Positions 1-64,000 of a DNA stretch of 64,000 nt are shown here, piece after piece; within the stretch, counting starts at the first letter, position 1; every line of letters begins with the position of its first letter. Under the pieces are notes generated by a model that was given only the letters and a program-made list of their open reading frames with translations, ran no database searches and had not been told where the DNA came from. A program made the translations under genes and the position numbers. The DNA lies in assembly GCA_025454875.1 (NCBI GenBank), contig JALONP010000016.1, positions 1 to 64,000 on the forward strand, in the 5' to 3' direction. This DNA comes from Bacteroidia bacterium (lineage in GTDB: Bacteria; Bacteroidota; Bacteroidia; UKL13-3).

Positions 1-106
1 TGTTTCTGTGAATTTTGAATGCTTCATAATTGTCATTTAAAGTTAATCATTATTTATTTAATCAACTTTTAAATGGCTAACTTTCGGGGAAGCTTACATT
101 GACACT

Positions 107-310
107 TTGCTAGATATAGCATCGATTCTAAACACTGAATCTCATATGTTGATTGCGCCTAAACAAAACGCATTAAGTAAAGTTGTTAGTATTGATAAAC
201 TTAGGTCGAAGGAATTAGAGAATCTAAGATCATTTATGATATTTGAACTTGATCATTTAAATGATAGAATTATAAGACTTAAAAGATTTGTTGATTCGCT
301 CGAAGTTTGA
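107..310 (+). CDS. Doubtful small ORF, 67 aa from TTG (54 aa from ATG at 146)
   Basis: I do not recognise this protein. The frame is open from about 62 to 310. A TTG at 107 or an ATG at 146 could start it. The predicted peptide is hydrophilic and probably mostly helical, with alternating Leu and charged residues in its second half, as in a short coiled coil. It has no signal peptide, Cys cluster or DNA-binding motif. It stands alone on the plus strand, opposite the end of the act operon, with no clear promoter in the 100 bases before it. It may be a real small gene or a chance ORF in AT-rich DNA; I lean only slightly towards real. Confidence 0.3.
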   Translation: MLDIASILNTESHMLIAPKQNALSKVVSIDKLRSKELENLRSFMIFELDHLNDRIIRLKRFVDSLEV

Positions 311-328
311 TTTTGTAATAGCAACCAT

Positions 329-361
329 AAAAAAAAACCTCAACCATTGCTGATTGAGGTT
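329..361 (-). terminator. Rho-independent terminator of the act operon
   Basis: An 8-bp perfect stem (336-343 with 354-361) and a 10-nt loop are followed, on the minus strand, by a run of nine T (329-337 read in reverse, partly within the stem). It lies 25 bases past the actF stop codon, so the operon appears to end here, before any cytochrome oxidase gene. Confidence 0.8.
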
Positions 362-385
362 TCGAATAAGTTATAACTGGAGTTA

Positions 386-1696
386 TTAAACGCCCGTATC
401 GTGTAAAATGCTTTCCTTTAAAAACGGATGTTTTGTAGGATACAAATTGGCTTTGCTTAATGCATTTAAGGTAATGTATAAAAACAAACCAGCAAAAACA
501 CCTAAGAATCCAATTTCCATTAAACCAATTCCTTGTGAAGGTGTTTCAATAATTCCAGTTGGGTTATCACCCGTAACTGCAGCAGCCAAATTCATTGCTC
601 CAGGCATTACCATTAAAAATACATCATTCCAGTGCCCAATTAATATGCAAGTTCCTACAAATACACCAACTTGGCGACTGCGTTTTGCCCCTCTGCGCAT
701 AAAAATGAAAAACGGAACCACAAAGTTTAATACAATATTGATGTAGAAGAAAAACTTGTATGAACCAAACATGCGTGGCTTATAATAAGCAACCTCTTCA
801 GGAATATTTGCATACCAAATCAACAAGAACTGTGCAGTCCACATGTATGTCCAGAACACAGAGAATGCAAACATAAATTTACCCAAATCATGCATATGCT
901 CATCGCTGGCAATACCATCCAAATAACCATTTGAACGCAAGTACCAAGTAATAAGGTAAATTACAGTTAAGGCACTTACCCAACCTGTGGCAAAATTATA
1001 AATAGTGAAGATGGTTGAGTACCAGTGAGCATCAACACTCATGGTAATATCCCAAGCAAACATTGAGAAAGTAAATCCGAACACCACCAAAAAGGCTGCC
1101 GACAGTTTAAATGTTTTATCGAAATTGGTTAAGCCACCAATTTGATCCTCGTTTTGTGAGTATTTGCGAATCATGGTTGCACACCATGTCCAGAATGCCG
1201 TGAAAACAGCTAAACGAATTAAAAAGAAGGGTTTATTCAAATACCATGTTTTTTTGGCCAACAATGGATCTGCTTCCATTACACCATCGTGCCCCCAATG
1301 GTAAATTCCACCATGAAAAACAACCAAGCTTAAAAATACAACACCAAAAACCACAATTGCGCCAATAGGCATAAATGAGCTCATTGCTTCTGGTATCCTG
1401 CGGATGGCCACATACCAGCCAGCATTGGCCACTTGGCTAATAGCCAAGAATACCGCTGCACAAGTAGCAATAATGAAAAAGAAATAACCATTAAACAAAA
1501 TGCTTGCAAGCAATCGCTTAATTGGCAAGTGGTGGTTTTGCTCATCGGTAAATCCTTCCACTTGAGGATGATAAGTAAAGTATCCGATAAGAGCCAATAA
1601 CAAACCTGCTCCCATTAATATAAAGGCCAAGCGTTTGGCTTTATCCGAAAATATAAACTTTTCTTCTCTGATTTGAACTGTTGTTGCGTGTGCCAT
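386..1696 (-). CDS. actF: Alternative complex III subunit ActF (quinone-binding membrane subunit 2)
   Basis: Integral membrane subunit of quinol:cytochrome c oxidoreductase (alternative complex III), which passes electrons from menaquinol to periplasmic cytochromes. The 436-residue product has about ten hydrophobic helices and belongs to the NrfD/PsrC-like membrane anchors, like ActC encoded upstream. I place the start at ATG 1696 (protein beginning MAHATTV). The longer frame back to 1771 would overlap the end of actE and adds a non-conserved extension. It is the last gene of the operon, 28 bases after actE and just ahead of a terminator. No Shine-Dalgarno sequence is seen. Family and operon position agree well. 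Confidence 0.9.
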   Translation of the reverse strand: MAHATTVQIREEKFIFSDKAKRLAFILMGAGLLLALIGYFTYHPQVEGFTDEQNHHLPIKRLLASILFNGYFFFIIATCAAVFLAISQVANAGWYVAIRRIPEAMSSFMPIGAIVVFGVVFLSLVVFHGGIYHWGHDGVMEADPLLAKKTWYLNKPFFLIRLAVFTAFWTWCATMIRKYSQNEDQIGGLTNFDKTFKLSAAFLVVFGFTFSMFAWDITMSVDAHWYSTIFTIYNFATGWVSALTVIYLITWYLRSNGYLDGIASDEHMHDLGKFMFAFSVFWTYMWTAQFLLIWYANIPEEVAYYKPRMFGSYKFFFYINIVLNFVVPFFIFMRRGAKRSRQVGVFVGTCILIGHWNDVFLMVMPGAMNLAAAVTGDNPTGIIETPSQGIGLMEIGFLGVFAGLFLYITLNALSKANLYPTKHPFLKESILHDTGV

Positions 1697-1724
1697 TTCA
1701 GTAATACAATTTTTAAGTGTGGTA

Positions 1725-2336
1725 TTAATTGGTTGCAGGTGCAGGAGCTGATGATGCAGTTTGAACACCACTTAACTCGTAAATATAATGAATCACTTGC
1801 CAGCGCTGTGTTGGCGTGAGAACACTGCCATAAGCACCCATCAAGTTTTTACCATGTGTAATCGAATAAAATGCCTTACCCGGATTGATAGTAGGTAAGC
1901 GATCACCATAAGCAGGAACTTGAGGGTATTTACCATCAGCAACAATGGTTCCTTTTCCCAATCCATCTTCTGCATGGCATGGTGTGCAATTGATATTGTA
2001 CAAACGTTTGCCTTCGGCTACATTGTATTCTGATTTTGGAAGTGGATTTGACCAAGCTGAAGAAGCTTCGTAGTTTTCATTCGACTTAGGCATATTATAC
2101 GTAGCGTATTCTAATTGCCCACGAGCAATCGTTCCTTTCACCGGTTCACGCATGTTCATGCCATGTGGGTTAATGGTATTTGGCTTTTCTTCCAACTGCG
2201 AAAGTGGTTCGTATGCAAACGATACGTACATGTTTGGAGCGTATTCAATACCTGGGTTATCTCCTCCTGCACTGCAAGCACTCATTAACGAGGCAATAAC
2301 AGTAGCAGCAACAAGTGTATAAATAGTTTTCTTCAT
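1725..2336 (-). CDS. actE: Alternative complex III subunit ActE (mono-heme cytochrome c lipoprotein)
   Basis: A 203-residue periplasmic cytochrome c subunit of alternative complex III. The N-terminus is a lipoprotein signal with the lipobox Cys at residue 21 (LMSAC), so the mature protein should be lipid-anchored. A single CxxCH heme site (CTPCH, near residue 117) lies in a typical class I cytochrome c fold, and a Met-containing segment (NLMGAYGS) towards the C-terminus could supply the axial ligand. The C-terminal tail is low-complexity Ala/Pro/Thr. The gene starts 2 bases after actD ends, so the two are probably translationally coupled. In the family, this heme is thought to relay electrons from the ActA hemes to the terminal oxidase. 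Confidence 0.9.
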   Translation of the reverse strand: MKKTIYTLVAATVIASLMSACSAGGDNPGIEYAPNMYVSFAYEPLSQLEEKPNTINPHGMNMREPVKGTIARGQLEYATYNMPKSNENYEASSAWSNPLPKSEYNVAEGKRLYNINCTPCHAEDGLGKGTIVADGKYPQVPAYGDRLPTINPGKAFYSITHGKNLMGAYGSVLTPTQRWQVIHYIYELSGVQTASSAPAPATN

Positions 2337-2338
2337 GA

Positions 2339-2860
2339 TTATAAATCCTTAGCCCTTTCTCTAACTTCAATAGCACCCCCCGAAACAAAAGTTTGTTCAA
2401 GTGCTTTTACGTCAGTTTTACTGTGAATATTAACTGCAATCACAAATCGGTCATCGGTTACACGTAAATCAATGATATCTGTATTGCGTCCCCAAAACAT
2501 ACGGTTTACAATAAAGAAACAGCCTACCATTCCAAACGCAGTAAACAAAATAGACAACTCAAACGTGATTGGGATATAAGTTGGAATATGCAACGATGGT
2601 TTACCACCAATATTCATTTGCCAGTCAAAGTAAGAGGCATATGTTTGCAAGGCAATGGCTGAAACCAACCCAGTCATAGCAAAACAAAATGCGGCAATGG
2701 ATAAGCGTGTGCGTTTTACACCAATTACTTTGTCTAAGTTATGCACCGCAAATGGGGTGTACACATCATGCACATCATATCCTGCTTTTACCAAGTTCTC
2801 AGTTACTGAGAAAACTGTATCGGGATTATCATAAACCCCAAGCATCATTTTATTAGCCAT
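2339..2860 (-). CDS. actD: Alternative complex III subunit ActD (DUF3341)
   Basis: A 173-residue subunit with the DUF3341 fold: a ferredoxin-like soluble N-terminal part (MMLGVYDNPDTV start), two transmembrane helices (about residues 56-76 and 100-122), and a C-terminal part that resembles the first. In solved alternative complex III structures ActD packs against the membrane subunits without carrying a cofactor, and no cofactor motif is visible here. It overlaps the end of actC by 8 bases and is followed after 2 bases by actE, so it is embedded in the operon. Confidence 0.9.
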   Translation of the reverse strand: MANKMMLGVYDNPDTVFSVTENLVKAGYDVHDVYTPFAVHNLDKVIGVKRTRLSIAAFCFAMTGLVSAIALQTYASYFDWQMNIGGKPSLHIPTYIPITFELSILFTAFGMVGCFFIVNRMFWGRNTDIIDLRVTDDRFVIAVNIHSKTDVKALEQTFVSGGAIEVRERAKDL

Positions 2861-4259
2861 GTGCTGCTCCTTTCTCTATGGTTGAATGATCAGCTTCTTG
2901 ATGATGCTCATCATGCGCATGTGTAGGAATAATTGATTTTACTTCGGCCATATTAATCGTAGGTAAGTATTTGCAGAATAAGAAGTAAAGTGTGAAGAAC
3001 AATCCAAATGAACCAATTAAGATTGCAAATTCCGTAATTGTTGGTGTGTACATCGTCCAACTTGATGGAATAAAGTCGCGGTGCAACGAGGTTACGATAA
3101 TTACAAAACGCTCAAACCACATTCCAATATTCACAATAATCGACATCAAGAAAATGAACCAAGGAGTTGAACGGGCCCATTTAGTCCAAAACACTTGTGG
3201 AGCAATCAAGTTACAAGTCATCATTATCCAATAACTCCACCAGTATGGTCCTGAGGCACGGTTGATAAAGGCATATTGCTCATACTCTACTCCTGAGTAA
3301 GCAGCCACAAAAAATTCAGTAATATAAGCCAAACCTACCATGGTACCAGTTAACATTACAATTCGGCACATCGCATCTAAGTGACCCATTGTAATGTAGT
3401 TTTCTTGTTTTAACACCACACGGCCAATTACCAATAGGGTAAGTACCATTCCAAAACCCGAAAAAATAGCTCCAGCCACAAAGTAAGGAGGGAAGATTGT
3501 TGTATGCCATCCAGGAACAAGTGAGGTAGCAAAGTCCATTGATACAATTGAGTGCACCGAAAGTACAAGTGGGGTTGAGATACCTGCCAAAATCAACGAA
3601 ATCATTTCATAACGGTGCCAAGTACGCGTAGATCCATTCCATCCCATTGAGAAGAAATTGTAAATGAATTTGCGCAAGCCTTCAGCACGGTCGCGAACAG
3701 TAGCAATATCAGGGATTAAGCCAATATACCAAAAGACCAATGATACAGAGAAGTAAGTTGAAATGGCAAATACGTCCCAAACCAATGGTGAGTTAAAGTT
3801 TACCCATAACGTACCAAAAGCATTAGGTAATGGAATTGGCCAATAGGCAACCCAAGGTCTTCCCATATGCGATAGGATAAATGATGCAGCACAAATTACC
3901 GCAAAAATAGTCATCGCCTCTGCAGAACGGTTGATTGACATACGCCATTTTTGGCGGAACAGCAACAATACAGCCGAGATGAGGGTTCCTGCGTGACCAA
4001 TACCTACCCAAAACACGAAGTTGGTAATGTCAAATGCCCATCCTACTGTTTTATTCAAGCCCCAAGCCCCAATACCTTCAAGCATGGTCCAAGTAGTAGC
4101 GGCAATCCAAATGGCGAGTACAACAGCCGATACGCTGAAGCCTATCCACCACGATTTTGAAGCGTTGTTTTCTAACGGACGCAAAATGTCACGGGTTACA
4201 TCTGCGTAGGTTTTTCCACCGGTTACAAGTGGTTCTCTTATTGGAGATTCGTATGACAT
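2853..4259 (-). CDS. actC: Alternative complex III subunit ActC (NrfD/PsrC-like quinol-oxidising membrane subunit)
   Basis: A 468-residue polytopic membrane protein of the NrfD/PsrC family, with about ten hydrophobic helices. In alternative complex III this subunit forms the main menaquinol oxidation site beneath the iron-sulfur subunit ActB. The C-terminus is cytoplasmic in style and rich in His, Asp and Glu (HAHDEHHQE near residue 450). It lies 36 bases after actB and overlaps actD by 8 bases. The start at 4259 (MSYESPIREPLV) matches the usual N-terminus of Bacteroidota homologues. Confidence 0.92.
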   Translation of the reverse strand: MSYESPIREPLVTGGKTYADVTRDILRPLENNASKSWWIGFSVSAVVLAIWIAATTWTMLEGIGAWGLNKTVGWAFDITNFVFWVGIGHAGTLISAVLLLFRQKWRMSINRSAEAMTIFAVICAASFILSHMGRPWVAYWPIPLPNAFGTLWVNFNSPLVWDVFAISTYFSVSLVFWYIGLIPDIATVRDRAEGLRKFIYNFFSMGWNGSTRTWHRYEMISLILAGISTPLVLSVHSIVSMDFATSLVPGWHTTIFPPYFVAGAIFSGFGMVLTLLVIGRVVLKQENYITMGHLDAMCRIVMLTGTMVGLAYITEFFVAAYSGVEYEQYAFINRASGPYWWSYWIMMTCNLIAPQVFWTKWARSTPWFIFLMSIIVNIGMWFERFVIIVTSLHRDFIPSSWTMYTPTITEFAILIGSFGLFFTLYFLFCKYLPTINMAEVKSIIPTHAHDEHHQEADHSTIEKGAAHG

Positions 4260-4295
4260 ATATTTTTATTAAATACGTTTTAAAATCAGATACTC

Positions 4296-7200
4296 TTAAG
4301 AATGTGCACTTTCATGTTGGTGTTCTTTAGCACCGTGTTCAGCGCCTTCGCTCGCATGATCACCTGCAATCGGTTCGTTTACATTGCGAATTTTAGTCAT
4401 GTACGATACTGAAGGTTGTACGTTGTACTCTTCTAGCAATACATAGCTTCTTTCGTTGTTAAACAATTTTGCAATTTCACTATTTGGGTCATTTACATCA
4501 CCAAATACAATGGCATCAGAAGGGCATGATTGCTGACAAGCCGTTTTTACATCTCCGTCTTTCAAACTACGGCCTTCAAGTTTGGCTTTTAACTTACCAC
4601 CTTGTATACGTTGAATACAGAAAGAACATTTTTCCATTACCCCACGTGAACGAACTGTTACATCAGGGTTAATCACCATGCGTCCCAAGTCGTTGTTCAT
4701 ATAGAAATCAAACTTGTCGTTTTCACGGTATTTAAACCAATTGAAGCGTCTCACTTTGTATGGGCAGTTGTTTGCGCAATAGCGAGTTCCAACACAACGG
4801 TTGTAAGCCATATGGTTTAAACCTTCCGAACTGTGAACGGTTGCTAATACTGGGCAAACTGTTTCGCATGGAGCGTGCCCACAATGTTGGCACATCATAG
4901 GTTGGAATGCTACTCTTACGTCTTCAAAGTTGGTATCTTCTGTAATAAGACCTTCTTCTTTGCCTTTTAGCATGTTTCCTGCTAACCCAGTTTCGCGGGT
5001 AGCCGTTTTACCATTTTTATCTTTAAAGCTGTAGTACCTATCAATGCGTATCCAGTGCATTTCGCGACTGTTTAACACTTCTTTGCGGCCCACCACAGGA
5101 ACATTGTTTTCAGCAGAGCAACTTACAACACATGCTCCACAACCGGTACAAGCATTCATATCGATTGCCATTGCCCAGCGGTGTCCTTTGCTATCGCGCT
5201 CATCCCATAAACTGATAATATGGGCATGTTTGTGGTTTCCAGCTTTTGGATCTTTTACAAATTCCTTCAATGAAGCTTCACGAATAATATCACGACCTTC
5301 AATAGTGTGGTGTGTTTGTGTTTGTGCAAGTTCATAGCTACCTGCTACTTTTTCAATAGTAATATCTGGTTGAGTATACCTAAATGTATCACCTTCAAAC
5401 CAGCCAAAGCCGTAAGCATTTTTACCAACATACTTTGCTACTTTACCACCTTCGGTGCGTCCGTATCCAATGGCAACCGAAACGGTTTGGTTTGCTTGAC
5501 CAGGTTGAACCAATACTGGAATACTCTCGATGCTAAAGTTTTTGCCAGCAATTTTAACCAAATCCCCATCTTTTACACCAAGTTTATCAGCAGTTACTTT
5601 GCCAATTGATGCGTAGTTATCCCAGCACACCTTGCTAATTGGATCAGGCAGTTCTTGTAACCATGGGTTATTGGCATGTGTTCCATCTCCAATACCTACT
5701 TTGGCGTATACCTGAAGTTCTGTTTTGTCTTTAGCACTTACATAATTTTGAATGGCAATGGCAGCAGCCCCAGTTGGAGCCGTTGCAATAGGGTATGATT
5801 GGCTCGCTTTTGGACCAGCATACATAAATCCATCATGCAATGATTTATTCCATGTAGCTTCATTTACACCCATTGCGCTCCAAGTAGCTTTTACATATGT
5901 ATAGTAGTCGGTATTGTTACCTGCCCAACGTAAAATGCTCTCTGAAGCTTGGCGTGTATTAAATACGGGTGAAATGGTTGGTTGGATGAGTGCGTAGTAA
6001 CCCGCTTTAGGTTCAGCGTCTCCCCACGATTCTAGGTAATGGTTGTCTGGAGCATGGAACTTGCAAAGCATAGCGGTTTCATCCATCGAACTGTTGGTAC
6101 AAACGGTTAATCCAACTTTTTTCAATCCTGCGGCAAATTGAGCAGCATTGTAATAGTTATAAGCAGGATTTGTATTTACAAATACCGCAGCATCGATTTT
6201 GCCATCATTCATTTCCCTCACAAACTGTTGGAATCCAAAATCATTTGCTGTTGATTGCAATGAATAATTATCCAAATCATAAGCTTGACCAATATTGCCA
6301 AGCAAGTGATTGATTGCACATACCAATGCTTGGTTGTCGATGCTGTTCGAACCTGAAACAACCAAACTTGAACCTTTAGCTTCCCATAATTCTTTTGCAG
6401 TTAGCTCTACCATGTTTAGCGCTAGCTCTAAGTTTTGCGCACCACTTAACGGAGCAGCGCCTGCAAGACTTGCAATCTTATTGTATAAGCTTACCAATAA
6501 AGCGCCTTCTGCCGAAGGTTTGATTGGGAAACGTACGTCAGCATTTGAACCTGTTAAAGAAAGATTTGATTCGAATTGGATATGTCGACTCATTTCTTTT
6601 TTACCTCCACCGGAAGTTCCGACTTTACGGTTGCTTGCCCATTGTTTAGTAAACTCAACTGGTGAAATCCATGTACCTAAAAAGTCGGCACCAAAACTTA
6701 CAATCACTTTTGCTTTGTCAAAACGGTAGCCAGGAATCACAGCTTTGCCAAACAATGCGCGGTTTGCGTCAATAATGGCTGCATGTGAGTATGGCTCATA
6801 TGAAATGTGTTTTGCAGCAGGGTATTTTGCAGTAAATTCTGCTATGGCACGTTTGGTTGATGGACTGTTAACCGTTCCGGTAACCAAACGAATATTTTTA
6901 GCACCAGCCAATCCACTGGTAATTTTGGCGTCAAGTGTATTCCAATCTACTTCGTTTCCTTCAGCATTTGGAGCTTTTAAACGCTCATTATCGTACAACC
7001 CCAATAGCGAGGCATGCTCAATTGCACTTACACCACCTTTAAATACTGGAGATTCAGGATTTCCTTCAATTTTAATTGGACGTCCTTCGCGTGTTTTAAC
7101 CAATAAGCTAGCACCAGTTTCGGGGTTGGTAGTTGCATACCAATTTGGAATACCCGGAGTTACATTTTCTGGTTTTACGATGTATGGAATTGCTTGCTTA

Positions 7201-7418
7201 ACAGGTGCTTTGTTACAAGCAGCAAGAGCAACAGCAGAAACGCTAAAGCCAAAATATTTTAAAAAGTCGCGTCTGTTTGATGTTAATTCACCATCTTGTT
7301 CAGTAAGCACTTCTTCTAATGGAATACCTTCGGCAAACTCATTGCGTTTGCGCTCTAAAAACTTAGGATCATTGTTTAATTCCTCTAATCCTTTCCAGTA
7401 TTTGTTTTTATTTTCCAT
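4296..7418 (-). CDS. actB: Alternative complex III subunit ActB (molybdopterin-fold plus iron-sulfur protein)
   Basis: A 1040-residue fusion of a molybdopterin-oxidoreductase-like domain (about residues 50-700) and a ferredoxin-like domain carrying the clusters (about 750-980). A twin-arginine signal (NRRDFLK, near residue 50) and a Cys shortly after (LAACN) fit export as a folded, possibly lipidated protein. Cys groups are visible as CTGCGACVVSC (near 756), CQHCGHAPC (near 839), CANNCPYK (near 882), CSFC (near 929) and CQQSCP (near 957). They are enough for three [4Fe-4S] clusters and one [3Fe-4S] cluster, as in known ActB. The molybdopterin-fold part of this family is thought to hold no cofactor. 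It sits between actA and actC. Confidence 0.93.
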   Translation of the reverse strand: MENKNKYWKGLEELNNDPKFLERKRNEFAEGIPLEEVLTEQDGELTSNRRDFLKYFGFSVSAVALAACNKAPVKQAIPYIVKPENVTPGIPNWYATTNPETGASLLVKTREGRPIKIEGNPESPVFKGGVSAIEHASLLGLYDNERLKAPNAEGNEVDWNTLDAKITSGLAGAKNIRLVTGTVNSPSTKRAIAEFTAKYPAAKHISYEPYSHAAIIDANRALFGKAVIPGYRFDKAKVIVSFGADFLGTWISPVEFTKQWASNRKVGTSGGGKKEMSRHIQFESNLSLTGSNADVRFPIKPSAEGALLVSLYNKIASLAGAAPLSGAQNLELALNMVELTAKELWEAKGSSLVVSGSNSIDNQALVCAINHLLGNIGQAYDLDNYSLQSTANDFGFQQFVREMNDGKIDAAVFVNTNPAYNYYNAAQFAAGLKKVGLTVCTNSSMDETAMLCKFHAPDNHYLESWGDAEPKAGYYALIQPTISPVFNTRQASESILRWAGNNTDYYTYVKATWSAMGVNEATWNKSLHDGFMYAGPKASQSYPIATAPTGAAAIAIQNYVSAKDKTELQVYAKVGIGDGTHANNPWLQELPDPISKVCWDNYASIGKVTADKLGVKDGDLVKIAGKNFSIESIPVLVQPGQANQTVSVAIGYGRTEGGKVAKYVGKNAYGFGWFEGDTFRYTQPDITIEKVAGSYELAQTQTHHTIEGRDIIREASLKEFVKDPKAGNHKHAHIISLWDERDSKGHRWAMAIDMNACTGCGACVVSCSAENNVPVVGRKEVLNSREMHWIRIDRYYSFKDKNGKTATRETGLAGNMLKGKEEGLITEDTNFEDVRVAFQPMMCQHCGHAPCETVCPVLATVHSSEGLNHMAYNRCVGTRYCANNCPYKVRRFNWFKYRENDKFDFYMNNDLGRMVINPDVTVRSRGVMEKCSFCIQRIQGGKLKAKLEGRSLKDGDVKTACQQSCPSDAIVFGDVNDPNSEIAKLFNNERSYVLLEEYNVQPSVSYMTKIRNVNEPIAGDHASEGAEHGAKEHQHESAHS

Positions 7419-7478
7419 GGATTCTTTTTTCTATTTAAGTGTGAAGAATTCGTAATGTGTAATTCGTAATTCTAAATA

Positions 7479-8768
7479 TTAATAGTGGCATTTACCGCAC
7501 TCTAAACCACCTACGTTCGCAACAGTAGCGTATGATTTGCCTTGTGCTTTTAAATCGGCATGTAACTTCTCATAGTAGTCGTTGTTTGCAACGTCTACTT
7601 TGGCTTCGCGATGGCAGTTAATACACCATCCCATTTGCAAGCTTGATTGTTGTGCAACAACCTTCATTGTTTCGATTGGTCCATGACAAGCTTGACATTC
7701 TACTTTACCAACTTTAACGTGTTGAGCATGGTTAAAATAAGCCAAGTCTGGCAAATTGTGAATGCGCACCCACTTTATTGGTTTTTGTGTCTTGGTTGGA
7801 TCGTATGCTTTTTTAGTAGCATCCCATCCAACAGCGTCATATATTTTTTGAATTTCTGGAGATACTTGTCCGTCATAGTTTTTACTTGCAGTAACATGCA
7901 TATGGCAGTTCATACAAGTACTTGCCGAAGGAATTGTAGCTTGCTTGCTTTTGTCAGCTCCAGTATGGCAATATAAACAGTTGATTTTGTATTTGCCAGC
8001 GTGCAATTCATGAGAGTAGTTAATAGGTTGTGCAGGCGCGTATCCTTGTTGCACGCCAACTTTTTTATTTCCGTAATCAAAACCGTAAAGTCCCGCAACA
8101 ACTGTGAACGCTAAAATAACAACTATGGTTCCAACAACAGGGTGTTTTTTAAACAGTTTAAAGCGGAATGAATCTGGACGGTCTTTCCAAGAAATAGTTT
8201 GTACTTCTTCTTCTTTAGCAGCCTCAGGGAACTTTTGTAAATATAATTGGTCAACAACTTTGCGGATATTGATTAAAATAAGCGCAATCACAAATAAAAT
8301 AATGGCGATTACGGTTAATCCCCAAAATGTTGTTGAGTTGTAGAAGCCATCTTGCTGGGCTACAGCTGTTGCAGTTCCGGCATCGCCCCCTGCAACAGAA
8401 GCGGTTGCTACAGCAGCAGGTTTTTCGCTCTCAGCTTTTATGTATTCTACTATTGAATTTACTTGAGCCTCGCTCAAGTTTTCAAATGATGTCATCACTG
8501 ATTCATTGTATTCTTTATACAATGCAACAGCGGTGGCATCACCTGCTTTAATCATTGCTTGCGAATTGCGAATCCATTTGGTTAACCAAGCAGCATCTCT
8601 ACGTTTGTGAACGTCTTTGAGAGCCGGACCAACAACCTTTTCATTGATTGCATGGCATGAAGTACAATTAGCTGTGAATAATTTTTCACCTTCGGCAACA
8701 TCTGCTATTGCAAAATGGGTGGTGAATGATAAGAGAAGAAGCAGTGAGGTAAGTTTGAATAATCTCAT
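7479..8768 (-). CDS. actA: Alternative complex III subunit ActA (multiheme cytochrome c with extra N-terminal cytochrome domain)
   Basis: First gene of the operon, 429 residues. After a Sec signal peptide (residues 1-22) comes a class I cytochrome c domain with one CxxCH (Cys35, CTSCH). A low-complexity Ala/Gly linker and a transmembrane helix (about 148-170) follow, then a second hydrophobic helix (about 212-230). The C-terminal pentaheme domain has CLYCH, CMNCH, CQACH, CINCH and CGKCH. The total is six heme sites, one more than the pentaheme core that gives the subunit its usual name. The hemes probably carry electrons from the ActB clusters to ActE and an oxidase. It is transcribed from a promoter at about 8848. 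Confidence 0.9.
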   Translation of the reverse strand: MRLFKLTSLLLLLSFTTHFAIADVAEGEKLFTANCTSCHAINEKVVGPALKDVHKRRDAAWLTKWIRNSQAMIKAGDATAVALYKEYNESVMTSFENLSEAQVNSIVEYIKAESEKPAAVATASVAGGDAGTATAVAQQDGFYNSTTFWGLTVIAIILFVIALILINIRKVVDQLYLQKFPEAAKEEEVQTISWKDRPDSFRFKLFKKHPVVGTIVVILAFTVVAGLYGFDYGNKKVGVQQGYAPAQPINYSHELHAGKYKINCLYCHTGADKSKQATIPSASTCMNCHMHVTASKNYDGQVSPEIQKIYDAVGWDATKKAYDPTKTQKPIKWVRIHNLPDLAYFNHAQHVKVGKVECQACHGPIETMKVVAQQSSLQMGWCINCHREAKVDVANNDYYEKLHADLKAQGKSYATVANVGGLECGKCHY

Positions 8769-8847
8769 CTTAAATTGCTGATTTCTTTAGTGTTAAATCA
8801 ACGTGAATTCAACAGGCCCAATGCCCCTTAAACCCACGTTTGGTGCG

Positions 8848-8855
8848 CAAATATA
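8848..8855 (-). promoter_or_regulatory. -7 element of the act operon promoter
   Basis: Read on the minus strand this is TATATTTG, a perfect match to the Bacteroidota -7 consensus TAnnTTTG. It would give a leader of about 75 bases before actA and lies just past the terminator of the preceding gene. No TTG is found at the expected 19-21 bases upstream, so the -33 half is weak or absent. Confidence 0.55.
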
Positions 8856-8887
8856 TTGACAAAACTTGAATTAGATAACGCGTGTGT

Positions 8888-8920
8888 AAAAAAAGTTTAT
8901 TTAGATTACATCTAAATAAA
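8888..8920 (-). terminator. Rho-independent terminator between the glycan genes and the act operon
   Basis: A perfect 11-bp stem (8896-8906 with 8910-8920) with a 3-nt loop is followed on the minus strand by C and seven T (8888-8894). It lies 37 bases past the stop of the 4,6-dehydratase gene and upstream of the act promoter, cleanly separating the two units. Confidence 0.8.
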
Positions 8921-8956
8921 GTTGAGGTTTATACACTTGTAAAGTAGCTAAAAAAA

Positions 8957-10936
8957 TTAAGACAAAAAGGTGGATGAAGAAATCTTCACGGAGTCTTTTT
9001 TTCGCTCATAATCCAACTCTTCATAAATAGAATTTTGACTGATAAATTCAGGAACCAATGCTTTCATTTTGCGCACAATGGTGGCGTTTTGTTGGTCATT
9101 GTATAATGCAATCAATGTGTTTACATCGTTTAAGCAGGTTGCAAAATCATAAGTGCGTACTTTGGCAATCATGATTTTGGGATGGTATGTAGGCAATGTT
9201 TTTTCTTGATCGGCTAACAACTCTTCTTTGATTTTTTCACCGGGTCGGAGTCCGGTAAATACAATTTGAATATCACTCCCAAGTTTGAGTCCCGATAGTT
9301 GAATCATTTTTTTTGCTAAGTCGATAATTTTAATCGATTTGCCCATATCAAAAATGTAAATCTCTCCGCCTTTACCCATATTACCTGCCTCCAATACCAG
9401 TTGGCAAGCTTCAGGTATGGTCATGAAATACCTTGTAATATCTGGATGTGTTACGGTTATGGGCCCACCATCCTCAATTTGTTTTCTGAATTTCGGAATT
9501 ACAGAACCACTGCTACCAAGTACATTTCCAAAACGAGTAGTAATAAATCGAGTGAACCGCACATCTCCTTTTTGAGCTAAATGGCTGTTTAGTGATTGCA
9601 CATAAATTTCTGCAATACGTTTAGAGGCCCCCATCACATTTGTTGGATTCACTGCTTTATCGGTTGATACCATCACAAACTTTTCTACCCCATATTCCAC
9701 AGCCAAATCGGCAATGAGTTTGGTACCACCAATATTTACCCTTACTGCTTCCGAGGGGTTGTTCTCCATTAAAGGTACATGTTTATATGCTGCTGCATGG
9801 TACACAATATTGGGAGCAAATGTTTGAAACACGTTACGCATGCGTGCTTCATTGGTAATATCGCCCATTACAATTTCCACCATATTCCGGTGCAGTCCGC
9901 GGTGGTTTTGTTCAAGTTCTGCCTCAAGTTCATAAAGCCTTACTTCTGACTTATCAACCAGCAATACTTTTTTAGGGTTAAAATGCTTTAATATTTGGTT
10001 GGCTATTTCGCTCCCAATAGACCCTGCAGCTCCTGTTACCAAAATGGTTTTATTAAAAAGTTGTTGGGCAATGGCACCTTTATCCAATACAATGGCATCA
10101 CGTTCAATGAGGTCTTCAATGCGCACCTGTTTTAACTGATTAAAACTTAACTCACCATTAATCCAACGTTCTACAGGAGGTACACTCCGAACATTTACAT
10201 CCAGCGAAAGGCATTTTTCAATCAACTCTTGCTTGCGCAACTTAGGCATATGTTGCGGAGAGATAATCAGTTCTTGGATATTCAGTTTTTTAATTACGGC
10301 TTCAATATCTTTCAAGCCGTTGTAAATGGTAATACCATCCACAAAGTTTTTTTCTTTTCTGGGGTCATCGTCAAAAAATGCAACTACTTTGCGGTTTTCA
10401 ATTCCTTCTTTTTGGAGTTTACGTTTTACAATAATGCCTGCTTCTCCTGCTCCAAAAATGGCATAATGTGTTGCTGCCCCACTTTCAAATTTATTGAACC
10501 GCATAAATAAAATTTTAACCGATATGCGGAACGTGTTCATAATAAGCAACGAACCAAAATAATCAATGATGATGATTGAAATTGGAATCAGCACAATGCC
10601 CTGGTTCATGAACCTAGAGTAAAAATAGTTTACAGCTACAATTACGATGGTGCTAAAAGTAACGGTGTATGACACCCGAAGAGCATCTTGAACACTCGTA
10701 TGTCTTATAATACCTGCATAAATTCTAAAATAAAGCATAAAAGCCACTCGAATGGCAATTACAACAGGCAAACCATAAAAATACTCAATTTGGAAGGTAT
10801 CGTTTAAAAAGAAATTGAACCGTAAAAACGTTGCAAATACGAAAGAAAAAGAGCAAATGCTTATATCAATTAAAAATATCACCCATCTCGGTATCGAGCT
10901 GGTTTTGGGATAAAGAAATTTAAGCAGCGCAGTCAT
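8957..10936 (-). CDS. Membrane-anchored nucleotide-sugar 4,6-dehydratase (CapD/WbpM/PglF family)
   Basis: A 659-residue protein with four N-terminal transmembrane helices (about residues 12-135), a first Rossmann-like domain (GAGEAG near 160) and a catalytic NAD(P)-binding dehydratase domain (GAAGSIGSE near 305). The active site shows the large-family signature STDKAVNPTNVMGASK, in which Met replaces the Tyr of ordinary short-chain dehydratases, as known for WbpM and FlaA1/PglF. The likely reaction is conversion of UDP-N-acetylglucosamine to the 4-keto-6-deoxy sugar. It is encoded after a phosphosugar transferase and an aminotransferase, matching the order of chemistry in a bacillosamine-like pathway. 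Exact substrate is inferred. Confidence 0.85.
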   Translation of the reverse strand: MTALLKFLYPKTSSIPRWVIFLIDISICSFSFVFATFLRFNFFLNDTFQIEYFYGLPVVIAIRVAFMLYFRIYAGIIRHTSVQDALRVSYTVTFSTIVIVAVNYFYSRFMNQGIVLIPISIIIIDYFGSLLIMNTFRISVKILFMRFNKFESGAATHYAIFGAGEAGIIVKRKLQKEGIENRKVVAFFDDDPRKEKNFVDGITIYNGLKDIEAVIKKLNIQELIISPQHMPKLRKQELIEKCLSLDVNVRSVPPVERWINGELSFNQLKQVRIEDLIERDAIVLDKGAIAQQLFNKTILVTGAAGSIGSEIANQILKHFNPKKVLLVDKSEVRLYELEAELEQNHRGLHRNMVEIVMGDITNEARMRNVFQTFAPNIVYHAAAYKHVPLMENNPSEAVRVNIGGTKLIADLAVEYGVEKFVMVSTDKAVNPTNVMGASKRIAEIYVQSLNSHLAQKGDVRFTRFITTRFGNVLGSSGSVIPKFRKQIEDGGPITVTHPDITRYFMTIPEACQLVLEAGNMGKGGEIYIFDMGKSIKIIDLAKKMIQLSGLKLGSDIQIVFTGLRPGEKIKEELLADQEKTLPTYHPKIMIAKVRTYDFATCLNDVNTLIALYNDQQNATIVRKMKALVPEFISQNSIYEELDYERKKDSVKISSSTFLS

Positions 10937-10980
10937 TTGGTATTACGAATATAACACAAGATAGGTATTGGTATGGTATT

Positions 10981-11571
10981 TTATTTTTTGAAAATACGCA
11001 GCACCGTTTGAACAATAATTCCAATATCTGATAGCCAATTATTTGATTCGATATACTTTAAATTGAGTGCGAGTTTTTTGGGCATAATCTCATCAATATA
11101 GGTTTGCTCCGGTGTGGCACTGTTTGCCAATAATTCATTTTCGTTAAAATAATTGATAGATGCCCAATCGGTAATACCGGGTTTTACACTCAGTACCTTT
11201 AATTGATCCTGACTGTAAAGTTGTACATATTTCGGCACTTCGGGTCGAGGCCCAACCATGCTCATCTGGCCTCCTAAAACATTGAGCAATTGTGGGAGTT
11301 CGTCTAGTTTATACTTTCTCAAAAAGTACCCAACTCGGGTAATACGAGGATCACGCATTCCTACAGTTAACTGACCAAAACGTTCAGCGTCTTGGTACAT
11401 GGTTCTAAATTTGATTAAATAAAAAGGATGCTGGTTTTTGCCTACCCTAATCTGTTTAAAGAAAACGCATCCTTTCGATTCGAGCGCAATCAGGATACTT
11501 ATCACAACAAGAAAAGGAGACAATACCAACAGGCCAAGCCCTGATAAGAAAACATCAATGAGCCGTTTCAT
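10981..11571 (-). CDS. Initiating sugar-phosphate transferase (PglC/WcaJ C-terminal type)
   Basis: A 196-residue monotopic polyprenyl-phosphate sugar-1-phosphate transferase. One hydrophobic re-entrant helix at the N-terminus (about 5-28) is followed by the family motifs: a KFRTM segment, [12 protein letters not shown] and the [10 protein letters not shown] block. It would load a sugar phosphate, probably a diacetamido or amino sugar, onto undecaprenyl phosphate to begin a glycan. I chose ATG 11571 (MKRLIDVF) because this is the normal family N-terminus; the frame stays open to 11610. The chosen start overlaps the upstream aminotransferase gene by 17 bases, which suggests coupled translation. 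Confidence 0.85.
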
Positions 11572-12784
11572 TTTGATATAGTACTTCCATAACCGCTGAA
11601 CGAACTGCATTCACTACCGTTTGTGTTTGCTCGCGGGTAAGTCCAACAAAAACGGGTAATGTAATTTCATTTTGGTAAAGCGAATAGGTACGCGGATAAT
11701 CTCCAATTGAGTATCCTATTCCACTGTAATAGCCAGTCATTGGTACTGGAATAAAATGCACATTAACCGAAACTTGTTGCGCCACAATTTTAGCAATAAT
11801 TGCATCTCGCTGCTCTTCTGATGCCCCTTTTATGCGTAATGGAAAAAGGTGGTAAGAAGATTCTAAGTCATTTGTTTTATAGGGAGGAATAATGGCCCAC
11901 TCATCTGTAGCAAAAGCATTCGCATAGTATTCAACTATTTGTTTGCGAGCGGGTAAAATTGTTGTATCGTACCTACTTAATTCTACCAATCCAATAGATG
12001 CCATAATATCGGTCATGTTCATCTTATAACCTGGTTCAACAATATCATATCTCCAGTTACCTGGTTTGGTTTTAGCCAAAGCATCCTTGTTTTGACCATG
12101 CAATGTTTTTACGCACAAAGCAGCATACAGCGCATCATTATCGAAGGGGGCGGGTAGGTTTAATGCCACTGCTCCACCTTCAGCCGTAGTAAGGTTTTTA
12201 ACAGCATGAAATGAAAATACCGAGATATCGGTCAATGCCCCTGTATGTTTTCCTTTGTACATGGCACCAAACGAATGGGCCGCGTCACTTAATATCAATA
12301 TCCGACCCAATTGGGTTTGTTCAAATGTGTTTGGGGTAAATAAATCGGTTGTTTCCTTAAGGGCTACCAATGCATTTAAGGCGTCATAATCACAAGGGAA
12401 ACCAGCAAAATCAACGGGCATAATCACCTTGGTTTTAGCAGTAATCGCTGATTTAACCGCTGCCACATCAATATTAAAGTCCGGCCCTACATCAACAAAC
12501 ACAGGTTTAGCGCCACAATGCATAATCACGTTTGCGGTTGCACTGTAAGTGTATGCAGGTAAAATAACTTCATCACCTTCTTGTACACCAAACCAGCGCA
12601 ACATAATTTCAAGTCCTGCCGTTGCTGAGTTTAGGCAAAGTGTGGATTGATTGCCACAGTATGCTGTTAAAAGTTTTTCAAATTTTTTTGTTTTGGGTCC
12701 AGTGGTAATCCAACCTGAGCGAAGCGTATCTACAACCTCATCTATTATTTGCTGGTCAATATGTGGTGGAGCGAAAGGAATCAT
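11555..12784 (-). CDS. DegT/DnrJ/EryC1-type sugar aminotransferase
   Basis: A 409-residue PLP-dependent aminotransferase of the DegT/DnrJ/EryC1/StrS family. The catalytic Lys is in SFHAVKNLTTAEGG, and the N-terminal PLP-binding part includes CLNSATAGLE. These enzymes transfer an amino group from glutamate to a 4-keto or 3-keto nucleotide sugar. Since the neighbouring 4,6-dehydratase makes a 4-keto-6-deoxy sugar, a PglE-like 4-aminotransferase role is likely. It is the first gene of the three-gene group, and no sugar N-acetyltransferase (PglD-like) is present in this window, so the final acetylation step would be encoded elsewhere or not used. Confidence 0.85.
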   Translation of the reverse strand: MIPFAPPHIDQQIIDEVVDTLRSGWITTGPKTKKFEKLLTAYCGNQSTLCLNSATAGLEIMLRWFGVQEGDEVILPAYTYSATANVIMHCGAKPVFVDVGPDFNIDVAAVKSAITAKTKVIMPVDFAGFPCDYDALNALVALKETTDLFTPNTFEQTQLGRILILSDAAHSFGAMYKGKHTGALTDISVFSFHAVKNLTTAEGGAVALNLPAPFDNDALYAALCVKTLHGQNKDALAKTKPGNWRYDIVEPGYKMNMTDIMASIGLVELSRYDTTILPARKQIVEYYANAFATDEWAIIPPYKTNDLESSYHLFPLRIKGASEEQRDAIIAKIVAQQVSVNVHFIPVPMTGYYSGIGYSIGDYPRTYSLYQNEITLPVFVGLTREQTQTVVNAVRSAVMEVLYQNETAH

Positions 12785-12841
12785 TTGAGCGTAAAAATAG
12801 CAATAAAATCAAATGATGGAATGCTCAAGTTCTCCACAGCA

Positions 12842-14215
12842 TTACTTATTCCGCATAAGTTCATTCTTTAGATTGGGGTAAATGCGTTGGAGCATTAATT
12901 GTGTTGCAGTTTTATAAGCGTCAATTCCAGCGTTTTCATCCGTAGTTTGAAAGCCTTTTACCTCACGGAGTCCATCTTTATAAACCTCAACTTTGTTTGT
13001 TTGGTCCCAAAGTGAAATGGTTAAATCAAGCGCTGCGGTTCGCATGTTTCCCCAAATGTTTCCATCGGCACGGGTATTTGCCTCAATATGCAACACATAA
13101 TCTGCGAGTTCTTTGTTTGCAACAAAAGTACAACCATCTGCAATGAGGCTCTTTTTTAAGGAAGGATTTAGGTAGCCAGGCTGTAGTTCTTTGTTCATAT
13201 TTTTTTCGCTGCTTTCCACAAATACTTTAATTGGTATTACATTCAATCGAATGGCAGTACTTGGTACATCAATACTCATGAGTATCTGAGCCAATGGTGG
13301 TCGAATGCTGTCCACTTTCATAAGTTCGTTCATGTTAACAGCTATCCGTATGGTTTGGATTGGATTTTTGCTCAATATTTTCGAAATCGTTACCGCAGCA
13401 TTTCCTGATTGATCCGTTTCGGTTAAAACGGTACTTTCAATTGCCCCATTTTCCATGAAAGAAGTAATCGGTAAAAAAGTGATTGGTTCTTTATCTGAAC
13501 GGTATTGGGCTTTTACCAAAAAAGGCTCATCTATAGGTTTGCCAACCTTTCCATTGAGTGCTTGAATACTGCTACGCAATTCAATTTCATATAATTGGTT
13601 TTGAATGCTGTTCACGAGTTCACTTACCATAAACACAGTTTTGCCATTGTAGGTGGTTTGCAAATCTTCGTTTAGGTAATCTTGAAGTACGGCAAGGGCT
13701 TTAATTTTTGAACGTAATTTTTGCAAGTACTGGTCTTTACCCATTGTTTCAGAACGCTCATAATATGCCTCAGATTGGGCAATGGCCGACATCATTTTTC
13801 TGCGTTGCGCGCTTTTGTATTCTTCTTTTGAAAGCTTGTAGTAAATCCAGAAATATTCAGCATCTTCCCAACTACCTGCCACAGTGAACGACTCAATCGT
13901 GTTCATGGCACTGATTTTTACATCACTCTCAAATTGTTGGCTAAAGGTTTGATTGTTCTGGTACTGTGAGAGGGCAGAGTTGCTCGAAACAGTAACTTTA
14001 ATTTCTGAGATTAAATCACTGATTGCATTTTTTTTGGCCACTTGTTGAAAGTCTGCCGGATTCGATTTTTTTGAGGCAATCCCAATTCCGATATAATACA
14101 AATCGTTTGTGGGTCGCTGATTAACCCAATCAGGTTTTGCAACAGTTTGTTTGCTTGTTCGGCACGCCAACACTGTTAATGCCAAACAGAATGAAATACA
14201 CAAATACTGTTTCAC
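12842..14215 (-). CDS. LPP20-like lipoprotein, 457 aa
   Basis: A secreted lipoprotein of unknown function with lipobox LTVLAC at residues 13-18. The N-terminal third resembles the LPP20/flagellar-assembly-like lipoprotein domain common in Bacteroidota: a short PDWVNQRP segment, an Ala/Lys-rich helix (KKNAISDLISEI), a Ser/Gln stretch, and a WIYYKLSKEEY segment. The rest is probably beta-rich and unassigned. The 197-residue lipoprotein encoded immediately upstream has the same domain type, so the two are likely paralogues acting together at the cell envelope. No catalytic motif is visible. Confidence 0.6.
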   Translation of the reverse strand: MKQYLCISFCLALTVLACRTSKQTVAKPDWVNQRPTNDLYYIGIGIASKKSNPADFQQVAKKNAISDLISEIKVTVSSNSALSQYQNNQTFSQQFESDVKISAMNTIESFTVAGSWEDAEYFWIYYKLSKEEYKSAQRRKMMSAIAQSEAYYERSETMGKDQYLQKLRSKIKALAVLQDYLNEDLQTTYNGKTVFMVSELVNSIQNQLYEIELRSSIQALNGKVGKPIDEPFLVKAQYRSDKEPITFLPITSFMENGAIESTVLTETDQSGNAAVTISKILSKNPIQTIRIAVNMNELMKVDSIRPPLAQILMSIDVPSTAIRLNVIPIKVFVESSEKNMNKELQPGYLNPSLKKSLIADGCTFVANKELADYVLHIEANTRADGNIWGNMRTAALDLTISLWDQTNKVEVYKDGLREVKGFQTTDENAGIDAYKTATQLMLQRIYPNLKNELMRNK

Positions 14216-14233
14216 CTAATTTTTACACTAATG

Positions 14234-14280
14234 GTGCGGGTTACCTGCACAAGTTAATACTTGTTGCCTGCAACCCGCAC
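14234..14280. other. GC-rich hairpin between the two LPP20-like genes
   Basis: Nine-base arms (14234-14242 and 14272-14280) enclose a second small stem (CAAGT / ACTTG). The T run (14282-14287) follows on the plus strand, opposite to the flanking minus-strand genes. It may act as an RNA stability or partial termination element between them. Confidence 0.5.
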
Positions 14281-14288
14281 GTTTTTTA

Positions 14289-14882
14289 TTAATTGCCACG
14301 TTCTTTGGCCAATTTATCCATCTCTTGGTTGAAGATTTCTTCAAACTTTTTCTTGTCATAGTCTTGTTGTAGCTTGGCATTTTTTGATATTCCGCGGTCA
14401 ATGCCATTCATTACAACTTGTTTGTTTGCTTCAATTGCAACCCAATAGGTATAAGTATTGTTTGTTTCTTTAAGAATTTTTTCGCCAATGATTCTAACAT
14501 CAACCAACTCTTGATTGGTTACTTCACGTACCATCTCTTCAAACTTGTTCGAGAATTCTTGGGTACTGCTCACTTGGCGTTGGTTGGTGTATTGCTCAGT
14601 CACTTTTTTTACTGTTGATTGGATTAATCCTGCCATCTCTGATTTTGCATTTTGCAAGGCAATTTTTTTGCTGGTGGTTAAGTCCATGCTGTTACCAGAA
14701 GCTTTTGCTCTAAAATTTTCTTTATCGCTTTGGTATTCTTTGGTGCTAAATGGAACCGAAATTTCTACTGCACCGGTTTGTTTTTCAATTGGAGTGCCTT
14801 TTTTTGATTTACACGCAGGTGTAACTGAAGCTACTGCAGCAACTGCGAAAAGGGCTGCAATCGATTTGGTAATGGTTTTCAT
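14289..14882 (-). CDS. LPP20-like lipoprotein, 197 aa
   Basis: A small lipoprotein with signal peptide and lipobox Cys near residue 24 (VTPAC). The mature part has the LPP20-type layout: a helical segment with many Ala, Lys and Gln (IALQNAKSEMAGL), a Gln/Ser/Thr-rich region, and a YTYWVAIEA strand that parallels WIYYKL in the larger neighbour. The C-terminus is charged and helical. Members are widespread in Bacteroidota without a firm function. It leads the pair, with a 73-base gap and a hairpin before the second gene. Confidence 0.6.
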   Translation of the reverse strand: MKTITKSIAALFAVAAVASVTPACKSKKGTPIEKQTGAVEISVPFSTKEYQSDKENFRAKASGNSMDLTTSKKIALQNAKSEMAGLIQSTVKKVTEQYTNQRQVSSTQEFSNKFEEMVREVTNQELVDVRIIGEKILKETNNTYTYWVAIEANKQVVMNGIDRGISKNAKLQQDYDKKKFEEIFNQEMDKLAKERGN

Positions 14883-14950
14883 GGTAATTGTTTTAATAAT
14901 AGTTGCTCTTTTACAAAGGGTGTGCCAAGATAAATAAATACTTTGAATTG

Positions 14951-15724
14951 TTATTGTCTTTCAATTGCATCAAGCACTTCGGAAGCATGTTGGTATCCAA
15001 TTTCAAATATTTCTTTTGCAGCCGATAGCTTGAACAATCCAAAAGATGCGAGTTCAGGAGGTTCTATGTATAAATGGAACTTTGGAATATGGTTATTCAC
15101 ATTTGCACGGATAGCTAAATGCAATACCCGATCTGCATAATTTCTAAACGAGTTAAATTGGCTTGTTTCGTGCACTGGGTTTACATTTACTCCAATTAGA
15201 TAGTCGCATTGGTGTTCAATTGGCTCGATGGGTAAGTTGTTCATTAAACCGCCATCAACGTACATGTTTCCATTAATGATATAAGGTTTTAAAACAAGCG
15301 GAACTGCTGATGATGCCATAACAGCATCCACGATTGAACCTGAATTAAAATATTCAGTCGTAGCTTTGGCAAAATTGGTAGCAGAAACAATCATTGGGAT
15401 TTTTAATTCACTCAGTTCGTTTGTTGAAAGGTATTTGTTTAGTGTTTTTCGAATCCCAATTGCCTTCAGAACACCAAATCCTGGACGGTAAAATTTGAGT
15501 ATCGAATAAATATCCCATTCGCAAAATCCCTCAAATATTTCATCCGGAGTATAACCGTCAGCGTACATTGCACCCACAATTGATCCAGCACTAACGGCCG
15601 AAATAATCTCTGGATAAATACCATGTTCGTTCAGTGCCTTTAATACACCAATATGAGCAAATCCGCGAGCACCACCTCCCGATAGCACGATTCCTGTTCG
15701 GTATGTTCGGGTTGTTGGGGTCAT
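14951..15724 (-). CDS. Patatin-like phospholipase
   Basis: A 257-residue cytosolic-looking lipid acyl hydrolase of the patatin family. All expected elements are visible: the oxyanion-hole loop GGGARG (about 16-21), the nucleophile Ser in a G/A-x-S-x-G motif (SAVSAGS, near 43), and the catalytic Asp in DGG (near 173). No signal peptide is seen, and the size is usual for small bacterial RssA/YchK-type proteins. The gene begins directly before the preceding gene's stop codon region (0-base gap), so it is co-transcribed with the FadL-like porin gene. Natural substrate is unknown. Confidence 0.85.
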   Translation of the reverse strand: MTPTTRTYRTGIVLSGGGARGFAHIGVLKALNEHGIYPEIISAVSAGSIVGAMYADGYTPDEIFEGFCEWDIYSILKFYRPGFGVLKAIGIRKTLNKYLSTNELSELKIPMIVSATNFAKATTEYFNSGSIVDAVMASSAVPLVLKPYIINGNMYVDGGLMNNLPIEPIEHQCDYLIGVNVNPVHETSQFNSFRNYADRVLHLAIRANVNNHIPKFHLYIEPPELASFGLFKLSAAKEIFEIGYQHASEVLDAIERQ

Positions 15725-17251
15725 TTAAAAACGAATACCTCCTGTTACAATAAATGAATAAATAACGTAATCGTTTACACCAGCCGGATCAGGTTTGGCG
15801 GCATTCCCAGTTGTATAAGGCGATATCAATTGCTTGCCATAACTGTATACAAACGCTGCGTCAATAAAAATACGGTCAATTAGAAATCCAATTCCAGTTG
15901 TTAAAGATTGTCTGTTTAAATTGTATCCTGCAGTTTGTTTAAAGGGTGTTTCATATAACGCATAACCTGCTCTTAAGCGGTAGTAGTCGGCTATTTTTAG
16001 CTCCCCACCAATACGAAAATTTTGAGCAGTAGTAAATATTTGTCTGATTGCATTATTGGGTTCGGTAAAAAAATCAGTTGCAGATTGCATTCGCATTTTA
16101 CTATAGTCAATATGCTCAACATCGATAGATACAAAACCGATTTTTGAAAAAGTGATAGCTGCACTCGCGGTTAATTTTGCAGGCGAAATAACTTCGTATT
16201 CAAAAAAATCAAACCTATTCGGGTCATAAACTACGAGTGTATTGGCGTTTCCATTGGCTGTGTTTTGGCTCGTTACGGTATTTTTATATTCGTCACGCAT
16301 ATGCATCCGAGTGGGTGTTTGCACAGCAAATCCTACTTTAACAATATCAATTGGCCTCGCAATAATTCCAAATTTACCACCAACTCCAGTTCCTCGTTGG
16401 TCTATTTCTTGTCTGAATCCACTTTGTGTGTAGTTCGGAACCGTTCCATCCGAATTTTCTGTTTGTAAAATATCAACTTCATTGTAGGCATGTCTGATAA
16501 ATAATGACGCTCCTAAATAAACCATATTGCTCAAGTTAGCTCCTCCAGAGAAATGGTATTCGTTTACGCCACCGGTACGTTGCTCTTGGTATTGCTGTAA
16601 AAGCCTTTTATTAGTAACACCATCAGTGAGTGCTTTATAGTTGGTTAACGTATTCGAGGTATCAATTAACCCTAATGCATAAGCAGCAGATCCAGGAATA
16701 TTTGCAAATATATTTTGGCCATTAGTAAATTGGTTGGTAATTTCAGTTGCATTTAATCCGTTGGCACTGTAAGCGAAATAATCCAATAAACTCGATTGGG
16801 TATTGTATCCACTCATCCGAATATTTTGTTGAAAGGATTGAACCCTATTCATGCCTCCTGCAAATGAAACGCTCACCAATCCATTTTGAATGTCTTTTCC
16901 CATATCACTGAATACTTTTGTGCCCACAATTCCCCAAGAAGGCAGATTAATATGGGTTCGTGTATCTGTTAAAGTATTGTTGCCAAAAAGTGTGTTGCTT
17001 TGAAATGTAGAAAGATTGCCCCCGAATAAAGCTTCATTTCTTCGGTACAAAGCCAGTCCTGCTGGGTTTATATAAGCTGATGTTAGGTCGGCACCAACAG
17101 CACCAAAAGCTCCAGCCGAGCCTTGAGCCCTTGCACTTCCCGTAATTGATTGTTCGATAAGCCTGAGTGCGTCTTGTTCATTTTGGGCAAACGTTTTTGG
17201 TGGCGCCAAATGAACCAATGCTAAAACAAGAATGGTGTAATATTTTTTCAT
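15725..17251 (-). CDS. Outer-membrane beta-barrel protein, FadL/OmpP1-like
   Basis: A 508-residue exported protein. A signal peptide (start MKKYYTIL, cleavage after TFAQ) is followed by a segment typical of FadL/PorV-like proteins (ARAQGSAGAFGAVGADLTSAYINPAGLALY) and then alternating amphipathic strands ending in an aromatic residue, GGIRF. This architecture predicts a barrel for uptake of hydrophobic compounds, though no substrate can be read from the sequence. I prefer ATG 17251 over ATG 17263: the latter overlaps the upstream stop codon and would place four extra residues before a normal signal peptide. The downstream patatin gene is coupled to it. Confidence 0.65.
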   Translation of the reverse strand: MKKYYTILVLALVHLAPPKTFAQNEQDALRLIEQSITGSARAQGSAGAFGAVGADLTSAYINPAGLALYRRNEALFGGNLSTFQSNTLFGNNTLTDTRTHINLPSWGIVGTKVFSDMGKDIQNGLVSVSFAGGMNRVQSFQQNIRMSGYNTQSSLLDYFAYSANGLNATEITNQFTNGQNIFANIPGSAAYALGLIDTSNTLTNYKALTDGVTNKRLLQQYQEQRTGGVNEYHFSGGANLSNMVYLGASLFIRHAYNEVDILQTENSDGTVPNYTQSGFRQEIDQRGTGVGGKFGIIARPIDIVKVGFAVQTPTRMHMRDEYKNTVTSQNTANGNANTLVVYDPNRFDFFEYEVISPAKLTASAAITFSKIGFVSIDVEHIDYSKMRMQSATDFFTEPNNAIRQIFTTAQNFRIGGELKIADYYRLRAGYALYETPFKQTAGYNLNRQSLTTGIGFLIDRIFIDAAFVYSYGKQLISPYTTGNAAKPDPAGVNDYVIYSFIVTGGIRF

Positions 17252-17262
17252 TGAGGTATGCA

Positions 17263-18261
17263 TTATCTTCTACGGCCAGTTGATGGCGTTGAGCCTGACG
17301 GCCTATTGTAACTTGGTGTACTTGTTCTTTGAGGTGCAGCGTAATTAGGTGTTGAAGGTGTTCCTACAGGCGTGCGCATGCTTGGTCTGATTTGTTGTTC
17401 AGGAGTTATTGCAGGACTCGCAGGCAGTGCAGGTGATACCATACTTGCAGGAGCTCTATAAATAGTTCGGCCATTTGCATAGTTTAAAGAAGGTGCAGGT
17501 CGAGAAGGAGTATAAGCAGGAGGTGTGGGAGCTGTATTGGGTTGATTTATGGGTGCAGCATAACTTGTTCTTCCTCTTGGCATTGATATAGGTTGATTTG
17601 CCATTGGCGTTTCGTTACTTGAGCCTGCAGGTGGGAAGCAATAATTTGTTGCTCCCCACCAAGGATTGTATCCCCAGCCAGTATTCCAACCTATGTATGG
17701 ATTCATCCAAGAATTGTAACCCCAGCCTGCATTCCAACCCAATCCAACATTCCAACCTTGGTTGCAACCCCAACCAGTGTTCCAACCCCAATTTGAATAT
17801 GGTTGGTATCCTGCATAAAATGATGGACCCCATGCATTCCAACCAATTCCCCAATTCCAATTGCCATCAAACCAATTCCGAGCGCGCATACGTTCTCTTC
17901 TTGCAGCTTCATCGGTTTCGCTATTGGGTAAGTTGGGATCTACGTAGTAGGCAGATCGCTCTGGATACAAGGCGTACAAAGAATCTTGTTGTTTTTTCCA
18001 AATCACATATCCTGCAGCAGCATTAGGGTTAGGGGTAACTTGTTCGATGTCGATTCGGTTCAGTGGACTTCCGTATTGTGGTGGATTTTTGCGGATGATC
18101 TCATCCACATCCACTTCTGGAATCATCACAGGATTCTTTGCGTTTTGTTTTTTAGGAGAGTAATACACATCGTCATCTGCATTGTTAAATTGGGCTGCAG
18201 TAATACAAGAGGTTAATACTGCCATTAACCCTATAACCATGAATCCGTTAATATTCTTCAT
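17263..18261 (-). CDS. Trp/Gly/Asn-rich lipoprotein with Pro/Ser-rich tail
   Basis: A 332-residue protein of unknown function. ATG 18261 gives a good lipoprotein signal with lipobox LTSC. After a polar segment that includes VDPNLPNSE, residues of about 130-205 form an unusual run of short degenerate repeats built from WN, GW and WG (for example NWGIGWNAWG and GWNTGWGYN). The last third is rich in Pro, Ser, Thr and Ala and ends in basic residues (GRRR). The layout suggests a surface-exposed, partly disordered lipoprotein. It leads a minus-strand group with the FadL-like and patatin genes. Confidence 0.6.
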   Translation of the reverse strand: MKNINGFMVIGLMAVLTSCITAAQFNNADDDVYYSPKKQNAKNPVMIPEVDVDEIIRKNPPQYGSPLNRIDIEQVTPNPNAAAGYVIWKKQQDSLYALYPERSAYYVDPNLPNSETDEAARRERMRARNWFDGNWNWGIGWNAWGPSFYAGYQPYSNWGWNTGWGCNQGWNVGLGWNAGWGYNSWMNPYIGWNTGWGYNPWWGATNYCFPPAGSSNETPMANQPISMPRGRTSYAAPINQPNTAPTPPAYTPSRPAPSLNYANGRTIYRAPASMVSPALPASPAITPEQQIRPSMRTPVGTPSTPNYAAPQRTSTPSYNRPSGSTPSTGRRR

Positions 18262-18301
18262 AACAATTGAATTATGCATTACAAAGTAACGCGCGAAAAA
18301 C

Positions 18302-18309
18302 TATTTTTG
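18302..18309 (+). promoter_or_regulatory. Candidate -7 element for proS
   Basis: TATTTTTG matches TAnnTTTG and lies 58 bases before the proS start, in the divergent gap between the Trp-rich lipoprotein and proS. No well-spaced TTG is found upstream, so confidence is limited. Confidence 0.4.
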
Positions 18310-18367
18310 CGCACGTTTGAGGAAAAGACAAATACCATTCCAAAAACCCTCATTCAATTATCGGTAT

Positions 18368-19843
18368 ATGGAAATTAAAAAAGTAAAAAGAAGTGAAGAT
18401 TATAGCGCTTGGTACAATAATTTGGTTAAACAAGCCGACTTGGCTGAGCACTCTGCTGTAAAAGGGTGCATGGTGATTAAGCCATATGGTTATGCCATTT
18501 GGGAAAAAATGCAGGCCGAGCTCGACAAACGTTTTAAAGATACGGGTCACCAAAATGCATATTTCCCATTGTTTATTCCAAAATCATTCTTTAGCAAAGA
18601 AGCAAGTCATGTTGATGGTTTTGCGAAGGAGTGTGCTGTGGTAACTCACTACCGCCTCAAAAATGGAGATGATGGACAAATTGTGGTTGATGAAGATGCA
18701 AAGCTCGAAGAGGAGTTAATTGTTCGCCCTACTTCTGAAACGATTATTTGGAATACGTACCGTGATTGGATTAAGTCGCACCGTGATTTGCCAATCTTGG
18801 TTAACCAATGGGCCAATGTTGTGAGATGGGAAATGCGTACACGCCTTTTTTTGCGCACCACTGAATTTTTATGGCAAGAAGGTCATACAGCACATGCCAC
18901 TGCAGAGGAGGCAATAGCTGAGACAAAACAAATGCTGGAAGTATATGCTGATTTTGCCGAAAATATTTTAGCAGTTCCGGTTGTTAAAGGGGTTAAAACA
19001 GCAAATGAGCGTTTTGCAGGAGCATTGGAAACTTATTGTATTGAAGGATTGATGCAAGATGGCAAAGCATTGCAAATGGGAACATCACACTTTTTAGGTC
19101 AAAATTTTGCCAAGGCGTTTGACGTAAAATATGCAACCAAGGAGAATACACAAGAGTATGTGTGGGCAACTTCATGGGGTGTTTCAACCCGTTTGATGGG
19201 CGCGTTGATTATGAGTCACAGTGATGATGAAGGGTTGGTTCTGCCACCAAATTTAGCACCAATTCAAGTAGTGGTGGTGCCCATTCTTGGTAAAAAAGAA
19301 GAAGAAAAGCAGTTGGTTTTGGATAAAGCACGTGCTATCACTAGCACATTAAAGGCAAAAGGTATTGCAGTGAAGTTAGACGATCGTGATCATGTGTCGC
19401 CTGGTTTTAAATTTGCCGATTACGAACTTAAAGGTGTGCCAGTACGAATAGCAATCGGTATGCGCGATGTTCAAAACGAAACAGTTGAAGTTGCCAGAAG
19501 AGACACCAAAGAGAAGCAAGTGATGAGTGTGGTGGATATAGACACCAAAATTGAGCACCTGCTCGCTGCAATTCAAGTAAACTTGTTTCAAAAGGCCTTG
19601 GATTTTAGAGACGACCATATTCATGTAGTAAACAACTGGGATGAGTTTAACCACGCACTCGAAACCAAAACAGGTTTTGTGAGCGCACATTGGGATGGCA
19701 CAACTGAAACGGAACTTAAAATAAAGGAACTTACCAAAGCAACTATTCGCTGTGTTCCTTTAAACGCAACGGCTGAAAATGGCGTATGTGTACTTACCGG
19801 TAACCCAAGTACACAACGCGTATTGTTTGCCAAGGCGTATTAA
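18368..19843 (+). CDS. proS: Prolyl-tRNA synthetase, short (archaeal/eukaryotic-like) form
   Basis: A class II aminoacyl-tRNA synthetase of 491 residues that charges tRNA-Pro. It shows the class II motif 1 region ([12 protein letters not shown]), motif 2 ([24 protein letters not shown]) and motif 3 near [14 protein letters not shown], then an anticodon-binding domain and a C-terminal zinc-binding-like domain. It has no editing insertion, as is normal for the short ProRS form found in Bacteroidota. I chose ATG 18368 (MEIKKVKRS); the frame is open to 18317 but the additional 17 residues are not family-like. A tRNA-Pro(GGG) gene lies 9.5 kb away, with no sign that this is functionally linked. 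Confidence 0.93.
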
Positions 19844-19895
19844 GAGTAGGTTTTTTCATTCGATTCCCTTATTTCGTGTAACCAAACTTTAAACT

Positions 19896-20747
19896 ATGAA
19901 ACACTTCCATTTTGTATTGTTGCTTTTAAGCTGCTGGCTTGCATCTGATGTTGTTGCACAAACTCCTGAACCTAATAAGCCGATTGTTGAAGATAATGAA
20001 AAAATCACAGCACTCATTCAAAATTACTATGCAGATATCGCTTCATATTTGCAGGATAAAAATGTACCACTTGAACAAGTAACACGACACCTCACTCCGG
20101 ATTACAAGTCGACAAGGCATATTGTATTAATAGACGGGCGCCAAACGGAATCAAATGCAACCTTGCTTGATATGAGACATCAACTTGATAAGTTTAAAGC
20201 TACCCAAGGAATTAAAGTTGAATACCTTATCGAAAAGATATTAAATGTAAGAACGTATGAAAATATTGCGGTAATTCATTACATCATGGTATACAGTATC
20301 CTAGTTGGTGAAGAAAGGGTATTGCGCTTGCGTAGTATTGTTACCGACTATGCTAAACGTGACGATGCAAATGGTTGGCGCATATTCGATTCTCATGGTT
20401 TAAACGTATACAAATCGCAAGATATTGGGTTGTGTCCGGTGGCTGTTTTACAAAAGAATACAGATGCAACATTGTTTGAAGTAAAAGTATTATACCCTAC
20501 TGGCCAAACATTTACTAGTGAAACCTTAACATACTCATTCACAAAAGGAGATGGAAAGGTATTAATTAAAGAAGGTGAAAATGCTTATATCATGGAAAAT
20601 AAAGCAATCACCTTAATTCAAGATGCAACATCGAAGCAGAATACCAAGGTGGGAATTGCCAATAATCCTACGGAGGCAATTTCAATAATCTTGGCACAGC
20701 ATCGATTTGCTGGCACCTGCCTTGGTTTTCGAACACTCAAACCTTAG
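19896..20747 (+). CDS. Exported protein with possible NTF2-like domain, function unknown
   Basis: A 283-residue secreted protein with a clear Sec signal (cleavage after VVAQ). Residues of about 30-180 have the size and pattern of an NTF2/SnoaL-like cone: an initial helix (ITALIQNYYADIASYL), strands such as VAVIHYIMVYSI, and a closing WRIFDSHGLNVY segment. The remainder (about 185-283) is unassigned and includes a Cys in FAGTCLGFR. No catalytic residues are obvious. It is followed after 14 bases by another unknown gene. The NTF2-like call is a pattern-level guess. Confidence 0.5.
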   Translation: MKHFHFVLLLLSCWLASDVVAQTPEPNKPIVEDNEKITALIQNYYADIASYLQDKNVPLEQVTRHLTPDYKSTRHIVLIDGRQTESNATLLDMRHQLDKFKATQGIKVEYLIEKILNVRTYENIAVIHYIMVYSILVGEERVLRLRSIVTDYAKRDDANGWRIFDSHGLNVYKSQDIGLCPVAVLQKNTDATLFEVKVLYPTGQTFTSETLTYSFTKGDGKVLIKEGENAYIMENKAITLIQDATSKQNTKVGIANNPTEAISIILAQHRFAGTCLGFRTLKP

Positions 20748-20761
20748 TCATTTTAAGGATT

Positions 20762-21445
20762 ATGGAATCAAAAGTGCAACATATTCGTGAATTGCTTTGC
20801 CAAAAGTCTGCGGTAAAACAGCAGGTTTTCCAATTGACGCAAACGTTGTTTAGGGATATGAAATTGGTATTGCGAGATATTGAAACGGATTTAATGCCGA
20901 ACCTTAAATCAGATGCGCCCAACGTGGAAGTTAAATACAGTGATAAGGGTGATTTTGAAGCACACCTAAAATTTAGTGGCGATACTTTGGTATTGATGAT
21001 GCATACCAATGTTTTTGATTTTGATGATAGCCATTATATCAATAGATCTGCTTATGTGCAGCAAGATAAAATGAGGGAATTCTGCGGCATGATTCAAATT
21101 TATAATTTCCTAAGTGATTCGATAAGGTATAACCGCGAGCAAGATATTGGGTATTTGATAGCAAGAGTTTTTATTAACAAAGAGGGGCATTTTTTTATTG
21201 ATGGCAAAAGGCCTTTGTCATTTGTATACAGTGATATTGAGAAAAATAAAATGACAAAAGATGTGATGCGCCACATCGTAGAAGAGGCAATGTTGTTTTG
21301 TTTAAACTTTGATTTATTAGCACCACCTATTGACCATATTAACTATATTTCTGTTGAACAAAAAAACAATATGAGCCACAGTAGTGGAATGCCAACAGGT
21401 AAAAGATTAGGATTTATAATGAGTGCTGAAGACAGAATCGAATAA
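20762..21445 (+). CDS. Conserved hypothetical cytosolic protein, 227 aa
   Basis: I do not recognise a named family. The protein is soluble, with no signal peptide or membrane segment. Its first 60 residues are helical (RELLCQKSAVKQQVFQLTQTLF), followed by an alternating strand pattern (VEVKYSDKGDFEAHLKF, LVLMMHTNVFDFDD) and then a helix-rich end. It has few charged clusters and no metal or nucleotide motif. It is encoded 14 bases after the exported NTF2-like protein and ends 2 bases before the converging mlaD gene. Even codon use and length suggest a real gene. Confidence 0.55.
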   Translation: MESKVQHIRELLCQKSAVKQQVFQLTQTLFRDMKLVLRDIETDLMPNLKSDAPNVEVKYSDKGDFEAHLKFSGDTLVLMMHTNVFDFDDSHYINRSAYVQQDKMREFCGMIQIYNFLSDSIRYNREQDIGYLIARVFINKEGHFFIDGKRPLSFVYSDIEKNKMTKDVMRHIVEEAMLFCLNFDLLAPPIDHINYISVEQKNNMSHSSGMPTGKRLGFIMSAEDRIE

Positions 21446-21447
21446 GT

Positions 21448-22455
21448 TTATTTTTTCTGTTGTTCTGCTCGTTTTTTGTCTTGTTCTTTGGCGCGACTGT
21501 TTCCGCCAAATACCGATACGTTAAAATACCTGCCTGGGTATTCTTGAATATCTTTTAACAACGCACTCAATTCCTCACTGCTCTTGGTAATGTTTACATA
21601 AAGGCTATCATCATTGGCTAGTTTACCAAGCGAACCTTTCCCTTGATTAACTCCCTCCAAAGTAGTTGCAAATTGTTTCATTACTGCGCTCGTATGTGCA
21701 ATGGTTCCAACCAAATCAGCAGCTGCTAATGAGTCAGTAATTTTTGAGACATTTTTTAAAGCCCTGCTGATGTTTTCGTTGTTGTTTCTTAAGTTCCGGG
21801 TAATCGATTCCATATGTGAAAGCATATGTTTGAGTTTATCGTTTTCAGAAGCAGTAAGTTCATCAAACCGAGCAGTGATATTGTTTAAATGTTTTAGCGC
21901 ACTTGAAAGTTCATTGATCCCAGTAGCTAATTTTTGTGTGCCAGAGGAATCGAAAACGGAGTTCATGCTGCCTAAAACCTTATCGAGCGTAACCAATACT
22001 TGCTCGCTTTTTTCTTGAAGAGGTTTCACAATTTTTTGAATTGATCCTGATAGCGATTCTTCTGAACCAGCTTGCAGCGTATCATTAGCTTCATAGTAAT
22101 CTTCTCCAGTGGCGGGAGTAATAACGATATCAGTTGTTCCAATAAAAGCAGGGCTTATGATGGTTGCTGTTGTTCCTTTGGCAAGTTGAATATTTCGATC
22201 TACAAAAATAGAAACCACCATTTGGTTTGGATTGCCTTTATGCAACATCGCAATTGATTCAACCTGGCCAACCTTAAACCCATTGATGGTCACTTGGGTC
22301 GATTTAACAACGCCACTTACATTATTGTATACAACAAAATACCTATTGTATCTTAATAATGGATTAAATCCTCTTAAAAAGTTATATCCCATTATAAGCA
22401 GTGCCACTCCAGCAACGGTAAAAAGGCCTACTTTAATTTCTTTTGCATATTTCAC
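21448..22455 (-). CDS. MlaD/MCE-family lipid-transport protein
   Basis: A 335-residue protein with one N-terminal transmembrane helix (about 10-28), an MCE domain (about 35-120, including VTINGFKVGQVESI) and a long helical C-terminal region (about 150-330) suited to oligomer tunnel formation. MCE proteins shuttle phospholipids between inner and outer membranes. I placed the start at GTG 22455, since the family usually begins K-x-x-KEIKVGL, as here. The ATG at 22512 would add 19 odd residues. It follows the amidase gene in the same orientation with a 71-base gap, a common Bacteroidota arrangement. No Mla ATPase or permease is nearby. Confidence 0.8.
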   Translation of the reverse strand: MKYAKEIKVGLFTVAGVALLIMGYNFLRGFNPLLRYNRYFVVYNNVSGVVKSTQVTINGFKVGQVESIAMLHKGNPNQMVVSIFVDRNIQLAKGTTATIISPAFIGTTDIVITPATGEDYYEANDTLQAGSEESLSGSIQKIVKPLQEKSEQVLVTLDKVLGSMNSVFDSSGTQKLATGINELSSALKHLNNITARFDELTASENDKLKHMLSHMESITRNLRNNNENISRALKNVSKITDSLAAADLVGTIAHTSAVMKQFATTLEGVNQGKGSLGKLANDDSLYVNITKSSEELSALLKDIQEYPGRYFNVSVFGGNSRAKEQDKKRAEQQKK

Positions 22456-22526
22456 GGTAGAGGTGGTGTACAGTTTGTATGGGCAAAAATAGTTTTTTGA
22501 AGCAAACAACAAGCACCTTCAACCGA

Positions 22527-23345
22527 TTACTTCGATTTCTCTACCTGTCTTTTATACCCATCTACCGCTTTGGCTATGGCTGCTGCAATTTCTTGTTGCC
22601 CAGTTTCAGAGGTTAAGAAGGCACGTTCCGCTTTATTGCTAATGAATCCTGTTTCGATAAGAATACTTGGCATTTTGCTGCGCCAAAGAACCATAAAAGG
22701 GGCTTGTTTTACACCTCTGCTGTTTCTATTTATTAAGGTAAATTGTGTTTCTACTTTTGAGGCAAGGTTTAAGCTTTGCTCTAGGAAAGCATTTTGCAGA
22801 AAAGAAAAATAAATATTGGCCTCGGGTGAGTTGGGGTCAAATCCTTCATATTGTTCTTCGTAATCTTTTTCGAGTAAAATAACAGAATTTTCCCGCTTGG
22901 CTACATTCAAATTGCCTTCCGTTTTGTTTAATCCCATCGAATAGGTTTCGGTTCCAAATACTTCAAGTTTTTTATTTGCATTGCAATGAACGGAGATAAA
23001 TAAATCAGCGTTCATCCGATTGGCAATGCCTGCACGCTCATGGAGTTCGATAAAAACATCTGTGTCGCGGGTGAAAACGACTTTAATGCCAGGTATTTGT
23101 TCTTCCAACGCTTTTCCTAGTTTGAGGGCAATTTGCAATGTAACATCCTTCTCTTTTGCGCCACCATAAGTCGAACCAACGTCATGCCCTCCATGGCCAG
23201 CATCAATAACAACAGTATTGATTTTTATTTTTTGGATACCCAAAGGCTTATAGCTGCATAAAGCGAGCAATAAAAGCGTTAAAGAGATCGTGCTTTTATA
23301 TTGCTGTAATATTTGAACTTTATTTAGTTTTGTGCGCTTTGTCAT
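22527..23345 (-). CDS. N-acetylmuramoyl-L-alanine amidase (Amidase_3)
   Basis: A zinc-dependent peptidoglycan amidase of about 272 residues. After a hydrophobic N-terminal segment (signal or anchor, about residues 20-38) the catalytic domain shows the expected zinc ligands: His in DAGHGG, Glu in GAKEKD, and His in SVHCNA; the catalytic Glu is in LIETGF. It cleaves the amide between muramic acid and the peptide. The start is ATG 23345 (MTKRTK) or 23351. The gene diverges from lptD, and the two 5' ends overlap by several bases, with each promoter inside the other gene. It precedes mlaD. Confidence 0.85.
   Translation of the reverse strand: MTKRTKLNKVQILQQYKSTISLTLLLLALCSYKPLGIQKIKINTVVIDAGHGGHDVGSTYGGAKEKDVTLQIALKLGKALEEQIPGIKVVFTRDTDVFIELHERAGIANRMNADLFISVHCNANKKLEVFGTETYSMGLNKTEGNLNVAKRENSVILLEKDYEEQYEGFDPNSPEANIYFSFLQNAFLEQSLNLASKVETQFTLINRNSRGVKQAPFMVLWRSKMPSILIETGFISNKAERAFLTSETGQQEIAAAIAKAVDGYKRQVEKSK
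23301..23332 (+). promoter_or_regulatory. Promoter for lptD (TTG-N21-TAGTTTTG)
   Basis: The -33 TTG is at 23301-23303, then a 21-base spacer and the -7 box TAGTTTTG at 23325-23332. Both elements match the Bacteroidota consensus. The box ends 7 bases before the proposed TTG start at 23339, so the transcript would be nearly leaderless. The promoter lies inside the amidase reading frame. Confidence 0.55.
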
Positions 23346-26044
23346 ATACACGTTACAATTTTATACTGATTCCGATTAGCCACCAACAGAGGTCGTTTGT
23401 TTTTTTGCCATTCATTTGCTTGTTGTTTGCTTTTGTATACAGTAACAGTGTGAATGGCCAAAAGCAAAAAACTTCAGGAATCAATACCAAAACCGTGCCT
23501 GCTCCACCAGATACGCTTGTTCAAGCACCTAAGCCAAATATTGAACCAGATATTGATCCAATGGACACCGTTCAAATGCGTGTATCCAAAGATGCAATAG
23601 ATCAAAAGGTTTTGTATGAAGCTCGCGACTCAATGGTGTATGACGGTGTAGAAAAGGTGTTTCATTTACACGGTGAAGCTAAAGTTACTCAAGACGACAT
23701 CAAGTTGGAGGCATCTTATATTAAGGTAGATCTTAACCACAATTTGGTAACAGCAAAAGGAACCCTCGATTCAGCAGGCAACCCTGTGGGTAAACCTTTA
23801 TTTACCCAAGCTGGAACTGAGTACCGAGCAGATGTGATCAAGTACAATATGAAAACCAAAAAAGGGTATTTGAGTGAATTCCGAACCAAGGAAGGTGAAG
23901 GTTACATTCATGGCGATGATGTTGTAAAAAATACAGATAACACGTTTGGTATTGAAGATGCAAAGTATACCACATGTAACCTCGATACACCTCATTACCA
24001 TATTGCGGCCACGCGAATTAAGGTTATACCTGAGAAAAAAATTGTAACGGGACCTGCAAACCTTCAAATTGAACAAATACCCACACCTTTAGTATTGCCT
24101 TTTGGCATTTTTTCAATTAAAAGAGGACAGTCTAGTGGTGTTATTGTTCCAACTTACGGTAATTCGGCAGATAGGGGGTATTTTTTACGTGATGGCGGTT
24201 ATTACTTCGGTTTAGGAGAACGAGCAGATTATCGGCTTACGGGTTCATTTTATAGCAATACGAGTTGGATGCTTAACAACGGACTTAGGTATGCGAGTAG
24301 GTATCATTTTGCTGGCGATTTGGGATTTAGTTATGCTGACAATAAGTTTGGTGAAGAGTCAGATCCAAATTTTACGCGCTCACGCGATTTTTTTGTTACT
24401 TGGAATCACCGAACGGATCCCAAATCAAGGCCTGGACAGCAATTTACTGCATCGGTTAATATAGCGAGCGTTAACCCACAAGGTTCTTCTTACCTTCAAA
24501 ACAATTCATACAACCCCAATAATATTATCACCAACCAGTTAAACTCAAGTATCAACTATAATAGGAGTTTTAAGAATGGGAAGTATAATTTGGCTACTAC
24601 GGCTAGTGTTTCACAAAACACCCAATCGCGCGATATTGCCATTACCTTACCTGATATTACTTTTTCGATACCCAGCTTTAACCCATTTAAATCAAATCGG
24701 AAAGCATCACCTGATAAATGGTTTGAAAATATTTCGACCAACTATCAATTAGTTTTCAGAAATACCATTAATACAAAAGACTCTATTTTATTTGGCCAAG
24801 TAAGTAGCGATAATTTTAGGAGTTTTTATGATACTGCCGGACGGTTTGGTGCGGTGCACGTATTGCCAGTTCAAACATCATTTAAAGTATTTAATTATTA
24901 CACCTTGTCAATGGGTGTAGACATGCGTGAATACTGGTATTGGCAAACCATCAGGAAAGATACAACCGAAGGGGTTGTTCGGAACCAGTCGGTAAGGGGA
25001 TTTGAGCGTGCATTCACGCAATCATCAAGGGTAGGGATCAGCACAAGATATTACGGGCAAAAGAATTTTGGTAGCGGAAAAGTTACAGCAATTAGGCATG
25101 TAATAACGCCAACACTTGATTTTACCTATACGCCTGATTATGCTGATCCAAGTCGCGGTTACTACCGAACATTCACAAATAGGGCAGGGCAAGAGCAACG
25201 TTACTCTATTTTTGAGCGTGGCATTGTGGGTGGGCCAACCGCAGGGAGGCAAGGTAATATTGGGTTTGGGCTCGATAATAATTTGGAGATGAAGGTAAAA
25301 AGAGGGAAGGATACTGCTGAAAAAGTGGAGAAGGTGCAATTGTTCGAGAGTTTTTTGGTTAATTCTGCATACAATATTTTTGCCGATTCGTTAGCATTAT
25401 TGCCAGTTCGATTTGCTGCACGTACGCGCTTGTTTAAAAATGTAATGGTAAATGCTTCGGCCGTGATGGACCCTTACGTGAATCAAATTACTGGTGCCGA
25501 AGGAAGCAAAACAGTAACAAGAATTAACACTTTTTATTGGTCACAAGATAATAAACTTGGAATTTTTACAACGGGTGATTTTGGGGTAAGTGCCTCCTTT
25601 AATAAGGAAACGTTTAAACGAAAACAGGCAAAAGACGAAGCCTTTGAAGGCGATTTGCGTTATGTGAATGATAACCCAGAAGATTATTATGATTTTGATG
25701 TGCCCTGGAACTTAACTGTAAATTATAACTTACGTTACAATCGTTATCAAAATCTTAACAATCCAAACGCAGGTAATACGCTACAAACAATCAACTTTGC
25801 CGGAGATTTAAATATCACATCCAATTGGAAAATTGGATACACCTCTGGTTACGATATTCGCAACAAACAAATTACGTTTACATCAATTGATTTTATAAGG
25901 TTATTGCATTGTTGGGAGTTTAAGCTGAATTGGATTCCAATTGGTCCGCGTCAAAGTTTTTTGTTTACCATCAATGTAAAATCAAGTCTATTGCAGGATT
26001 TAAGAATGACCCGCAGAAGAGATTGGTTTGACCGAAGAATATAA
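23339..26044 (+). CDS. lptD: LPS-assembly outer-membrane protein, LptD-like
   Basis: About 901 residues. A signal peptide (hydrophobic FVFLPFICLLFAFVY, ending at NGQ) is followed by an OstA/LptA-like beta-jellyroll (about 70-230, including YRADVIKYNMKTKKGYL) and a large beta-barrel with frequent aromatic strand ends (about 240-890). In Bacteroidota these proteins insert lipopolysaccharide into the outer leaflet. No ATG precedes the signal peptide. TTG at 23339, giving (M)SYTRYNF, best fits the promoter, and TTG 23330 is another option. The gene is followed after 2 bases by a saccharopine-dehydrogenase-like gene. Identity is good; the start is uncertain. Confidence 0.8.
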   Translation: MSYTRYNFILIPISHQQRSFVFLPFICLLFAFVYSNSVNGQKQKTSGINTKTVPAPPDTLVQAPKPNIEPDIDPMDTVQMRVSKDAIDQKVLYEARDSMVYDGVEKVFHLHGEAKVTQDDIKLEASYIKVDLNHNLVTAKGTLDSAGNPVGKPLFTQAGTEYRADVIKYNMKTKKGYLSEFRTKEGEGYIHGDDVVKNTDNTFGIEDAKYTTCNLDTPHYHIAATRIKVIPEKKIVTGPANLQIEQIPTPLVLPFGIFSIKRGQSSGVIVPTYGNSADRGYFLRDGGYYFGLGERADYRLTGSFYSNTSWMLNNGLRYASRYHFAGDLGFSYADNKFGEESDPNFTRSRDFFVTWNHRTDPKSRPGQQFTASVNIASVNPQGSSYLQNNSYNPNNIITNQLNSSINYNRSFKNGKYNLATTASVSQNTQSRDIAITLPDITFSIPSFNPFKSNRKASPDKWFENISTNYQLVFRNTINTKDSILFGQVSSDNFRSFYDTAGRFGAVHVLPVQTSFKVFNYYTLSMGVDMREYWYWQTIRKDTTEGVVRNQSVRGFERAFTQSSRVGISTRYYGQKNFGSGKVTAIRHVITPTLDFTYTPDYADPSRGYYRTFTNRAGQEQRYSIFERGIVGGPTAGRQGNIGFGLDNNLEMKVKRGKDTAEKVEKVQLFESFLVNSAYNIFADSLALLPVRFAARTRLFKNVMVNASAVMDPYVNQITGAEGSKTVTRINTFYWSQDNKLGIFTTGDFGVSASFNKETFKRKQAKDEAFEGDLRYVNDNPEDYYDFDVPWNLTVNYNLRYNRYQNLNNPNAGNTLQTINFAGDLNITSNWKIGYTSGYDIRNKQITFTSIDFIRLLHCWEFKLNWIPIGPRQSFLFTINVKSSLLQDLRMTRRRDWFDRRI
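23356..23386 (-). promoter_or_regulatory. Promoter for the amidase gene (TTG-N20-TAAAATTG)
   Basis: Read on the minus strand, TTG at 23384-23386 and TAAAATTG at 23356-23363 are separated by 20 bases, with one mismatch in the -7 box. It sits inside the lptD coding region, close to the amidase ATG. Confidence 0.4.
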
Positions 26045-26046
26045 CT

Positions 26047-27246
26047 ATGAAAACGATTGCAATTATTAAAGAAGGAAAAACACCACCAGACTTACGTACT
26101 CCATTAACGCCTGAACAATGCCTGGAGGTAATGCGCAAATTCCCCGATACGAAGGTAATTGTTCAATCATGCACAAACAGGTGTTATACAGACGAACAGT
26201 ACAGAGAATTAGGAATTGAAGTTGTAGATACACCAGCCGAGGCTTCAATTTTACTTGGGGTAAAGGAAGTTCCTATTGCTGACTTAATACCTTCAAAAAC
26301 CTATTTGTTTTTTTCGCATACCATTAAAAAGCAAGCTCACAATAGGCAATTGTTGCGCTCCATATTGGCAAAAAATATCACCTTAATTGATTATGAAACA
26401 CTCCTCTGGGAAGCCGGCAATCGAATAATAGGATTTGGCCGATTTGCTGGTATTGTAGGTACGCATTATGCATTTTTAATTTGGGGTAAGCGTACCCGTT
26501 TGTTCGACTTGAAACCTGCAGCAGCTTGCAAAAACATGGATGAGATGTACCAACAATACAAGGCAATTCAATTGCCTCCAGTTAAGATTGTTGTTTGTGG
26601 CGATGGAAGGGTTGCTCATGGTGCAATTGAAACCTTGAGAAAACTTAGAATACACCATGTGAGCCAAGAGGAGTTTCTTGAAAACGAATACGACCATCCT
26701 GTGTATGTGCAATTGAGAAGCGAAGATTATTATGCTCGCAGAGATGGCCGCGAGTGGGATAAGTCAGATTTTTACAAACACCCAGAAGATTACCACAGTG
26801 TATTTGCTCCATATTACAAGAAGGCAGATATCATGGTTAATGCTGTATTCTGGAAAGAGGGTATTGATCCTTTTTTTACCCACGAAGAGATGAAACGCTC
26901 TGATTTTCGCATACAGGTTATTAGTGATATTACATGTGACATACCCGGACCCATACCAAGCACTGTTCGCAGCAGTACCATCGAAAACCCAATATACGGT
27001 TACAATACCTTGCTCGAAAAAGAAATTGCCCCGTACTCACAAGCGGGAATCGATGTTCAAGCAGTTGGAAATCTTCCGTGTGAATTGCCAATTGATGCTT
27101 CGCAAGAGTTTGGCGAACAACTAATCAGGCATGTATTGCCAAGTTTGCTTGCTGACGACTCTAATCAAATCATAGAACAAGCAACTATTGCCCAACATGG
27201 TAAATTGATGCCGAGGTATGCATATTTATCGGACTATGTTGGTTAA
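26047..27246 (+). CDS. Saccharopine dehydrogenase-like NAD(P) enzyme (AlaDH/PNT N-domain)
   Basis: A 399-residue cytosolic dehydrogenase. The N-terminal part resembles alanine dehydrogenase/transhydrogenase and LYS1-type saccharopine dehydrogenases, with an IIKEGK start, the RTPLTPEQ loop and an FSHTIKKQ segment. A Rossmann-like motif lies near residue 180 (VVCGDGRVAHG). The family interconverts saccharopine and lysine plus 2-oxoglutarate with NAD, but Bacteroidota members of this group are often only labelled as oxidoreductases, and the substrate is not proven. It begins 2 bases after lptD ends, so the two are co-transcribed, though a functional link is not apparent. Confidence 0.7.
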   Translation: MKTIAIIKEGKTPPDLRTPLTPEQCLEVMRKFPDTKVIVQSCTNRCYTDEQYRELGIEVVDTPAEASILLGVKEVPIADLIPSKTYLFFSHTIKKQAHNRQLLRSILAKNITLIDYETLLWEAGNRIIGFGRFAGIVGTHYAFLIWGKRTRLFDLKPAAACKNMDEMYQQYKAIQLPPVKIVVCGDGRVAHGAIETLRKLRIHHVSQEEFLENEYDHPVYVQLRSEDYYARRDGREWDKSDFYKHPEDYHSVFAPYYKKADIMVNAVFWKEGIDPFFTHEEMKRSDFRIQVISDITCDIPGPIPSTVRSSTIENPIYGYNTLLEKEIAPYSQAGIDVQAVGNLPCELPIDASQEFGEQLIRHVLPSLLADDSNQIIEQATIAQHGKLMPRYAYLSDYVG

Positions 27247-27360
27247 AGCTATGGGGATTGGGTGTTCACCGATTGTCATCAAACTTTAACCTAATTATCT
27301 TTACAAAGCTTTATTAATCAACGGACGTTGGTTTTATTTGCAGCAATAAATTAAACTACG

Positions 27361-29268
27361 ATGGCCAGAGGCGGACGCAATTTGAACAGCAACGGTAAGC
27401 AAAAAGACGAGACTCCAAAGGTTAAAATATCAAAGGAGACTTTAAAGGAAGCACTAATTTTATTCACTTACTTAAAGCCTTACAAAGTAAAGTTTTTGGT
27501 GAGCATGCTTTTTATTGCACTCTCTGCTTTCACTACAAGTTTATTTCCATTTTTTTTAGGTAAAATGATTGATGCAGCCTCGCCAGGAGCTTCGGCAGGT
27601 ATAATGGGTAATAATCCTATGATGATAGATGGTATTGGATTAAAGGAAGTGAAATGGACACTTAATTTTACGCTCGGGCTCATTTTTGGGCAATTAACTT
27701 TACAAACCATCTTTTCGTTTATGCGCGTGTATTTGCTTACCGAGGTTGGCGAAAAGGCACTTGCCGATATGCGCAGGGATGTTTTTGGTAAATTGTTAAG
27801 CATGCCAATGAGTTACTTCACAGAAAAAAGAGTAGGAGAGTTAAGCAATCGGATTTCATCAGATTTATCTCAAATTCAAGATGCGATTTCATTCACACTT
27901 GCTGAGTTCTTAAGGGGGATTTTTACCTTAATTATTGGATTAATATTTATCTTTTGGATTAGTGCTAAGCTTGCATTGGTAATGCTTGCAGTGGTACCTG
28001 TTATTGCGGTATTAGCAGTTGTGTTTGGAATGCGCATTCGAAAAATTGCGCGTAAAGCCCAAGATCAGTTAGCTGAGAGCGGAACAATTGTACAAGAAAC
28101 ATTTCAAGGAATCAGCATCGTAAAGGCATTTACAAGTGAAGCATATGAAATTAACCGTTATGTAAAGAGCATTTATGCTGTGGTAAATACGGCAATTAAC
28201 AATGCAAGGTACCGGGGGGCATTTATCTCATTTATGATTTTTAGTGTTTTTGGTGCCATTGCCTTTGTAATGTGGTATGGAGCTGGTATGATCCAAAGTG
28301 GCGAATTAACCATCGGAGCGTTAACCATGTTTGTTATTTTTAGCATGTTTGTTGGAGGAACCTTTGCGGGATTTGCGGATATGTTCAGCCAATTACAAAA
28401 AACACTAGGCGCAACACAAAGCATTCGCGAAATTTTACGATCAGAAGGAGAAGATATTGATGTAAGCAGCAAGCCGATTTCGAGTAATTATTTGCTTAAG
28501 GGAAACATCTCTTTTCAACAACTGGCCTTTAGTTATCCGAGCAGAACAGATGTACCTGTATTGAAGGATATATCAATTGAAGCGCACAATGGGCAGCAAA
28601 TTGCAATTGTAGGCCCAAGTGGCGCGGGTAAAAGCACCATCGCTTCTTTGCTGCTGCGTTTTTATGAGCCAACTGCTGGACAGATTTTGTTTGACGGAAG
28701 AAACGCAAACGAATTCCCAATTAGCCAACTTCGGAAACAAATGGCTTTTGTTCCGCAGGATGTAATCTTGTTTGGTGGAACCATCAAAGAGAATATTGCA
28801 TATGGTAAACCTGATGCTTCTGAGCAGGAGATTATGGAAGCTGCGCAAAAGGCCAATGCACATCAATTTATTGAACAGTTTCCAGATCAATACAATACCA
28901 TTGTTGGTGAGCGAGGTATTAAGTTAAGCGGTGGGCAAAGGCAGCGAATAGCTATTGCACGTGCTATTTTAAAGAATCCAGCAATATTAATTTTAGACGA
29001 AGCTACTTCATCACTTGATAGTGAAAGTGAACAATTGGTTCAAGAAGCGTTGGATAATTTAATGAAAGATCGCACATCAATTATAATTGCGCATCGGTTA
29101 AGCACTATTCGCAACGCCAACAAAATTATCGTGATTGATAAAGGGGTGGTAACCGAAAATGGAACGCATGAGGAGTTAATGAAACACAATGGACTTTATC
29201 GAAAACTGAATGAAATGCAGTTTGAATTTGGAAGTAATACACTCAAAGCTCTGCCAAATCAAATTTGA
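27361..29268 (+). CDS. ABC transporter, fused permease and ATPase (MsbA-like)
   Basis: A 635-residue half-transporter. Six transmembrane helices (about residues 40-330) precede the nucleotide-binding domain. The Walker A loop GPSGAGKST (near 417), signature LSGGQRQR (near 522), Walker B LILDEATSSLD and the H-loop His (IIAHRLST) are all intact, so the protein should work as a homodimer. The class exports lipids, lipopolysaccharide core or drugs. Its placement two genes after lptD would fit a lipid A flippase, but this is only suggestive. A Gly/Arg/Asn-rich N-terminal tail of about 25 residues precedes the first helix. Confidence 0.85.
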   Translation: MARGGRNLNSNGKQKDETPKVKISKETLKEALILFTYLKPYKVKFLVSMLFIALSAFTTSLFPFFLGKMIDAASPGASAGIMGNNPMMIDGIGLKEVKWTLNFTLGLIFGQLTLQTIFSFMRVYLLTEVGEKALADMRRDVFGKLLSMPMSYFTEKRVGELSNRISSDLSQIQDAISFTLAEFLRGIFTLIIGLIFIFWISAKLALVMLAVVPVIAVLAVVFGMRIRKIARKAQDQLAESGTIVQETFQGISIVKAFTSEAYEINRYVKSIYAVVNTAINNARYRGAFISFMIFSVFGAIAFVMWYGAGMIQSGELTIGALTMFVIFSMFVGGTFAGFADMFSQLQKTLGATQSIREILRSEGEDIDVSSKPISSNYLLKGNISFQQLAFSYPSRTDVPVLKDISIEAHNGQQIAIVGPSGAGKSTIASLLLRFYEPTAGQILFDGRNANEFPISQLRKQMAFVPQDVILFGGTIKENIAYGKPDASEQEIMEAAQKANAHQFIEQFPDQYNTIVGERGIKLSGGQRQRIAIARAILKNPAILILDEATSSLDSESEQLVQEALDNLMKDRTSIIIAHRLSTIRNANKIIVIDKGVVTENGTHEELMKHNGLYRKLNEMQFEFGSNTLKALPNQI

Positions 29269-29324
29269 TTATCTGAATTGAATTAATTTAATTTGATTCC
29301 TTTTTCAAACTGAACAAACGCCAT

Positions 29325-29398
29325 CGGGGTGTAGCGTAGCCTGGTATCGCGCCAGCATGGGGTGCTGGAGGTCGTAGGTTCGAATCCTGCCACTCCGA
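29325..29398 (+). tRNA. tRNA-Pro (anticodon GGG)
   Basis: A 74-base cloverleaf. The acceptor arm pairs CGGGGTG with CACTCCG (one G-T pair), the anticodon stem is CCAGC/GCTGG with loop ATGGGGT, giving anticodon GGG, and the T-loop contains GGTTCGAATCC. The discriminator base is A. CCA is not encoded, so it must be added after transcription. Confidence 0.95.
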
Positions 29399-29428
29399 CT
29401 TTTTTAAAATAATGCAACCAAACGGCTC

Positions 29429-29462
29429 GCAACTACAAAGGCACAATTGTCTTTGTAGTTGC
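29429..29462. other. Strong 12-bp hairpin before the glycosyltransferase gene
   Basis: Arms 29429-29440 and 29451-29462 are perfectly complementary, and the loop can pair further. No adjacent T run exists on either strand, so a simple terminator is unlikely. It lies between tRNA-Pro and the glycosyltransferase start and may be part of an RNA processing or leader structure. Confidence 0.45.
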
Positions 29463-29521
29463 AACTAAAAATAGGAGAGAGAATAAATGCATTTTGTTCT
29501 ATCATTGCACCTATTCGAAGT

Positions 29522-30982
29522 ATGTCATATTCTCTTGTTTTTGATTGGTTCATGTACTCGTTGGCTGCTCTATATTTTGTTTGCCAAACGCATTTGTTTA
29601 TTATTAGCTTAGCCCAATTTTTATTGTTGCTTCATAGTATACGGTTACGTCCTTCTAAACTAAATCATTCTTTACCCGATTTGCCATTTGTTACCATTCA
29701 ATTGCCTGTTTACAATGAGAAATACATGGTGCAAGAATTGATTGAGTGCGTTGTAAACATGAATTATCCAGCGCATTTGTTGGAAATTCAATTATTAGAT
29801 GATTCAACAGACGAAACTACCAGTATCATTGAATCGGTAATTAAAAATACAAAAACAGATTTTACCATAAATCATATTAAGCGAAATGAGCGCTTAGGCT
29901 TTAAAGCAGGTGCACTTAAAAATGGATTAACAAGTGCCAAAGGAGAGTTTATTGCAATATTCGATGCCGATTTTAGGCCATCCCCTGAATTTTTAACATC
30001 TACATTGCCAGCTTTTCAAGATGAAAAATTAGGGATGGTTCAAACAAGATGTGGTTATAAGAACAGATCACAAACATTGATTACAAGGACACTTGCTTTT
30101 GGTATGGATCTGTATTACTGTATCGAACAGGGTGGTAGGTACCAAGCTGGCGTCTTTTTTCTGTTTAATGGAACCAGTGGAATCTGGCGTAGGACTTGCA
30201 TTGAAGAGGCCGGCAACTGGTCGAGCGATACGCTTGCAGAAGATATGGATTTAAGCTATCGGGCGCAACTAAAAGGCTGGAAGTTTAAATACATGGAGCA
30301 ACCGCAAACAAATGGAGAGTTAGCGCCATTAATTGCCGCAGTGCGCGTGCAACAATACAGGTGGATTAAAGGAGGAATGGAGTGTGGACTCAAGCTGCTT
30401 CCATTAATTTGGAAACAACCATTGGGTATTTATAAAAAATTTCATGCCTATGTTCAGTTGTCCAATAGTTTCGCCTTTTTAAGTATTTTTATTTGTTCTG
30501 TTCTGAGTATTCCCATGATGTATATTAAGGATGTATACAATGTAACATTCGCTCCTGCATCCATGTTTGTATTCGGATCATTGGTTTTATTGCTTCAAGT
30601 TTTTGTTTCCATATTAAAGTCAAAGGAATATTACCTCAAATCTAACTTTTTTTATGAGGCGTTTTATTACATGCCTTTATCCTTAATTATTTTTGGCGGG
30701 TTGTATACCGAAAATGCGAGGGCAGCCATGCATGGTTTGTTGCGCAGAAAAACACCATTTATTCGCACACCAAAAGTGGGTAACAATATATCTAAAAGTG
30801 CTTACGTGCAAAAGTCAACAATCCGATTGGTTAATCTTTTTGAACTGATCTTCATTCTATATTTTATCTTAGGTGCAGGCCTTGCTTTTTATTATAACAA
30901 CTATGATTTTTTTACTTTTCATATTTGTTTAATCATTGGCTATGCGACCATATTTTACCATTCAACCACTGAAAACCGATAA
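29522..30982 (+). CDS. Membrane glycosyltransferase, family 2 (cellulose-synthase-like)
   Basis: A 486-residue inner-membrane glycosyltransferase. One N-terminal transmembrane helix precedes the GT-A domain; motifs are QLPVYNE, LDDSTDET, DADFRPS (metal-binding DxD), AEDMDLSYR and QQYRW. The last is the acceptor-end QxxRW motif of processive enzymes such as cellulose and mannan synthases. Several hydrophobic helices close the protein. I chose ATG 29522 (MSYSLVF), because the 21 residues added by the alternative start at 29459 fall within the hairpin region. The sugar cannot be inferred. No PilZ domain or partner gene is close. Confidence 0.8.
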   Translation: MSYSLVFDWFMYSLAALYFVCQTHLFIISLAQFLLLLHSIRLRPSKLNHSLPDLPFVTIQLPVYNEKYMVQELIECVVNMNYPAHLLEIQLLDDSTDETTSIIESVIKNTKTDFTINHIKRNERLGFKAGALKNGLTSAKGEFIAIFDADFRPSPEFLTSTLPAFQDEKLGMVQTRCGYKNRSQTLITRTLAFGMDLYYCIEQGGRYQAGVFFLFNGTSGIWRRTCIEEAGNWSSDTLAEDMDLSYRAQLKGWKFKYMEQPQTNGELAPLIAAVRVQQYRWIKGGMECGLKLLPLIWKQPLGIYKKFHAYVQLSNSFAFLSIFICSVLSIPMMYIKDVYNVTFAPASMFVFGSLVLLLQVFVSILKSKEYYLKSNFFYEAFYYMPLSLIIFGGLYTENARAAMHGLLRRKTPFIRTPKVGNNISKSAYVQKSTIRLVNLFELIFILYFILGAGLAFYYNNYDFFTFHICLIIGYATIFYHSTTENR

Positions 30983-31077
30983 GGAATTGTAACTGTAATT
31001 ACAATACAGATTTGGGTTGGAACTCATTAGTAAAAGGTCATTATGAAAGTAAACAAATTCAGTATTGCCTTGCTATT

Positions 31078-32748
<1,671 letters not shown>

Positions 32749-32905
32749 TTATAAACATCACTAGATATTCCTTTTTTATAAGGAAGTTGCCAGTAATCCA
32801 CACGTTTTTGGCTGATTTACTAATATTTATCAACCATTGATAAAACTAAATGAATTTACAACGTGTTAACCTTATTTTCGCATCCAATTAACATCAATTT
32901 TATTC

Positions 32906-34162
32906 ATGGATATTTTTGAAAAATTAGCTAAGAAAGCAGGTCCATTGGGCCAACACGCAGATGATGCTTACGGTTATTATATGTTTCCTAAACTTGAAGG
33001 GTCCATTGGTCCTCGCATGACTTTTAGAGGTAAACAGATGCTCAATTGGAGTTTAAACAACTATTTAGGTTTGGCTAACCATCCCGAAGTTCGCAAAGCC
33101 GATGCCGAGGCTACTGAAGAGTATGGATTGGCTTATCCGATGGGAGCTCGAATGATGAGTGGTAACTCGGTTTTTCACGAGCAATTAGACCGCGAATTAG
33201 CTGATTTTGTGGATAAAGAGGACGCAGTACTGCTCAATTACGGATACCAAGGAATGGTGAGTGCAATCGATGCACTAGTAGATAGGCATGATGTAATTGT
33301 TTACGATGCTGAAAGCCATGCTTGTATTGTTGATGGGGTAAGGTTGCATATGGGTAAACGTTTTTTATACAAACACAATGATGCCGCTAGCCTCGAACAA
33401 CAATTAGTAAGAGCCAAGAAAATTACTGACGAAACGGGAGGTGGTATTTTGGTTATTACCGAAGGTGTATTTGGGATGACGGGTGCCCAAGGAAATATTG
33501 CCGAGATAGTAGCTTTAAAGAAAAAATATGATTTCAGGTTGTTTGTAGATGACGCGCATGGTTTTGGTTCTATCGGAAAAGAAGGCAGAGGAATCGGTTT
33601 TGAGCAAAACTGCAACGATGGAATTGATGTTTATTTCGGAACATTTGCCAAAAGCATGGCCCTGATTGGTGGTTTTGTGGCCGCTAAAAAGTCAGTTGTT
33701 AAATACCTTCGTTACAATCTTCGCTCTCAAATTTATGCTAAGTCGGTTCCAATGCCTATCGTTAAAGGGGCGTTGAAACGTTTGGATTTAATCAGAAAAC
33801 ATCCAGAATATAAAGAGCAATTGTGGACAATCGTAAATGCGTTGCAAGGCGGACTTAAAAAAGCAGGTTTTGATATTGGGCATACCAATTCATGCGTTAC
33901 ACCAGTGATGATGAAAGGAACTGTTGGAGAAGCTACGGCAGTTGTTCATGATTTGCGTGAAAACTATGGTATTTTTTGCTCTGTGGTTGTATATCCTGTA
34001 ATTCCTAAGGGCATGATTTTGCTACGTTTGATTCCTACTGCAGTTCATACCTTAGATGATGTGAACGAAACCATTGCAGCATTTTCTGCTATTCGCAGCA
34101 AACTTGAAGAAGGAGCTTACCGTGTTGAACAAGGAATTGTATCAATGGGTGAATCACACTAA
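32906..34162 (+). CDS. Alpha-oxoamine synthase-type PLP enzyme (serine palmitoyltransferase/CFAT-like)
   Basis: A 418-residue PLP enzyme of the alpha-oxoamine synthase family, which condenses an amino acid with an acyl-CoA or acyl carrier thioester. The Lys Schiff-base site is in FGTFAKSMALIGG, with SHACIVDG and the DDAHGFGSIG metal/PLP region upstream. In Bacteroidota, close relatives include serine palmitoyltransferase (sphingolipids) and cysteate acyltransferase (sulfonolipids); the sequence here does not tell me which. It has no neighbours from either pathway. A promoter is probably in the 199-base gap before it, but the best -7 match (TATTTTCG) has a mismatch. Confidence 0.75.
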   Translation: MDIFEKLAKKAGPLGQHADDAYGYYMFPKLEGSIGPRMTFRGKQMLNWSLNNYLGLANHPEVRKADAEATEEYGLAYPMGARMMSGNSVFHEQLDRELADFVDKEDAVLLNYGYQGMVSAIDALVDRHDVIVYDAESHACIVDGVRLHMGKRFLYKHNDAASLEQQLVRAKKITDETGGGILVITEGVFGMTGAQGNIAEIVALKKKYDFRLFVDDAHGFGSIGKEGRGIGFEQNCNDGIDVYFGTFAKSMALIGGFVAAKKSVVKYLRYNLRSQIYAKSVPMPIVKGALKRLDLIRKHPEYKEQLWTIVNALQGGLKKAGFDIGHTNSCVTPVMMKGTVGEATAVVHDLRENYGIFCSVVVYPVIPKGMILLRLIPTAVHTLDDVNETIAAFSAIRSKLEEGAYRVEQGIVSMGESH

Positions 34163-34184
34163 ATGTAGCGTTAATTTTTATACT

Positions 34185-34213
34185 AAAGCCGGCCTCTTAG
34201 GTTGGCTTTTTTT
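34185..34213 (+). terminator. Rho-independent terminator after the oxoamine synthase gene
   Basis: An 11-bp stem with two G-T pairs (34185-34195 with 34199-34209), a 3-nt loop and a T run to 34213. Its T run overlaps the stop codon of the converging DUF3298 gene. Confidence 0.75.
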
Positions 34214-34985
34214 ATGGCTTGAGCAATCGTGTAATTTTAGCAGCTGGGATTGTTAACTCAGTTGCCCCCATTACATAGGGGCCTATCTCATAACGATTGT
34301 AATAAAAAGTGATGCCACTGTCTGAAAAGTAAAAGTTATTGTTTAAGCTAAAGTGGTTATTGGGGAAATTGTATCCAGCCTCTTCAAGTCCGGTATTTGG
34401 GTTTATGCCCTTGAGTGCACAAAAAATTGGTTCACCAATTGTTGTCAGTTTTTGAATAGCCGTACTATCAAAGAAGTCTGATAGATTGAGTTTCTTTCCA
34501 GTTCTTTTGTCAATAACAAAGTATTTGGTAAGCGAATTTGGATGTGCTCCGCCTGTAAAAAAATCTTCTGAGTAGGCAAGCGTAATCCATTTACGAGTTT
34601 GTTTTTGCACTACCAATGATTGATTGGCAGTCCAATTTATCTTTGAGTCAGGGTAGTTGTGCTTAAAATCGGTATACGATTTTAAAAAGCCATTCATTAT
34701 ACTGTCAATTGCTGAGTCGCTGTTAGAATTATTGGTAAATAACAATTGTTGTAGGGCATTCAAGCTATCATTTAAAGGGGCTTCAGCATTTATAAACAAT
34801 GGATATTCAAATTGAATAAAGGTACAGTTTGGATTTTGTGGATCGCAGTCTTGGTCCGATTGGGTTCTCAAAATCATCTCATAACTTAGGCTATCAGGTA
34901 ATGGATTCATCGTTGTGGTTTGATTTGAATGAACACAGGCTTCAAATAGTACCAATCCAAAGAGAATGATTATAGAGTGTTTCAT
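34212..34985 (-). CDS. RsiV-like lipoprotein (DUF3298/DUF4163)
   Basis: A 257-residue lipoprotein, lipobox LFEAC near residue 16. The mature part contains a DUF4163-like N-terminal region and a DUF3298 domain, recognised from GGAHPNSLTKYFVIDKRTGKKLNLSDFF and the C-terminal GITFYYNRYEIGPYVMG block. In RsiV, a sigma-factor inhibitor, this domain binds lysozyme. Here there is no anti-sigma segment or sigma factor gene, so only the fold is implied, and the role is open. The gene is convergent with the oxoamine synthase and stands alone on its strand. Confidence 0.7.
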   Translation of the reverse strand: MKHSIIILFGLVLFEACVHSNQTTTMNPLPDSLSYEMILRTQSDQDCDPQNPNCTFIQFEYPLFINAEAPLNDSLNALQQLLFTNNSNSDSAIDSIMNGFLKSYTDFKHNYPDSKINWTANQSLVVQKQTRKWITLAYSEDFFTGGAHPNSLTKYFVIDKRTGKKLNLSDFFDSTAIQKLTTIGEPIFCALKGINPNTGLEEAGYNFPNNHFSLNNNFYFSDSGITFYYNRYEIGPYVMGATELTIPAAKITRLLKP

Positions 34986-35287
34986 AAGGAAGCAAAGTAA
35001 GATACCGATAGTTAAGGATGCAAGTACAATTATTAATTATAAGACAACTGTTCGCTTGCTCAATTATAAATTGATTGCAGATGGTTCGTTAATCAATTTG
35101 ATTTCAGTCGACTTTAAGTTATTTAATAGGATTCTTGGATAATGTATTGTTAGATTGATTCTATCTAATGAGTTTGGCTTAATATCATGATGAACTAAAC
35201 TTCATATAAACATTAACGTATCCTAACAAACGCAAAAAGTTCTGGTAATATACCTAGCTCAGTTTTGTACAGCAAAAAAATAACTTT
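34986..35287. other. Intergenic region before the PhoX-like gene; no gene seen
   Basis: This 302-base divergent, AT-rich stretch separates the RsiV-like and PhoX-like genes. It holds a weak 6-base inverted repeat (35150-35155 with 35163-35168). I find no TTG/TAnnTTTG pair with acceptable spacing and no recognisable Pho-type box, though both flanking genes must have promoters in it. Confidence 0.5.
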
Positions 35288-37183
35288 ATGAAAAAACTAT
35301 TACTTTCTACTCTAACAGTTGGTTTTGCTCTTGCAACTACCGCGCAAATCCCTTTTCCAGTGAACATTGACACTGCTTGGAGCACCAAAACAGTTTGGAT
35401 GCCGCGTTCGCCATTAACTTACCAAACCTTATTTGTTGGTGGAACAGATACAGTGCAAACAACTGCTACTTATGGTAAAGCTGCAGGCCAAGCATTAGCT
35501 AAGCAATGGCACGATTTCATTGGTTTTACTCCAGAAACTGATCCTGTTAAAATTGCTGAGGGTGATTTAGGATGGATTACTGTTAATCATGAAATGACGA
35601 TTAAAAATGATAGCATTGGCGATGGTGGTGGAATGACTGTTTTTAAATTGCGTAGGTTAAATGGAGATGTATTGGAAATTGTTCCTCAAACATTAGCAGA
35701 CGGGCGTAACGGTAAATTTTTCAATATCGATTTTGTAAATACGGTTGGTGAAACTGGGATGAACTGCGGTGGTATTTCGACTGATGATGGACGTATTTGG
35801 ACGGCTGAAGAGTGGATGCAGAACAGCAATACTGCCATTTTTAATAATGGGAATAATTTCCGCGATACAACCGATTTTGTAATTGGTACAACAACTCCTG
35901 CTGGGTTTCCTGGGTTTAATGGTAGAACAATAAAACGTTTTCAAAATTTGAATTGGTTTGTTGAAGTAGATCCTAAATCGGGGAAAGCAATTCGCAAGCA
36001 ATACAATTGGGGACGTGCTGGTTGGGAAGGCGGTGCTTTAATGCCGGATAATAAAACAGTTTATTTATTTGATGATAATACCCCAGGTTTGTTAGGAAAG
36101 TTTATCGCAACCACTGCCGGTGACTTTACTGCCGGACAATTGTACGTGCATGGCCAAAATACTCCTGGAAATTGGATTGCAATTGAAAACAATTTGGATA
36201 CGCTAATTGCATTACGCACAGTTGCTTTACGCAGAGGTGCTACTATGTTCACTCGCTTGGAGTGGGGAGCATTAAATAAAACCAACGGAAAAATATATGT
36301 TACAGAAACTGGAAATGATAATCCAGGAACAGCATTTAAAAATGGAGCCAGTGCAAGCGGAACAATACCTAATCACCTAGTATCTGCTTACAAAAACAGA
36401 TATCAAACAGTAAATGGCATGCCTTTCCCTGGAACAGACGCTGTTGCTTCAGATTCGGTTCGGAATGGTGCATTTAAAGATTATTACGGTCGTGTGTTAG
36501 AAATTAATCCGGAATCAGGAGAGGTAAAATCTTTCTTAGAAGGTGGACCTTACCTTAATTCATCAACATCTCAAGCATCTTCAGCTTATCCTAATATACA
36601 TTTATCAAATCCCGATGGTTTAAACTTTGCATATATTAATGGTAAAACATACATGATTGTGCAGGAAGATTTGAACGGACGTACATGGAACCGTATGCCA
36701 GCTGAATTCCAAAGTGGAAGCCAAACAGTATGCGAGTCATTCTTACTTGATATGGCAAATGCTAACCCAACTTATAATGATTTGGTTCGTATCACGGCAT
36801 GCGCTCCAGGTGCAGAGATCACGGGTGGTATTGCATTAGATTCAAAGACTTTTTTATTCAACTCTCAACATCCAGATGCTGGAAATATCTTCCCATACAA
36901 CAACTCTTTAACGTATGCTGTGAGTGGTTGGGATGGTGTGCCAACTGCCATTAACGAGTACTTTCAATCAACTCAAAATTCAAAAGGATTTACCGCATAT
37001 CCAAACCCTGTTGCATCCGAACTTACGTTGAATAAAGTGACAGATGTGGCTATTTATGATATGACTGGAAAGCGCGTTAAGGTAATGCGGAATACACAAA
37101 AGATTGATGTATCTGATTTGAAACCTGGTGCTTATTTCTTATTGAATGCTGACGGAGACAAAATAAAAGTTATCGTACAATAA
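35288..37183 (+). CDS. PhoX-family alkaline phosphatase with type IX secretion tail
   Basis: A 631-residue exported phosphatase of the PhoX/DUF839 family. Signal peptide cleavage follows TTAQ. The body contains family segments such as KQWHDFIGFTPE, WITVNHEM, NCGGISTDDGRIWTAEEW and FAYINGKTYMIVQED. PhoX enzymes use calcium and iron and release phosphate from monoesters. The last 75 residues form a Por/type IX secretion sorting domain (AYPNPVASELTL, then GKRVKV and LKPGAYFL), so the enzyme is probably released or surface-anchored. A strong terminator follows. No phosphate regulator or transporter is adjacent. Confidence 0.85.
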   Translation: MKKLLLSTLTVGFALATTAQIPFPVNIDTAWSTKTVWMPRSPLTYQTLFVGGTDTVQTTATYGKAAGQALAKQWHDFIGFTPETDPVKIAEGDLGWITVNHEMTIKNDSIGDGGGMTVFKLRRLNGDVLEIVPQTLADGRNGKFFNIDFVNTVGETGMNCGGISTDDGRIWTAEEWMQNSNTAIFNNGNNFRDTTDFVIGTTTPAGFPGFNGRTIKRFQNLNWFVEVDPKSGKAIRKQYNWGRAGWEGGALMPDNKTVYLFDDNTPGLLGKFIATTAGDFTAGQLYVHGQNTPGNWIAIENNLDTLIALRTVALRRGATMFTRLEWGALNKTNGKIYVTETGNDNPGTAFKNGASASGTIPNHLVSAYKNRYQTVNGMPFPGTDAVASDSVRNGAFKDYYGRVLEINPESGEVKSFLEGGPYLNSSTSQASSAYPNIHLSNPDGLNFAYINGKTYMIVQEDLNGRTWNRMPAEFQSGSQTVCESFLLDMANANPTYNDLVRITACAPGAEITGGIALDSKTFLFNSQHPDAGNIFPYNNSLTYAVSGWDGVPTAINEYFQSTQNSKGFTAYPNPVASELTLNKVTDVAIYDMTGKRVKVMRNTQKIDVSDLKPGAYFLLNADGDKIKVIVQ

Positions 37184-37210
37184 GGAATTATTTCGAGCAT
37201 ATTTTTAAAA

Positions 37211-37244
37211 AAAACCTGAAGACATTGATTGTCTTCAGGTTTTT
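37211..37244. terminator. Bidirectional-looking terminator after phoX-like gene
   Basis: A perfect 14-bp stem (37211-37224 with 37230-37243), a 5-nt loop, A run on the left and T run on the right. It ends transcription of the phosphatase gene, separating it from the peroxidase operon. Confidence 0.85.
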
Positions 37245-37281
37245 GCGTACATAAACTTTCCAGTAAATTTAGTATACGAAG

Positions 37282-39228
37282 ATGTTAAAGAGGAAGCTTT
37301 TTATTTCAATATCCAGCTGTGTATTCTTAGCGACAGTTGCAATGCTCGCCATGTTTTCATTTAAACAGGTTGATTTTTCACCTAATCAAGCGATCGTTAA
37401 GCAGTATGTTACCGATTTTGAAACCTTAAAAGTCAAAGCAGCCCACTTTTATCAAATTGTATCTGGATATCAAAAAAGCAATGAGGGTAATGAGCAATTG
37501 GTTAGAGCATATTATGAAGTGCGCACTGCTTTCAAAAAGGTAGAATTTATATGGGAATATGTCGATCCAATTTATGTTAAAGAGTGGGTAAATGGTGCGC
37601 CTTTACCCAAGTTAGATAAATCAGCTCCTCAATTGGTAATTATCGACCCTAAGGGGTTACAAGTTATCGATGAGTTGTTATTCGCAGATGAGTTGGATTT
37701 AAACGAACTCTCCAAGGTAACCATCGAACTCAATAAGGCCATTCAAGATTATCCCATTCAGCAAAAGTTAAGTGATAGGGTTATTTTGGAAGGAATGCGC
37801 ATTGAGTTAATTAGGCTTTTCAATCTGGGATTAACTGGATTTGACGTCCCCGCTTCCAATAGGGCTTTAGAGGATGCTCAGGTTGTATTTGCAAAAATTG
37901 AATCCACACTTTCGTTCTACACAGAGGCTGTTCAGCAAAAAAATCAAGTAGTTTCAATTGCATGTAATGAAGCAATTGTTAAAGGGAAGAAGCAATTAAA
38001 TGCTGATGTCGATTTTGACTCTTTTGACCGTTTAAAATTCCTTATTGAAGTTGTAAATCCTTTGTATAAATCTATTGGACAAATGCAGCAATTGCTTGAA
38101 GTAGAATCAATATATGAGGTTGTGCCTTCGAGTTCCAAGATTGCATTGAACTACAATGCAACAAATTTGTTCGCTAGTGACTTTTTGAATCCTTTTTATT
38201 ATGTCAATTTGCCGCAAAAAAGATATACTCCTGAATTGGTCGAATTAGGTAAGTATTTGTTTTTTGATCCTTTATTATCAGCATCCAATGAAAGAAGCTG
38301 TGCCAGTTGCCACAATCCCCAAAAAGGGTTTACAGATGGACTAGCAAAAAGCGTGGCCACTGGGTTTAATGGAACTGTTGACCGTAACTCTCCTACATTG
38401 TTAAATGTGGTATACAGTGAACGTTTTTTTCATGATTTACGTGCCGATGCGTTAGAAGACCAGATGGAACATGTTGTTGCGAGTGACAAAGAGTTTAATA
38501 CAAATATTATTGCGATAATGCGTAAACTTTCATTAAGCAACGAATACCAGCAACGATTTAATCAGCTATTTGCTGATTACCCTAACCCTATCAACCAACA
38601 AACCATTTCATTTGCAATAAGCGCATACGTGAGTTCGTTGCATTCTTTTAATTCACCGTTTGATCACTTTGTGCGTGGTGAAGCTAGTAACTTAACCGCT
38701 TCGGCAAAACGTGGTTTCAATTTATTCATGGGTAAAGCTGCTTGTGGTACGTGCCACTTCGCGCCAAACTTTAATGGAACTGTTCCCCCACTTTACATAG
38801 AAAGTGAAAGCGAGGTTCTTGGCGTTCTAGCAAATCCATATGATAAGGTTCTAATATTGGATAAAGATGAAGGACGAATCTCAGCCAAGCTAAAAGAAGG
38901 TGCTCCCTTTTACCGTTATTCTTTTAAAACACCTACTATTCGTAATGTTGCATTAACTGCACCTTACATGCATAACGGTGCATACGCAACAATAGAAGAC
39001 GTAATTGATTTTTACAATAATGGAGGTGGCCTAGGTATTGGATTAGCAGTTCCTTACCAAACATTATCATCCGATTCGCTGCATTTAACCAAACAAGAAA
39101 AGGCTGATCTCATTGAATTTATGAAAGCACTCACTGACACAACTGGTTTAACAAGCAAACCAATCGTATTGCCATTGGTACAAGGAGAAAGCTTATTAAA
39201 CAATCGAAAGGTTGGGGGCAATTACTAA
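37282..39228 (+). CDS. Di-heme cytochrome c peroxidase (MauG/CcpA family) with helical N-domain
   Basis: A 648-residue periplasmic protein. After an N-terminal membrane or signal segment (about residues 8-28), some 270 residues of mainly helical, Cys-free sequence precede the peroxidase part. The two heme sites are CASCH at residue 340 and CGTCH at residue 488, as in di-heme peroxidases of the CcpA/MauG superfamily. A TPTIRNVALTAPYMHNG block, usual for the family, follows. It could reduce hydrogen peroxide or oxidise a partner protein. The N-terminal domain is of unknown role. The stop codon overlaps the ATG of the Rieske gene (TAATG), implying coupled translation. Confidence 0.85.
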   Translation: MLKRKLFISISSCVFLATVAMLAMFSFKQVDFSPNQAIVKQYVTDFETLKVKAAHFYQIVSGYQKSNEGNEQLVRAYYEVRTAFKKVEFIWEYVDPIYVKEWVNGAPLPKLDKSAPQLVIIDPKGLQVIDELLFADELDLNELSKVTIELNKAIQDYPIQQKLSDRVILEGMRIELIRLFNLGLTGFDVPASNRALEDAQVVFAKIESTLSFYTEAVQQKNQVVSIACNEAIVKGKKQLNADVDFDSFDRLKFLIEVVNPLYKSIGQMQQLLEVESIYEVVPSSSKIALNYNATNLFASDFLNPFYYVNLPQKRYTPELVELGKYLFFDPLLSASNERSCASCHNPQKGFTDGLAKSVATGFNGTVDRNSPTLLNVVYSERFFHDLRADALEDQMEHVVASDKEFNTNIIAIMRKLSLSNEYQQRFNQLFADYPNPINQQTISFAISAYVSSLHSFNSPFDHFVRGEASNLTASAKRGFNLFMGKAACGTCHFAPNFNGTVPPLYIESESEVLGVLANPYDKVLILDKDEGRISAKLKEGAPFYRYSFKTPTIRNVALTAPYMHNGAYATIEDVIDFYNNGGGLGIGLAVPYQTLSSDSLHLTKQEKADLIEFMKALTDTTGLTSKPIVLPLVQGESLLNNRKVGGNY

Positions 39229-39899
39229 TGAGGCGCGGTGTGTTTATCAAATATTTAGTGCCAAGTGCTTGGGCCTTGCAAGCCTGCGTGAAAGACGAGG
39301 TAGCAAAACCATTACCCCAACAAGATACGCAAAGGGATATTGCGCTAACATTTCCGCTAATGTCTGACTTTTTAATAAGTGGGGTGCTTAATCCAATTCG
39401 GTTTTTAGCACCCAGTGCGCAAGAAGTAGATGTTAAATTATACAACTTCAATCAAGATACATTACTTGCTCAAGCACAAGGTTTAGATGAGGTTTGGCTT
39501 CAGATTCCAAAGGTAAATATCGAAACAAAATTCAAGCTGCTTATTCAATATACTGTATTTGAAGTTAAAGTTATCACAATGCAAGGCGAACCTATTTCTT
39601 TAAAACAGTACGAGAAACAATTGGGAGAGGGCAAAACAATTGCCGTTGTAAACACCAACAATATACCCTTTGCCTTTAAACAAAATGCCAACCAATCTTT
39701 CACAGCATTTGATATGACATGTACACATAATGGTTGTCCTATAGAGCTTGATGTATCTAACAAATTTCAATGTGGGTGTCATGGATCAACATTTGACGAA
39801 GAAGGGAAAGTTACGAATGGTCCTGCAAATGAACCTTTACGTACGTTTGCTTGGCAATATTTTTTAAATCATAAGGTAGTCGTTGTTCAAAACAGATGA
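39228..39899 (+). CDS. Rieske [2Fe-2S] lipoprotein
   Basis: A 223-residue iron-sulfur protein. The C-terminal Rieske domain has both ligand motifs, CTHNGC (about residues 165-170) and CGCHGS (about 184-189), each supplying a Cys and a His, with the proline loop following at NGPANEPL. The N-terminus is short and has a Cys near residue 20 (LQAC), suggestive of a lipobox, though its preceding hydrophobic stretch is modest. The middle section is unassigned. Rieske clusters transfer single electrons at fairly high potential. It sits between a heme peroxidase and a cytochrome-copper enzyme and overlaps both by one and four bases. Confidence 0.85.
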   Translation: MRRGVFIKYLVPSAWALQACVKDEVAKPLPQQDTQRDIALTFPLMSDFLISGVLNPIRFLAPSAQEVDVKLYNFNQDTLLAQAQGLDEVWLQIPKVNIETKFKLLIQYTVFEVKVITMQGEPISLKQYEKQLGEGKTIAVVNTNNIPFAFKQNANQSFTAFDMTCTHNGCPIELDVSNKFQCGCHGSTFDEEGKVTNGPANEPLRTFAWQYFLNHKVVVVQNR

Positions 39900-41227
39900 G
39901 ATTCGTAATCACTTCTTTTCTTTTTTTCGCTAGCTGTAATCTGCTAGTTGCTCAGTCTATAGCTTATTCTCAAGTAAAACCAATTGTAGATGCAAAATGT
40001 GTTTCTTGCCACCGCACGGATGGGTATGCCCCCTTTTCATTAGAACGTTTTGATGATTTAAAAAAGAGAAGCTTGTTTATAAAGCATGTCGTAAGCACAG
40101 GCTATATGCCACCATGGAAACCCAATAATCATTACCGAAGTTTCGCAAATGATAAGTCGCTCACTGCCGAAGAAAGGCGAATGTTAATAGAGTGGATTGA
40201 TAGTGGTTGTGTGGAAGGGAAGCCAGTGATAAATCAATTGGGCAATAAATATTCGAGTGGTTCTCAATTTAATCGTAAACCAGATTTGGTATTGCAAATG
40301 AGCGCTCCGTTTGAAGTTCCACCAATAAACCAAAACGTGTACATATGCTACAAAATTCCATTCGAATTGCCAAACGACACATTTGTGAGCGCAATCGAAT
40401 TTGTACCCGGAAATAAAAGTGTTGTGCACCATGCCAGTTATCAGATTTTGGCAGTTGAAGATGATGTTAATGTAAATGCAGGGCCTGCTTATTTTATGTA
40501 TGATGCCGATACGTTAAATAGGGTAAAGGATGACCATGATTATAGGTACTTTAAGTTGATTGGGCAGAGTGGAGCGATGCCAATTGAAATGTACCACAAT
40601 GGGTGGTTGCCGGGAACATCAGTACAGCAATATCCAAAAGGTATTGGATTTCATTTACCTAAAAAGGGCGTATTGCTTATTCGTAACTTTCATTATTCCC
40701 CAACAGCTATACCTCAAAAGGATTTATCAAAGTTTTACCTTTTTTTCTCGGAAGTACAGCCTGAACGCAAAATCGGATTTGCAGCATTTAAACCTAAAAA
40801 TCCAACTGCAGATGGCAAATGGTACATCAAAGCAAATGACAGTAACTTCACAGCATATATCAATGTCAAATTTCACAATGATGTTTCATTGCTTAATATC
40901 AATCCACATATGCACCGTTTGGGAAAATATTTTATTGCATATGCTCTAACTGCCACAAACGACACAATCAAATTAATTGAAATTCCGAATTGGGATTTTA
41001 ATTGGCAAGAGTTTTATCGCTTTCAAAAGATGGTTAAAATTCCTGCTGGCTCCGTTCTTCATGCCGAAGCGATATATGATAACTCAGCTAGTAATCCCGA
41101 AAATCCGCACAATCCACCGCAGGATGTGTTGTTTGAATGGGGCATGAATGATGATAGCGAAATGATGCGCTTGGTATTATTGTATTTACCTTACCAAGTT
41201 GGAGACGAAAAAATTAGTTTAGAATAA
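39896..41227 (+). CDS. Cytochrome c fused to a type II copper monooxygenase-like domain
   Basis: A 443-residue exported protein. Signal peptide, then a class I-like heme site (CVSCH, Cys35) in a domain with TGYMPPWKP, then a region resembling the copper type II, ascorbate-dependent monooxygenases (peptidylglycine hydroxylase fold). Candidate copper ligands appear in the right order: His178-His179 (CuA), His266 (NFHYS), His338 and His340 in PHMH (CuB) and Met417 (EWGMND). The enzyme family hydroxylates C-H bonds. Here the heme domain would supply electrons in place of ascorbate. Its ATG overlaps the Rieske stop (ATGA). The substrate is unknown. Confidence 0.75.
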   Translation: MRFVITSFLFFASCNLLVAQSIAYSQVKPIVDAKCVSCHRTDGYAPFSLERFDDLKKRSLFIKHVVSTGYMPPWKPNNHYRSFANDKSLTAEERRMLIEWIDSGCVEGKPVINQLGNKYSSGSQFNRKPDLVLQMSAPFEVPPINQNVYICYKIPFELPNDTFVSAIEFVPGNKSVVHHASYQILAVEDDVNVNAGPAYFMYDADTLNRVKDDHDYRYFKLIGQSGAMPIEMYHNGWLPGTSVQQYPKGIGFHLPKKGVLLIRNFHYSPTAIPQKDLSKFYLFFSEVQPERKIGFAAFKPKNPTADGKWYIKANDSNFTAYINVKFHNDVSLLNINPHMHRLGKYFIAYALTATNDTIKLIEIPNWDFNWQEFYRFQKMVKIPAGSVLHAEAIYDNSASNPENPHNPPQDVLFEWGMNDDSEMMRLVLLYLPYQVGDEKISLE

Positions 41228-41228
41228 G

Positions 41229-41654
41229 TTACCCTCTGCAGTTTTTACAAATACCTGTAATAGCAAACTGATAACTACTTGCTGAATATCCTTTAGGTAA
41301 CGAGATGGCCGGTAATATTACCGTATCAAGGCAAAAGGTGCCGTTGCATTGTGTGCAGTTAAAATGTACATGCTCGTCATGATGTGTGTGTATATCACAG
41401 TTTGCTTGGCACAAGGCATACTTAGCAGTACCTTGGTGATCGAATGTTTTATGAATAAGGCCCTGTTCCTCAAAGCTGATAAGTAACCGGTAAAGCGTTA
41501 CCCTATCAGCAACTGCTTTCATTTGGTGTTCTATTTCTGAATAGGCAATTGCTTGTGATGATTTAGTTAATATTTCAAGAACCCTCAAACGCGCTGGTGT
41601 TTTTTTGAGCCCATGGTTTTTTAACAATGTTGTAAATCGTTCAGTAAGTGGCAT
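41229..41654 (-). CDS. Fur-family metalloregulator, probably Zur-like
   Basis: A 141-residue Fur-family repressor. The N-terminal winged helix contains KKTPARLRVLEIL and the recognition-helix segment DRVTLYRLL. The C-terminal dimer domain has a His-rich loop (HTHHDEHVHF) and two CxxC pairs (CTQC, CKNC) for a structural zinc. A Zur (zinc) role is inferred because the divergent operon has a COG0523 metallochaperone and His-rich lipoproteins, but Fur and PerR cannot be excluded from sequence alone. It ends just past the copper-monooxygenase gene. Its -7 box lies only 5 bases before the ATG, so the transcript may be leaderless. Confidence 0.8.
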   Translation of the reverse strand: MPLTERFTTLLKNHGLKKTPARLRVLEILTKSSQAIAYSEIEHQMKAVADRVTLYRLLISFEEQGLIHKTFDHQGTAKYALCQANCDIHTHHDEHVHFNCTQCNGTFCLDTVILPAISLPKGYSASSYQFAITGICKNCRG

Positions 41655-41658
41655 ACTT

Positions 41659-41690
41659 CAAATATACAGATAAATGTATGAATGTTGCAA
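41659..41690 (-). promoter_or_regulatory. Promoter for the Fur-family regulator (TTG-N21-TATATTTG)
   Basis: Read on the minus strand, TTG (41688-41690) and a perfect TATATTTG (41659-41666) are 21 bases apart. The -33 element overlaps the TGTTGCA palindrome at 41683, so the regulator may control its own gene. Confidence 0.5.
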
Positions 41691-41718
41691 ATGCAACAAT
41701 ATTGCATTTACGTAAATG
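41683..41718. promoter_or_regulatory. Overlapping palindromes, candidate Fur/Zur operator
   Basis: Three inverted repeats overlap. TGTTGCA-AA-TGCAACA lies at 41683-41698. ATGCAACAATATTGCAT at 41691-41707 has arms ATGCAA/TTGCAT around a 5-base centre, similar in size to 7-1-7 Fur boxes. A perfect CATTTACGTAAATG lies at 41705-41718. They cover the -33 elements of both divergent promoters. Confidence 0.6.
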
Positions 41719-41731
41719 ATGCCTATATTTG
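41702..41731 (+). promoter_or_regulatory. Promoter for the metal-binding operon (TTG-N19-TATATTTG)
   Basis: A textbook match: TTG at 41702-41704, a 19-base spacer and TATATTTG at 41724-41731, 22 bases before the ATG at 41754. The -33 TTG lies inside the candidate operator, fitting repression by metal-loaded regulator. Confidence 0.7.
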
Positions 41732-41753
41732 CATCCTCAAATAAAAAATAAGT

Positions 41754-42479
41754 ATGAAAACGATAAACTATCTTCCTTTAGCATTATTAGCTGCTTCGCT
41801 AACTTTTAGTGGATGCGATGAGCATGATCATGATGACGACCACAATCATGAGCACAAAAAACCAACCGTTTCGTTTATTAATCCCACAGAAGGTGCAACC
41901 TACAATGAAGGAGATACGCTTTGGCTGCGTGTGAATATGAAAAGTGAAGAAGACTTACACGATTATTCACTTGAAGTTAAAAATCTAACCACGGGTGCTA
42001 CAGAATACACCTATGGTGGTCACTCACACAATAAAGAATTAACAACGGCCCTGTCTTATGTGCCAAATGTAGATGCAACAAGTGTCATGCAATTAATTGT
42101 AATTAATAAAGACCATGATGGAAATGAACAACAACGAAAGGCAGTAAACTTTACTATTAATAATGTTTCCAATACACAAATACCTAAAATCAATTTACTT
42201 TCACCAACTGCAAATAGTCACTTTCACAATGGTTCAAAAATGCGTATACGTGGAAATTTTGAACATAATAGCAATTTAAAGGAGGCATCCATTGTACTTA
42301 AAAAGAACGGTTCGGTTGTGCTAGATTATTCACCAGTATTGAGCTCAACAAAAACTTATGCTTTTGATACAACTCACACAATTAATACCAGTGGTCACAG
42401 TGATTATGATTTGGTTATCACGGTAAAAGATCATGATAATAATACCAACTCACGCACCATGAGTTTCCATGTTCACTAA
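41754..42479 (+). CDS. His/Asp-rich lipoprotein A, 241 aa
   Basis: An exported lipoprotein (lipobox FSGC) whose mature N-terminus is a metal-binding-like tail: DEHDHDDDHNHEH. Two immunoglobulin-like segments follow (about residues 36-130 and 145-241), both with strand patterns typical of beta-sandwich modules, and further His residues (GGHSHN, FHVH at the end). It has the same length as the lipoprotein encoded at 45480 and shares many blocks with it, such as DTLWLRVN, LHDY and YAFDTTH. As the first gene after the Zur-like promoter, it probably binds zinc or another metal at the cell surface. No enzyme motif is present. Confidence 0.7.
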   Translation: MKTINYLPLALLAASLTFSGCDEHDHDDDHNHEHKKPTVSFINPTEGATYNEGDTLWLRVNMKSEEDLHDYSLEVKNLTTGATEYTYGGHSHNKELTTALSYVPNVDATSVMQLIVINKDHDGNEQQRKAVNFTINNVSNTQIPKINLLSPTANSHFHNGSKMRIRGNFEHNSNLKEASIVLKKNGSVVLDYSPVLSSTKTYAFDTTHTINTSGHSDYDLVITVKDHDNNTNSRTMSFHVH

Positions 42480-42495
42480 CAACTAAGTATGGTTT

Positions 42496-43695
42496 ATGAA
42501 GAAGTTACCTGTTACTGTTTTAAGTGGTTTTTTGGGATCAGGAAAAACAACCCTGCTCAATCATGTATTGCACAATAAGCAAGGCTTAAAGGTGGCCGTA
42601 ATTGTGAATGATATGAGTGAAGTAAACACTGATGCGAGGCTGGTTGAAAACGAACAAGTGCTTTCCCGAACTGAGGAAAAGTTGGTAGAAATGAGTAACG
42701 GCTGCATTTGTTGCACACTTCGCGAAGATTTAATGCTTGAAGTCGAAAAACTTGCTAAAGAAAATCGATTTGATTATTTGCTAATTGAAAGTACAGGTAT
42801 TTCAGAGCCACTTCCTGTTGCCCAAACATTTTCTTTTGTAGATACTGAAAAGGGAATTGACCTATCGCGGTTTAGTATATTGGATACGATGGTAACGGTG
42901 ATTGATTGTTTTAATTTCTTTCAAGATTTCAGTTCTGTTGAAACATTGGTTGATCGTAAGTTAACAGATGATTTCGAAGATGTTCGCCAAATAGTGAACC
43001 TATTGGTTGACCAAATTGAATTTGCAAATGTAATCGTATTAAACAAAATAGATTTGGTTAGATCTCAAGATGTTCAATTGATTGAAGCATTAATCATGCG
43101 CATCAATCCAAAAGCGCGAATTGTTAAAAGTACGTTTGCGAATGTTGATGTGAGTACAATTCTCAACACAGGCTTGTTTAATTTTGATGAGGCAAGTGCT
43201 ACGGAAGAGTGGCAAAAGGAACTTGCCAATAAACACGTACCTGAAACAGAAGAATATGGTATTTCATCTTTTGTTTTTAAAACACAAAAGCCTTTTCATC
43301 CTGAGCGGTTGTGGAATTATTTAAATAATTTGTTTCCGAACAATATTATTCGAACAAAAGGGATGTTTTGGCTCGCCTCCCGACCGGATGATGCAATGGT
43401 ATTTGGGCAAGCTGGCGGAAGCTCTCGCATTGAAAAGGCAGGAATTTGGTGGTGTGTATTGCCTTACGCGCAACGCATTCAAAATCCTTCATTTTTAGAT
43501 AACCAACAATATATTGAAAGTAAATGGAGTAAGCAATGGGGTGATCGAATGACCGAATGGGTTATCATTGGCCAAGATATGGATAAAGCGAAAATTACTC
43601 AGGAACTAGAAGACTGTTTATTAACGGATGAAGAGTGCGCAGTGTACCAACCTAAAGGTTCCTTGTTTGTTGATCCGTTCCCAAGATACAATTAG
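42496..43695 (+). CDS. COG0523 GTPase, ZigA-like metallochaperone
   Basis: A 399-residue G3E GTPase of the CobW/COG0523 group. P-loop SGFLGSGKTT (about residues 10-19), the metal-binding CxCC motif in NGCICCTLRE (near 72), the ESTGISEP Walker B-like segment and the NKID base-recognition motif are intact; a CobW C-terminal domain follows. These proteins move zinc or another metal into client enzymes during starvation, and Zur-controlled members are known in other bacteria. It begins 16 bases after lipoprotein A, in the same transcription unit, which is the main support for a zinc role. Confidence 0.85.
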   Translation: MKKLPVTVLSGFLGSGKTTLLNHVLHNKQGLKVAVIVNDMSEVNTDARLVENEQVLSRTEEKLVEMSNGCICCTLREDLMLEVEKLAKENRFDYLLIESTGISEPLPVAQTFSFVDTEKGIDLSRFSILDTMVTVIDCFNFFQDFSSVETLVDRKLTDDFEDVRQIVNLLVDQIEFANVIVLNKIDLVRSQDVQLIEALIMRINPKARIVKSTFANVDVSTILNTGLFNFDEASATEEWQKELANKHVPETEEYGISSFVFKTQKPFHPERLWNYLNNLFPNNIIRTKGMFWLASRPDDAMVFGQAGGSSRIEKAGIWWCVLPYAQRIQNPSFLDNQQYIESKWSKQWGDRMTEWVIIGQDMDKAKITQELEDCLLTDEECAVYQPKGSLFVDPFPRYN

Positions 43696-43804
43696 TCAAT
43701 CAATATAAGTGTTTAAAAAGTCGTCTTTTCCTTCAGAAAATTGTTTTCTATAAACAAGAGTTTAGTCAATATTAGACGCTCAATAATTGCTTTATAAAAC
43801 CTGC

Positions 43805-43834
43805 TTGCTATTATCTTTTTCTACAGTAACTTTG
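43805..43834 (+). promoter_or_regulatory. Promoter (TTG-N19-TAACTTTG) before the small Cys protein gene
   Basis: TTG at 43805-43807 and TAACTTTG at 43827-43834 are separated by exactly 19 bases. The -7 box ends 6 bases before the TTG start codon at 43840, so transcription and translation may begin at nearly the same base. Confidence 0.6.
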
Positions 43835-43839
43835 ACCCG

Positions 43840-44214
43840 TTGAAAAAAGTACTGTCAATATTATTGGTGTTAGCCCTATTTTTTCAGTTCTCAATTAAAA
43901 TTGGAATTGTAGGGTACTTTATAATACACCAAGATTATATCGAAAAGTATTTGTGTATTAACAGAGACAGACCGGAATTGGAGTGTAAGGGGAAGTGCCA
44001 ACTCAAAAAGCAACTACAAAAAGAGGCAGAAAATGAGCGTAAACTCCCATCATCTTCAGTAAAAGAAATAATTGAAACGCTAGTCTTTTTTGAATCACAT
44101 ACCATTACTGCTGGATTATTTTTAAACCAACAACCACAAATCAAGCTTTTTGCGTATTCATTCAGTTGCATCAATGCAACGCTTGATACCCCGTTTCATC
44201 CACCATGTGTTTAA
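43840..44214 (+). CDS. Small exported Cys-containing protein, 124 aa
   Basis: I know no named family. The first 30 residues form a hydrophobic signal or membrane helix (MKKVLSILLVLALFF). Then come a Cys (YLCINRDRPE) and a CKGKCQLKKQL motif (Cys-x3-Cys with basic residues), a charged stretch, and a C-terminal Cys in PPCV. Similar short proteins with this Cys block occur beside metal-related genes in Bacteroidota, so a periplasmic metal or redox role is possible. The only plausible start is TTG at 43840, placed 6 bases after a consensus -7 box. It lies between the GTPase gene and the outer-membrane protein gene. Confidence 0.6.
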   Translation: MKKVLSILLVLALFFQFSIKIGIVGYFIIHQDYIEKYLCINRDRPELECKGKCQLKKQLQKEAENERKLPSSSVKEIIETLVFFESHTITAGLFLNQQPQIKLFAYSFSCINATLDTPFHPPCV

Positions 44215-44221
44215 GTTGAGG

Positions 44222-44250
44222 AAAACGAACGGTTGTTTCGTTTTAATTTT
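44222..44250 (+). terminator. Likely terminator after the small Cys protein gene
   Basis: Stem AAAACGAA / TTCGTTTT (44222-44229 with 44237-44244), a 7-base loop and a T-rich tail to 44250 on the plus strand. It begins 8 bases past the stop codon. Confidence 0.6.
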
Positions 44251-44530
44251 CCTGTTCTTCATTCCTGTCATTCGTAATACGAAGTTTTGCTAATTGGCGG
44301 TAACGTACTGTTTCTTCATTGCTGCACGCTCTATCTATACAATACTACCCAATACACTATAGATGAAAGAAGTGTAGCCTGCAGGAAATAGATCCAATGG
44401 CGAGTCGTTTTAAAAAGCGTTTCTAAGCTGTTACTAACTGCCTTAAAAGGTTTGCTGCAATCTATTACAAATGGCATTTACCCCTCAATTAATAACGTTT
44501 AGCAAGCAAGTACAATTCAATAAAGTAAAA
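44251..44530. other. Intergenic region before the CDACGCS outer-membrane gene; no gene seen
   Basis: With the preceding terminator this makes a 316-base gap. It has no convincing ORF, tRNA or consensus promoter. A short stretch near 44485-44500 (GGCATTTACC) resembles half of the palindromes at 41705, but the match is too partial to call an operator. Confidence 0.4.
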
Positions 44531-45463
44531 ATGAACACTACATCTTTGAAACGATTCAATTGTGATGGCTCCATGTCTAAAATATCCATACTGCTTATTT
44601 TAAGTGTGTGTGTAATTCAAACCTACGCCTGCGATGCTTGTGGGTGTTCTGTTAACGCAAATTACTTTGGCATTCTACCCCAATTTAATAAGCATTTTAT
44701 GGGTATACGAATGATGCAAAGCAACTTCGACATGCAACACACTCCAACCCTTTTTCCTAAAGAGGATCCTTATTTTAAGGAGCAACTTAACCGATACGAA
44801 ATTTGGGGAAGGTATTATATCACCAATCGGATAGTTGCATTCGCAAGTATACCTTGGCAAAATAATATCAGAATCGATCAAGGTATTACCACCTCTTATC
44901 AGGGATTTGCTGATGCCACGTTATCTGCTAATTATATTGCAATAAATACAGGTGACAGCGGGCGTTTAACGTTGCGAAATACACTAATGATAGGAGCAGG
45001 TATAAAATTACCTACCGGTAAATTTCGTTCAGAAAGACCTGCATCAATTCAAACAGGAACGGGTACATGGGATTACAATTTTAACATCATTTACACGATT
45101 AGGTATAAAAACTGGGGGTTGAATGCAGATGCCACTTATCGAATAAATGGTAGCAGTGAAACGTATCAATATGGAAATCGATTGATATCGAGTGCTCGGT
45201 TATTTTACTGGCGTAAAGTTCGGAGTATTTCTTTGCTTCCAAATGCTGGTGTGCTCATTGAGCACGCAGCTCTGGATAAAAGCAATGAAATTCCTCAAAT
45301 TTATACTGGAGGGAATGGAATTTACTTTGCACCTGGTGTCGACATGTATTTAAGGCGTTTTGTATTGGGCTTCAACATCACCGTTCCAATTAATGAAACA
45401 CTAAACAATGGGTATGCCAACACCCAAAATCGTTTGGCAACACAACTTTTATTTCTTTTCTAA
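44531..45463 (+). CDS. Outer-membrane beta-barrel protein with CDACGCS motif
   Basis: A 310-residue exported protein from ATG 44531, or 296 from ATG 44573 (MSKISILL). After the signal segment comes a Cys motif, ACDACGCSVNANYFGI, which also begins a Bacteroidota group of unassigned outer-membrane proteins. The rest has about 12-14 amphipathic strands and ends LLFLF, as expected for a small barrel. It may be a channel for metal or chelate transport, consistent with its neighbours, but this is inference. It ends 16 bases before lipoprotein B, so both should share a transcript. Confidence 0.65.
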   Translation: MNTTSLKRFNCDGSMSKISILLILSVCVIQTYACDACGCSVNANYFGILPQFNKHFMGIRMMQSNFDMQHTPTLFPKEDPYFKEQLNRYEIWGRYYITNRIVAFASIPWQNNIRIDQGITTSYQGFADATLSANYIAINTGDSGRLTLRNTLMIGAGIKLPTGKFRSERPASIQTGTGTWDYNFNIIYTIRYKNWGLNADATYRINGSSETYQYGNRLISSARLFYWRKVRSISLLPNAGVLIEHAALDKSNEIPQIYTGGNGIYFAPGVDMYLRRFVLGFNITVPINETLNNGYANTQNRLATQLLFLF

Positions 45464-45479
45464 AACAAAAACTAACAAT

Positions 45480-46205
45480 ATGAATTTTAATAACAAAATC
45501 AGCATCGTTGCAGTATTTATATTATCTGCTATTTTCTTTTTAAGCAGTTGCAAAAAAGACGACCATGTTCATGATGATAACCACGCTGAACCAACAATTA
45601 CTTTTCAATCGCCAACTCAAGGTACACGACTTAGCGAAAGCGATACCTTATGGTTGCGGGTAAATATTTCATCAGAAGATGATTTACACGATTATATTAT
45701 TGAGGTTACAAAAGTTGCAGATGGCTTGTCTGTATACAAATATGATGGTCACTCTCATAATAAATCAGTTACAACCAATTTGTATTTTATGCCGAATGTT
45801 TCTGCCGATACCGAAATGAAACTATCGGTAAAAACGCTTGATCACAATGGTAAGGCTACTGAAAAGAGCATTACGTTCACTGTATTAAATACCCAAGATG
45901 CAGTTAAACCGATAATCAATATTTTATCGCCAACTTCAGGAATGGCTGATAATGGCCAAACACTTAGTATTAAGGGTAATATTACACATAATAAAAATCT
46001 AAAATCGGCTCGTATTTGGTTAACGCAAAACAATACAACTGTTATGGATTACACCAAAAGTGATATTGCATCCAATACGTATGCATTTGATACCACACAT
46101 GTGATTAACGCAACTACACATTCTGACTATGTGCTTACCATAATTGGTACCGATATGAATGATGTAGAGGCTTCTAAAACGTTCAGTTTCCATGTGCATC
46201 CTTAG
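45480..46205 (+). CDS. His/Asp-rich lipoprotein B, 241 aa
   Basis: Paralogue of lipoprotein A at 41754 and of exactly the same length. Lipobox LSSC is followed by a shorter His/Asp tail (KKDDHVHDDNHAE). Shared blocks include DTLWLRVN, a DLHDY segment, the GHSHNK loop, YAFDTTH and the terminal FHVH, so the conserved His residues lie at the same positions. It was probably formed by gene duplication within the cluster, now separated by the GTPase, small Cys protein and barrel genes. I chose ATG 45480; the open frame back to 45408 runs inside the barrel gene. It probably binds the same metal. Confidence 0.7.
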   Translation: MNFNNKISIVAVFILSAIFFLSSCKKDDHVHDDNHAEPTITFQSPTQGTRLSESDTLWLRVNISSEDDLHDYIIEVTKVADGLSVYKYDGHSHNKSVTTNLYFMPNVSADTEMKLSVKTLDHNGKATEKSITFTVLNTQDAVKPIINILSPTSGMADNGQTLSIKGNITHNKNLKSARIWLTQNNTTVMDYTKSDIASNTYAFDTTHVINATTHSDYVLTIIGTDMNDVEASKTFSFHVHP

Positions 46206-46250
46206 TTGTGTGCCTTAACTTAGGGTAATTTTTGTGTGTAAGTAAAGAGA

Positions 46251-46316
46251 TAAATAGTTTCCAAACTATTTAAACTGAGAAAGATTATTTGTTTTAATAA
46301 ATAATCTTTCTCAGTT
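46251..46316. repeat. Two adjacent perfect inverted repeats
   Basis: TAAATAGTTT-CC-AAACTATTTA (46251-46272, 10-bp arms, 2-base loop) directly abuts an 18-bp perfect inverted repeat (46273-46290 with 46299-46316, 8-base loop). There is no T run after either, so neither is a standard terminator. They lie just past lipoprotein B, in the 262-base gap before selO. Confidence 0.7.
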
Positions 46317-46467
46317 ATACATGCAAAATATTTATGTTACTTTTGAAAATCACTTTTTCAACTTATAACTTTTTACCTAGCTATTTAGCTTTCGAGGTTA
46401 GGTTATGCAAATAATTATGAATTAAGTGTGATGTGTTCGTAAATATTGGTGAAAAGACTAACTTACA

Positions 46468-47907
46468 ATGAGTACAAGTAATAAACTTTTTAATTTCGAT
46501 TACTCGTATACCTCACTTCCCAATATATTTTTTAGTTTGGTCAAACCTACCAGGCTGAACAATCCGCAATTGGTTTTAGTAAATAGGCAATTGTGCAAGG
46601 ATCTAAATATTTCTTTTGAGAGTTCTTCGCAAGTAATTGATGCATTGCTATCCGAAAGCGATTTAGGTCATTCATTTGCTCAGGCTTATGCAGGGCATCA
46701 ATTTGGTCATTTCACCATGCTTGGTGATGGTAGAGCCATTGTAATTGGCGAACACATAACCAATGCAAATAGTCGTTTCGATATTCAATTAAAGGGAAGT
46801 GGCATTACACCATACTCCCGAAGGGGCGATGGAAAGGCAACACTAAAAGCCATGTTGAGGGAGTATTTGATAAGCGAGGCAATGCATTACTTGAATATAC
46901 CAACTTCACGCAGTCTCACTGTTTTTAAAACCGGTGAACCGGTATACCGTGAAGCCATGCATGAAGGCGCAATGTTGGCACGTGTAATGCTCAGCCATAT
47001 TCGGGTTGGTACATTTGAGTATGCCAAGAACTTTGGCACCATTGATGATTTACAAGCATTAACAACGTACACAATTAAGAGGTTGTACCCTGAACTTTTG
47101 CCAAGCGAAAATCAGGCCTTGGCATTGTTAAAGAAAGTTATTGATGTACAAACAGCTTTAGTAGTAAACTGGATGCGTGTTGGATTTATTCATGGAGTGA
47201 TGAATACCGATAATACTGCCATAAGTGGAGAAACATTCGATTACGGACCTTGTGCGTTTATGAATGCATATCATCCGCAAACTGTTTACAGTTCAATTGA
47301 CACGCAAGGACGCTACGCTTTCGGTAACCAACCCAATATCATCTACTGGAATATCACACGTTTGGCTGAAGCACTTTTGCCGCTTATTCACCAAGAAACA
47401 CAACAAGCGATAAGCTTGGCCCAACAAACTATTGATCAAGTTGAACAAATATGGTATCAAAAGTACTACCAAATGATGTTGAGTAAATTGGGTATTCTAA
47501 TCATTACTGAGGAAGGTCGTCAATTAGTAGATGAGTTACTTTCCTTAATGCAGCTACATCAACTAGATTATACCAATACGTTCGCCATGCTTACTCGTTC
47601 TGGTGACACAGTAAATGAATCAAGCTTACAAGATTGGTCATTGAAATGGAAGCGAATAATTATCGCTCAAGATGGTCAATTTGAGCGAGCACGCTTATTG
47701 ATGGAGCAAGAAAACCCAGTTGTTGTTCCTAGAAATCATCTTGTAGAGCATGCCCTTGATAATGCAATTACTGGTGATTTTGAGTTGTTCGATCAAATGC
47801 TGAAGGTGCTAAAAATGGCTTACAATTACGAACAAAAAATTGATGCTTATTTATTGCAACCTGATTTGCAATTTGATCAATCCTATCAAACATTTTGTGG
47901 AACGTAA
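46468..47907 (+). CDS. selO: Protein AMPylase SelO (YdiU/UPF0061)
   Basis: A 479-residue pseudokinase-fold enzyme that transfers AMP from ATP onto Ser, Thr or Tyr of proteins, linked in other bacteria to redox stress. Family blocks are clear: AQAYAGHQFGHF, LGDGRA, LKGSGITPYSRRGDGKATL, HGVMNTDN and DYGPCAFMN. The length is nearly identical to the E. coli protein. A C-terminal Cys (FCGT) stands where many bacterial SelO proteins have a redox-active Cys. It is a single gene between two unrelated units; a -7-like TACTTTTG occurs at 46338 without a matching -33. Confidence 0.9.
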   Translation: MSTSNKLFNFDYSYTSLPNIFFSLVKPTRLNNPQLVLVNRQLCKDLNISFESSSQVIDALLSESDLGHSFAQAYAGHQFGHFTMLGDGRAIVIGEHITNANSRFDIQLKGSGITPYSRRGDGKATLKAMLREYLISEAMHYLNIPTSRSLTVFKTGEPVYREAMHEGAMLARVMLSHIRVGTFEYAKNFGTIDDLQALTTYTIKRLYPELLPSENQALALLKKVIDVQTALVVNWMRVGFIHGVMNTDNTAISGETFDYGPCAFMNAYHPQTVYSSIDTQGRYAFGNQPNIIYWNITRLAEALLPLIHQETQQAISLAQQTIDQVEQIWYQKYYQMMLSKLGILIITEEGRQLVDELLSLMQLHQLDYTNTFAMLTRSGDTVNESSLQDWSLKWKRIIIAQDGQFERARLLMEQENPVVVPRNHLVEHALDNAITGDFELFDQMLKVLKMAYNYEQKIDAYLLQPDLQFDQSYQTFCGT

Positions 47908-47948
47908 ATTTTTGCATTCGCAGGGGTGAGTTAATTACACGCTTAATA

Positions 47949-48425
47949 TTACTCTGTTTTTAAGCCAATTAGGTGGTTTTTACTCTCTTTTGCCCAACGA
48001 ACCAATAGTAATTTTTCAGCAGCAGTTAGTTTCGCTTTTTGGTGAATAAACGTATAAGATTCTAACGGCATTTCATCCTCTTCAATCATTTCGATGCACT
48101 CATCCAATTTGTGCAGTTGCTTTTTCTTTTTATAAGCGCCAAACATGCTAAAGTTCAATTCAGACTTTCCTTCATCTACATGATGGTTAAGCCAAAATCC
48201 GATGGGTTGAACCTGTGTGTACCATGGATAGTTAGTTTGGTTGCTATGACAATCGTAACAAGACTTTTGCAATACTGATTCAATAGTGTCCGAAACATAC
48301 ACGATATTTGAAATATGTAAACTGCTTTTTATTTCGCCATTATTCATTTGAGGTCTTACCAACTGGAGCAAAACGAATATCGAAGCAACAGTTAATAAAA
48401 TTGATTTCTTAGTAATGTATTTCAT
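47949..48425 (-). CDS. Heme-binding domain protein (Haem_bd family)
   Basis: A 158-residue exported protein with an N-terminal signal or anchor helix (about 8-25) and one CxxCH heme motif (CYDCH near residue 55). The surrounding sequence NQTNYPWYTQVQP and a Met/Pro-rich loop (EEDEMPLESY) match the Haem_bd domain common in Bacteroidota. It may act as a periplasmic electron carrier or heme sensor. It converges with selO and has no cytochrome neighbours close by. Confidence 0.8.
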   Translation of the reverse strand: MKYITKKSILLTVASIFVLLQLVRPQMNNGEIKSSLHISNIVYVSDTIESVLQKSCYDCHSNQTNYPWYTQVQPIGFWLNHHVDEGKSELNFSMFGAYKKKKQLHKLDECIEMIEEDEMPLESYTFIHQKAKLTAAEKLLLVRWAKESKNHLIGLKTE

Positions 48426-48676
48426 GCCACTAATATAGCTAATTCTTACGCACGTATTTACATGTCATTAACATAGTAACTAGTGCGGTTTAGTTAGTAT
48501 AACTTACGTAAACATTATTTCGTTCAAGTTTTGTTATGGCGTTTGCATTAACTCTATTAGTCTTTAGGTTGTAAAATCTGTTATCTACAACATTCATGAT
48601 TTCAAGTTTTATAGGGTTGCTAAGTATTTAGCATTTGTTTTTACTTTATTTGTATAGTGACATTGTTAGTAAGAAA

Positions 48677-49330
48677 ATGAATTTACCACAAATTAAGGAT
48701 GAACTATTTCGGTGGTTTTTCTCTGTTTTTCGAAATTATCGTTTTAATCATTTTCCTCAAAAGTGTTCAATAAGTTTATCCCCCAAACACCGCTATTATG
48801 ATGGATCTTGGCTTTTAAAGCGAAGTACTCCTGATCAGCATCGAATCATTAATTATTTGTGTACTCAAGAGTTAAATGTTAAAGAAATACTGCATGTTGG
48901 AATCGGTAATTCTGATTTGGGCAAATTGTTAGCTACCAAGGCTCAATCTATTGACGGAATTACTGTTGTAGAAGCAGAAGTTGATTATGCTATCAGTCTC
49001 AATATACCTAATTACCAATCATATTTAATAAACAAATACAGCATCGATACTTTAAGTTTGAATACGAAATATGATTATATTATAGATAACAATCTATCAA
49101 GTTATGCTTGCTGCATTGCTCATTTTGAGCAAATGATGAAACAATATCTTGTTTTGCTAAAACCTAATGGTAAGATTATTACAGATTCTTTAGGACTTCA
49201 GTATTTCTGGAATGGGTTTGGGCTTACACTACCTCAATTAAAGATTTGGGAGCAACCCTTGGCATTCAAAGCCATATTGATTGATAAGTATATAATTGAA
49301 ATAACCAAGGTAGAAAACATTGAAAAATAA
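48677..49330 (+). CDS. Methyltransferase-like protein (class I SAM fold), 217 aa
   Basis: A soluble protein that resembles a Rossmann-fold methyltransferase. The motif I region is EILHVGIGNSDLGKLL, near residue 80, followed by an acidic strand end (VVEAEVDYA). A later DYIIDNNLSSY and a VLLKPNGKIITDS block are typical for motifs IV and VI. Motif I is HVGIGNSD rather than the usual DxGxGxG, so substrate binding may differ, and I cannot name a target. I chose ATG 48677 (MNLPQIKD). The 251 bases before it are AT-rich and show no consensus promoter. Confidence 0.6.
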   Translation: MNLPQIKDELFRWFFSVFRNYRFNHFPQKCSISLSPKHRYYDGSWLLKRSTPDQHRIINYLCTQELNVKEILHVGIGNSDLGKLLATKAQSIDGITVVEAEVDYAISLNIPNYQSYLINKYSIDTLSLNTKYDYIIDNNLSSYACCIAHFEQMMKQYLVLLKPNGKIITDSLGLQYFWNGFGLTLPQLKIWEQPLAFKAILIDKYIIEITKVENIEK

Positions 49331-49343
49331 GTGCAGTCTTTTT

Positions 49344-50393
49344 TTATTCAGGTTTTACTCCATTTGATACCATGCACATATTGGCAACTTTATAAAGCAA
49401 ACGTGCGCCAACATTAGCATCCCATTCATCTTTTCCTGGTGCAACTTCATTAATATCAAATGCGATGATTTTTTTACCTGCTTTTACAACTTGTTGCACC
49501 AAATATATCACTTGCTCAAACTCGAAACCTCCCGGAACGGGCGTTCCAGTATTTGGACAAAGTTTTGGGTCTAAACCATCAATATCAATACTTAGGTAAA
49601 TAGTATCTGGCAAAGTTGTAACAATTTGCTGGCAAACTTCTTTCCATGTTTTACCCTCATACTGTTGTGCCTTAATATCACTATCGTAAAATGTATGGAT
49701 GCGCGAATCATTTTCGCTAAGAATCCTCTCGTCCTCACAGTAATCACGAATACCAACTTGCACCAATTTACTTACTTGGGGAATTTTGAGTGCATTAAAC
49801 ATAATGGATGCATGCGAAAATTCAAATCCTTCATACGCATCACGCAAATCAGCATGAGCATCTATTTGCAAAATGGCAAACGACTCATATTTTTCGGCAA
49901 TAGCTTGCATCAAACCAAGGGGTGTACTATGATCACCACCTAATAAGGCAACGATTTTGCCTTTATTCATTTGTTTGATGGCTTGCTTTTTAATGCCGGC
50001 ATTCAATTCTTTGCACGCTGTATTAATTTCTTTACGGATGCTTTTCATTTGTGCATTCGATTTACCTTGTGCATATAAGTCAATGTACTTTTCTGCTTTT
50101 TTGCGCAGCTTATTGCTCATACTCTTAATTTCTTTGTTCTCTGGGAGTATGGCCATGCCCAACTTCCAAGCATCTTTTACAAATGAATCATATAAATCAA
50201 CTTGATAGGATGCCTCATAAATGGCTGCGGGCCCAGCAGCAGTTCCAGCACTATACGAAACTGTTACCTCCCAAGGTGCAGGAATAATTACCAACGAAGC
50301 ATCGGCAGGTGAAAAGGGTAAACCAAATATATTGTTATCAGCTGAACCAATATCGTTTGGGTTAAAATTGGCGATTGCAGTTTGTTTGCTCAT
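49344..50393 (-). CDS. Agmatinase/arginase-family ureohydrolase
   Basis: A 349-residue metal-dependent ureohydrolase. The manganese ligands lie in the canonical motifs GGDHS, DAHADLRD and SIDIDGLDP. The family includes agmatinase, formimidoylglutamase, guanidinobutyrase and arginase. The sequence closely fits Bacteroidota proteins usually labelled agmatinase, but the substrate loop does not let me prove it. No arginine decarboxylase (speA) or polyamine gene is in the window. It has a 56-base gap to the arsenic operon upstream, and it may be co-transcribed with it or have its own promoter. Confidence 0.8.
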   Translation of the reverse strand: MSKQTAIANFNPNDIGSADNNIFGLPFSPADASLVIIPAPWEVTVSYSAGTAAGPAAIYEASYQVDLYDSFVKDAWKLGMAILPENKEIKSMSNKLRKKAEKYIDLYAQGKSNAQMKSIRKEINTACKELNAGIKKQAIKQMNKGKIVALLGGDHSTPLGLMQAIAEKYESFAILQIDAHADLRDAYEGFEFSHASIMFNALKIPQVSKLVQVGIRDYCEDERILSENDSRIHTFYDSDIKAQQYEGKTWKEVCQQIVTTLPDTIYLSIDIDGLDPKLCPNTGTPVPGGFEFEQVIYLVQQVVKAGKKIIAFDINEVAPGKDEWDANVGARLLYKVANMCMVSNGVKPE

Positions 50394-50449
50394 ATCTATA
50401 AATAGTGGTGCAAGTATACGATATTGAAGAGCAAATTAGTATTAAGAAA

Positions 50450-51067
50450 TCAGTTTATAAGCGAAAATGCGTACAATGTTTCAAGTGCAATTTGCCTACA
50501 ACGTTCATCATATTTATTGTTTTGCAATTCCGTTCCATCAAAAGCCTTTGGGTCATCATATGTTGTCCCGATTCGCAATTCAACACCCGGAATAAATGGA
50601 CAATTTTCTTCTGCATCTGAGCAGGTCATGATTGCGGCAAAGTTTGTTTTAGGATTAACTTCATCGCTGTATACTTTGGAAAAGCAAGTTACACTAAGTC
50701 CATCACCGAAATGAATATTGTAAACGGGATTAGTGGGTCTGCCATCATGTGTAATGGCAAAACCAATTCTTTGAAGAGCGGCAATAGCGTTGGGGTTAAA
50801 GGCAGTGGCTTCCGTTCCACCCGAATACGTTGATACATTTTTAACCTTGTAATAAGCAGCAGCTACAGCGCCCCACACTTGTCCAAAATGACTTCTACGT
50901 GAATTGTGCGTGCAGATATAAACTAAATGAATGGGTAAATCTTGATCTTGTTTTAACTGCATATACATGCTAATTTTTTGTAAAATAGCTCTCCGTTCAT
51001 TCGGTATTTCATCAAACTGTTTCGTTAGTGTATCACAATAGGTTTTAATCTGATAATGCAAATTCAT
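50450..51067 (-). CDS. Cytosolic low-molecular-weight phosphatase/arsenate reductase homologue
   Basis: A 205-residue LMW protein-tyrosine phosphatase-type protein. The active-site loop is CTHNSRR (C-x5-R) at Cys52, with further Cys residues in a CSDAEENCP block that could serve in disulfide relay for arsenate reduction. It has no signal peptide. A DDPKAFDG segment follows where the acid Asp of the family is expected. It is the last gene of the arsenic cluster and overlaps acr3 by four bases (ATGA), so arsenate reduction to arsenite for Acr3 export is the likely task. Confidence 0.75.
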
Positions 51068-52101
51068 TTTTTTAAGAATTTAGGTTGTTGTTTTAACGCA
51101 AATTGCACCAATAGAATCAGTGCAGGAACTTCAACTAAGGGGCCAATTACTCCTGCAAATGCTTCGCCACTGTTGATGCCAAACACAGCAATGGCAACGG
51201 CAATAGCCAATTCAAAATTATTACCCGAAGCTGTAAAGGCTATTGAAGTTGAGCGTGAATAGTCGGTTCCTATCCATTTGGCAGCAAAAAAGCTTATGCT
51301 GAACATGATGGTAAAATACAATACCAGTGGTAATGCAATACGAAATACATCGAATGGAATGGCCACAATCATTTCTCCTTTAAGACTAAACATGATGATT
51401 ATAGTAAACAATAATGCAACAAGTGTAAGTGGTGAAATACGTGGTATAAATGTATGTTTAAACCAGGTTTCGCCTCTTAGGTTGATTATTGCATATCGGC
51501 TTATGATTCCTAAAGCAAAAGGCACTCCCAAATATAGGCCAACACTTTTTGCAATCTCGCTCATAGAGATGTCAACAACAACAGATTGCAAGCCAAAGAG
51601 TGGTGGCAACACCGTCATAAAGAAATAGGCATATACACTAAAGAATACAATTTGAAAAATACTGTTTAAAGCAACAAGTCCTGCAGCATATTCTCTGTTA
51701 CCACCTGCCAAATCATTCCAAACTATTACCATGGCAATGCAGCGCGCCAATCCTATCAGAATAAGTCCATTCATGTAGGTTGGATAATCTTTTAAGAAAG
51801 TAATGGCCAATGCAAACATTAACAATGGACCAAGTACCCAATTCAGAATTAATGAAAGAAAAAATGTTTTCGGTTCATTGATAACTTTTGGAAGCAATGC
51901 ATAATCTACTTTTGCAAGCGGTGGATACATCATTACAATTAAGCCAATTGCAATAGGAATATTGGTTGTGCCTATGTTGAACGCATTGATGTATGAATCA
52001 ATAGTTGGAATAGAATAACCGAATGTAATTCCAATTCCCATTGCGATAAAGATCCATAATGTGAGGTATCGATCTAGAAAGTTTAACCGTTTATTCACCA
52101 T
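51064..52101 (-). CDS. acr3: Arsenite efflux permease, ACR3 family
   Basis: A 345-residue ten-helix transporter of the ACR3 family that expels arsenite. The conserved Cys is present in [13 protein letters not shown] (fourth helix), and the family sequences [16 protein letters not shown] and [16 protein letters not shown] are visible; the helices fill most of the length. It begins a single base after the exported reductase homologue ends and overlaps the next phosphatase gene. Operon partners ArsR and two reductase-like proteins support the arsenic role. Confidence 0.92.
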
Positions 52102-52102
52102 C

Positions 52103-52843
52103 TTAATTTAATGATCGTTCGTTTTGAAGTATTAATTTCTTTTTTAAATAATACATGATGTAAAACTGGTCTCTTGCAATCTGCCTGCAACGTTCATCAT
52201 ATTTTTGCATTTCAGCTGGAGTATTGTCAAAGTATTTTGGGTCTTCATATGGCATGGCAATCCTTAGTTCGGCACCATCAACGTTTGGACAAGTTTTGTC
52301 TGCTTCGGAACAAACCATTACGGCCAAGAAGTTTTGTTTAGGATTGTTTATATCATTGTATTTCTTTGAATATACAATCATTGAAGGAGCTGATTTAGCA
52401 TAACCTATTTGGTAAGGGATATTTTGTACTTGATTCGCAGATTCTGAAACTGGGGCAGTTTGTTTCGCAATATTAAATCCTGCTCTTTCCAATGCTAATG
52501 CTGCTCTATAATTAAACGCTGTGGCCTCTGTTCCTCCAGAGTATGTTTTAATATTATTTATCCCATAATAGGCTGCTGCTGTTTGCAACCAAATTTGACC
52601 AAGGTGGCTTCTTCTTGAATTATGAGTACAAATAAAGAGTATCAAAGCCTCTTGTTTAAGAGTGAATTTTTCAAAAATATAATCTCCAATTTCTTCAAGT
52701 TCTTTTTTTTGATCAACCGAAATAGCGGTAAATTCTTGCTCAAGTGTTGAACAATATCTTTGCAATTTTTTGTTCAATTTCGTTTGGGCATTTAATGAGA
52801 ATGTGAGAGAAAATAAGGTTAGAATGGTAATAATCTTTTTCAT
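52103..52843 (-). CDS. Exported arsenate-reductase/LMW-phosphatase homologue
   Basis: Paralogue of the protein encoded at 50450: same C-x5-R loop (CTHNSRR, Cys72), same [12 protein letters not shown] block, same CSEADKTCP pair and the same [10 protein letters not shown] end. The difference is a 20-residue signal peptide ([20 protein letters not shown]), so Cys72 here corresponds exactly to Cys52 in the cytosolic copy. It should act in the periplasm, where acr3 cannot directly use its product and where cytosolic thiol donors are absent. It lies between the DUF6428 and acr3 genes. A role in periplasmic arsenate or phosphoester chemistry is inferred only. Confidence 0.75.
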
Positions 52844-52863
52844 AATGTATTAGGTTTTTTGAT

Positions 52864-53331
52864 TTATGTACAGCAACTGTTGCTTGAGTTGCATGATTTT
52901 GCAACAATTAGATTATCAATATTACTTGGTGAAGATGAAATACCGCAAATATCTGATGCAAGGCAGGAAGTTTGAGTTGGCATGAGTAAAAAATGATTTC
53001 CATCAAAGCGCAATCGGTACTTCCCAATTGTTTCTGTTTGATATTCTACTTCAATTTCTAGTGATTCATCCAATTCAAACATTTTTGCAGATTTTGAAAT
53101 GATGGAATGCAGTTTATTTGGCTTTAAACGATGGTCTATATCATTCGAAATCCATAGTTGAAAGCTTATAATATTTTCTTTTCTTACTGTCCCTCCACAA
53201 TCAATGAAGTGTTTAGTAATTAGCCCTACTTCTGTTACATGAAAATGCTCTGGTATCAGTGTCCCATTGTTGATTTTAAAGTCGACCGAATTTAGCTTAG
53301 GGAGTATTTCTTTTATTTCTGAAAGTGTCAT
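52864..53331 (-). CDS. DUF6428 family protein with Cys-rich C-terminus
   Basis: A 155-residue protein of the DUF6428 group, which is often found in arsenic operons. The body (about residues 10-130) contains an LIPEHFHVTEVG segment with two His residues, a CGGTVRKEN loop and the HRLKPNKLHSII helix. The C-terminal 30 residues carry Cys groups (SCLASDICG and CNSSNSCC) well suited to bind trivalent arsenic. I chose ATG 53331; the longer frame to 53373 overlaps the arsR stop. It follows arsR by 32 bases. The function is unknown but arsenic binding is plausible. Confidence 0.7.
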   Translation of the reverse strand: MTLSEIKEILPKLNSVDFKINNGTLIPEHFHVTEVGLITKHFIDCGGTVRKENIISFQLWISNDIDHRLKPNKLHSIISKSAKMFELDESLEIEVEYQTETIGKYRLRFDGNHFLLMPTQTSCLASDICGISSSPSNIDNLIVAKSCNSSNSCCT

Positions 53332-53363
53332 GTTTTTGTTTAGAATAGATTGTTTTAAACTTT

Positions 53364-53702
53364 TTAGCAACAAGTTTCCTCAGGTTTACAAGCCATTAAA
53401 TCATTTGCCAATTGATTAAATTCGTTCATGTATTGTTCTAGCTTATCCCAATTAATGCAATAGCATGATTTAGGCCCATTTAATGTACCTTGAATCAAGC
53501 CCATATTTTTGAGTTCCTTCAAGTGCTGTGATACCGTAGATTGTGCAAGTGGAAGCACTTCTACAATTTCTCCGCAAATACATTCTTGGCGTTCGGCTAG
53601 CGTTTTTAAGATAGCGATGCGTGCCGGATGTCCTAATGTTCGTGCAAAATCACTCAATTGGATTTCGTCTTGTAGAAATTCTCCCTTTTTGTTGATGGCC
53701 AT
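53364..53702 (-). CDS. arsR: ArsR-family transcriptional regulator
   Basis: A 112-residue winged-helix repressor starting at ATG 53702 (MAINKKGEF). The DNA-binding part has LGHPARIAILKTL and the recognition helix PLAQSTVSQHLKELKNMG. Cys41 and Cys43 sit at the alpha-3 arsenite-sensing position (RQECICGEI), and more Cys residues are at the C-terminus (ACKPEETCC). Arsenite binding would release it from DNA. Its own promoter, with an inverted repeat over the -7 box, lies just upstream, implying autoregulation of the whole operon. Confidence 0.88.
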   Translation of the reverse strand: MAINKKGEFLQDEIQLSDFARTLGHPARIAILKTLAERQECICGEIVEVLPLAQSTVSQHLKELKNMGLIQGTLNGPKSCYCINWDKLEQYMNEFNQLANDLMACKPEETCC

Positions 53703-53715
53703 GTGTAAAATATAT

Positions 53716-53731
53716 ATCGCAAATATACGAT
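53716..53731 (-). promoter_or_regulatory. arsR -7 element and candidate ArsR operator
   Basis: On the minus strand TATATTTG (53720-53727) is a perfect -7 box. It is flanked by the inverted repeat ATCG-N8-CGAT (53716-53719, 53728-53731), as expected for an ArsR operator. A TTG lies 17 bases upstream, slightly short for the normal spacing. Confidence 0.55.
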
Positions 53732-53862
53732 TAAAGACTTTTGCCAAAATTAAGTTTAGGTTATGAAAAGAGAGAAAGGGAACTATTTGTTGCGTTTAAA
53801 TTTAATGTGGCGAGCGAATACTTTCCTTATGAAATAGTTCGATTTTTTTTTAAAATCCATTT

Positions 53863-54789
53863 TTAAGAATTTTGCCCCGCCAATAAATACATCACGGCCA
53901 TGCGCGTTGCCACGCCATTCTCTACTTGGTCAAGGATGATGGCATGTTTAGAATCTGCTACATCGCTGGTAATTTCCACACCGCGGTTAATAGGACCTGG
54001 GTGCATAATTACGATGTCTTTGCCTAAACTATCCAACCGTTGTTTATCCAATCCATACAGCATCGAATATTCACGCAATGAGGGGAAGTATTTAATGTCT
54101 TGTCTTTCCAATTGAATACGCAGCATGTTTGCTACATCGCACCATGCAAGTGCTTTCATTAAATCATGTTCTACTTTTACGCCAAGGCTTTCAATGTATT
54201 TTGGAATCAATGTGGTTGGCCCACACACCATTACTTCTGCCCCCAATTTTTGCAAGCAAAAAATATTGGATAGTGCCACACGTGAATGCAAGATATCACC
54301 CACAATCACCACTTTTTTTCCTTTTACGCTACCTAGTTTTTCTCTAATTGAGTAAGCATCAAGCAAGGCTTGGGTTGGATGTTCATGAGTGCCATCTCCG
54401 GCATTGATGATTTGTGCATCAATATGTTTGGCTAAAAACAAACAAGCCCCGGGAGCTGGGTGGCGCATTACCACCATATCCACCTTCATGCTTAGTATGT
54501 TTTTAACCGTATCAATCAAAGTTTCACCTTTTGAAACAGATGATGATGATGCACTAAAATTGACAATATCAGCACTTAATCGTTTTTGCGCAAGTTCAAA
54601 TGAAATACGTGTTCTGGTTGAGTTTTCAAAAAAGATGTTCGCAACAGTGATGTCACGCAGCGAAGGTACTTTCTTAATCGGGCGATTAATGATGGCTTTG
54701 AAGTTATCGGCCGTTTCAAATACCAACTCAATATCTTCTTTTGTGATGTCTTTAATTCCAAGTAAGTGTCGCTGACTAAATTTTTTCAT
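53863..54789 (-). CDS. pyrB: Aspartate carbamoyltransferase catalytic chain
   Basis: A 308-residue enzyme of pyrimidine synthesis joining carbamoyl phosphate to aspartate. The carbamoyl-phosphate site FENSTRTRISFE (near residue 57) and its second-domain partner motifs HPTQALLDAYS and MHPGPINRG are intact. No regulatory chain gene (pyrI) is nearby. It follows pyrR in the same orientation with a 149-base gap that contains several possible stem-loops, so uracil-dependent control through PyrR is plausible. Confidence 0.95.
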   Translation of the reverse strand: MKKFSQRHLLGIKDITKEDIELVFETADNFKAIINRPIKKVPSLRDITVANIFFENSTRTRISFELAQKRLSADIVNFSASSSSVSKGETLIDTVKNILSMKVDMVVMRHPAPGACLFLAKHIDAQIINAGDGTHEHPTQALLDAYSIREKLGSVKGKKVVIVGDILHSRVALSNIFCLQKLGAEVMVCGPTTLIPKYIESLGVKVEHDLMKALAWCDVANMLRIQLERQDIKYFPSLREYSMLYGLDKQRLDSLGKDIVIMHPGPINRGVEITSDVADSKHAIILDQVENGVATRMAVMYLLAGQNS

Positions 54790-54938
54790 TCTTTATGTTT
54801 CACTTTTTTGCCACTGATTAACCTTAAGTTTTAAGCCGCTCCCCATAGCTATCGGGATACGCAGATGTATTTTAATTAGCATGATGCGCTTTACTTCAGC
54901 ATCACGTCATCAAATTATCATATCTACACATCTCCTAG
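54790..54938 (-). promoter_or_regulatory. pyrR-pyrB gap with possible stem-loops
   Basis: A 149-base gap in the pyr operon. It contains CCC-ATAGCTAT-GGG (54842-54856, one mismatched pair) and TGATGC/GCATCA arms (54882-54887, 54899-54904). These could belong to a leader controlled by PyrR, but the expected PyrR-binding consensus is not clearly present, and no T run follows either stem. Confidence 0.3.
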
Positions 54939-55478
54939 CTAGTTTGTTATCATCTGTACCACATCCTGCTTTGCCGTTTCTTTCCACTCCACTTTTACTT
55001 TTTCATTTGCACGTGAGTCTACAGCCATACCTACATAATCAGGCTGAATGGGTAGGTGCCTGCTGTATCTTCTATCTATCAATACCAATAATTCAACTTT
55101 CGAAGGTCGGCCAAAATCTGTTAATGCATCCAAGGCAGCACGAATGGTTCGGCCTGTGTAGAGCACATCATCAATCAGCACAATTTGTTTGTCTTCTACA
55201 CTAAAATCCATTTTGAGTTCGTTTGGAATAATTTGTTCATTACCCCTGCGAAAATCATCGCGGTAAAAGGCAATATCTAACTCACCATAAAGGATAGATG
55301 TTTTTCCAAGAATTTCTTGAATACGTTTGTGTATTCTGCGTGAAAGGTAAATGCCACGAGGTTGTAAGCCAATCAATGCTGTATTTGAAAAGTGTTCATG
55401 CTTCTCAATCAACTCAAAACACAGCCTATCGAGTGTAATGTCAAATTGTTTTTTTTCGAGAATTACTTTTCCGTTCAT
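54939..55478 (-). CDS. pyrR: Bifunctional pyr operon regulator/uracil phosphoribosyltransferase
   Basis: A 179-residue PRTase-fold protein. The PRPP-binding motif VLIDDVLYTGRTIRAAL is intact; an IGLQPRGIYLSRRI segment and the C-terminal VDSRANEKVKVEW complete the family pattern. In Gram-positive bacteria PyrR also binds mRNA; in Bacteroidota the regulatory role is less studied. I chose ATG 55478 because it overlaps the preceding stop codon (ATGA) and gives the usual MxxKVILxKKQF start. It lies between a zeta-like pseudogene and pyrB. Confidence 0.9.
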   Translation of the reverse strand: MNGKVILEKKQFDITLDRLCFELIEKHEHFSNTALIGLQPRGIYLSRRIHKRIQEILGKTSILYGELDIAFYRDDFRRGNEQIIPNELKMDFSVEDKQIVLIDDVLYTGRTIRAALDALTDFGRPSKVELLVLIDRRYSRHLPIQPDYVGMAVDSRANEKVKVEWKETAKQDVVQMITN

Positions 55479-56201
55479 TCGTTGGTCTCTTTCAAGTTTA
55501 TCCATTTCATTTTTCCATCTCTTAAAATAGGAACCAATGGGTTTTCAGATGCTTTAATTTTAGCAAGGGCTTTTTGTACGCTAAGTTTTACACCTGCATC
55601 TATTTTAGCAATTAACAATTCAACTTTTTTATTACTTAACATAACTTTTGATTGTTGGAAAGAGCTTTCGTTCACAATCTCAATTTCATGAGAACTTAAC
55701 CCTTTTGCAATGAGTTCTGGATATGTATTTGAATTATCAAATATCGTCCAAACGTTGCACAAATGTATAAAATGATTGAATAGGTTGTTTATTCCTCTTA
55801 CATAACGCCTTTCAATTACATCAATTGGGATACTATATCCTCCATGCTGAACCCTTGTTGCCACCTGTAATTGCGGGAGCTCAGGATTTTTTAACCCCAA
55901 AAGCAAAATTGTAACCGCATACCATTTTGCTTTGGTAGTTTTAATCAGATTAAGGTATGTTGGTATTGAAAGGGTTGTTTCAAATGCAAAACTTTTATGC
56001 TTATTGTTTAGTTGATTAATTCTATCCAACATTATTCTTCCTGCCTGAAAAGCAATCGACTCAACATTAAATGGTGAAATGCTGGCAGCGATTGCATGGG
56101 CATTAATAAATTCTTTAGTGTGTAACACATCAGGCAAATTGGTCATACTCGCAGTGGTTTTTTGCAGTATTTAGGCCTCCTATGATGCATAAATCGGGCA
56201 T
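55475..56201 (-). pseudogene. Zeta-toxin-like kinase (COG4185) broken in its Walker A loop
   Basis: From the natural start ATG 56201 the frame gives MPDLCIIGGLNTA, the normal N-terminus and first half of a GGPNGAGKTT loop. It then runs into a stop after AKNHCEYDQFA. The other frame continues from QKTTASMTNLPD with all the downstream family sequence (FAFETTLS, RYVRGINNLF). The shift fits loss of two bases (the GG of GCAGGAAAA), and 727+2 bases equals 243 codons. Pro and Gly of the loop are also changed (GGLNTA), and the active-site Asp in NADEIA is His (NAHAIA). The 223-residue ORF from 56146 lacks ATP binding. A sequencing error is possible but would leave those substitutions. Confidence 0.75.
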
Positions 56202-56612
56202 CTATTTGGTTTCTGATAAAGCCAAAATATAGTCGAACTCAACCTGTTTTACGGTTCCAACGCTTAACCGCCCCAGTCGAACCAAATCCATTTGTTGCAA
56301 ATTTTTATCTGCTTTTATTTGAGCAAGGCTGATTGGCTTTTTCAATTTTTTAAAAGGTTTGAGTTCAACAACACTCCAATCACCTTCGGTAGCGGTAGGG
56401 TCGGGGTAATGTTCTTTGCTTACCTTGGCAATACCCACAATTTCAAGTCCTTCGTTGCTATGGTACCACAGTACGAGGTCACCCTTTTTCATAGCGCGCA
56501 GGTTATTGCGTGCCATATAGTTGCGCACACCATCCCACATGGTTTGTTTGTCTTTTTCAAACTGGTCCCAACTGTATTTATAAGGTTCTGATTTTACAAG
56601 CCAATAGTTCAT
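56202..56612 (-). CDS. EVE-domain protein
   Basis: A 136-residue EVE-domain protein (MNYWLVKSEPYKYSWDQF at the N-terminus, then WDGVRNYMARNNL and the KGDLVLWYHSNE core). The fold belongs to the PUA-like superfamily and binds modified bases in nucleic acids; it appears in restriction and RNA-modification contexts as well as in ordinary genes. It spans the full length of the single-domain form. It leads the unit that continues with the kinase pseudogene, pyrR and pyrB, with the pseudogene ATG placed one base after this gene's stop. Confidence 0.85.
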   Translation of the reverse strand: MNYWLVKSEPYKYSWDQFEKDKQTMWDGVRNYMARNNLRAMKKGDLVLWYHSNEGLEIVGIAKVSKEHYPDPTATEGDWSVVELKPFKKLKKPISLAQIKADKNLQQMDLVRLGRLSVGTVKQVEFDYILALSETK

Positions 56613-56637
56613 ACTACAAGTATAGTTGTTTGGGCAT

Positions 56638-56669
56638 AAAAAATCCCGACCTCGTAAAAGGCCGGGATT
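56638..56669 (-). terminator. Terminator after rpsA
   Basis: An 11-bp stem with one mismatch (56642-56652 with 56659-56669) followed by a T run on the minus strand. It lies 28 bases past the rpsA stop. Confidence 0.8.
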
Positions 56670-56696
56670 GATATGTTGGGATAAAGAACCGATTAA

Positions 56697-58502
56697 TTAG
56701 TTATCGTTTCCTTTTTCCAACTGTGCTTTTAAAGCTGCTAATCCTTCAACGTCAGCAAAAGTTGATTTCTCTTGTGATTCGTTTGATTTTTTAACTGCTT
56801 TGGCTGTTTTCTCTTTTTCGTCAGCTTTGGTTTTTTCGTCAGTTACTTTTTTTACTTCGTTATCCGCTTTCCAAACAGATGTATGTGACACCACAATACG
56901 TTTGTTCTCTTTGTTAAACTCAGTTACTTTAAACTCAATTACTTCGTCTTCTTTAGCAGTTTTCTTGTCTTCTTTAGCTAACTGTTTAATTGGGGCATAT
57001 CCTTCTACACCATAAGGCAATGCAATGGTTGCGCTCTTCTCATCTACCTTCATTACGGTACCTGAGTGAACTGAACCTACTGTAAAGATGGTTTCAAATG
57101 TATCCCAAGGATTTTCATCTAACTGCTTATGGCCAAGGCTCAATCTGCGGTTTTCCAAATCCATTTCCAATACCACTACATCTAATTCTTGGTCTTTTTT
57201 CACAAACTCGTTTGGATGCTTAATTTTCTTAGTCCAGCTTAAATCTGAAACGTGAACCAATCCATCAACACCTTCTTCAAGCTCTACAAATAAGCCATAG
57301 TTTGTCATGTTGCGAACAATACCTTTATGCTTAGAACCTACTGGGTATTTAGTAGCGATATCAGCCCATGGATCAGCTTTTAATTGCTTAATACCAAGCG
57401 ACATTTTGCGTTCTTCTTTATCTAAGGTTAATACCACAGCTTCCATTTCGTCTCCCAATTTCATGAAGTCAGATGGGTTGCGTAAATGTTGGCTCCAGCT
57501 CATTTCCGATACGTGTATTAATCCTTCAACACCAGGAGCAATTTCTAAGAATGCACCGTAATCAGCTATGTTCACAATTTTACCAGTAACTTTAGCACCT
57601 ACTTCAAGATTGGTGTTTAAGCTATCCCAAGGATGTGAGCTCAATTGTTTTAAGCCTAATGAAATACGTTTTTTCTCATCATCAAAATCAAGTACTACTA
57701 CGTTGATTTTCTCATCCATCTTCAATACTTCTTCTGGATGGTTGATACGACCCCAAGAAATATCAGTAATGTGAAGCAATCCGTCAACACCTCCTAAGTC
57801 GATGAACACACCAAACGAAGTCATGTTTTTAACAGTTCCTTCCAATACTTGTCCTTTTTCAAGACGTGAAAGGATATCAGATTTTTGAGCTTCAATATCC
57901 TCTTCAATTAATACTTTATGAGATATAACTACATTTTTAAATTGGTGATTTACCTTAACCACTTTAAATGGCATGGTTTGTCCCACGTATACATCGTAGT
58001 CTTTAATTGGTTTGGTGTCAATTTGTGAACCTGGTAAGAATGTGTCAATACCAAATACATCTACTACCAAGCCTCCTTTAGTGCGGGTTTTAACATAACC
58101 GTTCACAATTTCATCATTCTCTTGTGCTTTGATAATGTTTTCCCATGCACGCTCTCCAACAGCCTTTTTGCGCGAAAGCACAAGTTGGCCATTAGCATCT
58201 TCTTTGTTTTCAAGTAACACTTCCACTACATCTCCTACCTTTAGGTCTGGAGTATCGCGGAACTCAGTACGTTGGATTAATCCATCTGATTTGAATCCGA
58301 TGTTTAATACCACTTCTTTTTCGGTAAAACCTACTACGGTACCTCTTACGATTTCTTTTTCGGCAATGGTGCTCAGGGTTTGTTCGTACAATCCTTCAAG
58401 TTTAGCTTGCTCATCTTTTGAATAGCGGCTAAAGCCTTCCTTGTCCATGTTCCAGTCAAAGTCAGCTGCTGGTGCTGTTAAGTTGTTGTTTGTTTGTGTC
58501 AA
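56697..58502 (-). CDS. rpsA: 30S ribosomal protein S1
   Basis: A 601-residue protein with six S1 RNA-binding repeats, visible as recurring blocks such as GVFIDLGGVDGLLHITDISWG, GAFLEIAPGVEGLIHVSEMSW and GLFVELEEGVDGLVHVSDLSW. The C-terminus is charged. The start is TTG 58502, read as MTQTNNN; it is preceded by AGGAG at 10 bases, one of few Shine-Dalgarno-like sites in this window, and gives the natural S1 N-terminus (APAADFDWN). The next ATG (58448) would remove this. It recruits mRNA to the ribosome. A promoter lies about 30 bases upstream. Confidence 0.92.
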   Translation of the reverse strand: MTQTNNNLTAPAADFDWNMDKEGFSRYSKDEQAKLEGLYEQTLSTIAEKEIVRGTVVGFTEKEVVLNIGFKSDGLIQRTEFRDTPDLKVGDVVEVLLENKEDANGQLVLSRKKAVGERAWENIIKAQENDEIVNGYVKTRTKGGLVVDVFGIDTFLPGSQIDTKPIKDYDVYVGQTMPFKVVKVNHQFKNVVISHKVLIEEDIEAQKSDILSRLEKGQVLEGTVKNMTSFGVFIDLGGVDGLLHITDISWGRINHPEEVLKMDEKINVVVLDFDDEKKRISLGLKQLSSHPWDSLNTNLEVGAKVTGKIVNIADYGAFLEIAPGVEGLIHVSEMSWSQHLRNPSDFMKLGDEMEAVVLTLDKEERKMSLGIKQLKADPWADIATKYPVGSKHKGIVRNMTNYGLFVELEEGVDGLVHVSDLSWTKKIKHPNEFVKKDQELDVVVLEMDLENRRLSLGHKQLDENPWDTFETIFTVGSVHSGTVMKVDEKSATIALPYGVEGYAPIKQLAKEDKKTAKEDEVIEFKVTEFNKENKRIVVSHTSVWKADNEVKKVTDEKTKADEKEKTAKAVKKSNESQEKSTFADVEGLAALKAQLEKGNDN

Positions 58503-58535
58503 AATATAAATTCTCCTTTCGCTTAAAAAAGCGGG

Positions 58536-58564
58536 CAAACATATGCAAAATATGTGAATTACAA
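58536..58564 (-). promoter_or_regulatory. Promoter for rpsA (TTG-N18-TATGTTTG)
   Basis: On the minus strand, TATGTTTG (58536-58543) matches the -7 consensus, with TTG 18 bases upstream (58562-58564). The leader is about 28 bases and contains the AGGAG before the TTG start. Confidence 0.5.
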
Positions 58565-58601
58565 GCGAATACTGAGGAGTTTTTTTTAAAAAAATCGGCC
58601 G

Positions 58602-60338
58602 TTAAAAGGGAGTGTAAACAAACTGATCTTTTTCCCAACTGACAATGCCTGCCGTATCCCAAGGAATTTGCTCCATTTTTAAACCATATCCCTTAATATA
58701 AGCATCTGGATAGTCATACATGCGTTCGAGTATGGTAAATCGGAATTCATATGGCACTAATTTCTTTTTAAAAGCCCAAAACAAGATTACCCTTTTGAGT
58801 CCATCAGGCTGTATTTTGTTTTGATTGATGATGTAATAAAGCATGGGTTTTGTCCATTCGCCTTTATTGTTTAAATCACTTTGAACGTAACCATTTGGCT
58901 TAACCAAAGGAAGCCAGCCTTTTTGCCCTGTTGGTAAATGTGTATAGGTTATCGCAACGGTTTTCCGTTTAGCAACCAATGCTTTATCTAGGAAAACACC
59001 CCTGGAGTCGATACCTAATAACCAACGTGCCAAGCTTGATGGGCTTACTATTTTTGATGATTGACGGGGTTCCTCATTGCCGTAAGCAGTAGGATTTTGG
59101 ATACCCTTAATATGACTGTAAAAATGATTGGCATTTACGATTAACTGGGTTGCAGTAAAAAATAACAATACACCAATCCCTAATTGGGTTCGGTAGTTCG
59201 ATTGATGTTGTTCAGTGTTTTGCTGAAATAAAGGTCTTGTCCAGCCTAACCATTTTAACAAGTCCAGTATACCTTCCGCTGCACCTGATTGTAAAAATAA
59301 GGCTATAGGATACCCAACCATATACTGTTTAAGCAGCATAATTGCACTTTCAGGTCTTTCCAGCAATATTTGCGCGTCTTCTTGTTGTGTTGTAAGCAAC
59401 CATTTGTTCCGAATGTCAATGGCTTTTAAAAAGTGCCAACACCTTTTTGCTAGAGGCTTTTCAGGCACCCATATTTGGTATTGTTGTTTTGCAGCAAGCA
59501 GTTGTTTAACCTTTATCCAAAATGAGTCAGGAATGAAAAAAACATAAAAAACCAGTGTTCCAATTGCCGTTTTAGGTAAAAAAAAGAATAATCCTATAGA
59601 AATGTGAAAAACAATTCCCAATATGATGGTAACTGTGCGTGTTGGTTTAAAATAAATGAGTGGTAAAAACAAAATCTCCCACCCAATTACCAAATAATTT
59701 AAGGGCTTTAACAACCAAAATGCATCTGCAAATGCATTTGGAATCATGTTCCATTTAAGGTACGGCATATTTAACGGCAACCACAATCCAAGTCCATTTT
59801 GCCATAAGGGTGCGTAACTTTTTGTTAAACCCGATCCGAGGTACATTAACCCAATTGTACTAATAATGCTAAAGGTATATGCAAATTGTGAAGTATGGCG
59901 AGGGGGTAAGCAACCGTTGCGAATTACATTGATTCGAGCATCAATAGACAAGGTTCTAGAAACTGGCAAAAAAATGCTTAGCAAACTACCCATTCGCAAT
60001 AAATCATCGAAGTATGAACTCACACCACTTCTAAAATAAAGTTGAGCAGCCATTACCACGCAAAAGTAGTTAACAATCGAAGCAATTTTGGTCTTAAATC
60101 CTATCAAGCAATGGCTTGCACTTATAAACCAAATCACTAAAAAGCTATTAAATGGGAATGGATTTTTACTGAAACCTGGAATAGAATCAAATAACAACGC
60201 CTTGTACACATGCGTGTAGTAAATCATTAACAGAACATGCGAAAAAAACAAAACCCTAAAAAGGGCAAAGTTCACGGAGCTTCTTGGCCGTTCATGTAGC
60301 ATTATTGTTTTGTTAAGCCAACTTAAAAAGGTATTCAT
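58602..60338 (-). CDS. HTTM-domain membrane protein (vitamin K-dependent carboxylase-like fold)
   Basis: A 578-residue inner-membrane protein of the HTTM family, which is related to vitamin K-dependent gamma-carboxylase. The first 300 residues hold about ten hydrophobic helices, including the typical YLGSGLTKSYAPLWQNG segment and a GIVFHISIGLF helix. The C-terminal 270 residues are more polar and unassigned. Its function in bacteria is unknown. The start overlaps the stop of the preceding small membrane protein gene by four bases, so it is part of the exosortase unit and may modify or handle the sorted protein. Confidence 0.75.
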   Translation of the reverse strand: MNTFLSWLNKTIMLHERPRSSVNFALFRVLFFSHVLLMIYYTHVYKALLFDSIPGFSKNPFPFNSFLVIWFISASHCLIGFKTKIASIVNYFCVVMAAQLYFRSGVSSYFDDLLRMGSLLSIFLPVSRTLSIDARINVIRNGCLPPRHTSQFAYTFSIISTIGLMYLGSGLTKSYAPLWQNGLGLWLPLNMPYLKWNMIPNAFADAFWLLKPLNYLVIGWEILFLPLIYFKPTRTVTIILGIVFHISIGLFFFLPKTAIGTLVFYVFFIPDSFWIKVKQLLAAKQQYQIWVPEKPLAKRCWHFLKAIDIRNKWLLTTQQEDAQILLERPESAIMLLKQYMVGYPIALFLQSGAAEGILDLLKWLGWTRPLFQQNTEQHQSNYRTQLGIGVLLFFTATQLIVNANHFYSHIKGIQNPTAYGNEEPRQSSKIVSPSSLARWLLGIDSRGVFLDKALVAKRKTVAITYTHLPTGQKGWLPLVKPNGYVQSDLNNKGEWTKPMLYYIINQNKIQPDGLKRVILFWAFKKKLVPYEFRFTILERMYDYPDAYIKGYGLKMEQIPWDTAGIVSWEKDQFVYTPF

Positions 60339-60769
60339 TCTTTTTGCGGTAGTAAGGTAAATGCGGCAAACAAAAACAGGAAAACAAATGGTGAATGAAA
60401 ATAACGATTCACCTTAGGTAAGATATGCACATTTAGCATGGGATGTTGAGCCCATACAATTGCATATTCGATTACATAAATAACAGCCAATAAATACAAT
60501 GTAAACATTGCCAATTGTTTGTTATACCAAATATAAATTAGTGAAGCAGGGATAACGATAAACAAAAGACTAAACAAATGGGCTTTCACCCAAAAGAGTG
60601 TATGTGTCTGATATAATTCAAAGATGGTTCGATAATCGGGATTTGCTGGATTAAGCATAAAAGCAGGAGGAGTATTCAAGTAATCAGGCGTGATAGCGTC
60701 TTTGAACAGACTGCAAGCCAGTAAAACCAGAAACAATATGATTCCAAGAGTTTTAGTTTTTAGATTCAT
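60335..60769 (-). CDS. Exosortase-associated membrane protein, 144 aa
   Basis: A small four-helix membrane protein (hydrophobic stretches at about residues 8-23, 60-82, 88-108 and 125-140) of the type found directly beside XrtF/XrtX-like exosortases in Bacteroidota. A conserved-looking NRYFHSPF precedes the last helix. It has no signal peptidase or protease motif. Both ends overlap their neighbours by four bases, which strongly suggests coupled translation and a joint function. The family label relies on position and general resemblance. Confidence 0.65.
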   Translation of the reverse strand: MNLKTKTLGIILFLVLLACSLFKDAITPDYLNTPPAFMLNPANPDYRTIFELYQTHTLFWVKAHLFSLLFIVIPASLIYIWYNKQLAMFTLYLLAVIYVIEYAIVWAQHPMLNVHILPKVNRYFHSPFVFLFLFAAFTLLPQKE

Positions 60770-61287
60770 ACTTTACTCAGTTTGTTGGCCCATAACATCC
60801 ACAAGTAAAACACAAATCCGTAAATTAAAAAGAGCAATATATACCTGTGGAACAAATCATAATATGGATAACGGTAATATGCCATTAAAGTAAGTATGTA
60901 TGATCTGATTACATTTAGTATAAAAATAGCAAGTGTGCCTCCAATTAAAAATGGAATTTTATATTTCCACTTGCCAGGATAGGCAATCGTAAAAAATAAA
61001 AACAAGGCAAATAGTTCAGTCCCATTACATGATGCACCTACTCTTACAACTTGTCTTTTGAACGGTTCGATAAAAACATAAGCATCACCATCAAATGCTG
61101 CCGAAGTGTAATATGAAATATAGCCCGTGTGATTTAAAAAGAAGCAAATCCCTTCGCTTACCCATGCTGTTAAATATTTATCTGGTACAGCAACGGGTTT
61201 TAAATAAAATTCATAAGTTCCAAACCAAATTCCTCCTAGTAATCCAAGGATAGCTAAAAAACGTATAAGTTGATTGGTCGGTCTCAT
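60766..61287 (-). CDS. Exosortase (XrtF/XrtX-like transpeptidase)
   Basis: A 173-residue integral membrane cysteine protease/transpeptidase. It has about five to six helices, and the exosortase catalytic residues are present: Cys87 (GASCNGTE), Arg128 (NVIRSY) and His147 (DLFHRY). Exosortases recognise a C-terminal sorting tail of short motif, helix and basic end, cut it, and probably attach the protein to a surface glycan. The size fits the short Bacteroidota XrtF/XrtX kind and not the long EpsH kind. The upstream 59-residue gene encodes a matching substrate tail. A terminator-like hairpin abuts its ATG. Confidence 0.85.
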   Translation of the reverse strand: MRPTNQLIRFLAILGLLGGIWFGTYEFYLKPVAVPDKYLTAWVSEGICFFLNHTGYISYYTSAAFDGDAYVFIEPFKRQVVRVGASCNGTELFALFLFFTIAYPGKWKYKIPFLIGGTLAIFILNVIRSYILTLMAYYRYPYYDLFHRYILLFLIYGFVFYLWMLWANKLSKV

Positions 61288-61319
61288 AAAAAAAGGAAGC
61301 AGTTGCCACCACTTCCTTT
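61288..61319 (-). terminator. Hairpin with T run directly before the exosortase start codon
   Basis: Arms AAAGGAAG and CTTCCTTT (61292-61299 with 61312-61319), followed on the minus strand by seven T (61288-61294, partly stem). The run ends at the exosortase ATG (61287). It should stop most transcripts of the small substrate gene. Confidence 0.65.
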
Positions 61320-61327
61320 CAAATATA
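61320..61327 (-). promoter_or_regulatory. Candidate -7 element for the exosortase gene
   Basis: TATATTTG on the minus strand is a perfect -7 match between the small gene's stop and the hairpin. No TTG stands 19-21 bases upstream. If used, transcription would start inside the hairpin and avoid its terminator effect. Confidence 0.35.
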
Positions 61328-61349
61328 GGATATGCCTAAAAGGAATAAT

Positions 61350-61529
61350 TTATTTTTTTTTGTACAATTTTTTAATGCCGTAACCCACACCAGCTGCTAA
61401 AAGTAAGCCAATGCCACTATCAACAGGTAGTTCGGGGTCAGAGTCAATAAAGTCACCTGGAGGGTCTTGTGCAAAGACACCAACAGTCATGAACAAGGAA
61501 AGTAAGGCAAAAAGTATAAGCTTTCTCAT
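61350..61529 (-). CDS. Tiny exported protein with PID-CTERM-like sorting tail, 59 aa
   Basis: A 59-residue protein. It has a signal peptide (MRKLILFALL.., cleavage after VFAQ, residue 21), then a short acidic linker (DPPGDFIDSDPELP), then a sorting-like tail: PVDSG motif, a hydrophobic helix (IGLLLAAGVGYGI) and a basic end (KKLYKKK). This is the three-part layout of exosortase substrates, close to the PID-CTERM type of Bacteroidota. The mature part is only about 15 residues, so the protein seems to be little more than a sorting signal. It lies upstream of the exosortase gene, with a promoter candidate at 61551-61580. Confidence 0.8.
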   Translation of the reverse strand: MRKLILFALLSLFMTVGVFAQDPPGDFIDSDPELPVDSGIGLLLAAGVGYGIKKLYKKK

Positions 61530-61550
61530 TGCAAACAGTTAATGATAGTA

Positions 61551-61580
61551 CGAAAGTAAGATTTTTATATACATTAACAA
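61551..61580 (-). promoter_or_regulatory. Candidate promoter for the 59-residue gene (TTG-N19-TACTTTCG)
   Basis: On the minus strand TTG (61578-61580) and TACTTTCG (61551-61558) are 19 bases apart, with one mismatch in the -7 box. The leader would be about 16 bases. Confidence 0.4.
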
Positions 61581-61635
61581 ATGGGCATTTCACAAAGAGG
61601 GGTTTTTGAGCTATGAATCATCGAAAATGTGGATA

Positions 61636-62562
61636 TTAAATTGGTCTATATCCCTTTAAAAAATCGCTTACGAACATACGCTTTTTACCTTCTAATTGAA
61701 TTTCCTTGAGGTAAACAACGCCATCGGAACAGTAATAACCAAGCTGGTTTTTATAATCAGTAGTTATATCACCTGCCTTATTTTCGTGATGTTTGGGAGA
61801 AAATGAGCAATCAAATATTTTGATTATTTTATTGTTAAGTTTTGAAATTGCTCCAGGGTATGGTGACAATCCAAGAATTTGTTGTCTGATAACTGTACCT
61901 GATTTTTCCCAATCAATTTGGCAGGTGCTTGTGGAAATCTTTGGGGCAATTTTTGTTGAAAAAGAAGCTTGAGGAGTAGGAGAGATAGAAGTTTCAATTA
62001 CTCCTGATACGGTTTGAACAACAATACGAGCTCCCAAATCCATCAAAACATCATGTAATTCTCCTGCGGTCATTCCATCCTTAATTGCTACCCTTTCTTG
62101 CAACAATAAATCGCCTCTATCAATTTCATGCTTTAATTTAAACGTGCTTACCCCAGACTCTTTTTCTCCATTCATTATAACCCAATTAATTGGGGCAGCA
62201 CCTCTATAATCAGGCAATAATGATGCATGCAAATTAATGGTACCAAGAGTTGGCATATTCCAAACAACTTCAGGTAACATTCGAAAAGCGATAACTACTT
62301 GCAAGTCTGCTTCAAAGGATTTTAGCTCATGCAGAAATGATTCATTTTTTAAATTAGTTGGTTGCAATACTGGTATATTGTTAGCGACTGCATATTGTTT
62401 TACAGCAGAAGCTTGTAATTGCAATCCTCTCCCTGCAGGCTTATCTGGCGCTGTAACAACAGCAACAATATGGTACCCTGCTTTTAACAATGCATCTAGC
62501 GAGGCTACTGCAAAAGTAGGTGTTCCTAAAAAAACGATTCTTGGTTTATTCAATCTTTCCAT
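61636..62562 (-). CDS. fmt: Methionyl-tRNA formyltransferase
   Basis: A 308-residue enzyme that formylates initiator Met-tRNA using 10-formyltetrahydrofolate. The N-terminal Rossmann-like domain has FLGTPTFAVASL, the INLHASLLPDYRGAAPINW active-site region and the KLKHEIDRGDLL helix; the C-terminal OB-fold domain has LSPYPGAI. ATG 62562 (MERLNKPRIVFLG) is the family N-terminus and overlaps the end of ccmB by 13 bases; the longer start at 62592 adds ten unrelated residues. Confidence 0.95.
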   Translation of the reverse strand: MERLNKPRIVFLGTPTFAVASLDALLKAGYHIVAVVTAPDKPAGRGLQLQASAVKQYAVANNIPVLQPTNLKNESFLHELKSFEADLQVVIAFRMLPEVVWNMPTLGTINLHASLLPDYRGAAPINWVIMNGEKESGVSTFKLKHEIDRGDLLLQERVAIKDGMTAGELHDVLMDLGARIVVQTVSGVIETSISPTPQASFSTKIAPKISTSTCQIDWEKSGTVIRQQILGLSPYPGAISKLNNKIIKIFDCSFSPKHHENKAGDITTDYKNQLGYYCSDGVVYLKEIQLEGKKRMFVSDFLKGYRPI

Positions 62563-63206
62563 AAATAGGGAAACAGCACATAACTTAAACAAATCACAAT
62601 GAACCCAAATGCAAAAATTGCCAATGCATCGGGCAGTATGAGTGATGGATCTAAGCCATCCACAGCTTTTTTAGAGGCTTTTACAATCATCAACAATAAG
62701 GGAATAACTACAGGAAACCCTAATACTGGCATTAACAGTGAGCCATTTCCACTTTTAGAAGCAATTGACGAGATAAAGGTAAAACACCCTGAAATACCTA
62801 TTCCTGCAAGCGCAATGATACTTGCAAAATAACTGAAACTAGATGCCATATTGCCTAAAAGCATTGCATACACTACGGTTGTAATTGCAGAAATAATCCA
62901 TATAAACAAGGTATTAAATGCTACTTTTGAAAGAATAATCCATTCTGGTGGGCTTATTGAATAATAGTACAATTGTCTTCCTTTTGTATCTCCAATAAAT
63001 CCTTTAGCTGCTGCTGTGCTTCCAGAGAACAGCAGAATAATCCAAAATAATGCATTCCAAGCTGCGGGATTAAGCATCTTTGCGGCTGCATATGCAATGA
63101 ATACAGAAGAAATGGATTGCAATACAATTCCATTAAAAGCATAGCGCGTTCTCCATTCTATTTGTATATCTTTTTTAAGCAGTATCCAAAAGGGATGAGC
63201 TTTCAT
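62550..63206 (-). CDS. ccmB: Heme exporter membrane subunit CcmB
   Basis: A 218-residue six-helix membrane protein of the CcmB family, part of the ABC-type apparatus for cytochrome c maturation. The N-terminus LLKKDIQIEWRTRYAFNG and the FSGSTAAAKGFIGDT loop are typical. CcmA, CcmC and other system I genes are not in this window; they may be beyond it or elsewhere. Mature c-type cytochromes, such as those of the act and peroxidase operons here, would depend on it. It overlaps the DUF1343 gene by four bases. Confidence 0.9.
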   Translation of the reverse strand: MKAHPFWILLKKDIQIEWRTRYAFNGIVLQSISSVFIAYAAAKMLNPAAWNALFWIILLFSGSTAAAKGFIGDTKGRQLYYYSISPPEWIILSKVAFNTLFIWIISAITTVVYAMLLGNMASSFSYFASIIALAGIGISGCFTFISSIASKSGNGSLLMPVLGFPVVIPLLLMIVKASKKAVDGLDPSLILPDALAIFAFGFIVICLSYVLFPYLWKD

Positions 63207-64000
63207 TTTTCGCGTGCTTTATAAATGTATCTAAAATCAGGGTAGAGCAAATATTTCATTCTTATTGTTCTGTATTTTTGTAAGTTCTTTTCCCAACTTT
63301 TCCTAATTTCTTGCTCCGATGTTCCCGTAATAATTTGCAACCTTAAAGAGTCGGTCCCGGCAAGTTTATCAAAGAAGGGGTTGAAAAATGAGCCCTTACT
63401 CGAATCTATTGCGTACAAATCTATAAGCCACTGGATATAGAGTTGAGGTTGTTTTAACAATACATTTTCTGCAAATGAAGATAAGTCGTATCCTCTACAC
63501 ACTTGGTTCATATGCGGTGGATTATCGGCTACACCTTGAATTGACTTTGGAGTGAATACATAATCTCCTTCTTTGTTTGTTGGTTTGCCTAAACATTCAA
63601 ACGGTTTAGTAGTTCCTCGGCCTAAGCTGTAGTTTGTACCTTCAAACAAACATAAACTTGGGTATAAGTATACGCTCGACATGGTTGGTAAATTGGGAGA
63701 GGGTTTTATAGGGAGAGCATATCTGTAGTTGTGGTCATACCCTTGCATTTTTACAATATGCAGTTGGCATTTAATCCTGTTTTGAAGCCAGCCTTCACCA
63801 TTAATCATTTGAGCATACTCTGCCACGGTAAGTCCGTGAACAATAGGTACTGGATGCATACCTACGAAAGATTTGAAATTGGTGTCAAGAACGGGACCAT
63901 CTACGTAAAATCCATTTGGATTTGGGCGGTCCAAAATCATGAGTTTAATTCCAGATTCTGCGCAAGCTTCCATTACGTAATGCAAAGTTGATATGTAAGT
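63203..64000 (-). CDS. DUF1343 protein, NamZ-like exo-beta-N-acetylmuramidase (5' end cut off)
   Basis: The C-terminal 265 residues of a DUF1343-family protein; the frame remains open to the window edge (64000), so the true start lies outside. Typical blocks are LDRPNPNGFYVDGPVLD, VGMHPVPIVHGLTVAEYA, LFEGTNYSLGRGTTKPFECLG and WLIDLY. NamZ removes terminal N-acetylmuramic acid from peptidoglycan fragments for recycling. Its end overlaps ccmB by four bases. No muramic acid uptake or recycling neighbour is visible here. Confidence 0.85.
   Translation of the reverse strand, partial: TYISTLHYVMEACAESGIKLMILDRPNPNGFYVDGPVLDTNFKSFVGMHPVPIVHGLTVAEYAQMINGEGWLQNRIKCQLHIVKMQGYDHNYRYALPIKPSPNLPTMSSVYLYPSLCLFEGTNYSLGRGTTKPFECLGKPTNKEGDYVFTPKSIQGVADNPPHMNQVCRGYDLSSFAENVLLKQPQLYIQWLIDLYAIDSSKGSFFNPFFDKLAGTDSLRLQIITGTSEQEIRKSWEKNLQKYRTIRMKYLLYPDFRYIYKAREK

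Follow-up and report, generated by a model that had tools for sequence, protein, structure and literature searches.

The locus examined here encodes a protein of 59 residues that consists of little more than an export signal and a sorting tail, and the question raised was what an exosortase encoded beside such a protein could be placing on the cell surface. The mini-protein is specified by one of four minus-strand genes located between fmt (61636-62592) and rpsA (56697-58538) in the window, which is the whole 64,000-nucleotide stretch of contig JALONP010000016.1, from a freshwater member of the Bacteroidota, that was analysed. The original prediction had placed a mini-protein gene, an exosortase gene, an associated-protein gene and an HTTM gene here, the last three overlapping, and the positions of all four genes were confirmed, the assignment of the fourth to HTTM being probable; the successive overlaps were exactly 4 nt each. 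The mini-protein gene (61350-61529) encodes MRKLILFALLSLFMTVGVFA, a Sec signal, then the mature QDPPGDFIDSDPELPVD and then SGIGLLLAAGVGYGIKKLYKKK, which has a PVD-SG motif, a helix and a basic tail. Cleavage of the 20-aa signal peptide (61470-61529) is predicted at A|Q by the Bacteroidetes Q-rule (PMC5837995, PMC10653852), and the mature peptide of 17 residues (61419-61469) is followed by the C-terminal sorting tail (61353-61418). Residues 34 to 58 matched the PID-CTERM model NF046080 with 43.9 bits (cut-off, 26). The predicted signal-linker-tail architecture was upheld, although the linker comprises 17 residues when the PVD is counted rather than the 15 that had been claimed. The near absence of a mature domain, which had been considered unusual, proved to be normal throughout the PID-CTERM family.

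The exosortase (173 aa; 60766-61287, minus strand) had its best match in the Exosortase X (XrtX) model NF046081, at 125.3 bits and under the curated cut-off of 170. It exceeded the cut-offs of the family signature TIGR04178 (49.7 bits against 23) and of PF09721 (26.9 bits against 25.7) and, at 78.7 bits, was under the curated cut-off of 90 for the XrtF model TIGR04128. The residues Cys87, Arg128 and His147, which had been recognized at the outset, were invariant among the 24 exosortases aligned. In a maximum-likelihood tree, the enzyme was on the XrtX side of the split between XrtX and XrtF-like sequences (support, 100/99), in a clade of eight members (support, 100/98) that includes one above-cut-off XrtX. 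These results allow the unit to be identified with high confidence as a divergent XrtX exosortase with a PID-CTERM protein. The suggestion of an exosortase with a neighbouring signal-plus-tail substrate was thus borne out by matches to both families, and action of the enzyme on this substrate is predicted from their sequences. Homologues of the 59-aa protein were also present beside XrtX in most XrtX genomes, so that the absence which would have spoken against the original prediction was not observed.

In order to examine conservation of the four-gene unit, 84,980 species genomes were scanned with close exosortases as the query. The scan yielded 11 loci, one of them in Bacteroidetes bacterium UKL13-3. 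The order of exosortase, associated protein and HTTM recurs in nine other genome loci, with a PID gene in front in eight of the nine, and wherever the contig was long enough the unit sits between genes of the sizes of fmt and rpsA, as judged by length and position. XrtX loci from beyond the window's own family had no full-length HTTM protein in the corresponding place. The proposal that HTTM is a partner of the system therefore holds for the XrtX clade of this family, where it is a recurrent fourth gene, but not for XrtX systems generally. The order fmt, PID, XrtX, associated protein, HTTM, rpsA is conserved among relatives and represents a known kind of unit with a lineage-specific fourth gene. 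The 144-aa associated membrane protein (60335-60769, minus strand) is conserved beside XrtX in 17 loci, and its profile is similar to that of the small proteins encoded after XrtF-like exosortase genes (hhalign E value of 4e-6; probability, 87%).

Two sequence elements were detected around the mini-protein gene, both on the minus strand. A 13-bp hairpin with a T-run (61291-61320; fold, -18.6 kcal/mol; z, -2.6), which follows the PID gene and immediately precedes the start codon of the exosortase, resembles a terminator or attenuator, and a promoter-like TTTG-N19-TACTTTCG close to the Bacteroidota consensus was found by eye before the PID gene (61581-61551). Together these elements, which are known from the window, suggest that the substrate is made in excess over the enzyme. 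A comparable hairpin was not found in the corresponding gaps of five relatives tested, and a terminator before the exosortase was hence rejected as a conserved feature.

The function of the mini-protein was approached through the neighbours of its homologues. In the loci fetched there were 42 PID homologues, and directly upstream of 25 of their genes, on the same strand, was a gene for a large protein with a shared core of approximately 490 aa; the gap between the two genes ranged from -79 to 181 nt. Domain scans of five core proteins detected a type A sorting domain of the type IX secretion system (T9SS) in all five, with scores over the NCBIfam cut-off in four and a sub-threshold match in the fifth, the cut-off of the C-terminal domain (CTD) model not being reached for L072. 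The core itself had no Pfam or NCBIfam name. Its profile matched the C-terminal regions of Flavobacterium johnsoniae RemA (8gl6; E value of 4.5e-26) and RemZ (8gl8; E value of 8e-25); RemA serves as an adhesin in gliding, and RemZ is homologous to it (PMC10994853). The partner genes, which lie outside the window, combine a homologous core with a type A CTD and were classed as RemA/RemZ-type on both counts. A genome search detected a core match within 1.8 kb upstream of 30/61 PID genes in relatives and 37/62 in a phylum-wide sample, while approximately 0.1 per sample would be expected by chance according to our own estimate, which assumes a few core genes per genome of ~3.5 Mb. As far as we searched, the direct placement of PID-CTERM mini-genes behind RemA/RemZ-type T9SS genes is new: the name PID-CTERM was not found in the literature searched, and the RemA-type link is absent from the model names and papers searched.

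The association extended to gene content. Among 58 relatives, 39 had both exosortase and core, one had the exosortase only, five had the core only (three of these genomes being under 90% complete) and 13 had neither. The genomes are not independent, and the count at genus level (25/1/1/10; Fisher test, 3e-7) is the more cautious figure. In 118 Bacteroidota genomes sampled phylum-wide, with the core counted at E values below 1e-20, the corresponding numbers were 33/5/5/75 (Fisher test, 1e-18), and all 24 PID genomes of this sample had both exosortase and core. The T9SS itself does not drive this pattern, as the model of its sortase PorU was matched in 58/58 relatives, 57 of them over the cut-off. 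The pairing has exceptions. One genome (G007) has PID and core proteins and no detected exosortase, and about half of the relatives' PID genes lack an immediately preceding core gene, with some of these PID genes lying at contig ends. The window mini-gene adjoins fmt and not an adhesin gene, as do those of other HTTM-type loci, and its own genome encodes nine core proteins and only two PID proteins; just one of the two PID genes shares a run with a core gene. Overall, these data make it probable that the mini-protein/exosortase system functionally partners RemA-type adhesins.

The search for further proteins with this tail in the genome, as the original prediction advised, produced the second PID-CTERM copy (G000:C36). 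It is encoded by the last gene of a same-strand run (locus L121, 6872-13970) that begins with a core T9SS protein of >1400 aa and continues with proteins of 98, 137, 417 and 198 aa; the 198-aa protein appeared cupin-like by eye. The mature peptides of the two copies are identical in 17/17 residues, while only 5/20 residues of the signal peptide and 8/17 codons are shared. Pairs alike in conservation of the mature peptide were also present in genomes G006, G011 and G016. Across the family, mean identity of the mature peptide was 86% within genomes versus 45% between genomes; the signal peptide and tail are likewise closer within genomes, and it is the single pairs that carry the argument for constraint. 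Since the residues of paralogues are identical and their signal peptides have diverged, the mature peptide is under strong constraint with a drifting leader, and the differing codons speak against recent gene conversion as the source of the identity. The mature peptide of 14 to 19 residues is therefore the product and not a vestige. Nearly all PID mature peptides start with Gln, in agreement with the Bacteroidetes Q-rule (PMC5837995, PMC10653852), and hence they are likely, judging from their sequences, to carry a pyroglutamate cap. A separate observation was that some genomes (L105-L107, L109 and L110) have several near-identical PID mini-genes, every one of which follows a separate large adhesin gene.

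Gene families, synteny, adjacency, co-occurrence and peptide conservation were computed, and the following mechanism is proposed on this basis. The PID-CTERM mini-protein would be exported by Sec, and signal peptidase would expose its N-terminal Gln. XrtX would then cut the tail at the PVD-SG site and join the 17-residue peptide to a carrier, with the 144-aa associated protein as a putative helper of the exosortase and HTTM as a presumed lineage-specific accessory. RemA/RemZ-type T9SS adhesins would be the partners of the peptide, which would most likely aid their surface hold or assembly. A chaperone specific to one adhesin is a poorer fit than a shared anchor or subunit, given that different adhesins of a genome come with the same peptide. 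On balance, we favour this explanation as a whole, an XrtX unit with a dedicated PID-CTERM substrate whose peptide supports RemA-type adhesins; the specific role in retention or assembly of adhesins at the cell surface is put forward tentatively.

Other readings of the same data were considered. The exosortase could free the mature peptide as a diffusible, pheromone-like signal that tunes adhesin or biofilm genes, with identical copies serving one receptor. Genes that yield the same mature peptide from differing leaders, peptides that differ in other genomes even within a genus, the probable pyroglutamate cap and the likely co-transcription with adhesins would all suit such a signal. However, the activity assumed for exosortases is conjugation of their substrates and not release, no receptor gene is linked, and in another family (f42) the peptide hardly varies among many species, so that we consider a signal unlikely. 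The adjacency to RemA-type genes could also reflect shared expression of separate surface factors that have no physical or functional contact. This would explain why the peptide is independent of adhesin sequence within a genome, different adhesins being accompanied by the same peptide, but not why the neighbours are one type of T9SS protein or why the co-occurrence extends to genomes in which the genes are apart; we judge it improbable. The idea that the mini-protein is not a product at all, but a regulator or decoy of the exosortase held in the inner membrane, suits the data less well. The protein is very short and its gene adjoins the exosortase in many genomes, yet many copies sit far from the exosortase, behind adhesin genes, and the exported stretch is strictly conserved, which makes such a role very unlikely.

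A further possibility concerned the probable HTTM protein (578 aa; 58602-60338, minus strand), a membrane protein with a C-terminal soluble part. The window protein itself had no Pfam match; homologues with 28 to 40% identity matched HTTM PF05090 (best E value, 7e-9). A search of PDB sequences with the HTTM profile gave no match. The 14 best PDB fold matches of an AF2 model were all to the vitamin K-dependent gamma-carboxylase (GGCX), in a model of low confidence (pLDDT, 53.9) that was too poor to serve as a guide to mechanism and was dropped. Gamma-carboxylation of the acidic mini-protein by HTTM before the exosortase joins it, which the GGCX-like family and the operon shared with the substrate might evoke, was dismissed as highly improbable, because the substrates of HTTM genomes have no conserved Glu and the mature peptides of G001, G010 and G021 have no Glu at all. 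One speculation is that HTTM acts as a modifier of the carrier or of an associated lipid. Exosortases encoded at XrtF-like loci within the window's own family (L087, L089, L092-L095, L098 and L099) are accompanied by a membrane protein of 129 to 152 aa and a multi-helix membrane protein of 556 to 610 aa, which occupies the position of HTTM and appeared glycosyltransferase-like by eye.

If the pairing of mini-proteins with RemA-type adhesins is general, exosortase genomes without PID-CTERM matches should have other mini-proteins behind their core genes. Mini-proteins were found in this position in PID-CTERM-negative genomes at loci L216 (78 aa, with QPAPIDEHVPILFIAGIATIILHAKRKK) and L220 (63 aa). 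Homologues of the L216 mini-protein were detected in 15/60 genomes of its family, itself included, and 16 of the 17 matches follow an ORF with a T9SS-like tail, 14 of these ORFs matching the core. An above-cut-off XrtF is encoded in all 15 genomes; XrtF is nearly universal in this family (32/35 genomes), so that the co-occurrence weighs little and the position behind the core constitutes the evidence. None of seven L216-type mini-proteins scanned reached an NCBIfam cut-off, and three matched PID-CTERM weakly. In the g41 genomes (G077, G081, G122 and G138) the prediction was not borne out, as the core genes examined had no mini-protein behind them. PFE-CTERM, considered as an alternative substrate family, gave no match in 118 genomes, and the controls gave none either. 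The mini-protein family that scores below the NCBIfam PID-CTERM cut-off and sits behind RemA-type genes in XrtF genomes is that of loci L228-L244. From their position, the mini-proteins behind RemA-type genes in XrtF genomes are candidate XrtF substrates.

Deletions of xrtF and of Fjoh_1449 in F. johnsoniae gave the same phenotypes as deletions of porU and porZ, with poor colonization, much reduced biofilm and abolished zorbs, and the authors of that screen left the exosortase substrates to future work (PMC10936215). It is conceivable, though we would not yet call it probable, that XrtX and XrtF constitute a branch of surface display spanning the phylum: the peptide of a mini-protein encoded beside RemA-type T9SS adhesins would be joined to a carrier by the exosortase and would be indispensable to these adhesins as a co-anchor or subunit. 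If true, this would supply a substrate for XrtF and explain the likeness of xrtF mutants to T9SS attachment mutants. Furthermore, a candidate substrate family behind RemA-type adhesins makes the purpose of Bacteroidota exosortases testable, and the pairing connects the exosortase and the T9SS, two sorting systems that act on one surface.

Among known systems, the window unit is closest to Exosortase X/PID-CTERM (NF046081 and NF046080), with which it shares an above-cut-off tail, the best exosortase match and the gene neighbours; it differs in an exosortase below the curated cut-off (125 versus 170 bits) and in HTTM as the fourth gene. PEP-CTERM/EpsH has in common a short motif, a helix, a basic end and an exosortase, whereas the substrates of PEP-CTERM systems are for the most part larger proteins linked with exopolysaccharide loci. 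The XrtF system of F. johnsoniae (Fjoh_1448/1449; TIGR04128) likewise comprises an exosortase and a small membrane associate, and XrtF genomes also carry RemA-type T9SS proteins, with mini-proteins behind them in one family. The tail of the XrtF-side mini-proteins differs, having PID followed by two to three residues and P, and is under the PID-CTERM cut-off, and the third gene of the own family's XrtF-like loci encodes a multi-helix membrane protein in contrast to the HTTM of the window unit. The T9SS sortase PorU attaches type A CTD cargo to the surface, and in F. johnsoniae its loss has the phenotype that is also seen on loss of xrtF; PorU acts on big cargo, whereas the exosortase would be expected to act on the mini-protein instead.
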